NCBI RefSeq assembly: GCF_000423585.1
Contig: NZ_AUIG01000020.1
Span: 1 to 64,000, forward strand
From: Salinimicrobium xinjiangense DSM 19287
GTDB lineage: Bacteria; Bacteroidota; Bacteroidia; Flavobacteriales; Flavobacteriaceae
Reading direction: 5' to 3'
Length of the DNA: 64,000 nt
Positions 1 to 64,000 of this stretch are shown here, in pieces (positions within the stretch are counted from its first letter, which is position 1; each line of letters begins with the position of its first letter). The position numbers and the translations under genes are program-made. The notes under the pieces are model-generated. The model saw nothing but the letters and a program-made list of their open reading frames with translations. It was not told the DNA's origin and made no database searches.

Positions 1-1193
1 GGAAACAGGCCATGTTGTTTGTATTCCGTATAAACACGAGGAAAGATAAAAGAAGATATTCCTTAAACTTTAAACATATTATGAGTAAACTAATTATTGG
101 TATTGACATTTCGATGAATGACTTCTATGCCTGTATTAAAGTAAGAACAGAAGATAACAGTATTAAGATAAAAGGAACTCGTTCCTTTGAAAATACAGAT
201 CAGGGATTTGAAAATTTCTTATCCTGGTCTTTAAAACAAAAAAAAGATGATGAGTGGTCGGTAAGATTTGTAATGGAAGCAACAGGAGTATATTACGAAA
301 ACCTTGCTTACTATCTTCATTCTCAGAACCAGAAGGTGTCAGTGGTGTTAGCTAATAAAATAAAAAACTACATTAAAAGTCTGAATGTGAAAACCAAAAC
401 AGATAAGGTAGATGCAAAGACCATTGCCAGTTTTGGAATAGAAAGAGAATTGGAGAACTGGGAGCCTATGTCTCCAATGTATAAAACTTTGAGAGATTTG
501 TGTAGAGAACTGCTAAGCCTAAAGAAAGAAAAACAGAGAGCTCAATCCCAATTACATGCTCTTGAAAAGGCTCACCAAAAATTGCACACTGTAATAAAGC
601 TTAAGAGAGAACAAATAGCCTTTTTGGAGAAAGCTATTGATGTTATAAGAAAGGATATTAAAGCTACTGTAAAGAAGGATCCAATACTTGAGAATAGAAT
701 TAAAAAGCTTGAAACTATTCCTGGCCTTGGGTATGAAACAGTGGTTATTTTAGTATGCGAGACAAATGGTTTTACTTTATTCAAGAATATCCGACAGGTA
801 GTAAGCTACGCAGGAATAGACATTACTCACAATGAATCTGGTATGTTTAAAGGTAAAACAAGAATATCTAAACGCGGAAACTCGAGAATAAGACAAGCTT
901 TATATATGCCTTCACTGAGTGCTTGTAGGGCAAATGAACCTATTAAAGAACTATATGAACGAATCCATGATCGTAATCCGGACACAAAAAGAAAAGGGAT
1001 TGTTGCAGGTATGCGTAAACTTTTAACCTTAAGTTATGTACTCTGGAAAAAAGACGAAGAATACAATAGTCACTACCAGTGGTCCAACTCCGCAACCCAC
1101 AATTTATCCCAAAGAAAAGCGGAGCCCGAAAGCTCCGCACTAGATAGACATAAACCGATAAATCGATTTATACCTTCTTTAGTACAAAGTTAA
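1..1193 (+). mobile_element. IS110-type insertion sequence, boundaries not resolved
   Basis: The left window edge cuts into the element, and only its transposase gene can be defined. IS110-type elements usually have no or very short terminal inverted repeats and make no obvious target duplication, so the right end cannot be fixed by eye. It lies somewhere after the stop codon at 1193. Confidence 0.6.
81..1193 (+). CDS. IS110 family transposase
   Basis: This is a 370-residue DEDD-type transposase/recombinase that moves the insertion sequence. The N-terminal RuvC-like domain has IGIDISMNDFYA (first Asp), MEATGVYYE (Glu) and KTDKVDAKTIA (the two late Asp). The C-terminal Transposase_20 domain has IPGLGYETV, SYAGID and the serine-containing RGNSRIRQALYMPSLSA. 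The frame stays open upstream to 12. The ATG at 81 is chosen because the preceding 23 residues are basic and unlike the family, while MSKLIIGIDIS is the usual start. The gene looks intact and is the only full transposase gene in the window. Its AT-rich codon use differs from the neighbouring genes, in keeping with mobile origin. Confidence 0.93.
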   Translation: MSKLIIGIDISMNDFYACIKVRTEDNSIKIKGTRSFENTDQGFENFLSWSLKQKKDDEWSVRFVMEATGVYYENLAYYLHSQNQKVSVVLANKIKNYIKSLNVKTKTDKVDAKTIASFGIERELENWEPMSPMYKTLRDLCRELLSLKKEKQRAQSQLHALEKAHQKLHTVIKLKREQIAFLEKAIDVIRKDIKATVKKDPILENRIKKLETIPGLGYETVVILVCETNGFTLFKNIRQVVSYAGIDITHNESGMFKGKTRISKRGNSRIRQALYMPSLSACRANEPIKELYERIHDRNPDTKRKGIVAGMRKLLTLSYVLWKKDEEYNSHYQWSNSATHNLSQRKAEPESSALDRHKPINRFIPSLVQS

Positions 1194-1451
1194 AAAATCA
1201 AGAGGAAAAAATGAGGAACATTAGGATTTAATCATAGTATCTCTGGGGCTGGCAAAAGCAGAAAATTAAAATTTGTACTTCCAATGTCTAACTTCGTGAA
1301 AAGTCAAATTGCACGGTATTCTCGCTATTCAGCGGGGGAGATACTGACCACTGAACACTGAACACTTTTTCCCCTTGGAATTTGGTGCTTGGTGCTTGCT
1401 ACTCGGAATTTTAAACTTCGTACTTCTAAAATCTACATTCTAACTTCCTGA
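1194..1451. other. Intergenic region with simple repeats
   Basis: No gene is seen here. The stretch contains degenerate short direct repeats: ACTGAACACTGAACAC near 1343 and GGAATTTGGTGCTTGGTGCTTG near 1378. Similar sequences recur near 15138, 38381 and 59320. The 3' end of the IS110 element presumably lies in this interval. Confidence 0.5.
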
Positions 1452-1790
1452 TCACTCTTTTTTCAATTCCATTTTTTCCGCAAAGAACTCACAGAAATCC
1501 TTCATGGTATCACGCATTTTTTCATCCTGGGTAGCACGATAGAAGGTATCACTCATGGTAACCAGCGTCTGGTGAAAAAACATTTTCATGTCATCAAGCG
1601 GCATATCCTTGGTCCACAAGTCGATCTTAAGCGTTTCTTTTTGAGCGGCATCCCACATGGAAAGCATCATTGCTTTTGCTTCCTGGTTTTCCACTCCCCC
1701 ATCTTCGGCGCTCCAGTGCAATTCTTCGGGCACCCTGTTTTCATCCAGTGAAACTTTAATGTTAATGTTAGATTTTTTTGCTATTGCCAT
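1452..1790 (-). CDS. gldC: Gliding motility protein GldC
   Basis: This 112-residue soluble protein matches flavobacterial GldC over its full length, with the typical KSNINIKVSLDENRVPE start, a central W-x-A-E-DGG segment and the W-T-K-D-MP stretch. GldC is associated with the gliding motility and type IX secretion apparatus; its biochemical role is unclear. Its start codon shares one base with the stop of gldB, so the two are co-transcribed, as in other Flavobacteriaceae. No signal peptide is seen. Confidence 0.9.
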   Translation of the reverse strand: MAIAKKSNINIKVSLDENRVPEELHWSAEDGGVENQEAKAMMLSMWDAAQKETLKIDLWTKDMPLDDMKMFFHQTLVTMSDTFYRATQDEKMRDTMKDFCEFFAEKMELKKE

Positions 1791-2752
1791 TACTTCTTCG
1801 GTTTATATTTTGATTTTTTAAAAATCGTTTCTGCATCTTCATTTATCATTTCTTCTACAGAAACATTGTTCTTTTCCATGTATTGTCTAACGATCTGCCA
1901 GCCAATATACTGCCCCAGTCTCGGCGGAGCCTCAGCATCAAGTTCAAGAAAGAATTTTGAAAAAGGTGCGGGATACAGAAATCGCGTTTGCAGCTGGGAA
2001 TCGGAGGAGTACAAAAGCTCCCGCTCCACAAAATACCGCCATATCTGCTCTTCGTTAGCATTCGCCCATTCCAGTTCTTCCGGCAGGTATGTCATCTTTT
2101 CAGCATCACTCTTAAAAGGAATAAGCAGGTCTTTGAGATAAAGGATCTTTCCGTAGTAGATCATATGAGCGAGAAAGCTTCGGGAAGCAGGACCGGAAAC
2201 AAATGTCCGGGCAAAAGCCTCACTAACGTCAACTACGATCTGTTCCTTGCGCATTTCCTTCTTAATATAATCCTGAACTCCCATATACAAGGGATGATCC
2301 ATCCCCAGGTAAGTATCGAGTGCGACTAACAGCAGCGAATCGGCCCACACCACCTGGTTGCGATAATCAACATCTGATGTCAGCGTAACAACCTTCGGAA
2401 TGGTTTCCTCGGGGAAGTAATATTTTATATGCTGAAAAAGCCTTTCCAGCTCCTCCTCAGTTTCCTCCAGATCTGGAAATTGGGAAGCGACAGCCTCATT
2501 CAATTCAAGCTGAATGCTGTCATTCATTTTCTCTACCCAAAGTATGTCGGGATACTGTCTTGGAAACAGAAATGAAAATTCTCTTTTTAGAGCCGGCAGA
2601 CTGTCGGCCGTCGCATTTGCAAATCTCTGATCAAACCTTTCTACCTGCAAATCAATTCCAATCCTGGAGATCTCTTCCTCTCTTCTGTCATTATCTGCAC
2701 AGGATAGAAGAAGAAGAAAAACAAAACAGCAGGCAAAGAGATACTTAAGCAT
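1790..2752 (-). CDS. gldB: Gliding motility lipoprotein GldB
   Basis: A 320-residue lipoprotein with a hydrophobic signal ending in the lipobox LLLSC at about residue 18. The body is a GldB domain with the characteristic VERFDQRF segment and the DYRNQVVWADSLLLVALDTYLG region. GldB is required for gliding in Flavobacterium johnsoniae. It belongs to a family with a DUF2268-like zincin fold, but the sequence shows no HExxH, so peptidase activity is not claimed. It is first in the gldB-gldC operon and is transcribed divergently from nadE, 105 bp away. Confidence 0.92.
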   Translation of the reverse strand: MLKYLFACCFVFLLLLSCADNDRREEEISRIGIDLQVERFDQRFANATADSLPALKREFSFLFPRQYPDILWVEKMNDSIQLELNEAVASQFPDLEETEEELERLFQHIKYYFPEETIPKVVTLTSDVDYRNQVVWADSLLLVALDTYLGMDHPLYMGVQDYIKKEMRKEQIVVDVSEAFARTFVSGPASRSFLAHMIYYGKILYLKDLLIPFKSDAEKMTYLPEELEWANANEEQIWRYFVERELLYSSDSQLQTRFLYPAPFSKFFLELDAEAPPRLGQYIGWQIVRQYMEKNNVSVEEMINEDAETIFKKSKYKPKK

Positions 2753-2807
2753 ATGTGAATTAAGAAGGGTTTAACGCGGGCTATTTTCTAAAAATTAGCT
2801 GAAGGAT

Positions 2808-2815
2808 TATATTTG
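2808..2815 (+). promoter_or_regulatory. Candidate -7 box of the nadE promoter
   Basis: TATATTTG matches the Bacteroidota -7 consensus TAnnTTTG. It sits 42 bases before the preferred nadE start. The upstream TTG is not well conserved. Transcription would begin near 2822, after the alternative in-frame ATG at 2813, which supports the internal start. Confidence 0.45.
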
Positions 2816-2857
2816 TTAACAAAGATATTATTTCCGACTCAAACTGACCAATATTAT

Positions 2858-3646
2858 ATGCAAACTAAAGAAGTTATTGATCACATCGTAAACTGGTTGA
2901 AAGATTATGCGGCGAATGCAAAAATGAATGGGTTTGTAGTTGGTATAAGCGGAGGAGTTGACTCTGCTGTAGTTTCCAGTCTTTGTGCAAAGACAGGATT
3001 GAGAACCTTGTGTGTGGAGCTTCCAATACACCAGTCTCAGGACCAGGTCACGAGAGCTCAGGAGCATATTAAAGGATTAAAGAAAAAATTTGCGAACGTC
3101 ACCGATGTAGAGGTTGATCTTACCAAAACCTTTGACACTTTTATAAAAAGCGTACCAGACACAGAGGAAAGTCCCAAGGTCCATCTTTCCAGAGCCAACG
3201 TGAGAGCAAGACTGAGAATGACCACGCTCTATTATTTCGCCGGACTACATAACTACCTGGTGGCAGGAACCGGAAACAAAGTTGAAGACTTTGGAGTAGG
3301 TTTCTTTACCAAGTATGGTGATGGAGGAGTTGACCTTAGTCCTATTGCCGATCTCATGAAAAGTGAGGTCTATGAGATCGCAAAAGAACTTGATATAATC
3401 AACAGTATTGTAACTGCCGCTCCTACAGATGGGTTGTTTGGGGACAGCCGAAGTGATGAAGAGCAGATTGGAGCAAGTTACGACGAACTCGAACAGGCCA
3501 TGAAACAGGCCGAAGAAGGAAAAAATGAAGAAGATCTTACAGGAAGAGAAAAACAGGTGTTCAGGATATATCAAAACCGCCACAGGGCCAATAAGCACAA
3601 AATGGTGCCAATTCCGGTTTGTGAGATCCCTGTTCATCTGAAATAA
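2858..3646 (+). CDS. nadE: NAD(+) synthase, ammonia-dependent type
   Basis: A 262-residue cytoplasmic enzyme that amidates deamido-NAD in the last step of NAD synthesis. The ATP-pyrophosphatase P-loop SGGVDSA is at about residues 30-36, and the later GTGNKVEDFGVGFFTKYGDG segment binds deamido-NAD. There is no glutaminase domain, so ammonia is presumably the nitrogen source. ATG 2858 (MQTKEVIDH) is preferred over ATG 2813 because the candidate promoter -7 box overlaps the latter. It is divergent from gldB. Confidence 0.93.
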   Translation: MQTKEVIDHIVNWLKDYAANAKMNGFVVGISGGVDSAVVSSLCAKTGLRTLCVELPIHQSQDQVTRAQEHIKGLKKKFANVTDVEVDLTKTFDTFIKSVPDTEESPKVHLSRANVRARLRMTTLYYFAGLHNYLVAGTGNKVEDFGVGFFTKYGDGGVDLSPIADLMKSEVYEIAKELDIINSIVTAAPTDGLFGDSRSDEEQIGASYDELEQAMKQAEEGKNEEDLTGREKQVFRIYQNRHRANKHKMVPIPVCEIPVHLK

Positions 3647-3786
3647 ATGCTTTTAATCGAAAAAATTATTTTGCGAATAAATAAGGCATTATCTTTCATT
3701 CTCCCCCTGTATACACTATTAAAAACTAACAATCAGAATTTTACAAGGCCCTCACAAATGAAATTCTTTGTGCTAAAATTCAAACA

Positions 3787-4425
3787 ATGACAAAAATTCT
3801 AATTGCAGACCATCATCCCATCACAAGAATGGGAATTTCTTCTCTCCTGGAGAAGGAAGGAGTGTATGAAGTAGTAGGAAAAGTGACAAATGGAAAAGAC
3901 CTTTTCAGGTCCCTGAAAAGTAAGAATCCCGATGTGGTCATCCTGGAGATCGACCTTCCGGATATTAATGGAATCACTGCCCTTAGAACTATTAAAGCTG
4001 AAAATCCCGGCACCAAGATCTTAATCCTTAGCTGTCATCCCGAAGAGATGTATGCGTTGAATGCAATAAAGGCCGGTGCCGTAGCTTATCTTTCCAAAAC
4101 TGCTTCTACTGAAATTCTTAGTGAAGCTGTGAAACAGGTAGCACGGGGAGGGATCTATCTCAACAAAGAGATCAGCGAAAAAATTAATACGGGTACTACA
4201 AGATCCAATAATCTGGTTTCCCGCTACAAGAAGCTCTCAACCAGAGAGATCGAAGTGTTGAATCTTCTTTCCACAGGAAAGAGAAACAAAGACATCGCCG
4301 AAGCTCTGGATATTAATGAAAAGACGGTAAGTACCTATAAGACCAGGTTACTTAAAAAATTACGTGTAGATAATCTGGCCGATTTGATCAACCAGTCAAG
4401 ACTGCTGCAGATACGATCTACATAA
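3787..4425 (+). CDS. NarL/LuxR-type response regulator with an altered phosphoacceptor site
   Basis: A 212-residue protein with an N-terminal receiver domain (1-120) and a C-terminal LuxR helix-turn-helix (about 145-205, LSTREIEVLNLLSTGKRNKDIA). The position of the phosphoacceptor Asp holds Glu54 (VVILEIDLPDING where VxLxD is usual), and the second acidic-pocket residue is His9 (IADHHP rather than DDHP). The switch Ser and Lys (ILSCH, YLSK) remain. It is therefore probably an atypical receiver that does not use normal Asp phosphorylation, and Glu may mimic the active state; both points are inference. No histidine kinase is adjacent. Its 3' end overlaps that of dnaG by 8 bp. Confidence 0.88.
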   Translation: MTKILIADHHPITRMGISSLLEKEGVYEVVGKVTNGKDLFRSLKSKNPDVVILEIDLPDINGITALRTIKAENPGTKILILSCHPEEMYALNAIKAGAVAYLSKTASTEILSEAVKQVARGGIYLNKEISEKINTGTTRSNNLVSRYKKLSTREIEVLNLLSTGKRNKDIAEALDINEKTVSTYKTRLLKKLRVDNLADLINQSRLLQIRST

Positions 4426-6370
4426 CCCGGTTTAGCTTATTGGAAAGCGTCTTTTTTAAAGAAATATAATCCATAATATCCTGAAGGATCACAGGAGATT
4501 CTTCGGGTGGAACTTCTTTTATTTCCCGGTTAAGTTCATGGATCTTCTGGTTCACAAGATATCTTCGTAAGGAAAGGATAGTTTCATTAACCAATCGCCC
4601 CACTCCTTCCTGTTTTCCTTTTACAAAGATCTCCATCCTTTCCCAGTCATGTAGCACATACTGCTCCTCATCCATTAAAATACCGGTAACTTCATTAGCA
4701 TTTTCGGGAGGCAATTCATTGACAAAGGTCTCTAAGGAGAAATCATCTTCCTCGTTAAATTTATTAATCACCTGTTGATAGATGCGCTGAAAATGCTCAT
4801 TGGTAAAGGCCACCTCATCTTCCTGCAAATCCAGAAAAATTTTTTCGTAAACTTTTGCCCGCACAATCTCCGGCTCCATTGTGATCTCTCCTTTCTCGTT
4901 CACCTTTACCACCAGGTCTTCAAAATCTTCCTCAACCATGCCGTAATGCAGGAGCAAACTAATAATAGTACGCTCAAGAATATAAAGCTCATCAACCTTC
5001 ACCCTTGGGGCCGGTTCATTCCTTACCACCTCAAACTGCTGCGTCTTTTTGGGAGCGGTCTTTCCGCTTTGCTTTCCACTCAGCTGCGCCAGGGTAGTGA
5101 AGAGCACTTCTTCAGATATATCCATGATTCGGGAAGTCTCCTGCACATAAACTTCCTGCTGAATATGGTCCGGTATCTTGGAGATACTACTCACCATATC
5201 TCTAATGAGAGCAGCTTTTTTCACCGGATCGTTCTTGGCCTCCTCCATCAACAGAGAAGCTTTGTAGTTGATGAAATCCTTAGAATTTTCCTGCAGATAA
5301 AGCCCTATATCTTCTTCTGTATTTTTCTTGGCAAAACTATCAGGGTCCTCCCCTTCCGGAAAAGCACAAACCTTCACATTCATCCCCTGCTCGAGAATGA
5401 GATCGATTCCACGGATGGAAGCCCGCTCCCCTGCAGCATCACTATCGAAGAGAACGGTGATGTTTTTAGTTAACCTGTTGATCAGTCTTATCTGCTCGGG
5501 TGTTAAAGCAGTTCCCGAAGAGGAAACCACATTCTCTATCCCTGCTTGATTGAACTGGATCACATCTGTATATCCTTCAACCAGGTAACAGTTATCTTCT
5601 TTAGCTATAGCCTGTTTGGCGTGGTAAATCCCATAGAGGACTTTGCTCTTATGATAGATTTCGCTCTCAGGACTGTTAAGATATTTGGCTGCTTTTTTGT
5701 CATTAGTAAGTATCCTTCCGCCAAATCCAAGTACCCGGCCACTCATCGAATGAATAGGAAACATCACCCGACCTTTGAACCTGTCAAACTGCTTGTCTTC
5801 CTTAACTATGCTAAGACCGGTTTTTTCAAGATATTCCCGTTTATAGCCCTTTTTCAGAGCTTCATTAGTAAAAGCATTCCACTCATCAAGACAATATCCT
5901 AAACTGAATTTCTTTATCGTCTCATCTGTGAAACCGCGCTCTTTGAAATAGCTTAGCCCTATGGCTTTACCAAGATCTGTTTTGAGAAGAATATTCTGAA
6001 AATACTTCGCAGCAAACTCCGACACCAGAAACATACTTTCCCGTTCATCAGCCTGTTCCTTCTGCTCCTGACTCTGTTCTGTCTCCTCTACTTCAATGTT
6101 ATATTTTTTTGCCAGATATTTTATGGCCTCAGGATAAGTGAAATGTTCGTGCTCCATTAAAAATGCCACTACATTCCCGCCTTTTCCACTGGAGAAATCC
6201 TTCCATATCTGTTTTACCGGAGAAACCATAAAACTCGGTGTACGCTCATCACTAAAAGGACTCAGCCCTTTAAAATTACTCCCCGATTTCTTTAAGGTTA
6301 CAAAATCGCCAAGCACCTCCTCTACCCGGGAAGCTTCAAACACACGATCTATGGTATTTTTTGAGATCAA
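4418..6370 (-). CDS. dnaG: DNA primase DnaG with a degenerate zinc ribbon
   Basis: This 650-residue enzyme makes RNA primers for replication. The catalytic core has the TOPRIM signatures LVEGYTDVIQF (Glu) and LFDSDAAGERAS (DxD) near residues 265-320. The C-terminal region should bind the helicase. The N-terminal zinc ribbon has its usual order, but all expected ligands are replaced: LSPFSDERTPSF stands where CPFHxEKTPSF is typical, and KDFSSGKGGN stands where CFGCGxGGD is typical. Comparable loss is, to my knowledge, common in Flavobacteriia, so the gene is taken as functional. It is convergent with the response regulator, with the stop codons overlapping. Confidence 0.95.
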   Translation of the reverse strand: MISKNTIDRVFEASRVEEVLGDFVTLKKSGSNFKGLSPFSDERTPSFMVSPVKQIWKDFSSGKGGNVVAFLMEHEHFTYPEAIKYLAKKYNIEVEETEQSQEQKEQADERESMFLVSEFAAKYFQNILLKTDLGKAIGLSYFKERGFTDETIKKFSLGYCLDEWNAFTNEALKKGYKREYLEKTGLSIVKEDKQFDRFKGRVMFPIHSMSGRVLGFGGRILTNDKKAAKYLNSPESEIYHKSKVLYGIYHAKQAIAKEDNCYLVEGYTDVIQFNQAGIENVVSSSGTALTPEQIRLINRLTKNITVLFDSDAAGERASIRGIDLILEQGMNVKVCAFPEGEDPDSFAKKNTEEDIGLYLQENSKDFINYKASLLMEEAKNDPVKKAALIRDMVSSISKIPDHIQQEVYVQETSRIMDISEEVLFTTLAQLSGKQSGKTAPKKTQQFEVVRNEPAPRVKVDELYILERTIISLLLHYGMVEEDFEDLVVKVNEKGEITMEPEIVRAKVYEKIFLDLQEDEVAFTNEHFQRIYQQVINKFNEEDDFSLETFVNELPPENANEVTGILMDEEQYVLHDWERMEIFVKGKQEGVGRLVNETILSLRRYLVNQKIHELNREIKEVPPEESPVILQDIMDYISLKKTLSNKLNRVM

Positions 6371-6404
6371 GATTTACTGCAGAAAATTTTTCAAATGTAC
6401 GTTT

Positions 6405-6443
6405 TATAAAAAAGAGAGAGGATCCAAAAATTGGAATCCTCTC
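6405..6443 (-). terminator. Candidate intrinsic terminator of the sigma/OMP operon
   Basis: GAGAGGAT (6416-6423) pairs with ATCCTCTC (6436-6443). On the minus strand the stem is followed by a U-rich run (CTCTTTTTTATAAAA). It lies 25 bases after the stop of the outer-membrane protein gene, before dnaG. Confidence 0.65.
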
Positions 6444-6468
6444 AAAAATATTAAAATAAAGGCTAATT

Positions 6469-7497
6469 CTAATTCGCATCAAATCTTAGTCCCACAGAAA
6501 TATTATGCAGCGCAGGATTAGGATCTTTAAAGATCGGGTTCAGGTCATATTTGGCATAAAGAGAAGTACCTCCCCAGCCAATGTAGCCACTAAGACCGTA
6601 AATAAATTCATTGGTGTTGTAATCTCCCTTTAATTTCTGCTTTACACCCTCACCGTCTTCTTCGAACTTTAATTTTTGACGCTCCCCGAGGTTTACACCC
6701 GCGTACCCGCCGAGTCCGATCTTCAGCTTGTTATGTGTAGAAAACCAAACACTGCGGGGTGTTTCCACCTTTTTGGATGGACCGAATTCAAAATGTACCG
6801 GAAAAACCAGATTGTCCATTCTAAACTTTGATTTGTCCAAATCTATGGGAAATTCTTCAAGAGTAGTCAGATCCCCATCTCCTACAAAATACCTGTTATC
6901 TGTTGGTTTCAATCCGTTGAATTGAAATGAAAATCCATATCTAAATCTCATGAAGTTGGAGCGCTCAAACACTCTGGTCCTCCATGCAATTCCCAGTTCA
7001 AAGAACCGGCTGCCACCCACTTTGAAATCCGAGTCATTGATAGATTGACCTTCGGTGAGCGCATTATTAAATCCAACTGCCACCACCAGATGGGTAGAGG
7101 TCCTGCTGTAATGACTTTTACTAAACCAGTTGTCATTATCATGTTGTTCTTCTTCCTCCTCGTTCCAGGACCAGTCATCATTTGTATCTTCCTCCCGTAA
7201 CAGCAAAGCTATTTGATTATCTATAATTGCCACCCGGTTCTGGATATTCATGGCATGTTTTTTAGCAGCCTCGCTCTTTAGCTTTTCCGCTTCTTCCCAA
7301 TCAATTTCCTTTGCCTGTGCCCTCCTGTTAATTGACTCTACCTCTTTTTTAAGCGCCTCTTTTTCTTCGGCAATGATCTGCTCCTTTTGTTTTTCAAGTT
7401 GTTCAATCTTTTCACGATTGGTCTGTTCCTGAGCTGTTACAGGCTCGACCGATAATGAAGTAATGATAAGAAGCATTAGAAATGTAACTTTTTTCAT
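6469..7497 (-). CDS. Secreted coiled-coil / outer-membrane beta-barrel protein, unknown function
   Basis: A 342-residue protein with a signal peptide (VTFLMLLIITSLSVEPVTAQ). A charged, Glu/Lys/Gln-rich coiled coil (about 25-95) is followed by an acidic linker with NDDWSWNEEEEEQ, then a region of alternating strands ending in an aromatic-rich C-terminus (YAKYDLNPIF...ISVGLRFD), consistent with a small beta-barrel. It is the third gene of the sigma / anti-sigma-like operon, 67 bp after the second from this start. ATG 7497 places the signal peptide at the N-terminus; ATGs at 7506 and 7524 are also possible. The function is not recognised; an envelope-stress target is an inference from context. 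Confidence 0.75.
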   Translation of the reverse strand: MKKVTFLMLLIITSLSVEPVTAQEQTNREKIEQLEKQKEQIIAEEKEALKKEVESINRRAQAKEIDWEEAEKLKSEAAKKHAMNIQNRVAIIDNQIALLLREEDTNDDWSWNEEEEEQHDNDNWFSKSHYSRTSTHLVVAVGFNNALTEGQSINDSDFKVGGSRFFELGIAWRTRVFERSNFMRFRYGFSFQFNGLKPTDNRYFVGDGDLTTLEEFPIDLDKSKFRMDNLVFPVHFEFGPSKKVETPRSVWFSTHNKLKIGLGGYAGVNLGERQKLKFEEDGEGVKQKLKGDYNTNEFIYGLSGYIGWGGTSLYAKYDLNPIFKDPNPALHNISVGLRFDAN

Positions 7498-7564
7498 GGT
7501 TTTCATGTTTTTTATTGGCTTCAAAAAGAAGTCCGTTAATTGATTGATTGATGATTGTTTGTGA

Positions 7565-8275
7565 TTAAAAATCCCGGTTCGCCACCGCAGTTTTAGCTTT
7601 TGAAAAGCCTTCTTTCACCACCTCAAAAACTTTCTGCCGGAAAGACTGGTCCAGCTCATATTCCACCTGGTGCAGTAAATCCCCGGAATTGACGGTAAAA
7701 TTCGAGTCAGGTTTTAACTCGGCAGTTGCCAGTAGCAAAAGAGCTTCTACTTCAAGATCGCTGTTATAGGCGCTATCCTGAGAGGCAAATTCCGGCTGAT
7801 GTTCTGCTAAATGCAGGTTCTCCTCCGGCTCTTTGACAGCGGGTGCTTCGGAAAGAATTTGAGCAGCAATTTGTTCTTCTGCTTCTGAAGCTTCCGGAAC
7901 AGGAGTCTCAAAAATGGCATTTTTGACACTTCTTTCTGCGGAAGGTTTTTTCTCTTCTTTCAGCTCCTCTTTCTCTTCGGAAGCAGCTATTTGAATAACT
8001 TCAGGCTCTGCATTTTTCTCCTCTAAAACAGGTTGTGCCGGCTCTTGTTCAACCAATTGTGGTTCTTCTGAAGCTATTGGAGCATCAAAGAAAGTTCCCA
8101 GCACAAAGAAAATTGCTGCAATGGCCGCAGCTGAAGCTATCCATGCGAAATACGGCCGCTTTTCCCTCTTCTTCTCAAGGCGCTGCTCCAGTTTGTTCCA
8201 GCCCGCGGCAGATGGCTGGATCTCCCTCTCCCGAAGTACCTTTTTTACGTTATTTTCAAATTTTTCCGGTTCCAT
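7565..8275 (-). CDS. Anti-sigma-factor-like membrane protein
   Basis: This 236-residue protein begins with a short cytoplasmic region (KFENNVKKVLREREIQPSAA) of the type seen in Bacteroidota anti-sigma proteins. One membrane segment follows (about 43-63, YFAWIASAAAIAAIFFVLGT), then a long acidic, Pro/Glu-rich periplasmic region. Its start overlaps the end of the sigma gene by 20 bp, which implies translational coupling. The natural inference is that it sequesters the ECF sigma factor. No zinc-binding anti-sigma motif is visible, so the assignment rests on topology and context. Confidence 0.68.
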   Translation of the reverse strand: MEPEKFENNVKKVLREREIQPSAAGWNKLEQRLEKKREKRPYFAWIASAAAIAAIFFVLGTFFDAPIASEEPQLVEQEPAQPVLEEKNAEPEVIQIAASEEKEELKEEKKPSAERSVKNAIFETPVPEASEAEEQIAAQILSEAPAVKEPEENLHLAEHQPEFASQDSAYNSDLEVEALLLLATAELKPDSNFTVNSGDLLHQVEYELDQSFRQKVFEVVKEGFSKAKTAVANRDF

Positions 8276-8825
8276 ATTCTGTCTTGTTTTCCTGTTCCAG
8301 CTTCTCCTGAAGCATTTTTCGGGCCTTAAAAAGCTGCGATTTAGAAGTTCCTTCTGTAATGTTTAGCATTTTTGCTATTTCCTGATGTTTGTAACCTTCA
8401 ACGGCATACATTAAAAACACCATCCTGTAACCTTCGGGCAAACTGTCGATCAACTCCTGAATGTGCGCCGCATTAAAGTCGGATGTAAAGGAGTACGAAA
8501 AATTCTCATTTTCGGGCACCTCCTCTTCAGCAAACATAGAGCGTTTATCGGTTCGTAAGAAGGAGATCGCTTCCCTTATCATGATCCGCCGCACCCACCC
8601 TTCAAAGCTGCCTTCATCTCTAAAATCTTCCAGGTGAGTAAAAACTTTAAAGAATCCGTCGAGCATCACTTCTTCGGCATGTTGCAGGTCCTTCACGTAC
8701 TGCCGGCAAACGCTGAGCATCTTTCCCGAATGTTTCTCATAGATCTTTCGCTGCGCCTGCCGGTTACCCGCGGCTGCACGTTTGATCAAAAGAGAATCAT
8801 TTTTAAAGAGTTGAATTACTTTCAC
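8256..8825 (-). CDS. ECF-type RNA polymerase sigma factor
   Basis: A 189-residue sigma-70 family protein without region 1 or 3. Sigma-2 spans about residues 20-95 (EEVMLDGFFKVFTHLEDF and FEGWVRRIMIREAISFLR). Sigma-4 spans about 125-180 (LPEGYRMVFLMYAVEGYKHQEIA, then the recognition helix LNITEGTSKSQLFKARKML). It heads an operon with the membrane protein presumed to restrain it and an envelope protein. The upstream promoter looks like an ECF type, which suggests autoregulation. Confidence 0.93.
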   Translation of the reverse strand: MKVIQLFKNDSLLIKRAAAGNRQAQRKIYEKHSGKMLSVCRQYVKDLQHAEEVMLDGFFKVFTHLEDFRDEGSFEGWVRRIMIREAISFLRTDKRSMFAEEEVPENENFSYSFTSDFNAAHIQELIDSLPEGYRMVFLMYAVEGYKHQEIAKMLNITEGTSKSQLFKARKMLQEKLEQENKTEYGTGKI

Positions 8826-8857
8826 CTGCTTAGCTTTTCAAAGGCCTTCTATTAACA

Positions 8858-8885
8858 TAGACGAAGGAAAGTTACAAAAGGTTGC
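8858..8885 (-). promoter_or_regulatory. Candidate ECF-type autoregulatory promoter
   Basis: On the minus strand, GCAACC (8885-8880) is followed after 16 bp by CGTCTA (8863-8858), about 33 bases before the sigma-factor start. An AAC-containing -35 element and a CGTC-containing -10 element are typical of ECF promoters, and there is no good TAnnTTTG box nearby. The sigma factor therefore probably transcribes its own operon. Confidence 0.6.
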
Positions 8886-9033
8886 CTGAGAGGGAGATTT
8901 TTTTTTCGAAATATCATTTCCTCCCAATTAATTGCCACTCAAAATTGGCAGTTTTACGACGGATTTACCCTGGCTAAAGGGGATGAAAATAGAGAAAAAA
9001 CTTATCTTACAGCTTCTAAAATTCAGTAATAAA

Positions 9034-9933
9034 ATGCGCTACTTTTTAAGCTTTGGCTTTCTCTTCCTTTCCTTTTTATCTCCCGCACAGGAACGTTTTA
9101 TTAATGACATTTTTGAAGCAGAAGCGGCGGAGACTCAAACCTATGCAGTAAAAGACGGGCAAGAGCTTAAGCTGGATATTTACCGGCCAAAGAATGACAC
9201 AGCCCGCTCCAGACCCCTGATCGTCTTTATGCATGGTGGCGGATTTTCAGGTGGCACCCGTACTAATGAAGGCGAAGTAAAATTTGCTCAGGCAGCGGCA
9301 AGAAAAGGTTATGTTGCGGCACAGATCTCTTACCGCCTTACCAGAAAAGGACAATCTTTCGGCTGCGATTATGAAGCCGAAGGAAAAATGGAGACTTTTC
9401 AACTGGCAGCGGAAGATTTTATGGATGCGGTAGATTTTATGCTGCGCTACAAAAAGAAATACGGCATTGATCCTTCAAAGGTCATAGTAGGCGGCAGCAG
9501 CGCAGGCGCAGAAGCAGTTTTAAATGCTGCTTACAACCGCGCGCTGATGTTTGAGAAACCTGCCAAATATAAGGATCTGCAATTCTCAGGTGTATTTTCC
9601 CTGGCCGGTGCAATAGTTGATGCCCGTTATATCACAGCAGAAAATGCCGTTCCCGGAATCTTCTTCCACGGCACAGAAGATAATTCAGTTCCCTATGCCT
9701 CCGCCCCGCATCATTTTTGCGACCCTGCAGAACCCGGTTATATCATGCTCGATGGTTCAAGAACAATTGCCAGCAAGCTAAGAGATCTGAACGCTTCCTA
9801 TATGCTCTACAGCTTTGAAGGTGGCAGACACGAACATTCGGGAATGCCGTTTCAGTACTTTGAGGAAGTTTTCGGCTTTTTCAACAGCGTTTTTCTTAAT
9901 AATGAAAAGCTCCAAATTGAAGTTTTAAAGTAA
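9034..9933 (+). CDS. Secreted alpha/beta-hydrolase (carboxylesterase-like)
   Basis: A 299-residue protein with a signal peptide (YFLSFGFLFLSFLSPAQ). The oxyanion-hole motif HGGGFSGG and the nucleophile motif GGSSAGAE show an esterase of the hormone-sensitive-lipase/carboxylesterase type. Late Asp and His (GTEDNSVP and GGRHEHSG) complete a plausible triad. It is first of four tightly spaced plus-strand genes (gaps of 10, 4 and -1 bp), so deacylation of a polysaccharide or of its oligosaccharides is a reasonable inference. The frame is open from 8932, but only ATG 9034 gives a signal peptide. Confidence 0.82.
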   Translation: MRYFLSFGFLFLSFLSPAQERFINDIFEAEAAETQTYAVKDGQELKLDIYRPKNDTARSRPLIVFMHGGGFSGGTRTNEGEVKFAQAAARKGYVAAQISYRLTRKGQSFGCDYEAEGKMETFQLAAEDFMDAVDFMLRYKKKYGIDPSKVIVGGSSAGAEAVLNAAYNRALMFEKPAKYKDLQFSGVFSLAGAIVDARYITAENAVPGIFFHGTEDNSVPYASAPHHFCDPAEPGYIMLDGSRTIASKLRDLNASYMLYSFEGGRHEHSGMPFQYFEEVFGFFNSVFLNNEKLQIEVLK

Positions 9934-9943
9934 TTCTATTCCC

Positions 9944-11143
9944 ATGAAAACCTCCAGATCTTTATTTTTACTAATACTACTCCTCTTTTTCTATACTTCC
10001 GGGTTCGGCCAGGATAAATACTACAAAGGTAACCTCCACACCCATTCCTACTGGAGTGATGGGGATGAATTTCCGGAAATGATCATGGAGTGGTATAAGA
10101 ATAAAGGCTATGACTTTGTAGCACTTTCAGACCACAATATTATTCCTGAAGGTGTAAAATGGAAGACCATTCCCAAAGATTCGTTGTATCAAAATGCTTT
10201 TCGGGATTACCTCAAGAAGTACGGGGAAGACTGGGTAGAATACAGGAAAGATTCCGCGGGAACTCATGTGCGGCTAAAGACTTTGGAAGAATTCCGGCCC
10301 TTATTGGAAGAAAATGAAAAGTTCATGATCTTCAAAGCAGAAGAAATTACTGCCTATCTCGACAAAAAAGCTGTGCACATGGGTGCGGTCAATGTTCAGG
10401 AGTTAATTCAGCCGCGGGAAGGAAATACCATTGTGGAGCTTATTCAGAATAATATTGATGCAATAAGAGAACAGAGTGAGCGCACGGGAGAACCTATCCT
10501 GCAGCACCTCAACCATCCTAATTTCACTTACGCGATCACTGCCGAAGATATCATCCAGGTTGACGGCGAGCGTTTTTTTGAAGTGTTCAACGGGCATCCT
10601 TATGTCAACAATTATGGAGATAGCATCCACAGCAGCACCGAAGAAATGTGGGATGAAGTTAACATGGCTTACATCCAGGCGGGCAAACCACTACTCTACG
10701 GATTGGCCACAGATGACAGTCATCACTATCATAAATTCGGAAGCAGGTACAGCAACGCCGGCCGCGGTTGGGTGATGGTAAATTCGGAAAAACTCGATCC
10801 GCGTTCCCTTATTAAGAGTATGGAAGCCGGAGATTTTTATGCTACCACCGGCGTTGAACTCGAAGCTATTTCTTTTGATAATAATGCCCTTTCTATTACT
10901 GTTAAACCTGAAACCGGAGTAGATTACGAGATACGTTTCATAGGTGCGCACCGCGATAGAATGGAATCTGAAATATTAAAAACTATGAAGGGTACAGCAG
11001 CCAAATATAAGCTTTCGGCCGATTATCTTTTCGTGCGGGCAAAGATCATTTCCAGCAAACTCAAAGAAAACCCTTATCAAGAAGGCGATGTGGAAGTAGC
11101 CTGGGTGCAACCGGTTATTCCAAATTCTTCAGCTAAAAACTAG
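9944..11143 (+). CDS. Secreted PHP-domain metal-dependent hydrolase
   Basis: This 399-residue protein has a signal peptide ending near SGFGQ. The PHP fold is indicated by NLHTHSYWSDG (His-x-His), VALSDHN, an EEITAY segment, LQHLNHPNF and ATDDSHHYH, which are the usual metal ligands. PHP proteins are phosphoesterases or related hydrolases; secreted forms are common in carbohydrate loci, and the substrate here is unknown. It is second in the esterase-PHP-GH2-FGE operon. Confidence 0.8.
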   Translation: MKTSRSLFLLILLLFFYTSGFGQDKYYKGNLHTHSYWSDGDEFPEMIMEWYKNKGYDFVALSDHNIIPEGVKWKTIPKDSLYQNAFRDYLKKYGEDWVEYRKDSAGTHVRLKTLEEFRPLLEENEKFMIFKAEEITAYLDKKAVHMGAVNVQELIQPREGNTIVELIQNNIDAIREQSERTGEPILQHLNHPNFTYAITAEDIIQVDGERFFEVFNGHPYVNNYGDSIHSSTEEMWDEVNMAYIQAGKPLLYGLATDDSHHYHKFGSRYSNAGRGWVMVNSEKLDPRSLIKSMEAGDFYATTGVELEAISFDNNALSITVKPETGVDYEIRFIGAHRDRMESEILKTMKGTAAKYKLSADYLFVRAKIISSKLKENPYQEGDVEVAWVQPVIPNSSAKN

Positions 11144-11147
11144 TCCT

Positions 11148-13736
11148 ATGAAAGCGTCAAAATTTCTTTTTATATCCTTACTTTTTCTCACCAGTCTCGT
11201 CCATTCTCAGCGACAAGTACAAAGCCTCAACTCTGCCTGGAAATTCTCTTCTGAAGTACATCCGCAACGAATTGTAAACATCCCTCATACCTGGAATGCC
11301 GAAGATCCTTTCAGGGATGGGAAGGAATATTTCCGCGGGAAAGGCACCTATACCAGAACATTATATGCTCCTCAAAAATGGCAAAATAAGCAGGTCTTTT
11401 TGAAGTTTGAAGGTAGCAATCAAATCACCACGCTGTATGTCAATGATCAGCTGATTGGCGAACATCGCGGCGGCTACACGGGATTTGTCTTTGATATCAC
11501 CGAAGCTTTAAAACCCGAAGCAGAAAACGACATTAGGATCGTGGTTGATAACAGTCATAATGTAGATATTCCTCCTCTCGATGCGGACTTCAATTTCTAC
11601 GGCGGAATCTATCGTGATCTGTGGCTGATAACCACTCCAAAATTGCATTTTGAGATAGCAAATGAAGCTGCCGGTAATTTCCTCATAAGAACTCCTGAAG
11701 TTTCTGCGGAAAAAGGTTCTCTTGAAATCGAAGCCCTGCTGGTGAATAAATCCGGTAAAAGAAGATCGGTTAGCGTCGAATCAGAAATTTTCGATCCGCA
11801 GGGGAAATCCATAAAAACTTTGAGAAACAAGATCAGGATCAATGCCGGAGAAACTGCAAAAGTTGATTTTGCAGAAAATATATTGAATCCACAGTTGTGG
11901 TCTCCTTCCTCCCCGAACCTTTACAAAGCCGAAATCAGGCTGGTTGCAGACGGCGAACTACAGGATGTATTGAGCTCCAACTTTGGCTTTCGCTGGTTTG
12001 AAGTTGATCCCGAAAAAGGCTTTTTCCTAAATGGGGAGCCCCTAAAGTTAATTGGCGCCAACCGGCACCAGGATTTTGAAGGTCTGGGAAATGCGTTGCC
12101 AGATGAACTGCACCGGCGGGATTATGAAATGATAAAGGAAATGGGTGCCAATTTCATCCGGACCGCTCACTACCCGCAGGATCCTAAAGTGTACAGGATC
12201 TGCGACGAACTTGGTCTCCTGGTGTGGAGTGAAGTGCCGGTGATCAATGATGTCACAGATTCTGAAGCTTACCACGACGTTTCCCTGAAAATGCAGCGGG
12301 AGCAAATTCTGCAATTTTTCAACCATCCTTCGGTGATCATGTGGGGACATATGAACGAGATCTTCATTCGGCTTGTATTCAATAACAAAATAACCGAACC
12401 CGAAAAGGAGGCAAAGATCAAAACCTCTGTAGCCTTGGCCGAAAAGCTTGAAAAGGAAACGAAAAGACTGGATCCCGACCGACTCACTGTAATGGCGTTA
12501 CACGAGAATGAGTTGTACAATGAATCGGGCATAGCCGATATCGCAGATGTTACCGGCTGGAACCTTTATTTTGGCTGGTATTCTCCGGGTCTGGAAAATT
12601 TCGGGAGATTCATGGATGAGCAGCATGAGCGATATCCGAACCGGTCATTGTTTATTTCCGAATATGGTCCGGGCGCAGATGTAAGAATTCAAACAAATGA
12701 TCCCCAACCCTGGGACTACAGTGAAGCTTATCAGTTAAAATTACACCGGAGTTACTTGAACCAGGTATTGGATCGAGATTATATCTTCGGAATGGCCGCC
12801 TGGAATTTTGCCGATTTTGGATCCTCCTTTCGGCAGGATGCAATGCCATACATCAATCAGAAAGGCCTGATCAATTTTGACCGCAGCAAAAAGGACATCT
12901 ATTATTATTACCAGGCGAGGTTATTGGAGGAACCGATGATCTATGTTGCCGGCAAGAATTTCAAGGAGCGTTATGTGCAAAATGGAGACGACCCGGTACG
13001 GATTACCGTATTTTCAAATGCTCCGGAAGTTTCCCTCACTGCAGGCGACAAGAATTTGTCTTCAAAAACTGAAGACGGAATTGCCATTTTTAAGATCCCA
13101 TTGCCCGAAGGTAAGAACAAGGTAACAGGTACTACCGGGGAGGTTTCTCATTCCCGGGAATTTGATGTGCATTACCGGGAAAAACTGGTTAAAAGAATCG
13201 ACAAAAATGATATTACAGTAAATGTCGGTGCTCATGTGCAGTATAAAGATCCGGTAACCGGGGAGGTTTGGATCGCCGATCAGGAATATACTCCGGGCAG
13301 CTTCGGGTATGTTGGTGGAGAAGTTTTTCAAAGGGACAAAAATAAGATCCAGGGGACGGCTTCAGATATACAGGGAACGGAAAATGATCCGCTGTTCCAG
13401 ACCATGAGAGAAGGAATAGAAGCTTATAAGTTTGATGTTGAAAAAGGTACTTATGTAGTCACGATCATGCTTGCTGAACCACAATTCAATGCTTCGGAAG
13501 CTCTTATCTACAACCTCTCCTCTTCCGAAGAAAAAGTTGAAGAAACGGTCCGCAGTTTTGACGTCAAAATTAACGACAAACTTGTTCAGCAAGATTTGAA
13601 TCCGGCCAGGGATTACGGGAAAATCAGGGCGATCACGATCAGTTATGAAGTAAAATCGGAAGGCGGAATTACTGTACATTTTATAGAGAATTCCGGAAAA
13701 GCAATACTTTCAGCCATAAAATTAGAGAAGCTGTAA
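11148..13736 (+). CDS. Glycoside hydrolase family 2 (beta-galactosidase-like) with C-terminal malectin domain
   Basis: An 862-residue secreted enzyme with signal peptide FLFISLLFLTSLVHSQ. The domains in order are a GH2 sugar-binding jelly roll (about 20-185), an immunoglobulin-like domain (about 190-290), a TIM barrel (about 295-600), and a C-terminal malectin-like carbohydrate-binding domain (about 690-860). The acid/base is Glu404 in WGHMNEIF and the nucleophile is Glu505 in FISEYGPG. GH2 covers beta-galactosidases, glucuronidases and mannosidases, so the sugar specificity is open. It is translationally coupled to the next gene, sharing one base. Confidence 0.88.
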   Translation: MKASKFLFISLLFLTSLVHSQRQVQSLNSAWKFSSEVHPQRIVNIPHTWNAEDPFRDGKEYFRGKGTYTRTLYAPQKWQNKQVFLKFEGSNQITTLYVNDQLIGEHRGGYTGFVFDITEALKPEAENDIRIVVDNSHNVDIPPLDADFNFYGGIYRDLWLITTPKLHFEIANEAAGNFLIRTPEVSAEKGSLEIEALLVNKSGKRRSVSVESEIFDPQGKSIKTLRNKIRINAGETAKVDFAENILNPQLWSPSSPNLYKAEIRLVADGELQDVLSSNFGFRWFEVDPEKGFFLNGEPLKLIGANRHQDFEGLGNALPDELHRRDYEMIKEMGANFIRTAHYPQDPKVYRICDELGLLVWSEVPVINDVTDSEAYHDVSLKMQREQILQFFNHPSVIMWGHMNEIFIRLVFNNKITEPEKEAKIKTSVALAEKLEKETKRLDPDRLTVMALHENELYNESGIADIADVTGWNLYFGWYSPGLENFGRFMDEQHERYPNRSLFISEYGPGADVRIQTNDPQPWDYSEAYQLKLHRSYLNQVLDRDYIFGMAAWNFADFGSSFRQDAMPYINQKGLINFDRSKKDIYYYYQARLLEEPMIYVAGKNFKERYVQNGDDPVRITVFSNAPEVSLTAGDKNLSSKTEDGIAIFKIPLPEGKNKVTGTTGEVSHSREFDVHYREKLVKRIDKNDITVNVGAHVQYKDPVTGEVWIADQEYTPGSFGYVGGEVFQRDKNKIQGTASDIQGTENDPLFQTMREGIEAYKFDVEKGTYVVTIMLAEPQFNASEALIYNLSSSEEKVEETVRSFDVKINDKLVQQDLNPARDYGKIRAITISYEVKSEGGITVHFIENSGKAILSAIKLEKL

Positions 13737-14797
13737 TGAAATATTTATGGTGTTTTTCCCTGTTTGCCCTAATCATCTTTGGCTGCAAAGAACAAGAAGC
13801 TGAACCCTCGATCCTGGTAGAACAACCTGAAGGTATTATCACTCCCGAAGGAATGGTGTGGATCCCCGGCGGCAAGTTCATGCAGGGAGCTGTCAAAAAT
13901 GATCCTATGGCTCTTGATCATGAAAAACCCGCCCATCCAGTTATTGTAGATGGTTTTTTCATGGATATTACTGAAGTCACCAATCGGCAATTTCAAAAAT
14001 TCGTTAAGGAAACCGGATACGTGACTGTAGCAGAACGTGAACTGGACTGGGAGGAGCTAAAAAAACAACTTCCCCGGGGAACTCCGAAGCCTCACGATTC
14101 ACTTCTGCAGCCGGGATCCCTTGTCTTTAAAAAACCCGGGCAAAAGCTGCCAAATCTATATGACTTCTCACAATGGTGGGAATGGAAAATCGGAGCTAAC
14201 TGGAAACATCCCGGCGGACCCGGAACTTCTATTGAAGGAAAAGAAAATTATCCCGTGGTACATATTGCATTCGAAGATGCAGCAGCTTACGCCTCTTGGG
14301 CCGGACGAAGATTACCCACCGAAGCCGAATGGGAATATGCCGCCAAAGGAGGTGCCAAAAATGCTATTTTTGGATGGGGTGATGACGCTGAAGTTTTAGA
14401 AGAAAAAGCCAACACCTGGACCGGAGAATTTCCCACAGAAAATACTCTGGCAGACGGTTTCGAAAGACTGGCTCCCATAAAGAGTTTTCCCCCAAATACC
14501 TTCGGCCTTTATGAAATGGCCGGGAATGTATGGGAATATACTTCAGATTGGTATAACACCAATTATTACAAAGAGGCTGCGGAAAAAGGAATGCAGAAAA
14601 ATCCGGAAGGAGCAAAAAATGCCTTTAATCCGCACAATCCACAGGTGCCCGAAAAAGTTATAAAAGGTGGCTCGTTTTTGTGTCACGTTTCCTATTGCGC
14701 CAGCTTCCGACCTTCTGCACGAATGCAGAATTCTCTGGATTCTTCGCATGAGCACCTTGGGTTCAGGACGGTGGCTACACCGGAAATGCTGAAATAG
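13736..14797 (+). CDS. Formylglycine-generating enzyme family lipoprotein
   Basis: A 353-residue SUMF1/FGE-domain protein with a lipoprotein signal (LIIFGC). The domain runs from GMVWIPGGKFMQGA to the C-terminus, with NRQFQKFVKETGY, RRLPTEAEWEYAAKGG and GNVWEYTSDWY. The C-terminal GGSFLCHVSYCASFR keeps both cysteines that bind copper in genuine FGE, unlike many redox-dead relatives. It would convert the sulfatase active-site cysteine to formylglycine. The only sulfatase in the window ends 413 bp away on the opposite strand and has a matching CGPSR motif, so the two are probable partners. Confidence 0.87.
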   Translation: MKYLWCFSLFALIIFGCKEQEAEPSILVEQPEGIITPEGMVWIPGGKFMQGAVKNDPMALDHEKPAHPVIVDGFFMDITEVTNRQFQKFVKETGYVTVAERELDWEELKKQLPRGTPKPHDSLLQPGSLVFKKPGQKLPNLYDFSQWWEWKIGANWKHPGGPGTSIEGKENYPVVHIAFEDAAAYASWAGRRLPTEAEWEYAAKGGAKNAIFGWGDDAEVLEEKANTWTGEFPTENTLADGFERLAPIKSFPPNTFGLYEMAGNVWEYTSDWYNTNYYKEAAEKGMQKNPEGAKNAFNPHNPQVPEKVIKGGSFLCHVSYCASFRPSARMQNSLDSSHEHLGFRTVATPEMLK

Positions 14798-15210
14798 TGA
14801 TCAGTGGTCAGTGGTCAGAAAAGTCATGTCATTCAGAACGAGCGGTAGCGAAGTGAAGAATCTTTTTGAAGTACGATATTAGAAGGACGAAGTTCAATTT
14901 CCAGTCATTCAGAACGAGCACTAGCGAAGTGAAGAATCTTTAACTACACAGATTTCTCGTCGCCTCTTCTTTCTATCAAAGAAAAGGCTCTGTAGAAATG
15001 ACAAATTCCCCTTATTTATTGTTCAAATACTTATTTAACTTCCAGATCTCTTCGTGCTCTTCTTTTAATCTCTGAGTGCTTTGTGTGAAATTTTTCATTT
15101 TTCAAATCATCAAATTTTCAAATCTTCAAATCTTTTTGGAATTTGGAATTTGGTGCTTCAAATCCTTCAGTCTTGATTCTTGGCTCTTGGCTCTAGCAGC
15201 AAGGCGATCT
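14798..15210. repeat. Intergenic region with two copies of a dispersed 38-bp element
   Basis: This convergent gap has no gene. GTCATTCAGAACGAGC begins both copies (14828-14865 and 14904-14941), which differ at two of 38 positions and both end in GAAGAATCTTT. A partly complementary stretch (AGATTTCTCGTCGCC...GTAGAAATGAC, about 14950-15001) suggests that the whole can fold into an imperfect hairpin, as MITE-like Bacteroidota repeats do. Short slippage repeats (CAGTGGTCAGTGGTC at about 14804; AATTTGGAATTTGG at about 15140) flank it. Confidence 0.7.
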
Positions 15211-16911
15211 CTATTTGACATTCTCCGGCACCTTCCCCGAACCATATTTCCTCACATATCCTTCGTAATTCCGAACATCATCGTCTGCGAGTCGGGCGAA
15301 ATTGCGGTAGGCGCGTTCTACCCTTTCCGGCGGAGTTTGCTCAAACTCAGCGTCAGTCACCTGATACTGTTTTTGAAGTGATTTGAGATTTTCATGAAGC
15401 TCTTTTTGTACTTCAGCATAAGCGGGATCATCATAAATATTTCGCAATTCCCGTGGATCTTCCTGCAAGTCATACATCTCCCATTGATCAATATCATCAT
15501 AGAAATACATGAGCTTATATCTATCGGTCCTAATTCCGTAGTGTCTTTTCACCATATGAAAAGCAGGGAAATCGTAATAATGATAATAAATAGCGTCTCT
15601 AAAATCTTTTCCGCTTTCACCGCTGGATAACAAACCTCTCATTGATTTTCCCTGCATTTCCTGAGGGATCTCTGCCTGTGCAAAGTCCAGGAAAGTAGGT
15701 GCAAAATCCAGATTCTGAGTAAGAGCATCTATCTCTATTCCTGCCGGAATTTCCTTTGGATATTGCATCAGCAAAGGCATGGCAAGAGATTCTTCATACA
15801 TGAAACGCTTGTCAAAAAAGCCTTTTTCGCCAAGGTAAAAACCCTGATCTGTGGTGTAGACGATAATAGTATTTTCCATGAGACCATTCTGCTCGAGATA
15901 GTCAAGAATCTTCCCCACACCCTCATCCACAGAGGCTACTGTTGCGAGATAATCTCTCAAATAGCGCTGACCTTTCCATTCGGCCAGCTCTTTTCCTTTT
16001 AAATTCGCTTCGTGAAAAGCATCATTTTTTGGGCGGTAAGCCTGATCCCAAATTCTTCTTTGCTCTGCAGTCATTCGGGTGAAATCACTGGTCCATGGGT
16101 TGTGGGCCAGGGAATCGCTGCCTTTTGCCACGGTCATTTTTAAGTCATGACCTTCATACATGTCTTCGTAAATGGTTTGCAATTGTTCCTGTGAAGCAAT
16201 GGAGCCCTCATGTTCTATAAAGTAGGTTTCGGGCAGCGGGAACTGTACGCTGTCGTACATGGTGAGGTGTCGCAGTGCAGGCATCCAGTTTCGGTGCGGA
16301 GCTTTGTGCTGTACCATCAACAGGAAAGGCTCCTCGCTACCGGAGTTCTTCTTAAGCCATTCCAATCCCATATCGGTGACAATGTCTGTTGCGTAACCTT
16401 CAATGCGGGTAGTATCTCCTTCTTTTATGAAATCGGGATTATAATAATTTCCCTGGTCCACCAGGATATTCCAGTCATCAAAACCCTCGGGCAAGCCGTG
16501 GAGATGCCATTTTCCGAACAGCGCGGTGCGATACCCTGCTTCTTTTAAGTACTTCGGAAGCGTGGGCTGGGAACCATCGAAGACATTTCCGTTCATCCTG
16601 AAGCCATTCACATGGCTATGCTTTCCGGTAAGGATCACTGCGCGGCTGGGGCCGCAGATGGAGTTGGTACAGAAATTTGTGTTGAACCTGGCCCCATTCT
16701 TTGCAATCCGGTCAATGTTAGGAGTCGGCGCCAGCTGACTCACAGGATGACCGTAGGCGCTGATTGCCTGGGTGGCATGATCATCGGTCATAATGAACAC
16801 GATATTTGGCCTTTTTGGCTCCTCTTGCTTTTCTTTTTCCCGCCCTTCATTGCAGGAGACGGTTAAAATGACTAAAAAAATCAGCAGCTTTGATCGCAAA
16901 TAAAACTTCAT
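15211..16911 (-). CDS. Family S1 sulfatase (formylglycine-dependent)
   Basis: A 566-residue lipoprotein (signal ending VILTVSC) with a complete alkaline-phosphatase-fold sulfatase domain. PNIVFIMTDDHA supplies calcium-binding Asp residues. SICGPSRAVILTGKH is the maturation motif C-x-P-S-R with the Cys that becomes formylglycine. FGKWHLHG and TTDQGFYLGEKG hold further catalytic and metal ligands. It is last in the minus-strand PUL operon, 28 bp after a GH43. ATG 16911 is chosen because the open frame upstream overlaps the GH43 gene and has no signal peptide. The sulfated substrate cannot be deduced. Confidence 0.92.
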   Translation of the reverse strand: MKFYLRSKLLIFLVILTVSCNEGREKEKQEEPKRPNIVFIMTDDHATQAISAYGHPVSQLAPTPNIDRIAKNGARFNTNFCTNSICGPSRAVILTGKHSHVNGFRMNGNVFDGSQPTLPKYLKEAGYRTALFGKWHLHGLPEGFDDWNILVDQGNYYNPDFIKEGDTTRIEGYATDIVTDMGLEWLKKNSGSEEPFLLMVQHKAPHRNWMPALRHLTMYDSVQFPLPETYFIEHEGSIASQEQLQTIYEDMYEGHDLKMTVAKGSDSLAHNPWTSDFTRMTAEQRRIWDQAYRPKNDAFHEANLKGKELAEWKGQRYLRDYLATVASVDEGVGKILDYLEQNGLMENTIIVYTTDQGFYLGEKGFFDKRFMYEESLAMPLLMQYPKEIPAGIEIDALTQNLDFAPTFLDFAQAEIPQEMQGKSMRGLLSSGESGKDFRDAIYYHYYDFPAFHMVKRHYGIRTDRYKLMYFYDDIDQWEMYDLQEDPRELRNIYDDPAYAEVQKELHENLKSLQKQYQVTDAEFEQTPPERVERAYRNFARLADDDVRNYEGYVRKYGSGKVPENVK

Positions 16912-16939
16912 ATTTTTCCTTTTTTTGGCACCTGTTAAG

Positions 16940-18745
16940 TTAATCTCTTTTAATGATATTACTTCTTTCTGAAATGCCATTCTCATTAAAAGCTTCTATC
17001 TGGAAATAATACTCCTGATCTGTATTTAAAGCCCTTAGTTCATAAGTGTCTTTACCATAGACCATGACAGAGTGATTCAGTTTATCTTCTTCTATTCCCC
17101 AGTAGATCACATGACCTGTGGAATTCTTGTCGCCTTTCCAGCTGATGCTGGCATTCCGCCAGTCTTCCTGTCTACTGACTTCAAAGTTTCGGGGTTTCCC
17201 CGGCGCTTTTCCATATCCCTTCCCAAAAATGCGAAATTCTGATATAGCTAAATATTCATTGGGAGTATCAATGTTTTTATACCGGATATGCCTGGTATCC
17301 GTCGGAGTTTCGAGTTCAACATAAGCATGTGGCTGATCCAGCAGGTTTTCAGAATAATCCACCAGAGTATTCCAGTTCTTTCCGTCGGGAGAATGTTCTA
17401 TGATGAACTGATGTTTCAGTCCCGGCTTTCTTCCGAAGATATCTGCATTGAATTCCTGGAAATTCACCTGCAGCGCATGCACCTTCATTCTTTTCCCGAG
17501 ATCAATGCTCACCTCCAAGCCTTCTTCATTGCCGTTGGCTACCCAATAAGTACTGATGTCCTCATCGACCATTTTTGATGCATCGTATTGGATATCACTG
17601 CCTCTTTTTACCCGTTTCATATCTGCACCAATCACTTCCTGCTGAATTCCCTCGTCTACCAGAGAATTTGCAGTGATCTTCTTGTTGTAGGATAAAAGCA
17701 TCCAGCCGGTAAAGCGGTTCTTATGTTCTTCTACCTCAATATCGGGCAGAAAATGCGGATAATCTCCGTATGCGGTATTCACATACATTTGTCCGTCCTT
17801 TTCAAAGCCTGCAGGAAAAAGTCCGATGCGACGTTCAAATTTATAATTCACTGCAATTGGCATGGTGGCAAAATGCCAGTAATTTCGGTTGTTGTCCTCT
17901 ACCGTACTTCCGTGACCGGCACCGGTAACAAATCCGCCCGGCTTGTATGAGATTGGGCTGTAGGGAGCGTACTCAAACGGCCCAAGCGGATTCTTACTGG
18001 TGTAGACGCCATCGGCATATACGTTAAATTCTGTTCCGGGGGCACCATATTGTAAATAGTAAGTGCCATTGTGTTTGGTCATCCAGGGACCTTCAAGGTA
18101 AGGCGCCATGTCTGAGGAATGATCCTGCCCAAAGCGTTCCCAACCATGTTTTTCGGGATGTAAACTGATGAGAGCCTGTTCTTCGCCAACAGGCAGATAG
18201 TTATTTTCAGGATCCAGTTCCACTCCGTATAAAGGATGCACATTCGAAGATTCTTCAAACAGGTAAACTTTTCCATCATCATCTACAAACAAAGCCGGAT
18301 CCTGAATTGCAATAGGAAGAACGCTGTAATTGGTTTTCCAGTCACCAACTTCGGGTGTTTCAGTCTCAATAATAGCCATTCTACCCGACGGATCTCCGGC
18401 GACAATTACCTTATCCCCATGTACTGCGGCTGCAGGAGCATTGCTGCCATTAAAATACCAGTTCTGCGGTGTGATGAATTGCCAGTTGCTCATATCATCT
18501 GAAACCCAATATCCATAAGACCGGGTAACAAACATGTAATATTTCCCATTAAAGTTGATCACCGCAGGATCTGCTCCGGCACGATAGGAGACTCCTGTAT
18601 AGGAATTGTGCGCCACATAGGTATAATCTATATCTATAGGATTGCAATAGGTCTTAAAATCCCTTTTTTGGAATCCATTCTGTGCCGGGCTCCATTGAGA
18701 GATAAGAAGTGAAAGACCTAAGAATATAATGCGGCTTTGTAACAT
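16940..18745 (-). CDS. Secreted GH43 family glycosidase with discoidin and FN3 domains (copy 2)
   Basis: A 601-residue protein with signal peptide IIFLGLSLLISQWSPAQ. A five-bladed propeller (about 25-350) carries the GH43 triad: the base Asp in RAGADPAVI, the modulator Asp in IQDPALFVDDDG and the acid Glu in YLEGPWMTKHNG. It is followed by an F5/8 type C (discoidin) domain (about 385-510) and an FN3 domain (about 515-600). It is clearly paralogous to the GH43 at 21084-22883, on the other side of the GH3 gene. GH43 enzymes attack arabinosides, xylosides or galactosides; the target here is not evident. Confidence 0.87.
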   Translation of the reverse strand: MLQSRIIFLGLSLLISQWSPAQNGFQKRDFKTYCNPIDIDYTYVAHNSYTGVSYRAGADPAVINFNGKYYMFVTRSYGYWVSDDMSNWQFITPQNWYFNGSNAPAAAVHGDKVIVAGDPSGRMAIIETETPEVGDWKTNYSVLPIAIQDPALFVDDDGKVYLFEESSNVHPLYGVELDPENNYLPVGEEQALISLHPEKHGWERFGQDHSSDMAPYLEGPWMTKHNGTYYLQYGAPGTEFNVYADGVYTSKNPLGPFEYAPYSPISYKPGGFVTGAGHGSTVEDNNRNYWHFATMPIAVNYKFERRIGLFPAGFEKDGQMYVNTAYGDYPHFLPDIEVEEHKNRFTGWMLLSYNKKITANSLVDEGIQQEVIGADMKRVKRGSDIQYDASKMVDEDISTYWVANGNEEGLEVSIDLGKRMKVHALQVNFQEFNADIFGRKPGLKHQFIIEHSPDGKNWNTLVDYSENLLDQPHAYVELETPTDTRHIRYKNIDTPNEYLAISEFRIFGKGYGKAPGKPRNFEVSRQEDWRNASISWKGDKNSTGHVIYWGIEEDKLNHSVMVYGKDTYELRALNTDQEYYFQIEAFNENGISERSNIIKRD

Positions 18746-18771
18746 ATCAGAGTGTAATGCAGTTTGATTTT

Positions 18772-21042
18772 TTATTCAACAAGATTAAAGGTCCCCTGCA
18801 TCTCACAGTCTGAAGTACCACCAACAAAGAATTCAAATTCTCCGGGTTCGGCGACATACTCGAGGTCAGTGTTATAAAATTTCAGGTCTTCTACAGTCAC
18901 AGGAAACTCAATAGTTTTTGATTCACCCGGCTTCAGATCAATTTTTTCAAAAGCAATAAGTTGTTTTTTGGGCGGAGTAATGCTTCTCACCTTGTCATGA
19001 ATGTAAAGCTGTACGACCTCTTTCCCTGCACGGTCACCAACGTTGGTGACAGTTACGCTGATATTAACCGTACTTCCGGGACGTAGCGTTTCACTAGTTG
19101 CTTTTATTTTAGAATATTCAAAAAGCGTATAGCTTAGTCCGTGACCAAACGGCAGGAGTGGAGAATTTTGAACGTCAAGATAATTTGATTTGAACTTTTG
19201 AAATTCTTCTGTGGCCTGTGGTCTTCCTGTAGTTCTTTCCCCATAATACACAGGGATCTGCCCCACATTTCTCGGCCAGCTCATAGTGAGCTTTCCTGAA
19301 GGATTCACATCACCAAATACCACATCGGCAACTGCGTTTCCGGCTTCAATTCCGGGATGCCAGGCTTGTAATATACTTACCGGCATGTCCATTTCTTCGG
19401 AAATGTCCAGCGGTCGGCCACTCATTAACACAAGTACCACCGGCTTTTTAGTAGCCACAAGTTCCCTGATCAATCTTTTCTGACTTTCAGGAATCTGAAT
19501 GCTGGTACGGTTTGCAGATTCCCCGCTCATTTCACTGGCTTCTCCCACCACGGCTACAACAACATCTGAAGCTTGGGCAACTTTTAATGCCTCCTCCAGC
19601 AATTGATCGGGAGATTCATCTGAAATCTCAATCCTTGGTCCGAAAACATTTACTTTTTTAGCAAATGCTGTGTCATTGCTAATATTAGCTCCCTTTGCGT
19701 AGGTGATCTGAGCATTAGGCGCTACATTCCTGAAGCCTTCCAGCACCGGGATGGACAGATTTCGGTCCCCGGTTGGAGCCCAGGTTCCCAACATATTAAA
19801 TTTGTCGTTTGCAAGAGGTCCGATAAGTGCGATTTTTGCTGTCTTACTGACCGGAAGATTATTATCGTTTCTTTTTAATAAAACAAAGGATTGGGTAGCC
19901 GCGTGTCGGGCGAGCTGCCTGTTCTCTTTTGTAAGAATATCCTTTTCGGGCCTGCTGGCATCAGAATATCGATAAGGATCATCAAGAAGCCCAAGCTTGT
20001 GTTTTGCCTCCAGAATCCTACGGGCTGCGGTGGTAATTTCTTCTTCGGTCACCTTTCCTTCTTCCACAGATTTCTTAAGCGTGGTGAGGAAACCTTCCCC
20101 TACCATGTCCATATCAAGACCTGCTTTTAAAGCCATGGCTGATACCGCCTGAAGGTCACCCATACCATGATCAACCATTTCATTAACCGAAGTGTAATCT
20201 GAAACTACAAATCCGTCAAAGCCCCAACGCTCCCGAAGTATATCGGTAAGCAACCATTTGTTTCCTGTAGCGGGAATTCCGTCAACATCATTAAAGGAGG
20301 TCATTACACTGCCTACTCCTGCGTCTACGGCAGCCTTATAGGGTGGGAAATATTCGTTAAACATCATATTGCGGCTCATATCCACGCGATTATAATCCCG
20401 GCCACCTTCAGCAGCACCGTATAATGCGAAATGTTTAACAGTCGCCATCATGGTATTTGGAGCCCTAAGGTCATCCTGTTGATAACCTTCCACCATGGCT
20501 ATGGCCACCTGTGAGCCCAGATAGGCATCTTCCCCTGCGCCCTCTGCTACCCTTCCCCAGCGTGGATCTCTGGAAATATCGACCATGGGAGAGAAATTCC
20601 AGTTAATCCCATCGGCTGTGGCCTCTTTAGCCGCTACTTTAGCTGTCTCTTTTATGAGCTCCATATCCCAGCTGGACGAAAGCCCTAAAGGAATGGGTAC
20701 AGTTGATTTGTATCCATGAATGACATCAGATCCTATTAGCAAGGGAATACCAAGCCTGGAATTTTTGACCGCCAATTCCTGGGCCTGTCTTACCCTGTCC
20801 GGACTGGAAACTCCGAAGATTCCTCCCACATCACCGGCTTTTATCTTCGCTTCCACATCTTCACTCACCACAGATCCTGTAGCTACTCCGCCACCGGGGG
20901 TGAGTAAGTTAAGCTGACCTATTTTTTCCTCTAAAGTCATTTTCTCCAGCAGGGCTTCTACCTGCGGAATCCGTTCCTGTGCCTGAAGACTTGAAAGTCC
21001 TATAAATAACAGCATTGCGACTGACAGATTAAAATTTTTCAT
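18772..21042 (-). CDS. bglX: GH3 beta-glucosidase (BglX type)
   Basis: A 756-residue secreted exo-glycosidase with an N-terminal signal (FNLSVAMLLFIGLSSLQA), a GH3 TIM barrel, an alpha/beta sandwich and a C-terminal FN3-like domain (about 650-750). The nucleophile is the Asp of GFVVSDYTSVNEM, and KHFALYGAAEGGRDYN is the usual substrate-binding stretch. It probably releases glucose from beta-gluco-oligosaccharides in the periplasm. With two GH144-like enzymes in the same operon it may be a sophoro-oligosaccharide glucosidase, which is inference. It is flanked by two GH43 paralogues with gaps of 41 and 26 bp. Confidence 0.92.
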   Translation of the reverse strand: MKNFNLSVAMLLFIGLSSLQAQERIPQVEALLEKMTLEEKIGQLNLLTPGGGVATGSVVSEDVEAKIKAGDVGGIFGVSSPDRVRQAQELAVKNSRLGIPLLIGSDVIHGYKSTVPIPLGLSSSWDMELIKETAKVAAKEATADGINWNFSPMVDISRDPRWGRVAEGAGEDAYLGSQVAIAMVEGYQQDDLRAPNTMMATVKHFALYGAAEGGRDYNRVDMSRNMMFNEYFPPYKAAVDAGVGSVMTSFNDVDGIPATGNKWLLTDILRERWGFDGFVVSDYTSVNEMVDHGMGDLQAVSAMALKAGLDMDMVGEGFLTTLKKSVEEGKVTEEEITTAARRILEAKHKLGLLDDPYRYSDASRPEKDILTKENRQLARHAATQSFVLLKRNDNNLPVSKTAKIALIGPLANDKFNMLGTWAPTGDRNLSIPVLEGFRNVAPNAQITYAKGANISNDTAFAKKVNVFGPRIEISDESPDQLLEEALKVAQASDVVVAVVGEASEMSGESANRTSIQIPESQKRLIRELVATKKPVVLVLMSGRPLDISEEMDMPVSILQAWHPGIEAGNAVADVVFGDVNPSGKLTMSWPRNVGQIPVYYGERTTGRPQATEEFQKFKSNYLDVQNSPLLPFGHGLSYTLFEYSKIKATSETLRPGSTVNISVTVTNVGDRAGKEVVQLYIHDKVRSITPPKKQLIAFEKIDLKPGESKTIEFPVTVEDLKFYNTDLEYVAEPGEFEFFVGGTSDCEMQGTFNLVE

Positions 21043-21083
21043 TTTTATATTCTTTAAAAATTGATAATTGGCTTTTCTTTATT

Positions 21084-22883
21084 TCACTTCCTGAACCTTG
21101 TTCTTTCTGAAATTCCATTTTCATTAAATGCTTCAATACTGAAGTAATATTTGGTACCACGGTCGAGATTTCTCATGAAATGCTCGTTTTCACCATAGAT
21201 CAACCATGATTGGTATAACTTGTCTGGTGCGATCCCCCATCGGATATTATAACCCTGGGCACTTTTCACCGGTTCCCATTTAAAGGCAGCATCTCTTGGG
21301 TCTTTCTGACGGGTTACGGTGAATCCTTTCACCTTTGCAGGTTTTTTACCCAGGCCTTTACCAAATACCCTTATCTCTGATAATGCAAGGTTATTCCCAG
21401 GAACTTCCACATTGTTGTAGCGTACATATTTTGCTCTCACAGGTTCATTTAGGGGGGTATAGGCATTAGGTGTATCTTCAAAACTATTGCTTCTATCTAC
21501 CACCGTTTTCCACTGTTTGCCATCCTCAGAAACTTCCACAGAAAATCTATGACGCAGGCCTTCGACACGGGTATAAATTTCCGAATCCTGATCATGAAAA
21601 TTAAGTTGAAAAGCATAGATATCTCCGGGGGCCAGCATTTCAATCTCTACCCATTGTTCATCGTCATTGGCTTCAGCAACCCAAAATGATTTAGGACTTT
21701 CATCGGTCAGCAACTTTGTAAGAATTTCTCCGTCGCTGTTTTTTTCCAGAGGCATTTCAGTAATATCAAATTCTCCATCGGTAGAGGTACTCTTTCTCAC
21801 CTGCATTTGTGAGGAAGAAACAGTTGTAATTCCTTTATAGGAAAGCAACATCCAGCCGGTGTGCAGACCCGCCTTAGTGGGATGATCGGGACCGAACAAG
21901 GGGTAATCTCCATAGCTGGTAATGGTATACATCAAACCATCCTTATCAAAATAAGTCGGAAACATAGCCAGCCGACGTTCCCAGTGAGAATTGGAAGCAA
22001 GAGCCACAGTGGCAAAATGCCAGTACTGCCCATTCGTTTGTTGCACTGTAATACCATGACCGGCACCGGTGGCAAAACCACCCGGCTTAAAACTATAGGG
22101 ATTGTTCTTCATGTACTCAAAAGGACCAAGGGGCGTTTCCCCTATGTAAGCCCCATCTGCATATACATTGAACTGGGTTCCAGGTGCTGCATACTGGAGA
22201 TAGTATTTACCATTGTGCTTGGTCATCGAGGCACCTTCCATATATCCTTCCTTTAAGGTTGGATGGTAATTATTTTCCCCGAAACGTTCCCAACCGTGCT
22301 CTTCTTCAACCAGATTAAATAGTTCTTCTTGTACCCCCGTTTCAATAAACCGGTCATCTTTATCCAGCATCTTAACACGAAGGGGATGAACATTAGAGGA
22401 GCCCCAGTAGAGATAGGTTTTACCGTCATCATCAATAAATAATTCCGAATCCTGGATATTATTTGATATTGAAGCCGTTGGTGTCCATTCCCCTTTTTTG
22501 GGATCATCGGTGTATAAAATACTTCCGTAACCGGCGGGATCTCCGGCAAAGTACACCAGGGAATCCTTGTAATTAAAAGCGGTTGGGGCGTTGGAACCCT
22601 CAAAAAACCATTGTTTAGGTTTTATAAATTCCCAGTTGATAAGATCTTTAGAATGCCAGTATCCAAAGGAACGGGTAACAAACATGTAATACTCACCCCG
22701 ATACTCGATTACGGCCGGATCTGCACCGGAACGGTAGGAAATATTTTTGGCTGAATTATAAACCATGTAGGCATAATCAATATCCAGTGGATTGGCATAG
22801 GTTTCCGGTACCACTTCCTGTGAATAAACAAGGAAGCTCAATAGTAAAGCCGTTGCTGTGGATATGTAATTAAAAGCTTTCAT
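21084..22883 (-). CDS. Secreted GH43 family glycosidase with discoidin and FN3 domains (copy 1)
   Basis: A 599-residue protein with signal peptide ISTATALLLSFLVYSQ. The GH43 triad is the Asp in RSGADPAVI, the Asp in IQDSELFIDDDG and the Glu in YMEGASMTKHNG. A discoidin-like domain and an FN3 domain follow, the latter containing NENGISER, which it shares with copy 2. ATG 22883 is chosen over the open frame to 23003 because the longer N-terminus overlaps the esterase gene and lacks a signal. The difference at the modulator loop (DSELF against DPALF) suggests that the two copies have diverged in specificity. Confidence 0.87.
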   Translation of the reverse strand: MKAFNYISTATALLLSFLVYSQEVVPETYANPLDIDYAYMVYNSAKNISYRSGADPAVIEYRGEYYMFVTRSFGYWHSKDLINWEFIKPKQWFFEGSNAPTAFNYKDSLVYFAGDPAGYGSILYTDDPKKGEWTPTASISNNIQDSELFIDDDGKTYLYWGSSNVHPLRVKMLDKDDRFIETGVQEELFNLVEEEHGWERFGENNYHPTLKEGYMEGASMTKHNGKYYLQYAAPGTQFNVYADGAYIGETPLGPFEYMKNNPYSFKPGGFATGAGHGITVQQTNGQYWHFATVALASNSHWERRLAMFPTYFDKDGLMYTITSYGDYPLFGPDHPTKAGLHTGWMLLSYKGITTVSSSQMQVRKSTSTDGEFDITEMPLEKNSDGEILTKLLTDESPKSFWVAEANDDEQWVEIEMLAPGDIYAFQLNFHDQDSEIYTRVEGLRHRFSVEVSEDGKQWKTVVDRSNSFEDTPNAYTPLNEPVRAKYVRYNNVEVPGNNLALSEIRVFGKGLGKKPAKVKGFTVTRQKDPRDAAFKWEPVKSAQGYNIRWGIAPDKLYQSWLIYGENEHFMRNLDRGTKYYFSIEAFNENGISERTRFRK

Positions 22884-22893
22884 TAGTGTCTTT

Positions 22894-23676
22894 TCATTTT
22901 TTATTTGAGAATAACCATGGTAACAGATATGGCTCAGAAAAAGCTGAATCCCAGCTGTTATGATTGTCATTTGGATAAAGTGATAATTTGGCATTTCCAC
23001 CATGAGTGTTGATCTCTCTGGCCATGGTTTTTGAAAATTCCGGTGGTACTACATCGTCCTTTTCTCCATGGAAGATCCAGATTGGAAATTCTTTTGGGTA
23101 TTTTTGAGCTATGGCAGGATCTGCACCTCCGCAGATGGCAAAGGCAGCGGCAAAGAATTCCGGTTTTCTGTAAATGATCTCATAAGTCCCCATACCTCCC
23201 ATGGATAATCCGCCCACGTAGATCCTGTCCTGATCTGTGTATCTTTCAGCAGCTAAAGCATCAGATAATTCCATTAAAAGCCGCATTGCTTTAGTAGGTT
23301 CTCCTGTATTTTTAAAATGGAACTGCAGCGGAAAAGTATCTCTTTCCACCTCTACCTGCGCCCAATAATCTTCAGCCTCGACCTGCGGAAAAACAACAAT
23401 TGCCGGAAAGTTCTTCCGAATAATATCATTTAAAAAAAGACTGCTGCCATGCACCAATTGTGCTTCATTGTCATTGCCGCGCTCTCCGGCTCCGTGCAGA
23501 ACAAAAATGAGGGGATACTGTTTAGTTTCGGTAAAGGCTTCAGGATAAAGAATGCGGTAACGTAGCGTATCTACTTCAGAAATAAATTCCCAACGCTCAA
23601 ACAGCTCTTGGTCCTGAGCTTCCGCAGAAAACTGGAGTGTCAAAAAGGCCAATATGAACAGCAATTTATTTTTCAT
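22894..23676 (-). CDS. Secreted esterase/peptidase-like alpha/beta-hydrolase
   Basis: A 260-residue protein with signal peptide LLFILAFLTLQFSAEAQ. HGAGERGNDNE forms the oxyanion region, GGLSMGGMGTYE holds the serine nucleophile, and HGEKDDVVPPE and NDNHNSWD supply Asp and His. This is the dienelactone-hydrolase / PHB-depolymerase-like group often found beside polysaccharidases. Deacylation of a polysaccharide side chain is inferred from context. Its start overlaps the end of the upstream GH144-like gene by 11 bp. Confidence 0.8.
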   Translation of the reverse strand: MKNKLLFILAFLTLQFSAEAQDQELFERWEFISEVDTLRYRILYPEAFTETKQYPLIFVLHGAGERGNDNEAQLVHGSSLFLNDIIRKNFPAIVVFPQVEAEDYWAQVEVERDTFPLQFHFKNTGEPTKAMRLLMELSDALAAERYTDQDRIYVGGLSMGGMGTYEIIYRKPEFFAAAFAICGGADPAIAQKYPKEFPIWIFHGEKDDVVPPEFSKTMAREINTHGGNAKLSLYPNDNHNSWDSAFSEPYLLPWLFSNKK

Positions 23677-25042
23677 AGGTGAAGTCAAGTTTCTTTAATG
23701 CCTTATCAACTTCGGGAGCCTGCATGAAGAGATCCCAAATTAGTCCTGTTCGATGGTTTTCGATCATCACTACAATTGGCCCCTGATCTATAGCCAAATA
23801 TTGATCTGCAACCCATGGCTCTCCTTCGAGACTAAATGCGTCATAGAAACCTGCCGGGCCCCATAAAAGATCATGTTGATCTTCAAAAAAATAGCGAATC
23901 GCTCTCATGGATTCTTCGGGAGTATAGGGTAGGGAACTCACGGCAGCTGTGGGAGATACTACTCCCCGATCGTTATCGGGTGCGTGTGCTGTGTACCCAA
24001 TGCTTCCATCTTCACGACGGGTATAACTTGCCGTTAAACCCCAGGATTCTTTGCTGTAGGTTTCATAATTTTTAGGGTTTTCCACACAATACAGATAATT
24101 GATCATTGAATGATTCCTGTTGAGGTCCCAGTAATTGGCATATCGATCTTCAAGCCCCCGGGGGTCAAGACCCAGATAAGAATAGTGCGCCCAGAACAAT
24201 GGGCCTCCTTTGTCTCCTCTTGTATTGTGTTTTAGGATAAGCGGGATATCATAAGATTCCACATCTGTAGTGATGTTTCCGCTCCTTGCCCAACCTTCAT
24301 GGTAAACTTCCGGGTCGATCGAATGATCTGGCGAAGCAGCTGCAAGAAAATAGGTGATGAGGCACTCGTTATAACCTTCGATCATGAAGTCCATCTCCCA
24401 CTGATAATCTGGTGACCAATGCCAGTAAAGACCATCTTTGTTATTAGTGTACCATTCCCATTCTATATCTTTCCATAGCTCATTATATTTTTGAGCCACT
24501 GCCTTTTCTTTTTCATTTCCATTTTTCAGATACTCTCTTACCACAAGAAAGCCTTGAGCGAGAAAGGAAGTCTCTACAAGGTCTCCGCCATTATCCTTTG
24601 CACTAAAGGCCTGAACTTCTCCTGTTTCACCATTGATCCAATGGGACCAGGCGCCACGAAATCGGGTGGTATTGCCAAGAAAATCGGCAATTTTGTCCAG
24701 GCGATCCACGACTGAATCTCTCGGAATAAAATTTCTTTCCATTCCAACTACCAAAGCCATAAGTCCGAAGCCGGAGCCACCGGTGGTCACCACATGCGCA
24801 TCATTTCTGGGATAATTTCCGTCGGGATGAAACCGTTCCCGGGCCATACCCGAATTAGGTTCAGCATAGTCCCAGAAATATTTAAGCGTTTGCCGCTGCA
24901 CAATGTCCAGAAGCTCCTCATCGCTGAGGGTATCTTTTGCGCCAGGCTCTAAAATGATATTTCCCGGAATTTCTTCAGTATTTTTACAACTACTAAAGAA
25001 AATCAGGATGGCTAATAAAAATGTTGAGGTTAATTGTTTCAT
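23666..25042 (-). CDS. GH144-like beta-1,2-glucanase family lipoprotein (glucoamylase-like domain), copy 2
   Basis: A 458-residue lipoprotein (signal LLAILIFFSSC). It carries the Glycoamylase-like (PF10091) all-alpha toroid domain, with QTLKYFWDYAEPNSGMARER at the start, TTGGSGFGLMALVVGMER, HNTRGDKGGPLFWAHYSYLG and WGLTAS later on. Characterised members of this family include endo-beta-1,2-glucanases (GH144). It is a tandem paralogue of the gene upstream, 13 bp away. Many databases label such proteins 'glucoamylase', but alpha-glucan activity is not implied. Confidence 0.8.
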   Translation of the reverse strand: MKQLTSTFLLAILIFFSSCKNTEEIPGNIILEPGAKDTLSDEELLDIVQRQTLKYFWDYAEPNSGMARERFHPDGNYPRNDAHVVTTGGSGFGLMALVVGMERNFIPRDSVVDRLDKIADFLGNTTRFRGAWSHWINGETGEVQAFSAKDNGGDLVETSFLAQGFLVVREYLKNGNEKEKAVAQKYNELWKDIEWEWYTNNKDGLYWHWSPDYQWEMDFMIEGYNECLITYFLAAASPDHSIDPEVYHEGWARSGNITTDVESYDIPLILKHNTRGDKGGPLFWAHYSYLGLDPRGLEDRYANYWDLNRNHSMINYLYCVENPKNYETYSKESWGLTASYTRREDGSIGYTAHAPDNDRGVVSPTAAVSSLPYTPEESMRAIRYFFEDQHDLLWGPAGFYDAFSLEGEPWVADQYLAIDQGPIVVMIENHRTGLIWDLFMQAPEVDKALKKLDFTYEK

Positions 25043-25055
25043 AAATAGTGTTGAC

Positions 25056-26423
25056 TCAATTTGAATTATAAGTGAATCCCAGTTTATCCAGGCCTGCCAA
25101 TATTTCTTCATCTTTCATAAAAAGCTCCCAGAGCAATCCTGTTCTGTAGTTTTCGATCATTCCTATTATTGGCCCCTGGTCAATGGCAAGATATCCATTG
25201 GCCACCCAATTTCTCTCTTCAGAAAAAGCATCATAAAACCCATATGGTCCCCAAAGTTCATTTCCAAGTTCTTCATAGTAGTATCGAAGAGCCTGCATGG
25301 ATTCTTCGGGTGTGTAGGGAAAGGAGGATAGTGCCGCCGTGGGAGCAATTACTCCCTTATCATTGGTAGGACTGTGCGCAGAATAGCCGTCATAACTATC
25401 ACTGGCTGTTAAACCCCAGGCATTTTCTCCATAGCCCTCGAAGTTCTTTGGATTAACAAGAGCGTAATTGTAATGGATCATGGCATGTGCTGTATTTTGT
25501 TCCCAATAATTTGCGTATTGATCCTGAAGCCCATTGGGATCAAGTCCTAAAAAGGAATAATGTGCAAAGAAAAGCGGTCCGCCGTAAGAAGGTCCTAATG
25601 GCATCTGAATATTATAATGATTCCTGTTAGTCACTATATTCCCATTTGAGGCCCAACCTGCATCGTATACCTGCTCTTCAATTGGATAAGTAGGTGACGA
25701 GGCCGCCAGAACGTAAACAATCAGGGCTTCATTCCATCCCTTTATTGGCAGATTCATCTGGAAATCAAAATTGGGAGACCAGTGCCAGTAAAGCACATTT
25801 TGCCCATTGGTGTACCAGTCCCATTCTACAGCTTCCCAAAGAGCAGTTATACGTTCCCGGATAGAGGTTTCATCATCTCCTCCTCCTGAAAAATATTGTC
25901 TGTTGATCAACAAGCCCTGCATAAGCAAGGCGGTCTCTACAAGATCCCCGCCATCATCTAATGTACTAAAGGCAATGGTTTGTGCCGTCTCTCCATTATA
26001 CCAATGAGAAAAGGCGCCGTGATAAGTAGGAACTGCTTCCAAAAAGTCCAGAATTTTTTCTATTCTTTGAATAGCCTCTGTCCTGCTTATCCATCCTCTC
26101 TCTACTGCTGCGGGAAAAGAAGCAAGGCCTAAACCGGAACCTCCGGTAGTCACCAATCTCGGACTAAGGCCGCCATAGGCATCATCCTGAGAGCGTTCCC
26201 GGGCTAAACCAGAATTGGATTCAGCGAAATCCCAGAAGTATTTCAAGGTTTGCTGCTGCACAAGATCCAGCAGCTCTTCATCGGACAATTGAGGTGCAGG
26301 TTCCTCTCCGTTGCCGGGATCAGGAACATAAGGCTCCTGGTATCCGGGACCGGAGTCATCTGAACAGGCCATGAAAAAAATGACAATATTCAGTAGGGAA
26401 AAGTATTTTAAGAGACTTTTCAT
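25056..26423 (-). CDS. GH144-like beta-1,2-glucanase family lipoprotein, copy 1
   Basis: A 455-residue lipoprotein (signal IVIFFMAC) with a short Pro/Gly/Glu linker and the same PF10091 domain: QTLKYFWDFAESNSGLARER, TTGGSGLGLASFPAAVERG, GPSYGGPLFFAHYSFLG and ENAWGLTAS. The close resemblance to copy 2 marks a tandem duplication. As surface or periplasmic lipoproteins next to SusC/D and GH3, the pair would cut a beta-glucan to oligosaccharides that the GH3 then hydrolyses. ATG 26423 is chosen because it gives the lipoprotein signal; the frame is open to 26471. Confidence 0.8.
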   Translation of the reverse strand: MKSLLKYFSLLNIVIFFMACSDDSGPGYQEPYVPDPGNGEEPAPQLSDEELLDLVQQQTLKYFWDFAESNSGLARERSQDDAYGGLSPRLVTTGGSGLGLASFPAAVERGWISRTEAIQRIEKILDFLEAVPTYHGAFSHWYNGETAQTIAFSTLDDGGDLVETALLMQGLLINRQYFSGGGDDETSIRERITALWEAVEWDWYTNGQNVLYWHWSPNFDFQMNLPIKGWNEALIVYVLAASSPTYPIEEQVYDAGWASNGNIVTNRNHYNIQMPLGPSYGGPLFFAHYSFLGLDPNGLQDQYANYWEQNTAHAMIHYNYALVNPKNFEGYGENAWGLTASDSYDGYSAHSPTNDKGVIAPTAALSSFPYTPEESMQALRYYYEELGNELWGPYGFYDAFSEERNWVANGYLAIDQGPIIGMIENYRTGLLWELFMKDEEILAGLDKLGFTYNSN

Positions 26424-26448
26424 GAGAAAAATTTTACCGCTTTTAGGA

Positions 26449-26487
26449 AGAACAATCCTCAAAAATGTCATTTTTGAGGATTGTTCT
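26449..26487. terminator. Perfect 19-bp inverted repeat between the Sus genes and the enzyme genes
   Basis: AGAACAATCCTCAAAAATG (26449-26467) is exactly complementary to 26469-26487, with one base between. It lies in the 75-bp gap between the double-LamG gene and the first GH144-like gene. Read on the minus strand it lacks a clear U-run, so it is more likely an RNA-stabilising or partially terminating hairpin than a full terminator. On the plus strand it is followed by ATTTTT. Confidence 0.7.
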
Positions 26488-26498
26488 ATTTTTCAATT

Positions 26499-28205
26499 CT
26501 AGTTTGCCATATCGGCTTCTATTTCCTCTTCAGTAAGGGCTTTATTGTAGAACTTAAGATCATCCATTAGGCTGTGATCGGCCAGGTGGTTCCATCCTGT
26601 AAATCGAGGTGCCCCAGACATGATGGACACAAGGTCTGTTCCTGTCCAGTCTATAGGTGCGGAAAGACTTCCGGTATTAGCAAGATCTCCATTAAGGTAA
26701 ATCTTGGTCTCAGTTGTAGAAATTGTGAAAGCAACGTGCACCCATTCTCCTGCAACCGCATCAACTACTCCGCCGTCATTCCAGCTTTCGCCGCCACCGG
26801 TTCCTACGTTCAGTTTAATACGTTGTTCTGTTGCACTTCCTTCTCTGAAAAGTCTGAAACCACTGGTTCGTACATTCTGCGCATCTGGATTGGCAGCATC
26901 CTCGGGACCCACTACAATTATACCTGCCCTGTTTGGGTCTGCATTTACTTTGTACCAGAAGGTGGCACTGAATTCCGAACTTAACAATCCATCTGAGGGC
27001 GTGGTAAGGTAAGAACCGGCCGCACCTTCATAAGAGCTGTCACCTTGTTGACTATCATCAGAAAAATCCGGATTTCCTACCGTTGTAATGCTTCGGTTTG
27101 CAATTTGGTCTGTAAAATCACCTTCAAAGGTCATATGTAATGTTACAGAAGAAGCATTGATAAGATTCTGTATCTCTTCCTGAGTCATTGCCGAATCGAA
27201 CAACCTCAATTCGTCCATAGCACTACTGTCGTAAAGGTGATCCCAATAGCTAAAGGTTTCACCTCCATGACCTATGGTAAGCTCTTCGACTCCGGTCCAG
27301 TCAATAGGTGAAGCCATGGCTCCAGTATTTACCGGCATTCCGTTAATATAAATTACTGTCTGTGTCGGAGATACAGTAAATGCTACGTGCACCCATTCTC
27401 CGGCGTTTACATCAATTACTCCGCCATCATTCCAGCTTTCTCCTGCACCTGTTCCAACGTTCAGCTTTATTCGCTGCTCATCGGCACTTCCTTCTCTAAA
27501 AAGTCGGAAACCCTGGGTTCGGTTTTGATCGGCACCGGCCACAAGTATACCTGCACGGTTTGGATCACCTGAAACCTTATACCAGAAAGCAGCAGTAAAG
27601 TCTTCACCAAGTGACTCTATGGGAATGGTTAAATATGAATCTGGTGCGCCTGCAAAGGCTCCACTACCTGCGAAAGCCTCATCTGCAAAACCTGGATTCC
27701 CTACCACTCCGGGGGACCTCAACCCAACGAGTTCCATAAAATCTCCGTCAAAAGGCATATAAAATACTTCATTCTCAAACCTTGGCGAATAAGGGGGTTC
27801 TTTACTGAAATTTACAGTCTGTGTAGTTTGATTACCATCCAGATCTGTAGCCCGCACAGTAACCGTGTGTTCCCCACTGGTCACATTGCTAAAGGTCACT
27901 TCCCTTTCCACAATTCTATAATCGGTAAATTCAGAAAAGGTTTCAATAACTTCTCCATTCACCAGAACTTCAATTTGAGCTATTTCAATGTCATCTGTAA
28001 CATCAAAATTTATATCTATAGTAGATACCTCCTCTACTGTTTTAAGACTAGTTCCTTCCCGTGGAAAATTAATGTTCACTACGGGTGCACCCTGGTCCGG
28101 TCCCGGATCAACTTCTGTTATTGGATCTATTCCTTCCCGCTCGCAACCTGCCAGTATAAACAGAAAGGCGAGAAATCCTAAAAATTTTCTATTGTAATTT
28201 TTCAT
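26499..28205 (-). CDS. PUL surface lipoprotein with Ig-like domain and two LamG domains
   Basis: A 568-residue lipoprotein (signal LGFLAFLFILAGC). A bacterial Ig-like domain (about 40-135) is followed by two concanavalin A-like LamG/3 domains (about 150-350 and 355-560) that are duplicates of each other: both contain FWYKV, AGIxV, GFRLFREGSA, QRIKLNVGTG and ESWNDGG. It occupies the SusE-like position, 4 bp after susD, so a role as a surface glycan-binding protein is likely. LamG domains can also be catalytic, but no catalytic motif was recognised. Confidence 0.82.
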   Translation of the reverse strand: MKNYNRKFLGFLAFLFILAGCEREGIDPITEVDPGPDQGAPVVNINFPREGTSLKTVEEVSTIDINFDVTDDIEIAQIEVLVNGEVIETFSEFTDYRIVEREVTFSNVTSGEHTVTVRATDLDGNQTTQTVNFSKEPPYSPRFENEVFYMPFDGDFMELVGLRSPGVVGNPGFADEAFAGSGAFAGAPDSYLTIPIESLGEDFTAAFWYKVSGDPNRAGILVAGADQNRTQGFRLFREGSADEQRIKLNVGTGAGESWNDGGVIDVNAGEWVHVAFTVSPTQTVIYINGMPVNTGAMASPIDWTGVEELTIGHGGETFSYWDHLYDSSAMDELRLFDSAMTQEEIQNLINASSVTLHMTFEGDFTDQIANRSITTVGNPDFSDDSQQGDSSYEGAAGSYLTTPSDGLLSSEFSATFWYKVNADPNRAGIIVVGPEDAANPDAQNVRTSGFRLFREGSATEQRIKLNVGTGGGESWNDGGVVDAVAGEWVHVAFTISTTETKIYLNGDLANTGSLSAPIDWTGTDLVSIMSGAPRFTGWNHLADHSLMDDLKFYNKALTEEEIEADMAN

Positions 28206-28209
28206 TTTT

Positions 28210-29787
28210 TTATCTGTTTAAGGTTGATAAAACAGCATTCATGGGAGTATTTCTATCTACTGCAGTCGCATTGAGAGGCAGTGCATCCACCTGTGCCTGC
28301 GGATATGGCAGATACTCATGTTCTGCAGTAAAATTTCTGCCCTCATAGCTCAGTTCATTATAATTGTCGACACGTATCATATCAAAGTACCTGATTCCCC
28401 ACTCCATGGCCAACTCGGCAAACTTTTCATCAAGGACATCCTGGGTAGTCACTCCCGTCAACGGCAACATATCGGCTCTTTCCCTTACAAGGTTTACTGC
28501 TTCATCTGCAGACATAGCGGTGCCACTGGCTCCCCTTGTTAGTGCTTCGGCATACATAAGGAGGATCTCTGCATAACGTATGACAATAAAATTCTTTCCT
28601 GCACTATAATTATTACGCCCATCTGTAAGTTGCACCGAAGGCAAATAATGTTTCCCACTTGCAAAGTCCGCTCTTGGATAATTATTCAATACATCTCCCG
28701 AAGGGGTTTCATTGCTAACAAATCCGGGGATGGTATAGCCTTCCTGTCGTACTTCTTCAATACCGTCCGGAGTAAAAAGCACACTGGTCTCAAGACGCAC
28801 GGTTTCGTTCCTGTGGATCATAAAGCCTATGAATTTTATACTTGGCTCATAGAATCCCCAACCGCCAGACGCATTTTCTCTCGCAGGATTCCAGTTTTGA
28901 GGTCCAAAAGGAGCATAGAGATGATAGAACGCTTCCCCTGTCTCATTTCCATAATCGGAGTATTGAATTTCAAATAAACTTTCGTTACTTAATTCCCCCG
29001 GCTTTTTGAAAAGCTGATAGAAATCGGGATAAAGTGAAAATTTTCCGGAATTGATTATTGCACCGGCAGCATCTGCCACACCCTGGTAATTCTGAAGCTC
29101 CTGTTGGGCGAGGGCTTTCATTGCATAGGCTGTATATCTTGTTACTCCTCCCTGAAGATCTGTACGTTCATTTGGTCTGAGATCGGGAAGGTTAGGAATT
29201 GCCTCATCCATTTGATCTGAAATAAACTGCATGATCTCTTCCTTAGTGGAAACTCCCTGTGCTAATTCTTCCTCGGGTTGATTTGAAGTAATAATAAAAA
29301 CATCCTCCCACACCCTCGCGAGGTTAAAATGGAACCAGGCGCGTAACACCTTAATTTCGGCAATGTATTGCTCGCCACGTGCAAAATCTGCCTCATTGGC
29401 AAATTCCATAAACCTCTCAATTTGAAGTATAGCAGTATTGAGGTTAATGATATCATTGTAATGAACGTTCCAAAGGGAATTGTACATCCAATAATCCCGG
29501 TTATAGGTAAATCGATCTGTATCGGCCAATGGCTGCTGATCTCCCAGACCACCTGCATTCACATCATCTCCACGTACCCCCATCAGGATAGGCTCCTCCC
29601 ATCCTCTGGTTCCCACTTCATAATACGCACCTATTAATGGATCAATCATTTGACTGGAGTCTGTATAATCTATATCTCCGGTATTAAGCTGCCCCTCCTG
29701 GGTGTCCAGTTTATCGGAACAGGAACTAATCACCAGTGCAAAAACCAGTGCGGAGAGACGGATAAAAATATTTTTTGAGGTTTTCAT
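28210..29787 (-). CDS. SusD/RagB-like nutrient-binding outer-membrane lipoprotein
   Basis: A 525-residue lipoprotein (signal VFALVISSC) with the SusD-like N-terminal TPR region (SLWNVHYNDIINLNTAI, EIKVLRAWFHFNLARVW) and the C-terminal RagB/SusD domain (IVIRYAEILLMYAEAL, then MEWGIRYFDMIR). It caps the SusC transporter and presents oligosaccharides to it at the cell surface. It starts 12 bp after susC. Confidence 0.95.
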   Translation of the reverse strand: MKTSKNIFIRLSALVFALVISSCSDKLDTQEGQLNTGDIDYTDSSQMIDPLIGAYYEVGTRGWEEPILMGVRGDDVNAGGLGDQQPLADTDRFTYNRDYWMYNSLWNVHYNDIINLNTAILQIERFMEFANEADFARGEQYIAEIKVLRAWFHFNLARVWEDVFIITSNQPEEELAQGVSTKEEIMQFISDQMDEAIPNLPDLRPNERTDLQGGVTRYTAYAMKALAQQELQNYQGVADAAGAIINSGKFSLYPDFYQLFKKPGELSNESLFEIQYSDYGNETGEAFYHLYAPFGPQNWNPARENASGGWGFYEPSIKFIGFMIHRNETVRLETSVLFTPDGIEEVRQEGYTIPGFVSNETPSGDVLNNYPRADFASGKHYLPSVQLTDGRNNYSAGKNFIVIRYAEILLMYAEALTRGASGTAMSADEAVNLVRERADMLPLTGVTTQDVLDEKFAELAMEWGIRYFDMIRVDNYNELSYEGRNFTAEHEYLPYPQAQVDALPLNATAVDRNTPMNAVLSTLNR

Positions 29788-29799
29788 GTCGTCTGTCTA

Positions 29800-32700
29800 T
29801 TAAAATTTCACATTAATTCCTATTGTATAAACAGATGGCACCGGATAAGTTTGTCTGTCTACACCATTTGGAACTTCGGGCGTAAACCCATTATAATTAA
29901 AGAAAGAAAATGGTCTTTCTGCAGTAAGATATACCCGTGTCATGGGGAAATCATCCCTTTCCATGGTATAACCAAACTGTATATTCTGAATCCTGAAGAA
30001 ATCTCCATCTTCAATCCAGAAGTTACTCAGCCGCTGGTTCCATGCCTTACGCATTCCCGCAGAGGAAGGGTATACATTACTCGTGCCTTCTCCGTGCCAC
30101 CTGTTGACAGCAAGATCTGCATCCATATTGGTGTCATTGGTAAATATGATCTCTCCTCTTCTCCGGTTCAGGATCTTGTTACCCGCCTGCCCGTAAACAT
30201 TTATAGAAAAGTCAAAAGCTTTGTAATTCATGGAAATATTTCCACCATAAGTAAGATCGGGTAAAAATGATCCCAGAATCACCCGGTCTTCATCATTTAT
30301 CACTCCGTCGTTGTTCTGATCTCTATAAATAAGATCTCCCGGCACCAGGTTATTGGCTACCGCAACAGGATCTGCGTCTATCTGTGCCTGGTTTTGATAA
30401 ACTCCTACACGTTCATACCCATAGAAGGCAAAGAGAGGACCTCCTTCAATGGTTCTTTGCCTGAATTCGGCAGAACCGGCATCAAGATAACCTCTTTCAT
30501 CTTCAATTTCTGTTGCTTCATTTTTAAGAGTTGTCAGGTTGGCACCTATGGAGAATTGGAAATCCTGACCAATATTTCCATTGTAAGTGGCGCTTAATTC
30601 CAGACCCTGATTTCTAATCACACCTGAATTCCTGTCAACGCTTCGGTTTACAATGGGAATATATACCGGTAAAATGGCATTTTCAGTGTCTCTTATATAG
30701 TAATCGGCTGTAATGGAGAGTCTGTTTTCAAGTAATTCAAGGTCTGCTCCAAAGTTCATTTCCTCGATGACTTCCCAGGTATTATTAGAAAATACACTGG
30801 TAGAGGTAATGCCGGTATATTGTTGATCCCCAAATGGCACAGTGATCACATTAATAGTATTAGATCCTGCACTGGCAGCAACATTATCATTACCCAGTTT
30901 ACCCCATGCGGCTCTGAATTTCAAATAATCCAGCACACCTACGTTTTCCATAAAAGCTTCCTCGCTTAGAACCCATCCTAAGCCCACAGAAGGAAAGTAG
31001 CCCCATGGATCAAGAGTAAATTTAGAAGAACCATCTGCCCTAAAAGTTCCGTAAAGCAGATACCGGTCCATATAGTTATAGGACACCCTTCCAAAATATG
31101 ACATCCCGTAGTATCTTCTTCCAATTTCGCTTACATTATTATTAAAGGATTCAGGATCGGCAAAATTGAGATACCGACTTGATTCCAGCCTAATGCCCGC
31201 AATATTTTGTCCGGTAGCCGAAAAGACATTTGAGGCTTCATCTCTAAAAGAAGTACCGGCCATTGCTGAAAATCTGTGATCCCCGATTTGATCCTGATAT
31301 GTTAGTACGTTATCCCAGTACTGATTTGAAAAAGTATTGTTCGCACGGGTGATAGATGATCTTATCTCATAATTATTACCCAAAGTATAGGGAAGATTCA
31401 CATATCGCTCTTCAAGAGCCGTCAAATTATGACTGTAGGTTGTTTTAAAATCCAGTTTATCTTCAATAATGTCGTATTGAAAATCTATAGTCGCCAAAAG
31501 CTTACGGCTCTTAATCCGGTTTTCATTGAATTCCATTATAGGAAAAGGGTTTTGCGGACTTCTGTATCCAAGGATTTGAGCATTGGCATATTGTACAGGA
31601 GCAGCTTCCGTATTCAGCGGGTCCATTACCGGCAGAATTGGAACGGCAAAGTAAGCATTGAACCAGGCTGCATTCTCGGGAGCAAATTTTGTAGCATTAC
31701 TAAAAATCAAATTTATCCCTGTCTTAAACCTGTCGGAAATATCAACATCCATTTTTGAACGTATATTAAATCTCTCGTACTCGTTTTTCATATCCAGGAT
31801 CCCCTCCTGTGAGAAGTAGTTGGTTCCAACCGAGTAGGTAACGTTCTCTCCCCCTCCGGAGACACCGATACTGTGACTTTGAATTATCCCGTCTCTTAAG
31901 ATCTCCTCGTACCAATCGGTGTTAACATCGGGAATATTTGGGTTTACTCGACTACGTCCAAACCTTTGCATGGCATTCATCACAAACTGAATATCGGCCT
32001 GCGAACCAGACTCAAAGGCCATGGTTGTGAATTGTTCGGCGTTGGCCATCTTTACAATATCCTGGGCTCTCTGCACCCCGGTATAACCATCGTACTCAAA
32101 CTGTGGCTTTTGATTAATACGACCAGATTTAGTTTCTATTATAATAACCCCATTGGCAGCTCTTACTCCATAAATAGCTGATGAAGATGCATCCTTGAGG
32201 ACGTTTATGGATTTAATATCTTTTGTACTCAAGAAATCAATGTTGTTGTAAAGAGTACCATCAACCACATAAAGTACATTTGTACCACTCGTATAGGTTC
32301 CAAGACCTCGCACCCTTACGTTCGGCGAATCTCCGGGAGAACCTATGGCAGTGATCTGTACTCCAGCTACTTTACCCTGTAAAGACTGCATTACATTCGA
32401 AGTAGGGGTTTTTTCAATTTCTTCGGACTGGATCGTAACAATAGAACCCGTTAAGTCAGCTTTTCTCTGGGTACCATACCCTACAACAACTACCTCCTCG
32501 AGCGCAGCTGCGTCCTCCTCAAGAATGACTGCGTAATCATTGGCTTCCAAAACAGGTAACTCCTGCGGACTGAAACCAAGGTAGGTAATCCTAAAGGTAT
32601 CACCTTCTACCACTCCTTCCAGAGTGAATTTTCCATCAAAGTCGGTAATATCGAATATATTCTTCCCGACCACCTTTACCTCTGCTCCGGGTAAAGGAAT

Positions 32701-32805
32701 ATTATCGGGTCCTACAACAGTACCCGTAATAGTTTTTGGTTGCTGTGCATATCCCATACCGTAGAACAGGAGTGCCAGAAAAGTCAGTAGTAATTTAATT
32801 TTCAT
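29800..32805 (-). CDS. SusC/RagA-like TonB-dependent outer-membrane transporter
   Basis: A 1001-residue outer-membrane protein with a signal peptide, a CarboxypepD_reg-like domain (about 25-105, ITGTVVGPDNIPLPGAEV), a TonB-box-like EEVVVVGYGTQ, a plug domain with the SusC signature (VLKDASSSAIYGVRAANGVI) and a beta-barrel to the C-terminal VYTIGINVKF. It imports glycan oligosaccharides with the adjacent SusD. It is the first gene of the operon after the regulator. Confidence 0.96.
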   Translation of the reverse strand: MKIKLLLTFLALLFYGMGYAQQPKTITGTVVGPDNIPLPGAEVKVVGKNIFDITDFDGKFTLEGVVEGDTFRITYLGFSPQELPVLEANDYAVILEEDAAALEEVVVVGYGTQRKADLTGSIVTIQSEEIEKTPTSNVMQSLQGKVAGVQITAIGSPGDSPNVRVRGLGTYTSGTNVLYVVDGTLYNNIDFLSTKDIKSINVLKDASSSAIYGVRAANGVIIIETKSGRINQKPQFEYDGYTGVQRAQDIVKMANAEQFTTMAFESGSQADIQFVMNAMQRFGRSRVNPNIPDVNTDWYEEILRDGIIQSHSIGVSGGGENVTYSVGTNYFSQEGILDMKNEYERFNIRSKMDVDISDRFKTGINLIFSNATKFAPENAAWFNAYFAVPILPVMDPLNTEAAPVQYANAQILGYRSPQNPFPIMEFNENRIKSRKLLATIDFQYDIIEDKLDFKTTYSHNLTALEERYVNLPYTLGNNYEIRSSITRANNTFSNQYWDNVLTYQDQIGDHRFSAMAGTSFRDEASNVFSATGQNIAGIRLESSRYLNFADPESFNNNVSEIGRRYYGMSYFGRVSYNYMDRYLLYGTFRADGSSKFTLDPWGYFPSVGLGWVLSEEAFMENVGVLDYLKFRAAWGKLGNDNVAASAGSNTINVITVPFGDQQYTGITSTSVFSNNTWEVIEEMNFGADLELLENRLSITADYYIRDTENAILPVYIPIVNRSVDRNSGVIRNQGLELSATYNGNIGQDFQFSIGANLTTLKNEATEIEDERGYLDAGSAEFRQRTIEGGPLFAFYGYERVGVYQNQAQIDADPVAVANNLVPGDLIYRDQNNDGVINDEDRVILGSFLPDLTYGGNISMNYKAFDFSINVYGQAGNKILNRRRGEIIFTNDTNMDADLAVNRWHGEGTSNVYPSSAGMRKAWNQRLSNFWIEDGDFFRIQNIQFGYTMERDDFPMTRVYLTAERPFSFFNYNGFTPEVPNGVDRQTYPVPSVYTIGINVKF

Positions 32806-32880
32806 AAGGTAAACTGTTTACAAAATTTCTAACTAAAAGTACAGTAAGACGCGCTTCAGCGAAAACGTTATAGTACACAA

Positions 32881-32994
32881 CCGCTACATCAGCTGGATTT
32901 TCCTCATCAAGATACTGTTTTTTAGTGAGTTATATATATTTTGAAGTAATATTCACAGTTTTAAAAAACCTTCTGATGTAGTAATGACGTAGTG
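32881..32994. promoter_or_regulatory. Candidate operator of the PUL regulator: three CTACrTCA-like motifs
   Basis: CCGCTACATCAG lies at 32881-32892. The complementary orientation occurs twice at 32973-32991, as TGATGTAG and TGACGTAG spaced 11 bp apart (one helical turn). All three sit 76-190 bp upstream of susC, just after the regulator gene. Direct repeats one turn apart suit a dimeric LuxR-type regulator. The susC promoter itself could not be placed convincingly. Confidence 0.45.
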
Positions 32995-33024
32995 GTTTTC
33001 AAAGATTTTTAGCCACAGAATCCC

Positions 33025-35769
33025 TTAAAAATGGGAAATAAGCCAGTTGGTAAGATTCTCGGAATTATCTACTTCAATTTTTTTTCTGAGCCTGTATCGG
33101 TGTACCTCTACCCCCCGTACACTTATTCCCATCAATGGAGCAATCTCTTTTGACGTCAAATTCATCTTTAAATAAGCACATAATTTTAGATCCCTGTTAC
33201 TCAGTTTAGGATATTTAGCAAGGAGATCTTTGAAAAAATCTTCATGAAGTTCATTAAAATTAGTTTCAAACACTTTCCATTCATCATCATTCTTGACTGC
33301 ATTATTGATCTTATTCATTATATGTTTTAGCCGGTACTGATTGGAAAACTTATTTTTGTCTTTACTGAGCTCTCCCTGGATCTGCATAAGCACTTCATTC
33401 TTCTTTGCCGCCATCATTGTCGAATTGGCCAGTTCCTTTCTCTTGAGATTAATCTCATTTATTAGTTGTTCTTTCTCAAGCCGGTTCATTTGCTCCTCAT
33501 GCTCTTTCTGGTATTTCAACCTCAAATACTGCCTATGTTTTTGCAGTTTCATTCTATTGACATAATAAATAAGAGCTATAGAAAGCAGGAGACTTAGCAT
33601 ATACAGGAATTTCATATAATCCTGAAGGTACCAGGGTGGATCCACTACAAATTTGAAGTTGCTAAAAACAGAAGCTTTATGCTGAGAGCCCACTGCTGTC
33701 AATTTGAGATCGTATTCATCATAAGGTAAATTCTGAAATTCAATTCTTCCATCCTTAACCCTGCCGCGAATGGGAGAGGATTTTTGTCCTGTTAATTCAT
33801 AATGTAAAGCCACAGCATCAGAAACCGGTAAGCCGGCAAGAATTGTTACTTCCCTGGCCTGATTCCTGGGAATATGAGGCACCCGTGTAAGGTCATAGTA
33901 ATTAGATGCATCCTGCAATTTTTGAACTATAGGGGTACTTACATATTCCCCTGCTCTGCGGACTTTTAACTCTGCCAGGTTAATTTTGGCAAAACCGTCG
34001 TGAAGGGTAATATAAAAGATGGAATCATTAAACTTTAGCAGGCGCTCATTATTCTTTACGGTCCTGTTGTTTAGCATACCAGCAGTAATGGAGATTCGGT
34101 CCCCTTTGAAATCGGTGATATCCAGTAGATTTTCTTCCGAATCAATAAACCAGTAATGTTTCCCGTCATAGCCCAGCAGTCTTTTATTTTCATATTCCTG
34201 CCACTCCGTTAGAAGTTCGAGATCTTCAGTGAAAGGATTGTATCTGTACCACTTGCCATTTGTAAAAAATACTATCTGATTATTTACATCATAAACTTCA
34301 GCATGATAATCTCCTCCCGCATTCCCTGAAGGCACCTTAGTGACAGCAGTAATACTATCTCCTTCTTTAGTAAGTCCAATCCTATAGATCCCTTCATAAG
34401 CATCTGTAGCCCAGAGGGTAGAAGAATTTTCAGAAAGCATACTTTTAACAGGAAAATTTACACCCAGAAGTCGCTTCACTTGTCCATCCTCAAGGTTGTA
34501 GTGATCTATTCCTGTATAATTCCCAATCAATAATTCATTCTCTTGAAGTTTAATTAACTCAAAACTTCCGGTGCGACGGTTTACAGGTACAAATTCATCA
34601 TTCACAATTTGGTAAGTACCATTATTGTGATTGCTGTACATTAGCCCGTCATAAACCTGAAGACCCCAACTATGACCTTCAGCTCCTTCAAGTAATGTAA
34701 TTTTTTCACCTGCAAGTTTAAATACACCTGTATTGCTCGCCATGTACAGGCTATTATCGTAAAACTCAATATCATAGACAGACCCTAATTCCCCGGTTTC
34801 ATCTGTAAAGAATTTTACCGGAGAATGTATGTCCACTACGTCTATCCCATTGTCCAATCCCAGCCATACCTTTCCATTTGTTCCGGCCATGGAGAGAACG
34901 GTATTATTTTGTAATCCATCCCTCCGATTATATGATTGTATTTCTCCCGTTTCTTGATTATAATAGATAATTCCATTCTTCAAGGTGCCAACCAGAATTT
35001 CTGTAGCCGATAAAGATAAAACGTGATTGAGCTCGAAACGTTTAAGTTCTTCTTTTAACTTGTCATCAGTCAATTGCTTTGTTTCAAAACCGTCATAGAG
35101 AAAAATATTATCCCTTACACCTATCAGAAGTTGATCCTCATGCATAATTAATTCCCTAACAGTTTCCCCCTGTAACAAATCCTGTCCCGGTAGTGCCTCC
35201 AATTCCCCACTTTCTTTCAGGTAATGGATACCCGAGGTTGCAATACCTACCACCAGCCGGTCATTGAAAATTTCCATTTGATTAACATTGATCCTTTTGA
35301 GGGGAACTATCGAATCACCGTTGTATTTATAAATTGCTCCGAATGACCTGAAGTAAATTTCATCCTCATGGGAGATGATCTCCCAGAACTCTTCACTCTG
35401 TAATTCATAATTTCCTAATAAGGGCATTAAGGAGGTATAACACATATCTCCCATTTTATCTCTTTCCCAATAACCAAATTCGCGATATGCCCCGGTGTAA
35501 ACCTTTCCTTTATGTGGATGGACCGCTCTTATGACGGAACCGCTTTCAAGTGAAAATAATTCCCATCGCTGCCCGTCGTAAGAAAGCAGGCCCTGGTTAT
35601 TTGCAGCGTAAATTACACCGCGATCATCAATGGAAATATCCCAGTTCTGGCTGGCAGCCTGATAAGTTTGTGAAGAATAATTATGTATAGGTGGTGAAAG
35701 TTCCTGTGCTGTAGTAGAAAATATTATTAATGTATTAATTATCAGCAATTTGAGATAAAAATTTTCCAT
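33025..35769 (-). CDS. Y_Y_Y-domain membrane sensor with LuxR-type DNA-binding domain (PUL regulator)
   Basis: A 914-residue one-component regulator. It has a signal peptide (LKLLIINTLIIFSTTAQ) and about 14 two-component-regulator propeller blades in the periplasm (30-660; for example GVIYAANNQGLLSYDG, KVWLGLDNGIDV). A Y_Y_Y-type immunoglobulin domain (about 665-735), a membrane segment (MKFLYMLSLLLSIALIYYV) and a coiled coil follow. A cytoplasmic LuxR-type helix-turn-helix (LSNRDLKLCAYLKMNLTSKEIAPLMG) ends the protein. No histidine-kinase or receiver domain is present, unlike hybrid two-component PUL sensors. It is directly upstream of susC in the same orientation and presumably senses the glycan in the periplasm. 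Confidence 0.88.
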   Translation of the reverse strand: MENFYLKLLIINTLIIFSTTAQELSPPIHNYSSQTYQAASQNWDISIDDRGVIYAANNQGLLSYDGQRWELFSLESGSVIRAVHPHKGKVYTGAYREFGYWERDKMGDMCYTSLMPLLGNYELQSEEFWEIISHEDEIYFRSFGAIYKYNGDSIVPLKRINVNQMEIFNDRLVVGIATSGIHYLKESGELEALPGQDLLQGETVRELIMHEDQLLIGVRDNIFLYDGFETKQLTDDKLKEELKRFELNHVLSLSATEILVGTLKNGIIYYNQETGEIQSYNRRDGLQNNTVLSMAGTNGKVWLGLDNGIDVVDIHSPVKFFTDETGELGSVYDIEFYDNSLYMASNTGVFKLAGEKITLLEGAEGHSWGLQVYDGLMYSNHNNGTYQIVNDEFVPVNRRTGSFELIKLQENELLIGNYTGIDHYNLEDGQVKRLLGVNFPVKSMLSENSSTLWATDAYEGIYRIGLTKEGDSITAVTKVPSGNAGGDYHAEVYDVNNQIVFFTNGKWYRYNPFTEDLELLTEWQEYENKRLLGYDGKHYWFIDSEENLLDITDFKGDRISITAGMLNNRTVKNNERLLKFNDSIFYITLHDGFAKINLAELKVRRAGEYVSTPIVQKLQDASNYYDLTRVPHIPRNQAREVTILAGLPVSDAVALHYELTGQKSSPIRGRVKDGRIEFQNLPYDEYDLKLTAVGSQHKASVFSNFKFVVDPPWYLQDYMKFLYMLSLLLSIALIYYVNRMKLQKHRQYLRLKYQKEHEEQMNRLEKEQLINEINLKRKELANSTMMAAKKNEVLMQIQGELSKDKNKFSNQYRLKHIMNKINNAVKNDDEWKVFETNFNELHEDFFKDLLAKYPKLSNRDLKLCAYLKMNLTSKEIAPLMGISVRGVEVHRYRLRKKIEVDNSENLTNWLISHF

Positions 35770-36146
35770 ATTTATTAGTAGATTGAGCAGGTAATGAGCA
35801 AGTATTTTCCGTATTTAAAGGTAATCTTTTTTCCAGTTTTCAGATAAATTCAGTAAAAAAAAGAGGAATAGCCGGAAGTCAGAATAGGACAAAAACTCGT
35901 AGTGGGAAAAGAACCGGCAAGATGAAGTGGCCAGCAATTTCTAAACTCAATGAGGTAACCCGATCGTCAGGATAAGAAATTACTTTTGAAGAAAAAGTAG
36001 ATGTTCAGAAAAGGTCAAAAACTAAAACCTGGAAAAATAGACGTAAGAGGAAACCTTTAGCTATTTACCAAAATCCATAATCTAACCCAACATAGAATAC
36101 GAGAATACTTTGTTTAAAGAAATTGCAAACGAAGGAGAACCTGCAG
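35770..36146. other. Intergenic region, nothing recognised
   Basis: This 377-bp AT-rich stretch separates the PUL from the housekeeping genes. No conserved open frame, hairpin terminator or repeat was seen. It should contain the promoter of the regulator gene at its left end, but no convincing TAnnTTTG box was found there. Confidence 0.4.
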
Positions 36147-37124
36147 TTATTTCTTTCGTTCAATCACGTAGTTGACCATAAGGACAAGTGAATCTTTATA
36201 AGAAGAGTCAGGATATTCATCCAGTAAAGTCAGGGCCTCCTGTTGAAATGATTTCATTTTGGCAACGGCGTAATCCAGGCCGCCATTATCTTTTACGAAA
36301 TTGATTACCTCCCTTACGCGTTTGCTGTCTTTATTATGGTTCTTAACGGAGTTTATGAGCCAGGATTTCTCCTTAGCCGAAACATTGTTGAGCACATAGA
36401 TAAGCGGCAGGGTCATTTTCTGCTCCTTAATATCGATTCCGGTAGGTTTCCCGATGCGTTCATTCCCATAATCAAAAAGGTCATCTTTTATTTGGAAAGC
36501 CATACCTATAAGTTCTCCAAAATGCCGCATTTTTTCAACTTCGGGAGAATCAGGTCGAACAGAGGCGGCTCCCAGACTGCAGCAGGCTGCAATTAAGGTA
36601 GCAGTTTTTTGCCTGATGATCTCGTAATAAATATCTTCGGTAATATCCAGTCGACGGGCCTTTTCTATTTGTAGTAACTCTCCCTCACTCATCTCCCTTA
36701 CCGCAACTGAAATGATCTTGAGTAAATCAAAATCGTTGTTATCAATTGAGAGCAGGAGGCCTTTCGAAAGCAGATAATCCCCGACGAGAACGGCAATCTT
36801 ATTCTTCCAGAGTGCATTAATAGAAAAGAAGCCGCGACGGCGGTTGGAATCGTCCACTACGTCATCGTGAACGAGGGTAGCAGTATGTATGAGTTCAATA
36901 ACAGAAGCTCCCCGGTAAGTACGTTCATTCACTTTTCCTTCTGCCACCATCTTTGCCACAAGGAAAACGAACATGGGACGCATTTGCTTTCCCTTCCGGT
37001 TTACAATAAAATGGGTGATCCTGTTGAGAAGGGCTACCTTCGAAGACATCGACTGAGTGAACTTTTTTTCAAAAAGTTCCATCTCTTTTTCGACGGGCAG
37101 CTTTATTTTTGAGATAACCTTCAT
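36147..37124 (-). CDS. ispB: Polyprenyl (octaprenyl/heptaprenyl) diphosphate synthase
   Basis: A 325-residue trans-prenyltransferase that makes the side chain of menaquinone by adding isopentenyl diphosphate units. Both Asp-rich motifs are present: LVHDDVVDDSNRRRG (FARM) and QIKDDLFDYG (SARM). Chain length cannot be read with certainty from the sequence. It lies 66 bp after rlmN in the same orientation. Confidence 0.9.
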   Translation of the reverse strand: MKVISKIKLPVEKEMELFEKKFTQSMSSKVALLNRITHFIVNRKGKQMRPMFVFLVAKMVAEGKVNERTYRGASVIELIHTATLVHDDVVDDSNRRRGFFSINALWKNKIAVLVGDYLLSKGLLLSIDNNDFDLLKIISVAVREMSEGELLQIEKARRLDITEDIYYEIIRQKTATLIAACCSLGAASVRPDSPEVEKMRHFGELIGMAFQIKDDLFDYGNERIGKPTGIDIKEQKMTLPLIYVLNNVSAKEKSWLINSVKNHNKDSKRVREVINFVKDNGGLDYAVAKMKSFQQEALTLLDEYPDSSYKDSLVLMVNYVIERKK

Positions 37125-37190
37125 AAGGGCTGCTAAGATAGTTAAAAGATTAAATTTTTAACCCTCTCAAAAAATGGCTTTTTTGAAGAT

Positions 37191-38246
37191 CTAAGCAGTA
37201 GCTTCTGTAGATTTATTTGCGAGTTGACCGCAGGCTGCATCTATGTCTTTTCCGCGGGACCGCCTTACTGTGCAAGTGATTCCATTGCGTTCCAGTTGAT
37301 CTACATACATATCTGTAGTTTCTGAAGGTGCCTGCCGGAAAGTTTCATCCCCAATATCATTATACTCAATGAGATTTACCTTACAGGGAACGTACTTGCA
37401 GAATCTCACTAAAGCGTCAATATCCTTTTTTCTGTCATTAATGCCTTTCCAGACCACATATTCATAAGTAATACGGCTTTTGGTCCTGGCGTACCAGTAT
37501 TCCAGAGCCTCCCGTAAGTCATCAAGCGGGAACGTAGCATTAAATGGCATTATAGAAGTACGTACCTCATCAATAGCCGAATGTAAAGAAACGGCAAGTT
37601 TAAACTTCACCTCTTCATCAGCCAGTTTTTTTATCATTTTTGGCACTCCGGAAGTTGAAACAGTAATTCGTTTAGGAGACATTCCCAGACCCTCGGGAGA
37701 AGTGATCTTTTCTATTGCCTTAAGTACGTTATTATAGTTCATGAGCGGTTCTCCCATGCCCATAAAAACAATGTTGGAAAGCGGCTTGTCAAAATACAGC
37801 CGACTTTCATTATCGATTGCCACTACCTGATCGTAGATCTCATCAGGATTCAGGTTGCGCATCCGTTTTAGCTTAGCGGTAGCACAGAATTTACAATCCA
37901 GGCTGCAGCCTACCTGTGAAGAAACACAGGCAGTAGTACGCTTGGGAGTCGGGATCAAAACTGATTCTACCGTAAGATCATCATGTAATTTTACTGCGTT
38001 TTTAATGGTGCCGTCGCTACTCCGCTGCATCTGGTCCACACGAATGTGGTTGATCACAAAGTTCTCACTCAGCATTCGACGTGTTTCCTTCGAGATATTG
38101 GTCATATCTTCAAAAGAATGAGCTCCTTTCCCCCACAACCACTCGTAAACCTGAGTTCCCCGGAAAGATTTATCCCCCTGGGAAACAAAGAATTGCTGCA
38201 GTTGTTCCTTGGTTAATGCCCGTATGTCTTTCTTGTCATTTTTCAC
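37191..38246 (-). CDS. rlmN: Dual-specificity RNA methyltransferase RlmN
   Basis: A 351-residue radical-SAM enzyme that methylates C2 of A2503 in 23S rRNA and, in some bacteria, A37 of tRNA. The radical-SAM cluster motif is CSLDCKFCATAK. The mechanistic C-terminal Cys is in GKDIDAACGQL. GEPLMNYNNVLKAI and the TVSTSGVPKMI segment are typical. It is full length and shows no oddities. Confidence 0.95.
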   Translation of the reverse strand: MKNDKKDIRALTKEQLQQFFVSQGDKSFRGTQVYEWLWGKGAHSFEDMTNISKETRRMLSENFVINHIRVDQMQRSSDGTIKNAVKLHDDLTVESVLIPTPKRTTACVSSQVGCSLDCKFCATAKLKRMRNLNPDEIYDQVVAIDNESRLYFDKPLSNIVFMGMGEPLMNYNNVLKAIEKITSPEGLGMSPKRITVSTSGVPKMIKKLADEEVKFKLAVSLHSAIDEVRTSIMPFNATFPLDDLREALEYWYARTKSRITYEYVVWKGINDRKKDIDALVRFCKYVPCKVNLIEYNDIGDETFRQAPSETTDMYVDQLERNGITCTVRRSRGKDIDAACGQLANKSTEATA

Positions 38247-38380
38247 GCCGCAAAAGTACGAAGTAATTCAGGATATAAAATTCAAAATTCAAGATCTTTC
38301 AAATCAGAATTACTAAAGTTATTTTTTTAAAGTACGAGCTTACAAGCAATTAATGGTCCAAAATCGGCAAATTAGAAGTA

Positions 38381-38421
38381 CCAAATTCCAATACCCAAAT
38401 TCCAATACCCAAATTCCAATT
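38381..38421. repeat. Three tandem 14-bp repeats (CCAAATTCCAATAC)
   Basis: Two exact units and a third with a diverged end lie in the 295-bp gap between queA and rlmN. The AAATTCC core recurs on one strand or the other near 1378, 15138 and 59320, so this is one instance of a dispersed simple-repeat class. Nothing else apart from the queA terminator was seen in the gap. Confidence 0.7.
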
Positions 38422-38455
38422 AAGATTTAATAAGGATCAAGAAAGTGCTGAAACA

Positions 38456-38495
38456 CGTAAAAAAAAAACCTCACAGGTCTTTGAGAGCTGTGAGG
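38456..38495 (-). terminator. Intrinsic terminator of queA
   Basis: CCTCACAG (38469-38476) pairs with CTGTGAGG (38488-38495). On the minus strand the stem is followed by a run of nine or more U (the A-run at about 38460-38468). It is 46 bp after the queA stop codon. Confidence 0.85.
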
Positions 38496-38541
38496 ATTGA
38501 TGTTTATTTATACTGCCTACTAAAGACTGCGAACTGCTTAC

Positions 38542-39591
38542 TTACAAAATAAGCATCGCGTCACCGTAGGTGTAGAAACGATATTTTTCTTTTACAGCTT
38601 CAGCATAAGCCTTCTTCATGAAGTCGTGACCTGCGAAAGCAGAAACCATCATCAATAATGTAGATTTTGGCGTATGGAAATTAGTGATCATACAATTTGC
38701 AATACTGAAGTCGTAAGGAGGAAAAATGAATTTATTGGTCCATCCACTGAATTCATTCAGCGTCCTGTTAGAGGAAACTGAACTTTCCAAAGAACGCATT
38801 ACCGTAGTTCCTACCGCACAAACTTTTCGCTTTTCGGAGATAGCTTTGTTAATAGTATTTACAGCTGGTTTTTCAATAAAAGCTTCCTCGCTGTCCATTT
38901 TATGTTTGGATAGATCTTCCACCTCTACAGGGCTAAAAGTCCCTAAACCAACGTGTAAGGTAACTTCTGCAAAATCGACCCCTTTTATTTCGAGTCTTTT
39001 CAAAAGATGTTTGGAGAAGTGAAGTCCGGCTGTTGGTGCAGCTACAGCACCTTCAGATTTTGCGTATATGGTCTGATACCGCTCCTTATCTTCTGGCTGC
39101 ACCTCTCTCTTAATATATTTTGGAAGCGGAGTTTCACCCAGCTCTGTCAATTTATCACGGAATTCTTCATAAGATCCGTCATAAAGGAAACGCAGGGTTC
39201 TTCCGCGGGAAGTAGTGTTGTCAATAACCTCGGCTACAAGACTTTCATCCTCTCCAAAATATAACTTGTTCCCAATCCTAATCTTTCTCGCCGGGTCAAC
39301 CAGCACATCCCATAAGCGGGTTTCAGCATTTAATTCTCTCAACAAAAACACTTCAATACGGGCACCGGTCTTTTCTTTATTTCCGAATAAACGCGCAGGA
39401 AAAACCTTGGTGTTATTTAATACCATCACGTCATGCGGCTCAAAATAATCAATAAGATCCTTGAATTGCTTGTGCTCAATTGTTTGATTCTTTCTGTTCA
39501 AAACCATTAGACGAGCTTCATCCCTGTTTTCTGAAGGATACTCTGCCAAAAGTTCCGGCGGAAGATCAAAATTGAAGTGCGATAATTTCAT
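38542..39591 (-). CDS. queA: tRNA preQ1(34) S-adenosylmethionine ribosyltransferase-isomerase
   Basis: A 349-residue enzyme that adds the epoxycyclopentanediol from SAM to preQ1 in tRNA, the penultimate step of queuosine synthesis. Family motifs are [12 protein letters not shown] at the N-terminus, [27 protein letters not shown] and [11 protein letters not shown]. The ATG at 39591 (MKLSHFNF) is preferred over the one two codons upstream at 39597. It has its own terminator. Confidence 0.95.
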
Positions 39592-39721
39592 TCCCATATA
39601 AGATACATTTTTAGAAGCTGCAAATATACAACCTCGGGATAGGGGTTGTCAAGTAAATGGAGGTTTATTTAAGAAATCTGTTAATTGATGCGGCTGTACA
39701 ACGTGGTCTGTTGAAAATATT

Positions 39722-40954
39722 TTAACTAACAGCTGAATCTTCTACGGAAAATCCCAGCTGCTCCAAATTTTCCCAAAACTCCGGAAAGGATTTGCTCACC
39801 ACTCCGGCATCTTTGATAATTATTGGCACTTTAAGAGCCAAAGGTGCGAAAGCCAGCGCCATGCGGTGATCGTTATATGTTTCAATAGAAACATTAGATC
39901 GAATTTCTTCGGAAGCTGAAAGCTGAAGGGAATCCTCGGTGATCTCCACTTTTCCCCCAAGCTTCTCCAGTTCGTTCTTCAACGCCTGAAGCCTGTCCGT
40001 TTCCTTGATCCGAAGCGTGTGTAAGCCGGTAATATAAAGTTCAACCCCAAGACCAAAGCAGCTAACCGCAATTGTCTGTGCAAGATCGGGACTGTTGGAG
40101 AGATCCAGTTCCAGTTTTTCCGGAAGCTCTGTCTGTATCTTTTCCAGCTTTATCTCACCTTCCAAAAAGGTGGTTTTTACTCCTAATTTCCGGTAGATCT
40201 CGGCTATACTTCTATCTCCCTGCAGGCTGTCCTCCCGATATGAAGTCAGAACAATTTCAGCCGATTCAGAAAGGGCTGCCATACCGTAGAAATAAGAAGC
40301 CGAACTCCAATCGGATTCCACGACCAATTCTTTTTCTTCAACAGATTGCACCGGTTGTATGGAGATACAATTGTTTCCAAACTTTCCGGAGATCCCGCAT
40401 TGCTTCAGCAGTTGCAGGGTCATTTCTATATATGGAACCGAAGTCACTTTTCCTTCCAGATCAATATGAAGACCTTCAGGCAGAGAAGGTGCTAATAACA
40501 TCAAGGCAGATATATACTGACTGCTGATATTCGCCTGTACTTTCACCTCATTCTTCAACAGCTTTCTGCCTTTTATTCGTAAAGGGGGAAAGCCTTGATT
40601 TTTCTCGTAGGTGATCTCTGCTCCTAATTTCCGAAGCGCATCCACAAGAATGGATATTGGCCGCTCCTGCATGCGCTCACTTCCGGTTAAGACTACCTCC
40701 CGACCTTCACAGCCGGAAAAATAGGCTGTTAGAAAGCGCATTGCTGTTCCCGCATGATGAATATCGATCACCTCTTTAGAAGAAGCCAGGGCACTTTGGA
40801 GCACCCTGGTATCGTCACTATTAGAAAGGTTTTTTATTTTTATTTCAGGATAATGAGCCTGCAGAATAAGCAGCCGGTTAGATTCACTTTTTGAACCGGT
40901 CACAGCTATTCTCCCGTTAATATTCGGATTGTCCTTGATAAGCTTAAGCTGCAT
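39722..40954 (-). CDS. aroA: 3-phosphoshikimate 1-carboxyvinyltransferase (EPSP synthase)
   Basis: A 410-residue shikimate-pathway enzyme that makes EPSP from phosphoenolpyruvate and shikimate 3-phosphate. TGSKSESNRLLIL is the N-terminal substrate-binding motif, HHAGTAMRFLTAYF carries the conserved Thr-Ala-Met-Arg segment, and TLRIKETDRLQAL with NDHRMALAFAP are the C-terminal signatures. Its start overlaps the preceding small gene by 11 bp. It is not in the aromatic operon near 50 kb, and no attenuator was seen before it. Confidence 0.95.
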   Translation of the reverse strand: MQLKLIKDNPNINGRIAVTGSKSESNRLLILQAHYPEIKIKNLSNSDDTRVLQSALASSKEVIDIHHAGTAMRFLTAYFSGCEGREVVLTGSERMQERPISILVDALRKLGAEITYEKNQGFPPLRIKGRKLLKNEVKVQANISSQYISALMLLAPSLPEGLHIDLEGKVTSVPYIEMTLQLLKQCGISGKFGNNCISIQPVQSVEEKELVVESDWSSASYFYGMAALSESAEIVLTSYREDSLQGDRSIAEIYRKLGVKTTFLEGEIKLEKIQTELPEKLELDLSNSPDLAQTIAVSCFGLGVELYITGLHTLRIKETDRLQALKNELEKLGGKVEITEDSLQLSASEEIRSNVSIETYNDHRMALAFAPLALKVPIIIKDAGVVSKSFPEFWENLEQLGFSVEDSAVS

Positions 40955-41216
40955 CGTCCCTCCTCTTAAAGTTTTTACGCCTGCTGGTCATATACATGGC
41001 ATAAACCAGGCTAATAGCTGCTTTAATAAGAAAATATTCCACCCATTTTCCATCTGCCCACTCATCTTCATAGATGGCAGCGAATTCCCCGGCCAGGATC
41101 TGCCTAAAGTGAGAAAGAATTAATGACAGCCCCACGAAGATCACAAAAAAGATAGTTCCTAATTGCAGTACCCTCATCCAGTATTCAGAACTTTTAACGT
41201 CTTCTAAGATGCGCAT
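40944..41216 (-). CDS. Small membrane protein of unknown function
   Basis: A 90-residue protein with two probable membrane segments (about 18-38, VLQLGTIFFVIFVGLSLIL, and about 62-80, FLIKAAISLVYAMYM), separated by an acidic loop and ending in a basic tail. I do not recognise the family. The gene is 1 bp after the MazG-like gene and overlaps aroA by 11 bp, so it is translated as part of this operon and is likely real. Confidence 0.7.
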   Translation of the reverse strand: MRILEDVKSSEYWMRVLQLGTIFFVIFVGLSLILSHFRQILAGEFAAIYEDEWADGKWVEYFLIKAAISLVYAMYMTSRRKNFKRRDDAA

Positions 41217-41217
41217 T

Positions 41218-41544
41218 TTACTGTAACTTTTCGTTGTTTTTATGTCTGTCTTTGTCCCGTTTGGTCTTGAGATTCAGCTTTTTATCAAAAGACTCCTGTA
41301 GATTGATCCCTGTCTGGTTCGCCAGGCATAGAACTACAAAAACCACATCGGCCAGTTCCTCTCCCAGGTCTTTCGATTTATCACTTTCTTTTTCACTTTG
41401 CTCACCATAGCGGCGGGCAATAATACGGGCTACTTCCCCTACTTCTTCGGTAAGCTGGGCCATGTTCGTGAGCTCATTAAAATACCTCACTCCATGTTCC
41501 TTAATCCAGGCATCTACAGCTTCCTGAGCATTTTCAATATTCAT
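41218..41544 (-). CDS. MazG-like nucleotide pyrophosphohydrolase
   Basis: A 108-residue all-alpha NTP pyrophosphatase. The metal-binding signature is EEVGEVARIIARRYGE (ExxE) and GEELADVVFVVLCLAN (ExxD). Such small enzymes hydrolyse non-canonical or excess nucleoside triphosphates to monophosphates; the exact substrate is unknown. It shares one base with the upstream DUF3857 gene. Confidence 0.87.
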   Translation of the reverse strand: MNIENAQEAVDAWIKEHGVRYFNELTNMAQLTEEVGEVARIIARRYGEQSEKESDKSKDLGEELADVVFVVLCLANQTGINLQESFDKKLNLKTKRDKDRHKNNEKLQ

Positions 41545-43523
41545 TAGATAGTTTTTTTCAAAACTATAGCTTCTGTTTGTTTCTCCACCATTTGAGCGTA
41601 AAATTCTTTCAGAATATTGTATTGGTCCGGAAGGAAAATAATCTTCTTAATGTCGAATTCCGACTCCAGCCTCAGGAATCTTCCGTTTTGACTTACCAGG
41701 AACTTAAATTCTCCTTCGCCATCGTTGATCCTGGTAATAATACTTTCGGGCATAGCCTCCACTTCGAAACCTTCAGGAATTAAAATATTCACTGTTGTAT
41801 TTTTCAGCATTGGGAAATCAAAGAAAATCGGATACTTTCTCTCTTCTGCTTTAAAAGGATTTTCTGAAAGGCCTTTGAAAATAAAAGGTTTAAGATAAAT
41901 TTTATCCTGAATTACATCCACTCCCTGAGATAATTCAAATCCATAGGTCTCTTTTACATCTGTACCTATTGCTTTAAGATTTTCCTGCTTCACCTCTGAG
42001 AGAATAATATTACCCTTTCCTTTTTCAATATTTACAATCAGACTTTGCTCTGTTAGTCCGCCAAAATTTTCACGATAGTTTCTTGCAAAGAGACCGTTGT
42101 GCAGATTTACAGATTTTCCTCTAAGCACCATGTCCTCCCCCAATTCATAGCTAAGAACAGACCTTTCCTGTGACTGAAGTTGCGGATTAAGGTTGACCCA
42201 GGCAGAAGTCCCATCCTCCCGGATGATCCTCCCCTGCCAGTTTCGTGCACGGGCGGGTAATTCTCCCATGGCAGCATGTGGATCTGTCGCATCCAGAAGA
42301 ATCATTCCGTTGCCTGATTCAATGGCAGCAATTACATAATTAAAACCTTTTCGGGTAGGGTAGATAGGTATTCCATTACTTCGGGTACTCACCACAACCG
42401 GATTGACCTTGAGACCTGCATATTTTAACATTGCTGTAAGCAGGAGATTAATGTCACCAACATTTCCCTCGCCTTTATTAAAAGCAGTTTTACCCCCACT
42501 CTCGGCTGTAAACCCATAGTAACCGTTCCACTTTACCTTGTTTCTCAAAAAGTTAAAAACCAATTCTGCCCGCTCCATTTGTGGATTTACTCCTTCCAGC
42601 AATTTATCCAGATCCTTTTTGAAAAAACCGTCCCGGCTCACCTCCTTTTGAAATCCTCCGTCACTAAAGATGCTCTTAGCCACCCCTTCCCAGTCATGAG
42701 AGTAATTTTCTATCATGGAATTCGGGAATTTGGTATAAGTAAGCTCCCACTTAAGAAATGCCGCATAATTGTGTAAGTAATCTACATAATCCTCATTTTT
42801 AAGGGCAGGAACATTGTTGGTGTTGACTTCATAAACATTCTGATTGAACTCCAGCCTGCCACCGGAACGGGAGCCGGACATATGAACAAAGGGTTTTGAG
42901 CTTTCGTCGACAGGAATTATTAGAGGTGACTTGGTATTCGGATACTTTCTGAAGACGAGATATTCGGGAATAGAAATTTTTACTTCGAGCCGGTTTATGG
43001 GAATAGTGGATTGAAGAGGAGTATCATCTATGGAAGTGACAAATGGGGATCTCAAAGTATACTTGTATTCTATAACGCTGCCTTCCTGCACTGCAGGCAT
43101 TGTTAGCTTTGTCGTAAGACGGTAATCACTAACTTCCTCCTGGAATATCCCGTTGTTCTTTAATTTTTCATCGATGAGTTTACCATCCTTCAAATTATAG
43201 GTATAAGCTTTAATGGAGGTTACTTTTTCTTTGTCTTTGGAATTCTGGTAATAAGAAATCTCCTTTGTTGCCCAATCAAAACCCTCTTTGGTATAGATCT
43301 TAATTCTCTCATGAATATCTGTTACCAATGTAAACCCGGTATGGTCGTTGTATTCGTAATATACGTTCTGACTCCGGTAAAGAATGGCTGCATCTGCCTC
43401 GTTGTCCTGTGGGTGAAATTCTTCCTCCACTTCTTCCGGGGAAACTTTTCCAAAGCGGAAGTCCTGGGCTCCTGCTCCAATACCAAGCAGCATCAATGCC
43501 GCGAGAAAATAAAATTTTTGCAT
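41544..43523 (-). CDS. Secreted DUF3857 / transglutaminase-fold protein lacking the catalytic Cys
   Basis: A 659-residue protein with a signal peptide (FYFLAALMLLGIGAGAQ), an N-terminal DUF3857 domain, a central transglutaminase-like domain and a C-terminal DUF3858-like domain. At the site where active relatives have GDCKG, this protein has KGEGNVGDINLLLTA, so the nucleophilic Cys is absent. It is probably a structural or binding protein. It is paired with a paralogue, 10 bp upstream, that keeps the Cys. The biological role is not known. Confidence 0.82.
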   Translation of the reverse strand: MQKFYFLAALMLLGIGAGAQDFRFGKVSPEEVEEEFHPQDNEADAAILYRSQNVYYEYNDHTGFTLVTDIHERIKIYTKEGFDWATKEISYYQNSKDKEKVTSIKAYTYNLKDGKLIDEKLKNNGIFQEEVSDYRLTTKLTMPAVQEGSVIEYKYTLRSPFVTSIDDTPLQSTIPINRLEVKISIPEYLVFRKYPNTKSPLIIPVDESSKPFVHMSGSRSGGRLEFNQNVYEVNTNNVPALKNEDYVDYLHNYAAFLKWELTYTKFPNSMIENYSHDWEGVAKSIFSDGGFQKEVSRDGFFKKDLDKLLEGVNPQMERAELVFNFLRNKVKWNGYYGFTAESGGKTAFNKGEGNVGDINLLLTAMLKYAGLKVNPVVVSTRSNGIPIYPTRKGFNYVIAAIESGNGMILLDATDPHAAMGELPARARNWQGRIIREDGTSAWVNLNPQLQSQERSVLSYELGEDMVLRGKSVNLHNGLFARNYRENFGGLTEQSLIVNIEKGKGNIILSEVKQENLKAIGTDVKETYGFELSQGVDVIQDKIYLKPFIFKGLSENPFKAEERKYPIFFDFPMLKNTTVNILIPEGFEVEAMPESIITRINDGEGEFKFLVSQNGRFLRLESEFDIKKIIFLPDQYNILKEFYAQMVEKQTEAIVLKKTI

Positions 43524-43533
43524 GGTGGTTGAT

Positions 43534-45453
43534 TTAATTGCTCCTTACAAGTACAGCTTTTTGATTGCTCAGAGCGTGAATAGAATACATGAAATCCCGA
43601 AATTCCCCCAAAGATTCTGCGGGCCAGGTTCCCTCGTTGAGCGTATAGGAGCGTTCAACCAGGATTATGTTTTTACCGTCTTTTTCAAGGAATTGAGGAG
43701 CTATATAAAAACTTCCAAATTCACTATTGATCGTTACCGCCTCGGGAAGAGCTTCAAGCTCAAAACCGTCGGGCAGACTGAACTCAAAAGTATCTGCTTC
43801 TGTTATGCCTCTGCCAATTTTAATTGGCAACTTCCTCCCTTCCCTGCCCGAGATGGAATAAGTGTCGATTTTAAGAAAGTTAAGAGGCAATAAAATTCTG
43901 CTGCCTGCCTTTGAAGTATATTTCTCTCCGGAAAATTTTAGTGTTTCAGTAAATTCATGTTCTTCGCGGTCATTTTGGAAAGCAGGCTTTTCAAGATTCA
44001 GATTTTTGAGGTGTCCCCAGTGCTTTTTATAAAATAGCACCTGATCTTTCTCTGGCACCGAAGTGATCCTGTAGATATTCCCGTACGGAATTCCCCTGCT
44101 CTTCCTGATTATTGAAGCTTCGAAGCTGCCATCCTCACCCAAATTAATGTGACAGTTACTTTCCTGCACATTTTCTTCCGGCGTATAGGTTTTTGTCTTT
44201 ACAATCTCTCCACCTTCAGGTTTAACCAGGAGTACATGCCGGTCGTCTGTGAAATCCCCAATATAGTTGAACGGAATTGTTTGACTTGTACATTCAAGCC
44301 AGATGTCTTTGCCGTCATCCTGCGGAAGATTAAGTATCACGTGATTACCCTGGATCGAAACAAATTCCGGATCTATATCTTTTTTTTCTTCTCCGGAATA
44401 TACCACCGCATAGTAAGATGTGATATTCTGAGAATCCAGCAGGGCTTTGGTATAATTAGTAAGTCCCTTACAATCCCCGTATTTTACCTGATCAACCTCG
44501 GCAGCGGGAATAGGCTCCCAACCTCCAATGCCTAACTGAACACTAATGTACCTTGAATTTTGCTGCACGTAATCATAGATGATCCTCGCCTTTTCTACAT
44601 CATCTTTGGCATTCGCTGTAAGTTGGGAGATCTTGTTTATCGTAGTAGCGGGAAGCCGGTCCCGTCCTGCAAGCAAATTGTCATACTGCCATTTACCAAA
44701 ATCCTTCCAGGTAGCTCCGCTTCCTTTTACTCCCACCAGGGAAAATTCATTTAGCGCCACCTGTAACTGAGGCGAAAATTCTTCCAGCAGCGGACTCAAG
44801 GGTTCAGACCTGTAAGCAGGAAAATTGGAAAGAGTATAAGTAAGCGCATTTAAAGATTGTTCTTTTTCTAATTCCAGATTTTCAAGGTTTCGTTCCTGCA
44901 ATCTGTATTCAAGACTGGCGGGATTTAAAACCTTATAAGTAGATTTCTCCACGCTCACATAAAAGCCTCTTACAGGATTCCAGTCCGGTAAAAAAATCGT
45001 GCTGTTGGTCTCTACCTCGCTTTCATAAACAATGGTGTAGGGATATTCCCTTGGCGTGAATTCGGCATAACTTACCCGGGTATCACTGTATAAAGTACCG
45101 GAGGAAATAGCACTACGGTCATTAAATTGTTTGGCCCTGATCTTTTTGATTTCGGCTCCATTCTTATCATAAATAAAAAGACTCTGGTGCCTTATCTTGA
45201 TATTATCACTGTAATAATCACCTGCAAAGGCATATCTGTCTCCTTTTTCATTGAGAATTGTCACCACTTTACGGTAATTTATCCTCATCTTATCTACAGC
45301 CTCAATAGAAATAGAACGGATTTCATCCCGGACTATCGCGTTAGCGTTTTCCTTTAATTTGGGATCAACAAGATTAGTGGAATAAGGAGAGCCTTGGGAG
45401 AAGAAAACTGTGGTGCTAACCAACAGGAACAGAAAGGTAAATAGACGTAACAT
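43534..45453 (-). CDS. Secreted DUF3857 / transglutaminase-like protein with intact Cys
   Basis: A 639-residue protein with signal peptide LFTFLFLLVSTTVFFSQ, DUF3857 (about 30-230), a transglutaminase-like core and a C-terminal beta-rich region. VDQVKYGDCKGLTNYTKALL contains the expected catalytic Cys, GNHVILNL contains a candidate His, and an Asp follows. Its substrate is unknown. ATG 45453 is chosen because it starts directly before the signal peptide. Upstream is the RAYT/REP repeat cluster, which separates the operon from dtd. Confidence 0.83.
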   Translation of the reverse strand: MLRLFTFLFLLVSTTVFFSQGSPYSTNLVDPKLKENANAIVRDEIRSISIEAVDKMRINYRKVVTILNEKGDRYAFAGDYYSDNIKIRHQSLFIYDKNGAEIKKIRAKQFNDRSAISSGTLYSDTRVSYAEFTPREYPYTIVYESEVETNSTIFLPDWNPVRGFYVSVEKSTYKVLNPASLEYRLQERNLENLELEKEQSLNALTYTLSNFPAYRSEPLSPLLEEFSPQLQVALNEFSLVGVKGSGATWKDFGKWQYDNLLAGRDRLPATTINKISQLTANAKDDVEKARIIYDYVQQNSRYISVQLGIGGWEPIPAAEVDQVKYGDCKGLTNYTKALLDSQNITSYYAVVYSGEEKKDIDPEFVSIQGNHVILNLPQDDGKDIWLECTSQTIPFNYIGDFTDDRHVLLVKPEGGEIVKTKTYTPEENVQESNCHINLGEDGSFEASIIRKSRGIPYGNIYRITSVPEKDQVLFYKKHWGHLKNLNLEKPAFQNDREEHEFTETLKFSGEKYTSKAGSRILLPLNFLKIDTYSISGREGRKLPIKIGRGITEADTFEFSLPDGFELEALPEAVTINSEFGSFYIAPQFLEKDGKNIILVERSYTLNEGTWPAESLGEFRDFMYSIHALSNQKAVLVRSN

Positions 45454-45605
45454 TATCAGAACGGTAGGTTGGTTCTGCAATATAATAATTTAACTCTTTT
45501 TAACAATTTTTTTAAGGAAGTATTTCTTTCTCTCAGTCTTTTTCTAAAGAACAAAATTTGACTAATTTTTAGTGTGGTTGGTTTGAAGGAGTCATAATTT
45601 TTTAT

Positions 45606-45790
45606 CAACCCTTTCAGGGTATAAAACCGCTGAAAGGCTTACTCAAGATATAAAACCGTTGCCTGAACTATTTTTCTACACAACCCTGTCAGTGGCTCCA
45701 GGCCCTGACAGTGGTTGATTTCCTATCTGTACGGCTTAACTTTAGTGTTCCCGACGAACCCTGTCAGGGTGTAAAACCGCTAACAGGGTT
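45606..45790. repeat. REP-like palindromic repeats, cluster left of the RAYT
   Basis: Three imperfect palindromes are present: 45606-45636 (AACCCTTTCAGGGT...CTGAAAGG), 45681-45717 (CAACCCTGTCAGTGG...CTGACAGTGGTTG) and 45754-45790 (AACCCTGTCAGGGT...CTAACAGGGTT). The last touches the RAYT stop codon. The 110-bp stretch 45681-45790 is an imperfect direct repeat of 46377-46488 on the other side of the RAYT, including the non-palindromic spacer (CTGTACGGCTTAAC against CTGTACCGTTTAAC). Nothing else is seen in 45481-45788. Confidence 0.85.
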
Positions 45791-46349
45791 ATTTTCGATT
45801 ATGATAAGTAATGAAGTTTTCTCGATCACCAAACAATCCTATCACCTGTTCCTTGTCCAGATTTGACAGTTCCGGAGAAATTATAGTTTTATAGGACGAC
45901 CAGGGATAATCTTCAATTTTCTCCACAACCCCATGAGCAACAGGATTATTATGAATGTAAAATACAATTTTACGAAGATAATCTTCGGAATCTATCTTCT
46001 TTCGTTCAAATGTTCGTTCAAAAAGCGAACCTGTCCGGTTGAATCTTCTATTAACAGCCTGTGTATAGGAATTAAAAAAGTGAGACAACTGCCGAGAAGG
46101 ATCTTGAAATATTCCCGGTTTAATCTCCGCACCCTCTCTAAGTTCCTTTTCTTCTTTAAAATAGATCAAAAAATGAAAGTGATTCTGCATAAGGCATCAC
46201 GCTAAAGTTGTAGCTACAGTATCCAGATACTTAGAGAACAATCGTAAGAAATGAAGATAATTCTCGTGCTCAAAAAACACGTCGGCACCATTATTACCCC
46301 GATTGTAAATGTGGTAATAATTTCCCCGTTCTATGCTTTCTATTTTCAA
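45789..46349 (-). pseudogene. REP-associated tyrosine transposase (RAYT), inactivated by a nonsense codon
   Basis: The 187-codon reading frame gives a complete RAYT/Y1 transposase. It has a KYYHIYNRG-like start (here NYYHIYNRGNNG), the HUH motif (MQNHFHFLI), the catalytic Tyr region (NSYTQAVNRRFNR), GSLFERTF and YIHNNPVAHG. An in-frame TGA at 46199-46197 interrupts it where the family has Trp (A-W-C-L-M-x-N-H-F-H), consistent with a TGG to TGA change. The first codon is TTG (46349). The open part after the stop (from ATG 46190) would lack the N-terminal third. It is flanked on both sides by the palindromes such enzymes mobilise. Confidence 0.88.
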
Positions 46350-46376
46350 GAGATAAAAATTTATTTAATCTGTTAT

Positions 46377-46536
46377 CAACCCTGTCAGTAGCTCAAAGCC
46401 CTGAGAGTGGTTGACTTTCTACCTGTACCGTTTAACCTTCATACTTTCGATCAAACCGCTGTCAGGGTGTAAAACCGCTGACAGGGTTACAGCACCGACA
46501 ACCCTGTCAGTGGCTCTAAGCCCTGACAGGGGTTCG
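46377..46536. repeat. REP-like palindromic repeats, cluster right of the RAYT
   Basis: Three palindromes are present: 46377-46413 (CAACCCTGTCAGTAG...CTGAGAGTGGTTG), 46455-46488 (ACCGCTGTCAGGGT...CTGACAGGGTT) and 46498-46536 (ACAACCCTGTCAGTGG...CTGACAGGGGTT). The last ends 8 bp before the dtd stop codon, so these hairpins could also terminate or protect the dtd transcript. Confidence 0.85.
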
Positions 46537-46543
46537 GAGAAAA

Positions 46544-46996
46544 TTATTCCCTCTTCTTCGAATCTATTATGATGGTCACAGGCCCATCATTTAAAAGAGC
46601 CACTTTCATGTCGGCACCAAACTCTCCTGTACCTACTTTTTTTCCCAGCTGCCCTTCAAGTTCCCGTACAAATTTTTCGTACAAAGGAATAGCAACATCG
46701 GGCTTTGCGGCCTTGATATAACTGGGGCGGTTTCCTTTTTTGGTGCTGGCATGTAGTGTGAATTGACTTACCACTATGGCTTCCCCATTTACATCGAGTA
46801 GCGAATCGTTCATTACCCCGTTGCTGTCGTTGAAAATTCGCATGTTAGCGATCTTTTTGCACAGCCAGGTTATATCCTCAGTAGTATCTTCATTTTCAAT
46901 TCCTACGAGGATCAATAAACCCAGCCCAATTTCTGCATTTTTGACACCCTCTATCGTTACAGAGGCTTCAGAAACTCTTTGAACTACTGTTCTCAT
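46544..46996 (-). CDS. dtd: D-aminoacyl-tRNA deacylase
   Basis: A 150-residue cytosolic proofreading enzyme that removes D-amino acids (and Gly from tRNA-Ala) from tRNAs. The two signature motifs are VSQFTLHA (SQFTL) and LLNDGPVTI (Gly-Pro dipeptide), which form the cross-subunit active site. It is full length. Its start overlaps the rsgA stop by 4 bp. Confidence 0.95.
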   Translation of the reverse strand: MRTVVQRVSEASVTIEGVKNAEIGLGLLILVGIENEDTTEDITWLCKKIANMRIFNDSNGVMNDSLLDVNGEAIVVSQFTLHASTKKGNRPSYIKAAKPDVAIPLYEKFVRELEGQLGKKVGTGEFGADMKVALLNDGPVTIIIDSKKRE

Positions 46997-47949
46997 TCCG
47001 GTTGATGATTGTCAAAGCGATAATGCTGTTCGTCTTCGCCTTTTAAAATTTGCAGATAACTTTTATAGCGGGACCAGGGAATTTCCCCGGCCTCCAGAGC
47101 CTCTTTTACAGCACATTTAGGCTCCTCCAGGTGCAGGCAATTGTAAAATTTACAGTCCTGTTTTCGTGCAAAGAATTCCGGAAAGTAATTTCCCAGTTCT
47201 TCTTTTTCAATATCTACCACTCCAAAACCCTTAATGCCGGGAGTATCAATGATCCTGGCACCAAAGTCAAGATCGAACATTTCAGCAAAAGTGGTAGTGT
47301 GCTGCCCCTGCCGGTGCTGCTCGGATATTTCCGTAGTTTTTAGATCAAGTTTTGGTTCGATAGCATTGACCAAAGTAGATTTTCCCGTACCGCTGTGTCC
47401 GGAGATCATACTGGTTTTATCTTTCATCAACTCCTTTACCTGCTCAATATTCTTACCCGTCTTTGCTGAAATCCCTATACATTGATATCCAATTTGGCGG
47501 TACATCGCCGCCAGGTATTTTACTTCGGCCAGCTCATCTTCGTTGTAGGTATCTACTTTATTGAAAAGCAGAATAGCTTTTATGTCATAAGCTTCCGCAG
47601 TGACAAGAAAACGATCTATAAAAGTGGTAAAGGTTGGCGGATTGTTGAGAGTGACCAGCAAAAAAGCCTGATCCACATTTGCAGCGATAATATGTGTCTG
47701 CTTGGACAGGTTGACAGATTTTCGAATTATATAATTTTCACGCTCCTTAATACCTGTAATTACTCCATTTTGCTCCTCTTCGGAATTTTCTTCAGGTTTA
47801 AACTCCACCCGGTCTCCCACGGCTACAGGATTTGTGCTCTTAATGCCCTTGATCCTGAATTTCCCTTTGATACGGCACTGAAAAAACCGACCGTCATCGG
47901 CTTTTACCTGATACCAGCTCCCGGTAGATTTGTAAACGGTTCCTGTCAT
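46993..47949 (-). CDS. rsgA: Small ribosomal subunit biogenesis GTPase RsgA
   Basis: A 318-residue circularly permuted GTPase that checks late 30S assembly. An N-terminal OB fold (about 1-70) precedes the permuted G domain, with LLFNKVD (G4) before the P-loop GHSGTGKSTLVNA (G1), then DTPGIKGFG (G3). A C-terminal zinc knuckle has CKFYNCLHLEEPKCAV. It is the first gene of the rsgA-dtd pair. Confidence 0.95.
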   Translation of the reverse strand: MTGTVYKSTGSWYQVKADDGRFFQCRIKGKFRIKGIKSTNPVAVGDRVEFKPEENSEEEQNGVITGIKERENYIIRKSVNLSKQTHIIAANVDQAFLLVTLNNPPTFTTFIDRFLVTAEAYDIKAILLFNKVDTYNEDELAEVKYLAAMYRQIGYQCIGISAKTGKNIEQVKELMKDKTSMISGHSGTGKSTLVNAIEPKLDLKTTEISEQHRQGQHTTTFAEMFDLDFGARIIDTPGIKGFGVVDIEKEELGNYFPEFFARKQDCKFYNCLHLEEPKCAVKEALEAGEIPWSRYKSYLQILKGEDEQHYRFDNHQPE

Positions 47950-48099
47950 AAATTACATTGAATAATTCAGGTTTCATCTTTCTGATAAGAAGGATGAACA
48001 ACAAAAATTATATTTTCTTTTCTTTCCGCAAAATTACATCATAATTAATCAATACCTGTTATCTACATCTTTAGAAGCTGTAACAGCTGATTTATTAAC

Positions 48100-48132
48100 A
48101 CAAAAAACCCCATGTTTTTTGGATCATGGGGC
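48100..48132 (-). terminator. Intrinsic terminator of the aromatic operon
   Basis: CCCCATG (48109-48115) pairs with CATGGGG (48126-48132). On the minus strand it is followed by GGTTTTTTGTG. It begins 6 bp after the stop codon of the last gene of the operon. Confidence 0.88.
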
Positions 48133-48138
48133 TGCGCT

Positions 48139-49227
48139 TTACTTCATCGATCTCATAACCTTCTCCTGGTGGTCAATAGATTCCTGGTGAATGGCTTTGT
48201 AGATACGCATAATAAATTCCTCACTCAGGCCATTCTCTTCGCCTTCCCTGGTCATTTTTGTGAGGATCTCACTCCAGCGCTGGTTCTGTAAAACAGCTAC
48301 GTTCTGTGCCTTTTTGGCTTTTCCAATCTCGTCACTGATCTTCATCCTTCTGGAAAGCACATCCAGGATCTGAGTATCTGCGATATCTATCATCGCTCTC
48401 AGGCTTTGCAGTTTCGTCTGGAATTCCTCACTTTCTGAAATTTCTTTTCTAATTTTCAGATCCTCCATGAACTGCACCAGGGTAGCCGGGGTGATCTGCT
48501 GTGCCGCATCGCTCCACGCATTATCTGGATCGTAATGAGTTTCCACCATAAGTCCGTCGTAATTTAGATCCAGTGCGGTCTGACAAAGGTCAAAGATGGA
48601 TGTTCTGTTACCGGCTATGTGCGAAGGATCGAGGATCAAAGGCAGATCAGGAAATTTTGTCTGCAGGTCAATAGGGATCTGCCATTCAGGGTTATTTCTG
48701 TACCTGGTTTTCTCGTAGGTCGAAAATCCGCGGTGGATCACTCCCAGGTTTTTAATGTCACTGGTGTAGAATCTTTCTACAGCTCCCAGCCATAACGAAA
48801 GGTCTGGATTTACAGGGTTCTTCACCAGTACAACCTTATCGGTTCCTTTTAAAGCATCGGCGATCTCCTGAACAATAAAAGGAGAAACAGTAGTTCTTGC
48901 TCCTATCCACAGAATGTCGATATCGTGCTTAAGCGCCAAATCTACGTGATTTGGATTGGCAACTTCTGTAGTGGTAAGCATTCCCGTTTCTTCCTTGGCT
49001 TTTTGAAGCCATTTTAGACCAAGGGCACCTACACCTTCAAAATTCCCGGGGCGGGTTCTGGGTTTCCAGATACCGGCTCTGAGCACAGTTGCATCTGTAT
49101 CTTTTAACTGGTGTGCAATTTTAAGCACCTGCTCCTCGGTTTCCGCACTGCAGGGGCCTGCGATCACAAGTGGATGCTCCAATCCAAAATTGTCCAACCA
49201 GGTTCTGAGTTCTTTCTTATTTTCCAT
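48139..49227 (-). CDS. Bifunctional DAHP synthase / chorismate mutase
   Basis: A 362-residue fusion. Residues 1-255 form a type I-beta DAHP synthase (IAGPCSAETEEQ, LRAGIWKPRTRPG, LILDPSHIAGNR), the first step of the shikimate pathway. Residues 270-360 form an AroQ-type chorismate mutase (LRAMIDIADTQILDVLSRRMKI). The fusion supplies prephenate to the dehydratase and dehydrogenase encoded upstream, neither of which carries its own mutase. In related fusions the mutase domain confers feedback sensitivity on the synthase. It is the last gene of the attenuated operon, 5 bp after tyrA. Confidence 0.94.
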   Translation of the reverse strand: MENKKELRTWLDNFGLEHPLVIAGPCSAETEEQVLKIAHQLKDTDATVLRAGIWKPRTRPGNFEGVGALGLKWLQKAKEETGMLTTTEVANPNHVDLALKHDIDILWIGARTTVSPFIVQEIADALKGTDKVVLVKNPVNPDLSLWLGAVERFYTSDIKNLGVIHRGFSTYEKTRYRNNPEWQIPIDLQTKFPDLPLILDPSHIAGNRTSIFDLCQTALDLNYDGLMVETHYDPDNAWSDAAQQITPATLVQFMEDLKIRKEISESEEFQTKLQSLRAMIDIADTQILDVLSRRMKISDEIGKAKKAQNVAVLQNQRWSEILTKMTREGEENGLSEEFIMRIYKAIHQESIDHQEKVMRSMK

Positions 49228-49232
49228 TGTAA

Positions 49233-50081
49233 TTAGTTTATTCCGTTCAAAATTGTTTTAATATGATTGGTTCTTTCCATTTCCAAAAATACCTCCTGAA
49301 AATCATCTTTTTCGATAAGATCTTTAAATCTCGAAAGATTATTTATGTACTCCTCTAACGTCTCTAAAATATTCTCTTTATTCTGCTGAAAAATGGGCGT
49401 CCACATAGCAGGTGAACTTTTTGCGAGCCGCACTGTGGAGGCAAATCCACTGCCTGCAAGATCAAATATGTCCTTTTCATTCTGTTCTTTCTGAAGCACG
49501 GTTTTTCCTAACATAAACGAACTAATGTGCGACAGGTGAGAAACATAGGCTATATGCCGGTCATGAGCTTTGGGATCCATATACCTGATGCGCATTCCCA
49601 GCTTCTGAAATATCTCCAGGGCTCTCTCCTGAAGCTTGAAAGCTGTCTTTTCCACTTCACAAATGATGTTGGTCTTATTGCGGAAGAGATCTTCTATTGC
49701 TGCCCCCGGCCCTGAGAATTCTGTTCCTGCAATAGGATGGGCCGCAAGGAAATTCCGCCGGTTTGGATGGTCGGCTACAGTTTCACACAATCCTGCCTTG
49801 GTCGATCCTGCATCAAAAACCAGGGTGTCGTTCACTACCTGATCCAAAACCTCAACGGCCACTTTTTTGGCCACATCAACAGGAACGGCAATGATCACCA
49901 CATCTGCCTCCTTTACCTCCTCAAGATTGGCAGAGCGGTCAATGATTTTCAATTCTTCAGCTTCAAGAAGATGAGCCTCACTCGCGTCACTCCCGGAAAT
50001 TTCCACACCCGGAAATGCCTTTCGCAACCCAAGGGCGAATGATCCGCCAATTAATCCTATACCTACAATGTGGACTTTCAT
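49233..50081 (-). CDS. tyrA: Prephenate dehydrogenase
   Basis: A 282-residue NAD-dependent enzyme that makes 4-hydroxyphenylpyruvate for tyrosine. The Rossmann motif is GIGLIGGSFALGL; the catalytic His is in AAHPIAGTEFSGPG. No mutase or ACT domain is present. It overlaps the aminotransferase gene by 4 bp. Confidence 0.93.
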   Translation of the reverse strand: MKVHIVGIGLIGGSFALGLRKAFPGVEISGSDASEAHLLEAEELKIIDRSANLEEVKEADVVIIAVPVDVAKKVAVEVLDQVVNDTLVFDAGSTKAGLCETVADHPNRRNFLAAHPIAGTEFSGPGAAIEDLFRNKTNIICEVEKTAFKLQERALEIFQKLGMRIRYMDPKAHDRHIAYVSHLSHISSFMLGKTVLQKEQNEKDIFDLAGSGFASTVRLAKSSPAMWTPIFQQNKENILETLEEYINNLSRFKDLIEKDDFQEVFLEMERTNHIKTILNGIN

Positions 50082-51226
50082 GCTGTTATTCTGTTACAGG
50101 CTTTAATAATGTTTTCTTCCGGCGCACAAAGGGAAAACCGGATGTAACCTTCTCCCTGACTCCCAAAAATGAATCCCGGGGCCACAAAAATATGATACTG
50201 CTTTAGAAGATGATCTACAAAAGCTTCCGAAGTAATTCCTTTGGGCACTTTGCACCATAAGAACAAGCCTGTCTGATCTTCAGAAAAACTACATTCCAGG
50301 GCCGTAGCCAGTTTCAGGATCTCTTCTTTCCGTCGCAAATAGATCTTGTTCTGTTCATTGAACCATTCCTGCGGAAGCCTTAAAGCCATGGCTGCACCGG
50401 CCTGCAACGGGAAGAACATACCGCTGTCCATATTCGTCTTCACCTTTAGGACCGAATTGATGTGCTTTTCACTTCCGCAGAGCATCCCAATGCGCCAGCC
50501 GGACATATTAAAGCTTTTGCTAAGGGAATTCAGCTCCAGCACGCCATCTGCATCATCGGCATATTTCAGGATACTTTCGGGCTCCTCATTCAGTATAAAA
50601 CTGTAAGGATTGTCGTTAACTATAAGAATGCGGTGCTTTTTTCCGAAGGCGATAAGCTGTTCGAAATTTGCCTTTTTTGCCACCGCACCTGTGGGCATGT
50701 TCGGGTAATTCACCCACATCAATTTCACTTTGCTTAAATCCCGCTTTTCCAGTTGCTCAAAGTTCGGAAACCAGCCGGTTTTTTCACTGAGATCGTACAG
50801 CACAGTGCTGGCCCCTACCAAACGACTTACAGCAGCATAGGTGGGATATCCCGGATTGGGTACCAGCACCTCATCTCCTTCATTTAAAAACGCCATGGAA
50901 ATGTGGGTGATCCCTTCCTTGCTGCCCATTAGGGGTAGGATCTCGGTATCGGAATTTAGGGCTACCCCATAAAAATTCCGGTAGAATTCTGCTATGGCTC
51001 TGCGAAAGTCATTCGTGCCACGATACGGCTGATACTGGTGCGCATCTGGATTGAGCAGCGCCTGATGCAATGCAGTCATCACCTGCGGCGGCGGCGGCAG
51101 GTCGGGGCTTCCAACTCCCAGATTAATAATGGGCTTTCCGGAATCCTGTAGCGCCCTCACTTCCTTTAATTTGGTCGAGAAGTAGTATTCCTCAACATGG
51201 TCCAATCTGCTGGCTTGTGCAATCAT
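50078..51226 (-). CDS. PLP-dependent class I/II aminotransferase (probably aromatic)
   Basis: A 382-residue fold-type I aminotransferase. PNMPTGAVA and VNDNPYSFIL line the cofactor pocket, NSLSKSFNMSGWRIG carries the Schiff-base Lys, and GYIRFSL holds the carboxylate-binding Arg. Position between pheA and tyrA, with 4-bp overlaps on both sides, suggests that it transaminates phenylpyruvate and hydroxyphenylpyruvate (or prephenate); specificity is inferred from context only. Confidence 0.88.
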   Translation of the reverse strand: MIAQASRLDHVEEYYFSTKLKEVRALQDSGKPIINLGVGSPDLPPPPQVMTALHQALLNPDAHQYQPYRGTNDFRRAIAEFYRNFYGVALNSDTEILPLMGSKEGITHISMAFLNEGDEVLVPNPGYPTYAAVSRLVGASTVLYDLSEKTGWFPNFEQLEKRDLSKVKLMWVNYPNMPTGAVAKKANFEQLIAFGKKHRILIVNDNPYSFILNEEPESILKYADDADGVLELNSLSKSFNMSGWRIGMLCGSEKHINSVLKVKTNMDSGMFFPLQAGAAMALRLPQEWFNEQNKIYLRRKEEILKLATALECSFSEDQTGLFLWCKVPKGITSEAFVDHLLKQYHIFVAPGFIFGSQGEGYIRFSLCAPEENIIKACNRITA

Positions 51227-52050
51227 AATAAGCCGTTTTTATAAATTCCTAAAATTTTTATTTCTTCAGTCAATTCTCCCAGAATTCCGAGCACCTTATG
51301 CAATTCCTCCTCTTCCTGGAAAAGCACGTCAATAAAGAAGGCATATTTCCACGGAACATCTACCACGGGTACACTCTGAATTTTCGTCATATCCAGGTCA
51401 AAATCCCGCAGAATATTCAGCACACTCACCAGGCTTCCTTTTTTATTTTCAAGAATGATCTTGAGAGAAGCCTTATTTGATCCGGTCACCACAGGCACGG
51501 AATTTTTAGACGAAAGCACCAGGAAACGCGTGGAATTGCTCTTCATATTCTGAATACCTTCATTCAGAATATCCAGATGATATATTTGGGCGGCAGTCTT
51601 ACTGGCGAGAGCCGCCACTCCCTTCAGCTTTTCTTCGCTTATCCTCCTCGCAACATCTGCTGTGTCTGTATCTTCAATTAGTTCAATATGGGGATAGTCC
51701 TTGAAGAAATTATGGCATTGTAATAAGGCCATGGGGTGAGAACATACTTTTTTAATATCGCTGATCTTTTGCCCCGGAAGTACCATAAGGTTCATGAAAA
51801 TGGGAATGTAGTGCTCGCCTTTTATCTGAAGATCATTATCATCGATCAAGGCGTAATTGGGAAGTATAGTGCCGGCAGTAGAATTCTCTATGGCCATCAC
51901 TCCGCTAACAGACCTGTTGGTGAGCAAACTGTCAACGACATCTTTGAAGGTCCGGCATTCATCTACCTGCACATCCTGTCCAAAATATTCTCCGGCCACC
52001 TGGTGGTGGAAAGAACCTTTTATTCCCTGTATGGCTATTTTTTCTTCCAT
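51223..52050 (-). CDS. pheA: Prephenate dehydratase
   Basis: A 275-residue enzyme that makes phenylpyruvate. The dehydratase domain (1-180) has GIKGSFHHQVA, AIENSTAGTI and the catalytic NSTRFLVLS motif. A C-terminal ACT regulatory domain (about 195-270, NKKGSLVSVLNILRDFDLDMTKIQS) should bind Phe. Unlike enterobacterial PheA it lacks a chorismate mutase domain, which here is fused to DAHP synthase. It is the first gene of the operon, and its start codon is 8 bases after the U-run of an attenuator hairpin. Confidence 0.94.
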   Translation of the reverse strand: MEEKIAIQGIKGSFHHQVAGEYFGQDVQVDECRTFKDVVDSLLTNRSVSGVMAIENSTAGTILPNYALIDDNDLQIKGEHYIPIFMNLMVLPGQKISDIKKVCSHPMALLQCHNFFKDYPHIELIEDTDTADVARRISEEKLKGVAALASKTAAQIYHLDILNEGIQNMKSNSTRFLVLSSKNSVPVVTGSNKASLKIILENKKGSLVSVLNILRDFDLDMTKIQSVPVVDVPWKYAFFIDVLFQEEEELHKVLGILGELTEEIKILGIYKNGLL

Positions 52051-52058
52051 TTTATGGC

Positions 52059-52090
52059 AAAAAAAAATCCCGATGCTTACATCGGGATTT
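52059..52090 (-). terminator. Attenuator terminator upstream of pheA
   Basis: An 11-bp perfect stem, AAATCCCGATG with CATCGGGATTT (52065-52075 and 52080-52090), has a 4-base loop and is followed on the minus strand by nine U. It ends just before pheA and after the leader-peptide stop codon. Its first arm (TCCCGAT, 52087-52081) is complementary to ATCGGGA inside the leader peptide gene (52129-52123), giving a mutually exclusive antiterminator. Confidence 0.92.
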
Positions 52091-52111
52091 CTGTTATAAC
52101 TATTAACTTAA

Positions 52112-52189
52112 TTATACGGCACTCCCGATCCTATCTCTTGAATAGAAATAAAAATAATACCAGGCGTTCCAGATAAATAAGTTGTTCAT
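52112..52189 (-). CDS. Aromatic leader peptide of the pheA operon
   Basis: A 25-residue open frame with nine aromatic residues: Phe5, Trp7 and then Trp10 to Tyr16 without interruption (WYYFYFY). The ATG is 139 bases before the pheA ATG, and the stop codon is 21 bases before the terminator hairpin. Codons 21-23 contain ATCGGGA, which can pair with the first arm of the terminator. A ribosome stalled at codons 10-16 for lack of charged tRNA-Phe, -Tyr or -Trp would leave that segment free (antitermination). A ribosome reaching codon 26 would cover it (termination). This is the classical arrangement of amino-acid attenuation; the evidence is sequence only. Confidence 0.9.
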   Translation of the reverse strand: MNNLFIWNAWYYFYFYSRDRIGSAV

Positions 52190-52202
52190 TGTCCTTTTTC
52201 TG

Positions 52203-52210
52203 AAAAGCTA
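52203..52210 (-). promoter_or_regulatory. Weak candidate -7 box for the pheA leader
   Basis: TAGCTTTT on the minus strand (one mismatch to TAnnTTTG) lies 14 bases before the leader-peptide ATG. No good upstream TTG is seen at the expected distance, so the promoter is tentative. Confidence 0.3.
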
Positions 52211-52311
52211 ATGTAGCATATATTTTCAGAAAACGATATTTTTTCCTGAAAATTTCACGAGAACGATTTCGCTAAAAATGATGTCCCCGGAGTTCTACTC
52301 CCAAAATTTCC

Positions 52312-52339
52312 TTGTTTTGAAAAACTTAATTTACTTTTG
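52312..52339 (+). promoter_or_regulatory. Promoter of gldA
   Basis: TTG (52312-52314), a 17-bp spacer and TACTTTTG (52332-52339) match the Bacteroidota housekeeping promoter. The gldA start codon is 13 bases further on, so the leader is very short. Confidence 0.65.
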
Positions 52340-52352
52340 GAAAAAAGCTGCT

Positions 52353-53252
52353 ATGTCCATTCAGGTAAATAAGATCTCAAAATACTACGGCGAACAGAAA
52401 GCCCTTGATGAAGTCTCCTTCTCCATTCAAAAAGGTGAAATCGTGGGTTTTCTTGGCCCCAATGGTGCCGGAAAATCGACACTGATGAAGATCCTTACCG
52501 GTTATTTACAGCCTTCCTCGGGAGAAGCCACGGTCAACGGATACCCTCTTGCTGAAGACATGCTTTCAGCCCAAAGAAGCACGGGATATCTCCCGGAACA
52601 TAATGCTCTCTATACCGAAATGTTTGTGAGGGAATACCTTGAGTTCAACGCACTCATTTATAAGGTGCCAAAAAAGCGAATTGAGGAGGTAATTCTTCAG
52701 ACAGGACTTTTACCCGAAGCCAATAAGAAAATCGAGCAGCTCTCCAAAGGTTACCGGCAAAGAGTCGGCCTGGCAAATGCCCTTTTACACGATCCTGAAG
52801 TTTTGATCCTCGACGAACCCACCACCGGACTCGATCCTAATCAGTTGGTGGAGATAAGGGAGCTTATAAAAGGCATTGGAAAGGAGAAAACTATTTTATT
52901 CTCTACACACATCATGCGCGAGGTAGAAGCTTTGTGCGACCGGGTGATCATCATCAACAACGGTAAAATTGTAGCTGACAAGCATCTTGAAGAGCTACGG
53001 GATGAACAGGTACAGATCATTGAAGTTGAATTTGATTACCGTATTGAGGAAGTGGCGCTAAAACGACTCCCTCACCTACTGGACGTAAGGAACACCGGTG
53101 GATTTGTATACGAACTTTATTTTGACACTGAAAAAGACATGCGCCCCACGGTCTTCGATTTCGCCCATGATAACGGATTAAAAACCCTGCAGCTCAACCG
53201 GAAGAATAAGAACTTAGAGAATTTATTTTCTGAGTTGACGCTGAAGAAGTAG
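52353..53252 (+). CDS. gldA: Gliding motility ABC transporter ATP-binding protein GldA
   Basis: A 299-residue ATPase with Walker A GPNGAGKST, signature LSKGYRQRVGLANALLH, Walker B VLILDEPTTGLD and the switch His (FSTHIM). The length and C-terminal extension match GldA, which works with the membrane proteins GldF and GldG in gliding; these are not in the window. The ATG at 52353 (MSIQVNKISKYYG) is chosen over 52278 because the promoter lies between them. Generic ABC ATPases look similar, so the gliding assignment is family-based. Confidence 0.88.
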   Translation: MSIQVNKISKYYGEQKALDEVSFSIQKGEIVGFLGPNGAGKSTLMKILTGYLQPSSGEATVNGYPLAEDMLSAQRSTGYLPEHNALYTEMFVREYLEFNALIYKVPKKRIEEVILQTGLLPEANKKIEQLSKGYRQRVGLANALLHDPEVLILDEPTTGLDPNQLVEIRELIKGIGKEKTILFSTHIMREVEALCDRVIIINNGKIVADKHLEELRDEQVQIIEVEFDYRIEEVALKRLPHLLDVRNTGGFVYELYFDTEKDMRPTVFDFAHDNGLKTLQLNRKNKNLENLFSELTLKK

Positions 53253-53261
53253 TAGTTTTTA

Positions 53262-53483
53262 TTCAACCCTTTCAGGGTTTGGAACCCTGAAAGGGTTTTG
53301 TCATACCAGACCTGCAAGGTTTTTGAAACCTGGTAGGATTGAAATATCCTCGGCACGGATTACAAATCCGCGCCATCTTCCTGTTCGCCGGACGGTGATC
53401 CGTGCCAGGAAATTTAACTGCTCCCTTGGGTCGGACAAAGGTGCCGCTTAACCGCTGACAGGGTTAAAAACCGCTGTCAGGAT
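53262..53483. repeat. Cluster of four palindromic repeats between gldA and the GIN-domain gene
   Basis: The members are: a perfect 15-bp stem, AACCCTTTCAGGGTT (53265-53279) with 53283-53297 and a 3-base loop; ACCTGCAAGGTTTTTGAAACC at about 53310-53330; GGCACGGAT (53352-53360) facing ATCCGTGCC (53398-53406), the former being part of a 23-bp element that recurs at 59912; and CCGCTGACAGGGTT...CCGCTGTCAGG (53451-53481). The first and last belong to the family around the RAYT near 46 kb. The cluster lies between convergent genes and may also terminate both. Confidence 0.85.
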
Positions 53484-54254
53484 TTACTCGAAAATCAACT
53501 TCCCGGAATAAAACGTCTCTACCTCCACCACAGGCGGCCGGTTGACAGAGATGACATCTCCCGTACTTCTTATCTCCCCTTTCAATACCTGCTGCGGATT
53601 CACAAATAATTTGTTCGTTCCACGATGCTGAATTTCCACGGTACCTGCTTCCAACTCCTGCGCTTCCACCCTTCCGTCGCCATTAGCGATGTACAGGTTA
53701 AGATAATCTGTGCTGCCGCGAAGGAAGAAATTGGAAAAATCATCCCCCGTTACCCGCACATAATCTGATACCAAATGCAGATCGAAATCCCCGACTGTAT
53801 ATACTCCTTTTAACCGTTCCTGGTTAAGGCTGCGCAGCCAGATGTTTGAAAAATGCAATTCTCCAACACTCTTTATTACCCTGTTTCCGGCATTTTGAAG
53901 CCATTGGAGGTCGGGAACGGTGACGTGGATGTCGGTAATATTGTAGTCACGCACAAAATTGCAGCCGTTGTCATTCCGCAAAATGAGCCTGCCGTCAACA
54001 ACTTCAGCAGAGATCTCGCTCATCAGGTTTTCACCCGTCTTTACCCTTACCCGGTGTTCGGTTCCCTGTTCAATGAAAAGGTTGATCCCTTTGTAAACAA
54101 TGAGCTCATCAAATTCATCCACCTGAAATTCTTCTTCGATCATGCTTCCGGCGGTTTGGAAACAATCGGGGGCATCTTCGGTATCACAGCTCACAAAAAA
54201 CAGCAGTCCGAAAAAGGGCAAAATCGGCAGGTATTTTTTCAGCAGCTGTTTCAT
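53484..54254 (-). CDS. Lipoprotein with head GIN domain (DUF2807)
   Basis: A 256-residue lipoprotein (signal LLFFVSC). The rest is a right-handed beta-helix-like DUF2807 'head GIN' domain, with FDELIVYKGINLFIEQG near the start and a series of short strands such as LRSLNQERLKGVYTVGDFDLHL. These are cell-envelope proteins of unknown function. Its start overlaps the preceding gene by 4 bp. Confidence 0.82.
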   Translation of the reverse strand: MKQLLKKYLPILPFFGLLFFVSCDTEDAPDCFQTAGSMIEEEFQVDEFDELIVYKGINLFIEQGTEHRVRVKTGENLMSEISAEVVDGRLILRNDNGCNFVRDYNITDIHVTVPDLQWLQNAGNRVIKSVGELHFSNIWLRSLNQERLKGVYTVGDFDLHLVSDYVRVTGDDFSNFFLRGSTDYLNLYIANGDGRVEAQELEAGTVEIQHRGTNKLFVNPQQVLKGEIRSTGDVISVNRPPVVEVETFYSGKLIFE

Positions 54255-55342
54255 AATCGATATCCTATTGAGAATTCAACTGCTTCGGCATTGGCCCCAT
54301 GTGAGCGCACGGTTACAGATCCAAAAATATCATCCCAAATCTCTCTTTGCAAACCTATCCTGTTGTAGATCCTGTCGACATACCTGTCATAGGGATAGTA
54401 AAGGTAATATCCAAGGTGTGTAATAAGGGAAAGCTTCCTAAAGGTAAGCTGATGCCCTGCAAAGACCCCCACCCGCTTCGCGTCTTCATCTCCCGTAGTG
54501 CCTACCAGCGGAAAAGCGACCGAATAATAATGAATATACTCCTCCATGGCCCGGGAAAGGAAAAACTCTGCTCCGGCCTGTAAAGTACTTTTGTGGTTCA
54601 ACGCTTTATCTGCATAGGCCGAAAATGTTAGGAAAGGATAGGATTCTGAACCTATGACTCCCATAGTATTCACCCCGCCACGTAATACAAGGTTGTACCT
54701 AATGGGTGCCGAAAATGGCATTTTTGGATCCTTAGGAATATACGCTCTTTCCAGGTCATGGTTGAAATCGTAATTCAACCCGACGCTCCAGGCCAGGGAG
54801 TTGGTGGAACTGTTTGGCGATTTCCAGTCGGCATTTGAATAATGGATCAATGACAGACCTGTCTGGAATCCGAGGCCGCCAATGAGATTTTCAAACTGCA
54901 GGTTTCCGGTAAAAATTGTGGAGCTCAGCAGGCGTGAACCATAGGCATTGTTCCGGAAGTTTTCATCGGGATGATACGGGTTTGTGGTCACTGCCAGTCC
55001 CTGTCCGACTTTCAGCAAAAGATGCCGCTTTAGTAAATAGAATCCGAGGTGGGCATAGGCTCCGAAATTCTCTCCCAAATGCTCATTTTTGAGATCCTGG
55101 TAAGAGAGGGAGAATCCCACATTTGGATAATTATACCGCCTCTCCCAGGCCTGATCTCCATAGGTCTTCCGGTTGAAATGCAGCAGCATTCCGTAGGGAG
55201 GTTCCGTGATCAAATGAGAAATATTAGGGTTGTGCTCCCAAATGCTTCCGTAGAAATAATTCGCCTCTACAGAATAATGCTTCTCCTGTGAAAAAACAGA
55301 ATAACTAAGGCAAATTAAAAAAAGGAGCAGCAGTTTTCGCAT
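54251..55342 (-). CDS. PagL-like acyloxyacyl hydrolase / outer-membrane protein
   Basis: A 363-residue outer-membrane beta-barrel with signal peptide LLLLFLICLSYSVFSQ. LSLIHYSNADWKSPNSSTN resembles the His-Ser active-site segment of lipid A 3-O-deacylase PagL (HxSNA), so it probably trims an acyl chain from lipid A. The long C-terminal half (about 200-363) exceeds PagL itself, as is common in Bacteroidota relatives. It is 18 bp after the OsmC gene and may be read through from the methionine operon. Confidence 0.75.
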   Translation of the reverse strand: MRKLLLLFLICLSYSVFSQEKHYSVEANYFYGSIWEHNPNISHLITEPPYGMLLHFNRKTYGDQAWERRYNYPNVGFSLSYQDLKNEHLGENFGAYAHLGFYLLKRHLLLKVGQGLAVTTNPYHPDENFRNNAYGSRLLSSTIFTGNLQFENLIGGLGFQTGLSLIHYSNADWKSPNSSTNSLAWSVGLNYDFNHDLERAYIPKDPKMPFSAPIRYNLVLRGGVNTMGVIGSESYPFLTFSAYADKALNHKSTLQAGAEFFLSRAMEEYIHYYSVAFPLVGTTGDEDAKRVGVFAGHQLTFRKLSLITHLGYYLYYPYDRYVDRIYNRIGLQREIWDDIFGSVTVRSHGANAEAVEFSIGYRL

Positions 55343-55360
55343 GGGGGAGGAGCGCCGGAA

Positions 55361-55786
55361 TTATTTCTTTACCGGCGAACCGTTCAGGATGATCTCTGTG
55401 GTGATCTCGGCCGTTTTCTCCAGCATTTTAGCCACCGAACAATATTTTTCCAGGGAAAGATCTACTGCTCTTATGGCCTTATTTTCCGGAATATCGCCGT
55501 CAATATAGATCTTCAGGTGAATACCCGTAAAGACATTTGGCACCGCGCCATCCACTCTAAAGCCTTCCACATCCATCTCCAGATTTGTCATCTCCAGCTG
55601 CTGTTTTTTCAGGATCATGACGATGTCAATCCCGCTGCAACCGGCGATGCCCATAAGAAGCAATTCCATAGGGCTTGCCCCCTGCGGATTCGGTTCACTC
55701 TTGTTGTCGAGTTGAATTACGTTGCCGCGTTCGTTGACAGTTTCAAAATGATAATTGTCGTTCAGCCTTTTAAGATGGATCTTCAT
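55361..55786 (-). CDS. OsmC/Ohr family protein
   Basis: A 141-residue protein of the OsmC peroxidase fold. The two redox Cys are in GIAGCSGIDIV and EKYCSVAKML. These proteins reduce organic or fatty-acid hydroperoxides. Its start abuts the stop of the homoserine dehydrogenase gene, so it is probably part of the methionine operon; a link to cysteine or sulfur redox state is possible but unproven. Confidence 0.87.
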   Translation of the reverse strand: MKIHLKRLNDNYHFETVNERGNVIQLDNKSEPNPQGASPMELLLMGIAGCSGIDIVMILKKQQLEMTNLEMDVEGFRVDGAVPNVFTGIHLKIYIDGDIPENKAIRAVDLSLEKYCSVAKMLEKTAEITTEIILNGSPVKK

Positions 55787-56859
55787 TAGGGTAATTTTTC
55801 CGCTAATTTAATTAAATCTGTAAGAACTCCGCGTGCCGTCACCGCAGCTCCTGCCCCTGCTCCTTTTATCACCAAAGGCTGCTCTCCATAGGACTCCGTG
55901 AAGATCTCAAAAGAGGAATCAGCGTTCTGAAGACTTCCAAGGGCCGAGGTTCTTTTCTCAGTCACCAGTTTTACGTCCAGTATTCCAGTTTGCAGGTCCA
56001 GCTCCCCCACATGTCTAATGACCTCATCCTGTTTCAGCTCTTTTTTTAGCTTTAGAAAAAGCGGATCAAGATCTTTTTTATTTTTCTGAAAATTCTTCAG
56101 GCTTGATTGCCCGTTGAGATGCGACGGCACGAGATCCTGAATGGTGATCTCCTCAAATTCCTTTTCCAGCCCCAGTTCCCTGCCAAGGATCAACAGCTTT
56201 CTGGCCACATCTTTTCCTGAAAGGTCCACCCGGGGATCGGGTTCGGTGAAACCTTTAATTCCGGCTTCGGAAAGTATTTCAGAAAAAGCCCTTTCTTCGG
56301 CACAATAGGTATTGAAAATATAACTGAGGGAGCCCGAAAACACCCCTCTTACCTTTGTCACCCGCTCGTTGGAACGATGGAAGTTTCGCAGTGTTTCCAC
56401 TATGGGCAGTCCCGCGCCTACATTGGTCTCATAGAAGAAAAATTTATTGTGCTCCTGAAGCTTTTTCCGAAGCTCCAGATAGAATTGAGAGGAGCGGGTG
56501 TTGGCCACCTTGTTTGCTGCGACAATATGAAAGCCGGCTTCGATAAGGCTAAAATAATTATTCACAAAATCCTCACTGGCCGTGGCATCTACCGCAATGA
56601 GATTTTCGTATCCCTGTTGCTGAACATATTCGAGAACATCCCGGAGTTTGTAAGGAAATCCAAAATTCACCAGATCGGCTTCCCACGAAGGCTGCTGATT
56701 CTCCTTCTGGAAAAAGGCGGTGGTGGAATTCGCGATCACCGGGAGATTAAGCTCCACTCCTTCCCGTTTCCGAAGCTGTTCACGGGCCTGTAATAGCTGG
56801 TTTATAAGCTTGCTGCCTACATTACCGGTTCCAAAGAGTACTATATTGATCTTTTTCAT
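55786..56859 (-). CDS. hom: Homoserine dehydrogenase (ThrA C-terminal type, no kinase)
   Basis: A 357-residue enzyme that reduces aspartate semialdehyde to homoserine. The Rossmann motif is LFGTGNVGSKLI. VAANKVANT, GAGLPIVETLRNF and RGVFSGSLSYIFNTY are active-site segments, with GFTEPDPRVDLSGKDVARKLLILGRE at the homoserine site. It corresponds to the C-terminal half of bifunctional aspartokinase/homoserine dehydrogenase, without the kinase or ACT domains. Its start overlaps the metX gene by 38 bp. In this operon it would supply homoserine directly to MetX. Confidence 0.93.
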   Translation of the reverse strand: MKKINIVLFGTGNVGSKLINQLLQAREQLRKREGVELNLPVIANSTTAFFQKENQQPSWEADLVNFGFPYKLRDVLEYVQQQGYENLIAVDATASEDFVNNYFSLIEAGFHIVAANKVANTRSSQFYLELRKKLQEHNKFFFYETNVGAGLPIVETLRNFHRSNERVTKVRGVFSGSLSYIFNTYCAEERAFSEILSEAGIKGFTEPDPRVDLSGKDVARKLLILGRELGLEKEFEEITIQDLVPSHLNGQSSLKNFQKNKKDLDPLFLKLKKELKQDEVIRHVGELDLQTGILDVKLVTEKRTSALGSLQNADSSFEIFTESYGEQPLVIKGAGAGAAVTARGVLTDLIKLAEKLP

Positions 56860-57832
56860 TTTCGTTAGTTTCTAAATTAAAGATTGGCGCTAAAAATTTT
56901 GTTAGCTGCTCATATTCTATGAGAAAGGCGTCGTGCCCGTGAATCGATTTGACCTCATAATAATTCACATTTTGCTTTACTGCGGAAAGCTCCCGGTAAG
57001 TTTCCCTGATCTCCCCCGGAAGAAAGAACAGGTCGCTGTCAACTCCTATCAGGTGAATATTCCCGCTGACCTTTGCTGCAGCAACTGAAGCTTCTTCCTC
57101 CCCGCAGATATCTATGGTGGTGAGCAGGTGGTTCATCAACTTATAGGCTGCAAGTTCAAAGCGGCTTTCCAGCCTCCGGCCGTGATAGCTCAGCCAGTTC
57201 GCCACCTCAAACTGCAGGTTTGATTCATTCCTTTTTCTGCGGAACTTGGCTGAAAAGGATGCCGGGGTGCGATAAAAGGTCATGGCGTGCATTCGGGCGT
57301 CGTGCAGCGGATCTGATGAATTATTCAGGATCTGGTCCTGCACCTTGCACTGCCCCAGTACCCAATCGGTCGCCTTTAGATCGGTCGCGATAGGGATCAG
57401 GTTTTGGATAAGGTCAGGCTTTAGAGAAGCCAGATGCCATACCAAAGCTCCGCCTATAGATCCGCCGATAGCCGCAAAGAGACTGTTGATCTTCAATTCC
57501 TCCAATACAAGAGCAAAAATTCGGGCGATATCATCAAGGGTGAATTCGGAGTAGTTATGCAGCAGATGCTCCTTTTTTCCGCCGGCTCCATTTCCCGGAA
57601 CGTTGATAGAAAGAATGGTAAATTTATCTGTGTCTATACATTTTTCCGGACCCACAAGTTCCTTCCACCAACCGTTTTCTCCTGTGACATCAGCATTTCC
57701 GGTAAGGGCGTGGTTCACCAGCACAACCGGAGCCGTTCCGGGTTCCCTCCCAAAAAACCGGAAAGAAACACGGAACTGCTGCAGGGTTCCGGCAGAATTT
57801 TTAAAATCGGGAATAATTATTTCCTGTAACAT
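56822..57832 (-). CDS. metX: Homoserine O-acetyltransferase
   Basis: A 336-residue alpha/beta-hydrolase-fold enzyme that acetylates homoserine. LVNHALTGNADV forms the oxyanion region, GGSIGGALVWHLA holds the Ser nucleophile, and GVDSDLFFLP and IHGHDAFLIE supply Asp and His. It is second in the methionine operon, between the sulfhydrylase and homoserine dehydrogenase. Confidence 0.93.
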   Translation of the reverse strand: MLQEIIIPDFKNSAGTLQQFRVSFRFFGREPGTAPVVLVNHALTGNADVTGENGWWKELVGPEKCIDTDKFTILSINVPGNGAGGKKEHLLHNYSEFTLDDIARIFALVLEELKINSLFAAIGGSIGGALVWHLASLKPDLIQNLIPIATDLKATDWVLGQCKVQDQILNNSSDPLHDARMHAMTFYRTPASFSAKFRRKRNESNLQFEVANWLSYHGRRLESRFELAAYKLMNHLLTTIDICGEEEASVAAAKVSGNIHLIGVDSDLFFLPGEIRETYRELSAVKQNVNYYEVKSIHGHDAFLIEYEQLTKFLAPIFNLETNENEKDQYSTLWNR

Positions 57833-57885
57833 AAGTTGATCTTTAACCGGAACAGCAAATTGGTCTTCGCTGTTCCGGGTATAAA

Positions 57886-59190
57886 TTAAGCTGTTTTAAT
57901 TGCATTTTTGACAGGTATTTGTGCAAGTGCCTGCTCCAGGTCGGCTTTAAGATCTTCCACGTCTTCCAGTCCAACAGAAAGTCTCACAAGATCCTTGGTC
58001 ACTCCGGTGGATTCCTGCTGCTCATCATTTAGTTGCTGATGTGTGGTACTTGCAGGGTGGATGATAAGGGATTTTGTATCTCCAATATTCGCGAGCAGGG
58101 AAAAAAGTTTTGTTTCATCTACTAAAACTTTTGCCGCTTCATAGCCTCCTTTCACACCAAAAGTGACCACTCCGCTTTGGCCTTTTGGAAGGTATCTTTG
58201 CGCCAGTTCATAATAAGGACTGCTCTCCAATCCCGGATAATTCACCCAGCTAACCTCTTCTTTCTGCTGCAGCCATTTCGCCAGGGCCAAAGCATTTTCA
58301 CTGTGCTTTTTGATCCTTATCTCCAGCGTCTCCAGTCCCTGTAGGATCTGAAATGCGTTGAACGGACTAAGTGCCGCGCCAAGGTCGCGCAGACCTTCGA
58401 TCCTGACCTTAGCAATAAAAGCTGCTTCCTTCAGGACGTCGTGGTAAACGAGCCCGTGGTAACCGGGAGAAGGTTCTGTGAATTCAGGGAATTTGCCGTT
58501 GCTCCAGTCGAATTTTCCGGCGTCGATGATTACTCCGCCGAGAGAAGTTCCGTTGCCGGCGATGTATTTGGTAAGGGAATGGATGACCAGGTCGGCCCCA
58601 TGCTCAATAGGCTTCACCAAAGCAGAAGTCGCGACAGTATTGTCTACTATGAAAGGAACTTTGTGCTCTTTAGCCACTTTGGAAATAGCCTCCAGATCCA
58701 GCACATCCAGCTTTGGATTCCCCAGAGATTCCACGAAAATGGCGCGGGTGTTTTCCTTTACGGCAGCCGAGAAGTTCCCGGCGTTCTGCGGATCAACAAA
58801 GGTGGTGGTGATGCCGAGTCGAGGTAAAGTAACTCCGAGCAAATTGTAAGTTCCGCCGTAGAGGCTGCTGGAGGCGACAATGTGATCTCCGGATTTAAGC
58901 AGCGTGAGCAGCGTGGTGCTAATGGCCGCCGTTCCTGATGCTGTGACCACAGCCGCAATCCCTCCTTCAAGCGCAGCCAGCCTTTGCTCCAGCACATCGT
59001 TAGTCGGGTTGTTGAGTCGGGTATAAATAAATCCGGGTTCTGCAAGCGAAAAGAGGTTGGCAGCATGATCTGAATCTTTAAAGACGTAAGAGGTAGTCTG
59101 ATAGATAGGAACTGCTCTGGTTCCTCCGTTTGCTGTTACGTCATGCCCAGCGTGAAGGGCGTTGGTCGAAAATTTTTGTTGTGTACTCAT
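57886..59190 (-). CDS. metY: O-acetylhomoserine sulfhydrylase (aminocarboxypropyltransferase)
   Basis: A 434-residue PLP enzyme of the Cys/Met metabolism family that joins sulfide to O-acetylhomoserine to form homocysteine. The Schiff-base Lys is in HSLTKYIAGNGTSLGG. The length and the extended C-terminal insertion fit MetY rather than cystathionine synthase. It is first in the metY-metX-hom-osmC operon, preceded by two leader-peptide attenuators, the nearer ending 211 bp upstream. Confidence 0.93.
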   Translation of the reverse strand: MSTQQKFSTNALHAGHDVTANGGTRAVPIYQTTSYVFKDSDHAANLFSLAEPGFIYTRLNNPTNDVLEQRLAALEGGIAAVVTASGTAAISTTLLTLLKSGDHIVASSSLYGGTYNLLGVTLPRLGITTTFVDPQNAGNFSAAVKENTRAIFVESLGNPKLDVLDLEAISKVAKEHKVPFIVDNTVATSALVKPIEHGADLVIHSLTKYIAGNGTSLGGVIIDAGKFDWSNGKFPEFTEPSPGYHGLVYHDVLKEAAFIAKVRIEGLRDLGAALSPFNAFQILQGLETLEIRIKKHSENALALAKWLQQKEEVSWVNYPGLESSPYYELAQRYLPKGQSGVVTFGVKGGYEAAKVLVDETKLFSLLANIGDTKSLIIHPASTTHQQLNDEQQESTGVTKDLVRLSVGLEDVEDLKADLEQALAQIPVKNAIKTA

Positions 59191-59210
59191 TTTTTTAATG
59201 TTTAAGGTTT

Positions 59211-59400
59211 AAGGAATAAGGAATAATGGTTATTTGTTAATTGTTAATTGTTCATTGTTGCGGGTTGCGGGTTGAAAAGGCCACGAATTCACGTATGTTT
59301 TTAGGTCTTTTCACTTTTCTAAAATTGGAATTTGGTGCTTGAAATTTGGTGCTTAATACTTTTTTTAATCATTGCTAATTGTTAATTGCTAATTGTTTAA
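59211..59400. repeat. Simple repeats in the metY leader
   Basis: The stretch between the last attenuator and metY is made of short degenerate repeats: TTGTTAATTGTTAATTGTTC (59233-59252), GCGGGTTGCGGGTTG (59260-59274), GGAATTTGGTGCTTGAAATTTGGTGCTT (59327-59354) and GCTAATTGTTAATTGCTAATTG (59375-59396). No gene is present. They lengthen the metY 5' leader to about 590 nt in total if transcription starts near 59780. Confidence 0.7.
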
Positions 59401-59438
59401 AAAGAAAAAATCCCCCTGGCTGGCTTGCCAAAGGGATT
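59401..59438 (-). terminator. Attenuator terminator 1 (metY-proximal)
   Basis: On the minus strand AAATCCCTTTGG pairs with CCAGGGGGATTT (12 bp including two G-U pairs, 8-base loop; 59438-59427 with 59418-59407), followed by TTTTTCTT. TTTGGCAA, overlapping the first arm (59431-59424), is complementary to TTGCCAAA in leader 1 (59484-59477), forming an alternative antiterminator of 8 bp or more. Confidence 0.85.
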
Positions 59439-59462
59439 TTAGAAATTGAATATATAACTAAC

Positions 59463-59555
59463 TTAGATCCTCATTTTTTGGCAATAGCGGGGTGGGGCGC
59501 ACATCATGCACATCATACAACACATCATCATTGCTACTGCCTTGTAATTTTTCAT
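59463..59555 (-). CDS. Met/Cys leader peptide 1 (metY-proximal)
   Basis: A 30-residue open frame with 9 Met and 5 Cys. Residues 9-19 are MMMCCMMCMMC without interruption. Its stop is 24 bases before terminator 1. Codons 24-27 contain TTGCCAAA, which can pair with the first arm of that terminator. Stalling at the Met/Cys run leaves this segment free, while translation to the stop codon would bring a ribosome over it. The peptide has no signal or recognisable domain; its role is inferred from composition, position and RNA folding. Confidence 0.87.
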   Translation of the reverse strand: MKNYKAVAMMMCCMMCMMCAPPRYCQKMRI

Positions 59556-59591
59556 GTTTTTCAAATTTTGGCTTTCCGGCCTCTCGTTTTT

Positions 59592-59626
59592 ATAAGGTCT
59601 TAAAAATATCATTTTTGGCACCTTAT
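59592..59626. other. Interrupted hairpin between the two met attenuators
   Basis: ATAAGGT pairs with ACCTTAT (59592-59598 and 59620-59626), and inside it AAAAAT pairs with ATTTTT (59602-59607 and 59611-59616), with symmetrical 3-base internal loops. It lies in the leader RNA between terminator 2 and leader peptide 1. It could be a spacer structure or a third control point; it has no U-run. Confidence 0.5.
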
Positions 59627-59647
59627 TTTTTTCCTGAATTTATTGAA

Positions 59648-59680
59648 ACAAAAAAGCCGCTGCGGTGGCAGCGGCTTTTT
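59648..59680 (-). terminator. Attenuator terminator 2 (promoter-proximal)
   Basis: A perfect 13-bp stem, AAAAAGCCGCTGC with GCAGCGGCTTTTT (59651-59663 and 59668-59680), has a 4-base loop and is followed by TTTTTTG on the minus strand. CGCTGC of the first arm is complementary to GCAGCG in leader 2 (59721-59716). Confidence 0.92.
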
Positions 59681-59700
59681 GCTTTTTATCTTTTTCAGAT

Positions 59701-59769
59701 TCATGCAATAGGACGCGCTGCGGACTTGCTCCACATCATACACATCATATTACAAATTACCTGATTCAT
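59701..59769 (-). CDS. Met/Cys leader peptide 2 (promoter-proximal)
   Basis: A 22-residue open frame with Met at 1, 8, 9, 11 and 12 and Cys at 6 and 10 (CNMMCMMW, residues 6-13). Its stop codon is 20 bases before terminator 2. Codons 17-18 (GCAGCG) can pair with the terminator's first arm. The geometry repeats that of leader 1, so two attenuators act in series on one transcript. It starts about 11 bases after the predicted transcription start. Confidence 0.85.
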   Translation of the reverse strand: MNQVICNMMCMMWSKSAARPIA

Positions 59770-59787
59770 TTCTCTTTTTGTATGAAG

Positions 59788-59820
59788 CAAAGTTAACGAC
59801 AGAAAAATTTAAGGAACAAA
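59788..59820 (-). promoter_or_regulatory. Promoter of the metY operon
   Basis: On the minus strand TTTG (59820-59817), 21 bp, then TAACTTTG (59795-59788) match the Bacteroidota promoter, with a perfect -7 box. Transcription would begin near 59780, just before leader peptide 2. Confidence 0.72.
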
Positions 59821-59911
59821 TAAATTTCAGATTAATTTTAATTTTTGAGCATTGGCAGGACTTAACAGCCCGTTTTGATTCCCAGTTCAAATTTCCGCTT
59901 TAAATTTCCTC

Positions 59912-59934
59912 GTCACGGATTGCAAATCCGCGCC
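59912..59934. repeat. Second copy of the ACGGATTRCAAATCCGCGCC element
   Basis: This 23-bp element matches 53352-53374 at 21 of 23 positions. The core GGATT..AATCC is palindromic. Here it lies between the metY promoter and the structured-RNA candidate. Confidence 0.7.
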
Positions 59935-59980
59935 AACGGCTGCTCATTGGTTATTGATCATTGTATATTGTTAATTGAAA

Positions 59981-60090
59981 GATGCGCTAAGGATTGAGCG
60001 GTTGTTGGAGCTCTCCCGAAGCCGGGAGGCTGAGGGAAGCGACCCGCGAAAGCCTGACGGCACGACCGGGAGGGAGTGCCGGAGCGCCCA
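59981..60090 (+). ncRNA. Structured-RNA candidate upstream of metK (Flavo-1-like, tentative)
   Basis: A GC-rich island of about 110 bases in AT-rich DNA. A closing stem GCGCT/AGCGC (59984-59988 with 60083-60087) surrounds the hairpins CTCCCG-aagc-CGGGAG (60013-60028) and CGGCAC...GTGCCG (60058-60063 with 60076-60081). Conserved-looking single-stranded blocks are AAGGATTGAGCGG near the start and GCGAAAGCCTGACGG in the middle. I recall such AAGGATTG...GCCTGACG elements as widespread in flavobacterial intergenic DNA, possibly the Flavo-1 RNA; the name is not certain. The strand is chosen from this recollection. Confidence 0.55.
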
Positions 60091-60138
60091 AATTATTCTT
60101 AAAACTGAGATAAAGCGGCTGATTTAAAACTATTTTTA

Positions 60139-60146
60139 TACATTTG
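60139..60146 (+). promoter_or_regulatory. Candidate -7 box of the metK promoter
   Basis: TACATTTG matches TAnnTTTG and would start transcription near 60153, leaving a leader of about 120 nt before metK. No convincing TTG is seen upstream. No clear SAM-I or SAM-II riboswitch consensus was recognised in the leader. Confidence 0.45.
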
Positions 60147-60272
60147 CTCCTGATAAAATCACAGGGAAAAATTTGACTGATTGCAACCCTTATAAAATGC
60201 TAAAGCAGTGAAAACTCCTCTAGCGCTTCACGTCAAATTTCTTCTGAAATAATCATTAAAAAAAGACGAAGC

Positions 60273-61532
60273 ATGCCATATTTATTTACTTCAGAAAGTG
60301 TTTCTGAAGGCCACCCCGATAAAGTTGCAGACCAGATTAGCGATACCCTTTTAGATAATTTCCTCGCCTTTGATCCCGAATCTAAAGTTGCCTGTGAAAC
60401 TCTGGTAACTACCGGACAGGTGGTACTTGCCGGAGAGGTGAAAAGCGATACTTATCTCGATGTTCAAACCATCGCCAGAGATGTGATCAACGACATTGGT
60501 TACACTAAAGGGGCGTATAAATTTAGCGGGGATTCCTGCGGAGTGATCTCCCTGATCCACGAACAATCCCAGGACATAAACCAGGGCGTGGATCGCGGCA
60601 ACAAGGAAGAACAGGGCGCCGGAGACCAGGGAATGATGTTTGGTTACGCGACCAAAGAGACCGAAAATTATATGCCGCTGGCTCTCGATATTTCTCACAA
60701 GATCCTTATTGAGCTGGCGAAACTGCGACGGGAGGATAATGAAATTAAATACCTGCGGCCGGATTCAAAAAGCCAGGTAACGATCGAATACAGCGATGAC
60801 AATGTTCCGCAGCGTATCGATGCTATTGTTGTTTCTACTCAGCATGATGAATTTGATGAGGATGATAACCGCATGCTGGAAAAGATCAAAAAGGATATCA
60901 TTGAGATCCTTATCCCACGGGTAAAGGCACAGCTTCCGGAGTATGTTCAAAAGCTGTTCAACGATCAAATCAAATACCACATCAACCCCACCGGAAAGTT
61001 CGTCATTGGCGGACCTCACGGGGACACCGGACTTACGGGTAGAAAGATCATTGTTGACACCTATGGCGGAAAAGGAGCTCACGGGGGAGGTGCATTTTCA
61101 GGAAAAGATCCTAGTAAAGTAGACAGATCTGCTGCCTATGCTGCAAGGCATATCGCCAAAAATCTTGTGGCTGCGGGAGTTGCCGACGAGGTGTTGATCC
61201 AGGTTTCCTATGCTATTGGAGTAGTAGAACCAACTTCCATCCTGATAGAAACATATGGTTCCAAAAAAGTGGATTTGAGCCACGGTGAGATTGCCAGAAA
61301 AATTCTGGAGATCTTCGATATGAGACCTGCTGCTATTGAACAAAGACTGGGTCTTAGAAGTCCGATCTATCGGGAAACTTCGGCGTATGGCCATTTTGGA
61401 AAGGAACCGCGTAAGGAAAGAAAAGTATTCGAGAGTCCGTATAACGGCAAAAAGTCTATTGAGGTTAATCTTTTTACCTGGGAAGAATTAGACTATGTGG
61501 ATAAGGTAAAGAAGGCGTTTGATATTGAGTAG
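60273..61532 (+). CDS. metK: S-adenosylmethionine synthase
   Basis: A 419-residue enzyme that makes SAM from methionine and ATP. Signatures are [13 protein letters not shown] at the N-terminus, [12 protein letters not shown] (ATP-binding) and [19 protein letters not shown] (P-loop-like). It is divergent from the metY operon, so synthesis and use of methionine share one intergenic region. It ends at a strong bidirectional terminator. Confidence 0.96.
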
Positions 61533-61590
61533 TTAGTAGTTAGTATTGAGTATTGAGTAGTGAGTATTGAGAGGTGAGATGTGAGAAAAA
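61533..61590. repeat. Slippage-type repeats after metK
   Basis: TAGTTAGTAGTTAGTATTGAG and variants of GTATTGAGTAGTGAG fill the 50 bases after the metK stop codon. They resemble, in style but not in sequence, the simple repeats after other genes in the window. Confidence 0.6.
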
Positions 61591-61606
61591 TCACTTTCCT
61601 AGCTCC

Positions 61607-61648
61607 AAAAACACAAACCCGGAAAAAAATTTCCGGGTTTGTGTTTTT
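61607..61648. terminator. Bidirectional terminator between metK and the SRPBCC gene
   Basis: A perfect 19-bp stem (61607-61625 with 61630-61648; arm AAAAACACAAACCCGGAAA) with a 4-base loop, A-rich before and T-rich after. It serves both convergent genes. Confidence 0.92.
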
Positions 61649-61674
61649 TAAATCATCTGGAAAATAAGCTTCTT

Positions 61675-62454
61675 CTAATAAAGCACATCTCCTTCTGGTT
61701 CACTTCTCCACTTCCTTTCCCCTCCTTTTTCCATGTATTTTTTAAACTGCTTCAGGTCATTTTTTACTATTTTTTCAAAAGCAGGATTTAGCAATTTGGC
61801 TGCATATTCTCCCACCTTCCCGGATGGAGGACGGTAAGATATGGTGGTTTCCACAATTGTCCCCTTACCTGAGGGAGCATCCTTAAATCGTACTTCTCCG
61901 GCGTTCTCAATGTCTGCATCTGCAATTGAGCTCCAGGAAATATATTCATTTTCGATATCCTGCTCAATCACAGCCTCCCATTCTATAGTCCCAATCCCTC
62001 CCGGAATCTCTGCAGTCCACTGGGATCTCATTTCATCAATTTCCCTGATATCTTTGATGTGGCTCATAAAATTGGGCAGATTCTCAAGATTTCTCCAGTA
62101 GGCATAAAGCTCCCGGCGGGAACGTTTGATAGTCTGTTTGGTCTGAAGCTCAATAGAACGGGCTTTTTTTGAAAAGGGCCATGTTCCCTTAGCTGCTCTA
62201 AAAAGTAGTGCTCCCCCTGCCAGCAGTCCTGCCGCTCCCAAAATACCTTTTAAGGAGGAGGTATTTCCGGACGGATCATTTGATCCTGCTTCTCTGTATG
62301 GTCGCCTGGTCTTCCGGACTTCTGCTTCTGAAAGGTTTGGGTCATGAGTTCCTGATGGATACCCTGTTTCCCTTTCTATTCGGTCCTGCCGTGCGTCGCC
62401 GGAAAGTCTTGTTCTTTTACTTTTGACATTCGTCTTCATCTGATCTTTTTCCAT
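61675..62454 (-). CDS. SRPBCC-fold (polyketide cyclase/CoQ-binding-like) protein
   Basis: A 259-residue protein. The first 65 residues are charged and low in complexity. Then comes a short Gly/Ala/Leu hydrophobic segment (LKGILGAAGLLAGGALLF), and then an SRPBCC domain (about 100-240) starting SIELQTKQTIKRSRRELYAYWRNLENLPNFMSHI and ending FEKIVKNDLKQFKKYME. Such proteins bind small hydrophobic ligands; the ligand here is unknown. The ATG at 62454 is preferred to that at 62514, since the longer N-terminus adds nothing conserved. Confidence 0.8.
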   Translation of the reverse strand: MEKDQMKTNVKSKRTRLSGDARQDRIERETGYPSGTHDPNLSEAEVRKTRRPYREAGSNDPSGNTSSLKGILGAAGLLAGGALLFRAAKGTWPFSKKARSIELQTKQTIKRSRRELYAYWRNLENLPNFMSHIKDIREIDEMRSQWTAEIPGGIGTIEWEAVIEQDIENEYISWSSIADADIENAGEVRFKDAPSGKGTIVETTISYRPPSGKVGEYAAKLLNPAFEKIVKNDLKQFKKYMEKGGERKWRSEPEGDVLY

Positions 62455-62680
62455 AATGCTTTTTTTTAGTCCCTTAAATTTACGACTGACAAAGCTGAAA
62501 TCAGGATTATACATCCTAAATAATTGCTAATTCTAAATTTTATCGGGCTGATTTATAGTATTTTAACGATACATGGATTTTATCCCCGCATTTTCAGGAA
62601 AGCATTTTAGCCTTTCAGAAAGCTTTAACAGCCTTCCCTTTCTTTAATCCCTAATTTTAGAAAAACCAAAATCCTCTCCT

Positions 62681-64000
62681 ATGGCGTTCTTCGGAAAAGT
62701 TAGAAATACCATCAACCTCTTAAAAAATATTGATCTTGACCAACTGACAAAGATCAACAAGCACATAGACCTTTCGGAAGCCATGCAAACCCTTGGGCAG
62801 CTTGATGAGAATCAGCTCAAGGGCCTCATGAAAATGCTGAAGACCAAACGCCGCAAAGGTCAGAGTGATCTTCCACCTATTGATGGTGATTTTTACAATC
62901 TCGATCTCAAGCTCAACGAAGAGCAACGTGAGTTACAGATAAGGGTGCGGAATTTCATGGAAGATGAAGTGCGTCCCCTGGTCAACGACCACTGGAACCG
63001 GGCGAAATTTCCATTTGAGATCATTGAGAAATTTAAGAAGCTAAATATTACCGGAGTACCTTATGAAGGTTATGGCTGCCCGAATTTGCCATTTTTGATG
63101 GAAGGTATAATTGCCCAGGAGATCGCCCGGGTAGATGTATCTATTTCCACCTTTTTTGGCGTTCATAGCGGGCTGGCAATGGGTTCGATATATCTCTGCG
63201 GAAGCGAAGAACAAAAACAGGAATGGCTGCCAAAAATGCAAAAACTTGAGACTATTGGCGCCTTTGGCCTTACCGAACCTAATGTAGGCAGCGGCGTGGC
63301 CGGCGGACTCGAAACTACCTGCAAATTCGATGGGGAGCACTGGGTACTCAACGGACAGAAAAAATGGATTGGAAATGCCACTTTTGCAGATGTCATAGTG
63401 ATCTGGGCCAGGGATGAAGATTCCAATCAGGTGAAGGGATTTTTAGTCCGAAAGGAAAATCCCGGCTTTAAGGCCGAAAAAATGGAAGATAAGATGGCGC
63501 TGCGAATCGTTCAGAATGCTCTTATAACACTTACAGATTGCAAAGTTCCCGAAAGCGACCGACTCCAAAAAGCCGAATCCTTCAGAGACACTGCCAAGGT
63601 GTTAAGAATGACCCGGGCAGGTGTAGCCTGGCAGGCTGTGGGCTGTGCCCGAGGTGCTTATGAAAGCGCCCTAAAGTACACCAAGAAAAGAGAGCAGTTT
63701 GGAAGACCAATTGCTTCCTATCAGTTGATACAAAACCACCTGGTAGAGATGATCGCTAACCTCACTTCCATGCAAACCCTCTGCTTTAGATTATCAGAGC
63801 TGCAGGACCAGGATCTGCTCAAAGATGAGCACGCGTCCCTGGCTAAGGTGTATACCAGTATGAGGATGCGGGATGTAGTAAGTCGCGCGAGAGAAGTGAT
63901 GGGCGGTAACGGAATCCTTCTTGAGTATGATGTCGCGCGGTTCGTCGCCGATGCCGAAGCTATTTACAGCTATGAAGGAACTAAAGAAATTAATTCTTTA
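62681..64000 (+). CDS. Acyl-CoA dehydrogenase family protein, cut by the window end
   Basis: 440 codons from ATG 62681 remain open to the window edge. The first 75 residues are an extra N-terminal helical region. The dehydrogenase fold follows, with AFGLTEPNVGSGV and WIGNATFADVIVIWA (FAD/substrate loop), KKREQFGRPIASYQ and VMGGNGILLEY. AIYSYEGTKEINSL at the end contains the Glu that is catalytic in glutaryl-CoA-type members (YEGT). It would oxidise an acyl-CoA in fatty- or amino-acid catabolism. The overall pattern is closest to glutaryl-CoA dehydrogenase-like enzymes, with specificity unproven. Confidence 0.9.
   Translation, partial: MAFFGKVRNTINLLKNIDLDQLTKINKHIDLSEAMQTLGQLDENQLKGLMKMLKTKRRKGQSDLPPIDGDFYNLDLKLNEEQRELQIRVRNFMEDEVRPLVNDHWNRAKFPFEIIEKFKKLNITGVPYEGYGCPNLPFLMEGIIAQEIARVDVSISTFFGVHSGLAMGSIYLCGSEEQKQEWLPKMQKLETIGAFGLTEPNVGSGVAGGLETTCKFDGEHWVLNGQKKWIGNATFADVIVIWARDEDSNQVKGFLVRKENPGFKAEKMEDKMALRIVQNALITLTDCKVPESDRLQKAESFRDTAKVLRMTRAGVAWQAVGCARGAYESALKYTKKREQFGRPIASYQLIQNHLVEMIANLTSMQTLCFRLSELQDQDLLKDEHASLAKVYTSMRMRDVVSRAREVMGGNGILLEYDVARFVADAEAIYSYEGTKEINSL

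Follow-up and report, generated by a model that had tools for sequence, protein, structure and literature searches.

A leader unit of two modules, each made up of a short open reading frame and a hairpin, is located between metK (plus strand) and metY in the stretch of 64,000 nucleotides from Salinimicrobium xinjiangense DSM 19287 that was analysed here and is referred to as the window. The features of the unit and the genes that follow it, all on the minus strand, are given below with the evidence for each in brackets.

59788..59820 (-): predicted promoter, TTTG, N21 and TAACTTTG, upstream of both modules (read from the sequence)
59701..59769 (-): leader 1 open reading frame, 22 codons, MNQVICNMMCMMWSKSAARPIA (sequence; alignment of 49)
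59731..59754 (-): leader 1 regulatory codons 6-13 (C N M M C M M W), segment 1 (sequence, alignment)
59748..59754 (-): 5' arm TGTAATA of the protector helix, partner TATTGCA at 59704-59710 (fold and covariation)
59704..59721 (-): module 1 segment 2, codons 17-22, comprising GCAGCG (59716-59721) and TATTGCA (59704-59710) (duplex energies, covariation, fold)
59651..59680 (-): terminator 1, segments 3 and 4, 13 bp, loop CACC, U-tract (scan and covariation)
59463..59555 (-): leader 2 open reading frame, 30 codons, MKNYKAVAMMMCCMMCMMCAPPRYCQKMRI (sequence; alignment of 37)
59499..59531 (-): leader 2 regulatory codons 9-19 (MMMCCMMCMMC) (sequence, alignment)
59477..59487 (-): module 2 segment 2, the antiterminator arm CTATTGCCAAA (covariation)
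59407..59440 (-): terminator 2, 14 bp, loop of 6, U-tract (scan and covariation)
57886..59190 (-): metY, O-acetylhomoserine sulfhydrylase subfamily, first gene past the leaders (profile match)
56822..57832 (-): metX-like homoserine O-acetyltransferase (best match TIGR01392, 184.6 bits, cut-off 500)
55786..56859 (-): hom, homoserine dehydrogenase, overlapping the end of metX (Pfam, above cut-off)

The predicted transcript runs from the promoter through leader 1, terminator 1, leader 2, terminator 2 and ~215 nt of AT-rich DNA into metY-metX-hom, the gene order given in a preliminary description of this DNA and borne out by the profile matches. The metY product is a PLP enzyme of Cys/Met metabolism whose subfamily assignment lies above the family cut-off; the MetX-like acetyltransferase scores below the NCBIfam cut-off. 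Coordinates, peptide and hairpin had been described correctly for the 22-codon frame with CNMMCMMW at residues 6-13 and its perfect 13-bp terminator. The 30-codon frame with MMMCCMMCMMC at residues 9-19 was likewise confirmed, and its terminator, put at 12 bp, has 14 pairs according to the scan. The segments said to be complementary, GCAGCG:CGCTGC in module 1 and TTGCCAAA:TTTGGCAA in module 2, are both there, as is the promoter ahead of both modules (TTTG-N21-TAACTTTG at 59820-59788), which is absent from the output of the sigma-70 scan. Segment 2 of module 1 can pair either with segment 3, as an antiterminator, or with segment 1, as a protector.

The terminator scan gave five terminator-like sites against 1.7 expected. 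Terminator 1 has 13 pairs and no mismatch and is a nearly symmetric hairpin, on account of which the scan shows it at full length on the plus strand only. Met and Cys account for 13 of the 29 post-start codons of leader 2, a content matched by none of 20000 dinucleotide shuffles. The corresponding content of leader 1 (6 of 21) was matched by 2.9% of shuffles; leader 1 is therefore not compelling alone and rests on its conservation.

On the other strand, a SAM-II riboswitch (60157-60213 (+), 56.4 bits, cut-off 44) precedes metK (60273-61532) and diverges from the leader unit, so that a single intergenic region holds a different sulfur sensor on each strand. Opposite-strand SAM-II sites were also seen beside a number of the relatives' leaders. 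Elsewhere in the genome, 48 matches were found to the AT-rich stretches from terminator 2 to metY (59190-59400, TTAACAATTAGCAATTAACAATT-like). A GC-rich palindromic patch, CTCCCGAAGCCGGGAG, lies in AT-rich surroundings at 59990-60090, between metK and the leader promoter.

Relatives of the leader unit were sought in several ways. A MetY search matched 11 of 12 genomes in the genus and, at E ≤ 1e-150, 170 of 249 genomes in the family. Each of the 11 matching genomes of the genus has both modules; in G007 they are on a different contig from metY, and a transposase-like frame stands just past the tandem leader, near the contig end (L249 2143-2481 (+)), so that the leader may be severed from metY. 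DNA upstream of metY was read for 90 of the 170 family matches (30 loci and 60 stretches), 89 of which were readable, the region in G007 being cut by a contig end. An initial scan for terminators and for short frames in which Met/Cys codons cluster, together with reading by eye, yielded 25 copies of module 1 and 22 of module 2 (alignments A1 and A2), including named records with Salinimicrobium, Gramella or Lutibacter in their titles. An exact DNA pattern for MMCMM matched 11 of 249 family genomes, with leaders before met genes in two, both of the window's genus; with a wider pattern, 10 of at least 119 stretches contained a MetY, MetX, Hom or MetK match, and among the matches listed one (L075) was an unrelated MetK some 6 kb away.

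Covariance models of both modules were then used, with the terminator as the sole structure written in. Module 1 was found in 36 of 397 family genomes (34 full-length at E ≤ 6.4e-7, and two weaker matches confirmed by reading); a tally of 96 at E ≤ 0.001 in the same genomes contains many bare terminators. In a phylum sample of 395 genomes, all 23 matches at E ≤ 1e-5 fell in Flavobacteriaceae under strict filters. In the genus denoted g127, perhaps Flavobacterium-like, module 1 was found in 26 and module 2 in 18 of 41 genomes searched (E ≤ 1e-5), and the window genome gave a single strong match per model. Weak hits of the module-1 model were mostly terminators, seen on both strands. Four hits between E = 1.9e-6 and 5.3e-6 comprised two leaders (L275 and L276) and two loci without a Met/Cys frame (L274 and L277), which were dropped before alignment and reduced 51 loci to 49; three weaker rows that were fetched (L278-L280) lacked such a frame as well. 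The final set comprised 49 distinct module-1 sequences (alignment A5), 37 of them followed by a module 2 (A6).

All proposed helices but one were supported by these alignments (Terminator 1: 93.9% of cells paired, 59 both-side changes versus 14.6 in shuffles; terminator 2: 95.4% and 36 versus 10.5). The module 1 antiterminator GCAGNG:CNCTGC is paired in 93.2% of cells, with 36 both-side changes versus 10.7, and the module 2 antiterminator CTATTGCCAAA:TTTGGCAATAG in 90.9%, with 27 versus 8.7. The module 1 protector TGTAATA:TATTGCA reaches 79.6%, with 27 both-side changes versus 10.1, while its pair types and double-change pairs do not exceed those of shuffles or slid versions. The covariation score of these five helices was matched by 0 of 500 shuffles per helix, which ignore kinship, and by no slid version. 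The antiterminator and protector pairs had not been written into the search models, although the sequence there was scored. The protector of module 2 was the exception: 28 to 300 of 500 shuffles matched the observed values and some slid versions scored higher.

The first pair of the module 2 antiterminator occurs as C-G (16), A-U (6), G-C (6) and G-U (1) and is unpaired in 6 sequences. At one position in module 1, the leader base, the terminator 5' arm and the terminator 3' arm change jointly, as would be required of two exclusive helices with a common arm. Pairing in module 1 extends inward, for example ATTGTTT with AAACAAT and TTGCA with TGCAA, and its leaders fold on themselves more stably than codon shuffles (mean z of -2.9, 35 of 49 under -2; module 2, mean -0.6). 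In 25 module-1 copies the cognate antiterminator duplexes averaged -16.9 kcal/mol and non-cognate ones -13.3, the latter being -16.7 within the same terminator class and -11.4 between classes. When the leader tail was re-coded synonymously, the cognate pairing ranked in the best 5% for 13 of the 25 copies. For the other 12, more than 5% of re-codings paired equally or better, the pairing being partly dictated by the peptide sequence. An antiterminator between the frame end and the 5' arm of the terminator, exclusive with the terminator, is supported by covariation in both modules.

The distances within module 1 are nearly constant. From the last Met/Cys codon (counted when more than 8 nt ahead of segment 2) to segment 2 there are 12-18 nt in 49 of 49 copies, namely 12, 15 or 18 nt in 45 (exactly 15 in 35) and 14 nt in four; segment 2 starts 18 nt before the stop codon in 39 of 49. 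Assuming that the ribosome covers some 12 nt downstream and 18 nt upstream of the A-site codon, a ribosome stalled on these codons would expose segment 2 and a terminating ribosome would cover it, so that in module 1 the spacing suits both. Folding of the nascent RNA of the window's module 1 with the footprint blocked gave the antiterminator for a stall at codon 12 and none with the ribosome at the stop codon. The proposal that a stalled ribosome leaves the complementary segment free in both modules is supported for module 1 by spacing and nascent fold. It is not supported by the fold of the window's module 2 with a stalled ribosome, where segment 2 pairs with upstream RNA and no antiterminator forms. 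A further point against is that the complete module-1 RNA with a stalled ribosome has the terminator as its minimum-energy fold; antitermination would therefore have to be kinetic, the antiterminator forming first.

The covariation and the spacing also bear on a rival explanation, namely that the frames are chance occurrences and the hairpins ordinary terminators that shield metY from upstream transcription. Each hairpin is terminator-like by itself, the first one is close to symmetric, and the Met/Cys enrichment of leader 1 in the window is mild. The antiterminator and protector covary within the frames, the spacing is almost fixed and a promoter motif stands just before leader 1, which makes this explanation highly improbable. 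The preliminary description had itself named unconserved frames with freely varying hairpins as the outcome that would speak against attenuation; instead, frames, codons, spacing and alternative helices are conserved, with compensatory changes. Its interpretation as leader-peptide attenuation is supported by this comparison of sequences.

Each module has a short frame with clustered codons of amino acids made by the genes downstream. Internal Met codons occur in 49 of 49 first and 37 of 37 second leaders. Met and Cys together make up 27% of the residues of first and 33% of second leaders (start Met omitted, last 36 residues at most); four second leaders are poor in both (L190, L054, L259 and L237) and count against the proposal. 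The tail of the frame is conserved as RNA and not as peptide, since GCAGNG is decoded as Ser-Ala-Ala/Glu or Pro-Gln-Arg/Gly depending on the species, and the post-cluster frame of the window's leader 2 differs from those of L024 and L027 with TATTGCCAAAAAATGAGGATCTAA identical in all three.

Judged from the codons and the genes, Met is very probably the main signal. For Cys as a second signal at the metY-metX-hom operon the chances appear evenly balanced. A reading of somewhat lower probability, still to be taken seriously, is that only Met (or only Cys) matters and that the other codon type is present as part of the ATG/TGY repeats that would make up segment 1 of the protector. Cys is absent from nine of 49 first and two of 37 second leaders and internal Met from none, and the codon arm doubles as paired RNA in the module 1 protector. 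On the other hand, Cys is frequent (123 of 1110 residues in leader 2, where it is the second commonest residue, and 87 of 1097 in leader 1), TGT and TGC interchange at the same position in the 49-sequence alignment, and the Cys share climbs before cysteine operons, as described below. The earlier claim that the leader senses Met and Cys thus stands in part, with Met as the constant and Cys as the accessory component.

In the genus g127, modules also precede metX-like genes, a gene for a cystathionine-type PLP enzyme, OsmC-like genes, cysteine operons, a TonB-dependent receptor gene, and a hom-like gene followed by metH-like sequence; CysH, CysE, CysK, CysI, OsmC, the PLP enzyme and the receptor were tested on one example each and the other families named by eye. 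In a single genome (G817, L354), the PLP enzyme gene is preceded by a Met leader that lacks Cys, metX by a Met-rich leader, and cysH with other sulfate-assimilation genes by two leaders rich in Cys, one of which contains runs of CCC and CC. Of 121 g127 genomes, 68 have a CysH match, and leaders occur in 7 of the 30 cysH loci read; in three of these seven the terminator arms differ from those in the met modules. Three more cysH loci (L373, L384 and L390), each with a short frame and four Met/Cys but no terminator by the scan, were left uncounted.

The mean Cys share of Met + Cys codons was 0.54 in the eight first leaders before cysteine operons (seven cysH, one cysE) compared to 0.29 in the 49 (Mann-Whitney p = 0.0002, kinship uncorrected), and p was 0.001 against 28 other g127 first leaders, again uncorrected for kinship. 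For second leaders it was 0.51 (n=5) before cysteine operons compared to 0.32 (n=37), with p = 0.005, kinship uncorrected. The sample of cysteine-operon leaders is small and some are close copies. In all five genomes where both kinds were compared, the share was higher before the cysteine operon.

A TonB-dependent receptor gene follows module 1 in 11 g127 loci (L264, L288, L290, L291, L292, L295, L297, L317, L320, L321 and L326; family tested in L264 only, the others by resemblance), and the receptor is possibly an importer under the same switch. OsmC-like genes occur within the methionine clusters of L359 and L299; in L359 the gene is flanked by one pair of terminators and by a second tandem leader, which precedes a metX-like gene. 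Copper can be bound by Met/Cys clusters. One might suppose that the nascent Met/Cys peptide senses a signal such as copper or oxidants with its thiols and thioethers and that the ribosome is arrested as a result, and the receptor genes after some modules would fit. Most copies read, however, precede Met or Cys synthesis genes, the peptide tails vary in frame and length with the RNA element constant, and leaders with Met but no Cys occur; sensing of this kind is considered very unlikely.

The site before metY is commonly held by a different regulator. Among the 89 readable family regions, 12 had leaders, 73 a SAM riboswitch and four neither. The 77 leaderless regions comprise 71 with SAM-I, two with SAM-II on the metY strand (L212 and L230) and four with neither (L171, L211, L219 and L224); L171 was scanned twice and counted once, and L228 was excluded from the leaderless count as a leader was found there (L263). 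SAM-I before metY was detected in none of the 11 leader regions scanned with Rfam (of the 12 in the census) and in none of 26 leader-bearing metY loci scanned (25 distinct ones and the window). The leader unit occupies the spot of SAM-I in most other Flavobacteriaceae examined. Three leader-bearing loci (L084, L163 and L168) have a SAM-I located after metY, and in L248 (1276-1654 (-)) a metX-like gene is preceded by a Met leader module with SAM-I immediately after it, so that sensors of two different kinds are in series. The Flavo-1 RNA motif, of unknown function, was seen near metY/metK in L084 (5488-5578 (+)) and L137 (1341-1418 (+)).

A tree of 70 MetY proteins was built by a quick method with SH-aLRT as the sole support measure, and 18 of its 67 inner branches are starred. 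The leader and SAM labels change seven times in the best tree and six times without the "neither" row; when starred branches alone are relied on, the minimum is two changes.

The frequency of SAM-I at this site in the relatives examined might favour a protein or small ligand that binds the leader RNA, the codons being incidental. The Rfam matches in the leader are all below cut-off, and Met codons are retained in every first and second leader aligned; such binding therefore appears very doubtful. Rfam 15 gave no gathering-score match in the window leader, SAM, T-box and other leader families included, and BTnc231 and BSnc120 scored far below their cut-offs.

The two modules lie below one promoter, with none between them by a motif search over short stretches. 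Of the 49 copies, 37 have TAnnTTTG in the 45 nt before leader 1, compared to 0.9 expected from shuffles, and 33 of these 37 have TTG 14-27 nt further upstream, a combination which we take to be the Bacteroidota promoter type. No such motif occurs between the modules in any of the 37 pairs, where the stretch between hits has a median of 21 nt and is thus short in many. The tandem, as first described, is real in the window and common among relatives (37 of 49), but not universal. The 12 first modules with no recognised module 2 count against it; they may represent a single gate, an unrecognised second gate or a second gate outside the DNA read, as in L301, where module 1 is separated from module 2 by a TonB receptor gene and metY follows the receptor. 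L303 has a third terminator-like hairpin in series past two modules, before a hom-like gene (2139-2168 (-)), for which no Met/Cys frame was seen. The two covariance models match each other's modules weakly, which suggests that the modules may derive from an old duplication.

Taking anatomy, conservation, covariation, spacing and gene context together, we infer translation, stalling, read-through and the signal as follows: the unit very probably represents two ribosome-mediated transcription attenuators in series. In each module, a ribosome would trail RNA polymerase through the short Met/Cys-rich frame. With ample charged Met-tRNA, and secondarily Cys-tRNA, it would reach the stop codon and cover the frame end, and the terminator would form. 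A stall on the Met/Cys codons would expose the frame end, which could then form the antiterminator with the terminator's 5' arm, and the polymerase would continue. If module 1 were untranslated, the protector would bind the Met/Cys-codon arm to segment 2, presumably also leading to termination. The polymerase would have to pass both gates before metY-metX-hom, and read-through should therefore multiply. The effect of Met starvation on initiation could blunt a Met-codon sensor, which counts against this mechanism.

For the Flavobacteriaceae at large, the pattern is probably that of a duplicable, codon-programmed module for sulfur amino-acid genes, exchanged with SAM-I at metY more than once, stacked in twos so that the gates multiply into a steep one, and shifted from Met to Cys by codon swaps at cysteine operons, so that a single genome may hold a small Met/Cys leader-peptide regulon. 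The family lives in the sea, soil and fresh water. A Met leader-peptide sensor is odd because Met starvation also affects initiation, and it raises the question of how such a sensor could work. In dozens of related species the same gene is under either a SAM metabolite sensor or a putative Met/Cys tRNA-charging sensor, which allows the two to be compared in nature; one gate and two can also be compared across related species, and the value of each design is directly testable. There is also a gain for annotation, as neither leader peptide has an NCBIfam match and the leader RNA has no gathering-score match in Rfam 15.

Ribosome-mediated attenuators are known for amino-acid operons of the trp, his, thr, phe and ilv type, and methionine genes are usually cited as being under SAM riboswitches, T-boxes or repressors. 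The unit described here shares with the classical attenuators the leader frame rich in product codons, the alternatives of antiterminator and terminator, with a protector supported in module 1, and the same geometry; it differs in its Met with Cys codons, its host in a Bacteroidota family and the series of two like units. Rfam Phe_leader and Thr_leader scored 24.7 and 24.2 bits on the window against cut-offs of 55. SAM-I (RF00162) holds the same position in most leaderless relatives but is a ligand-binding RNA.

The published cases compared below are described as far as the available portions of the cited papers go. The Salmonella mgtCBR leader, called a "singular example" of tandem attenuators for different signals, ATP and proline (PMC3641672), likewise has two leader frames in one leader RNA; its stem-loops are said by the authors not to resemble intrinsic terminators, whereas here both modules have like codons and intrinsic terminators. 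Actinobacterial cys operons share the Cys-codon leader ahead of sulfur genes (Canestrari et al. 2020, cited in PMC13236596); in the available part of PMC1262725, these cysteine leader peptides are described with no conserved terminator hairpin, and the methionine operons of Actinobacteria with no conserved RNA structure upstream. The uORFC-8-2 motif before cysS in Rhodobacterales, with two Cys codons and a terminator stem, is a single unit at a tRNA synthetase gene in Alphaproteobacteria (PMC8632094). The nearest by name, the Staphylococcus aureus met leader, is a T-box (PMC3771891). For Flavobacterium psychrophilum, a member of the same family, "strong clues" were reported that leader peptides attenuate amino-acid operons (PMC9723704); "methionine" is absent from the main text of that paper, and with its Table S7 outside the comparison an overlap is possible.

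Neither a Met-codon leader peptide nor a like-with-like tandem attenuator for methionine was found in the literature searched, outside which most subscription papers lie. An earlier sighting is possible; the class of mechanism is a known one, and its use for methionine in a tandem of like units is, by the literature searched, new.
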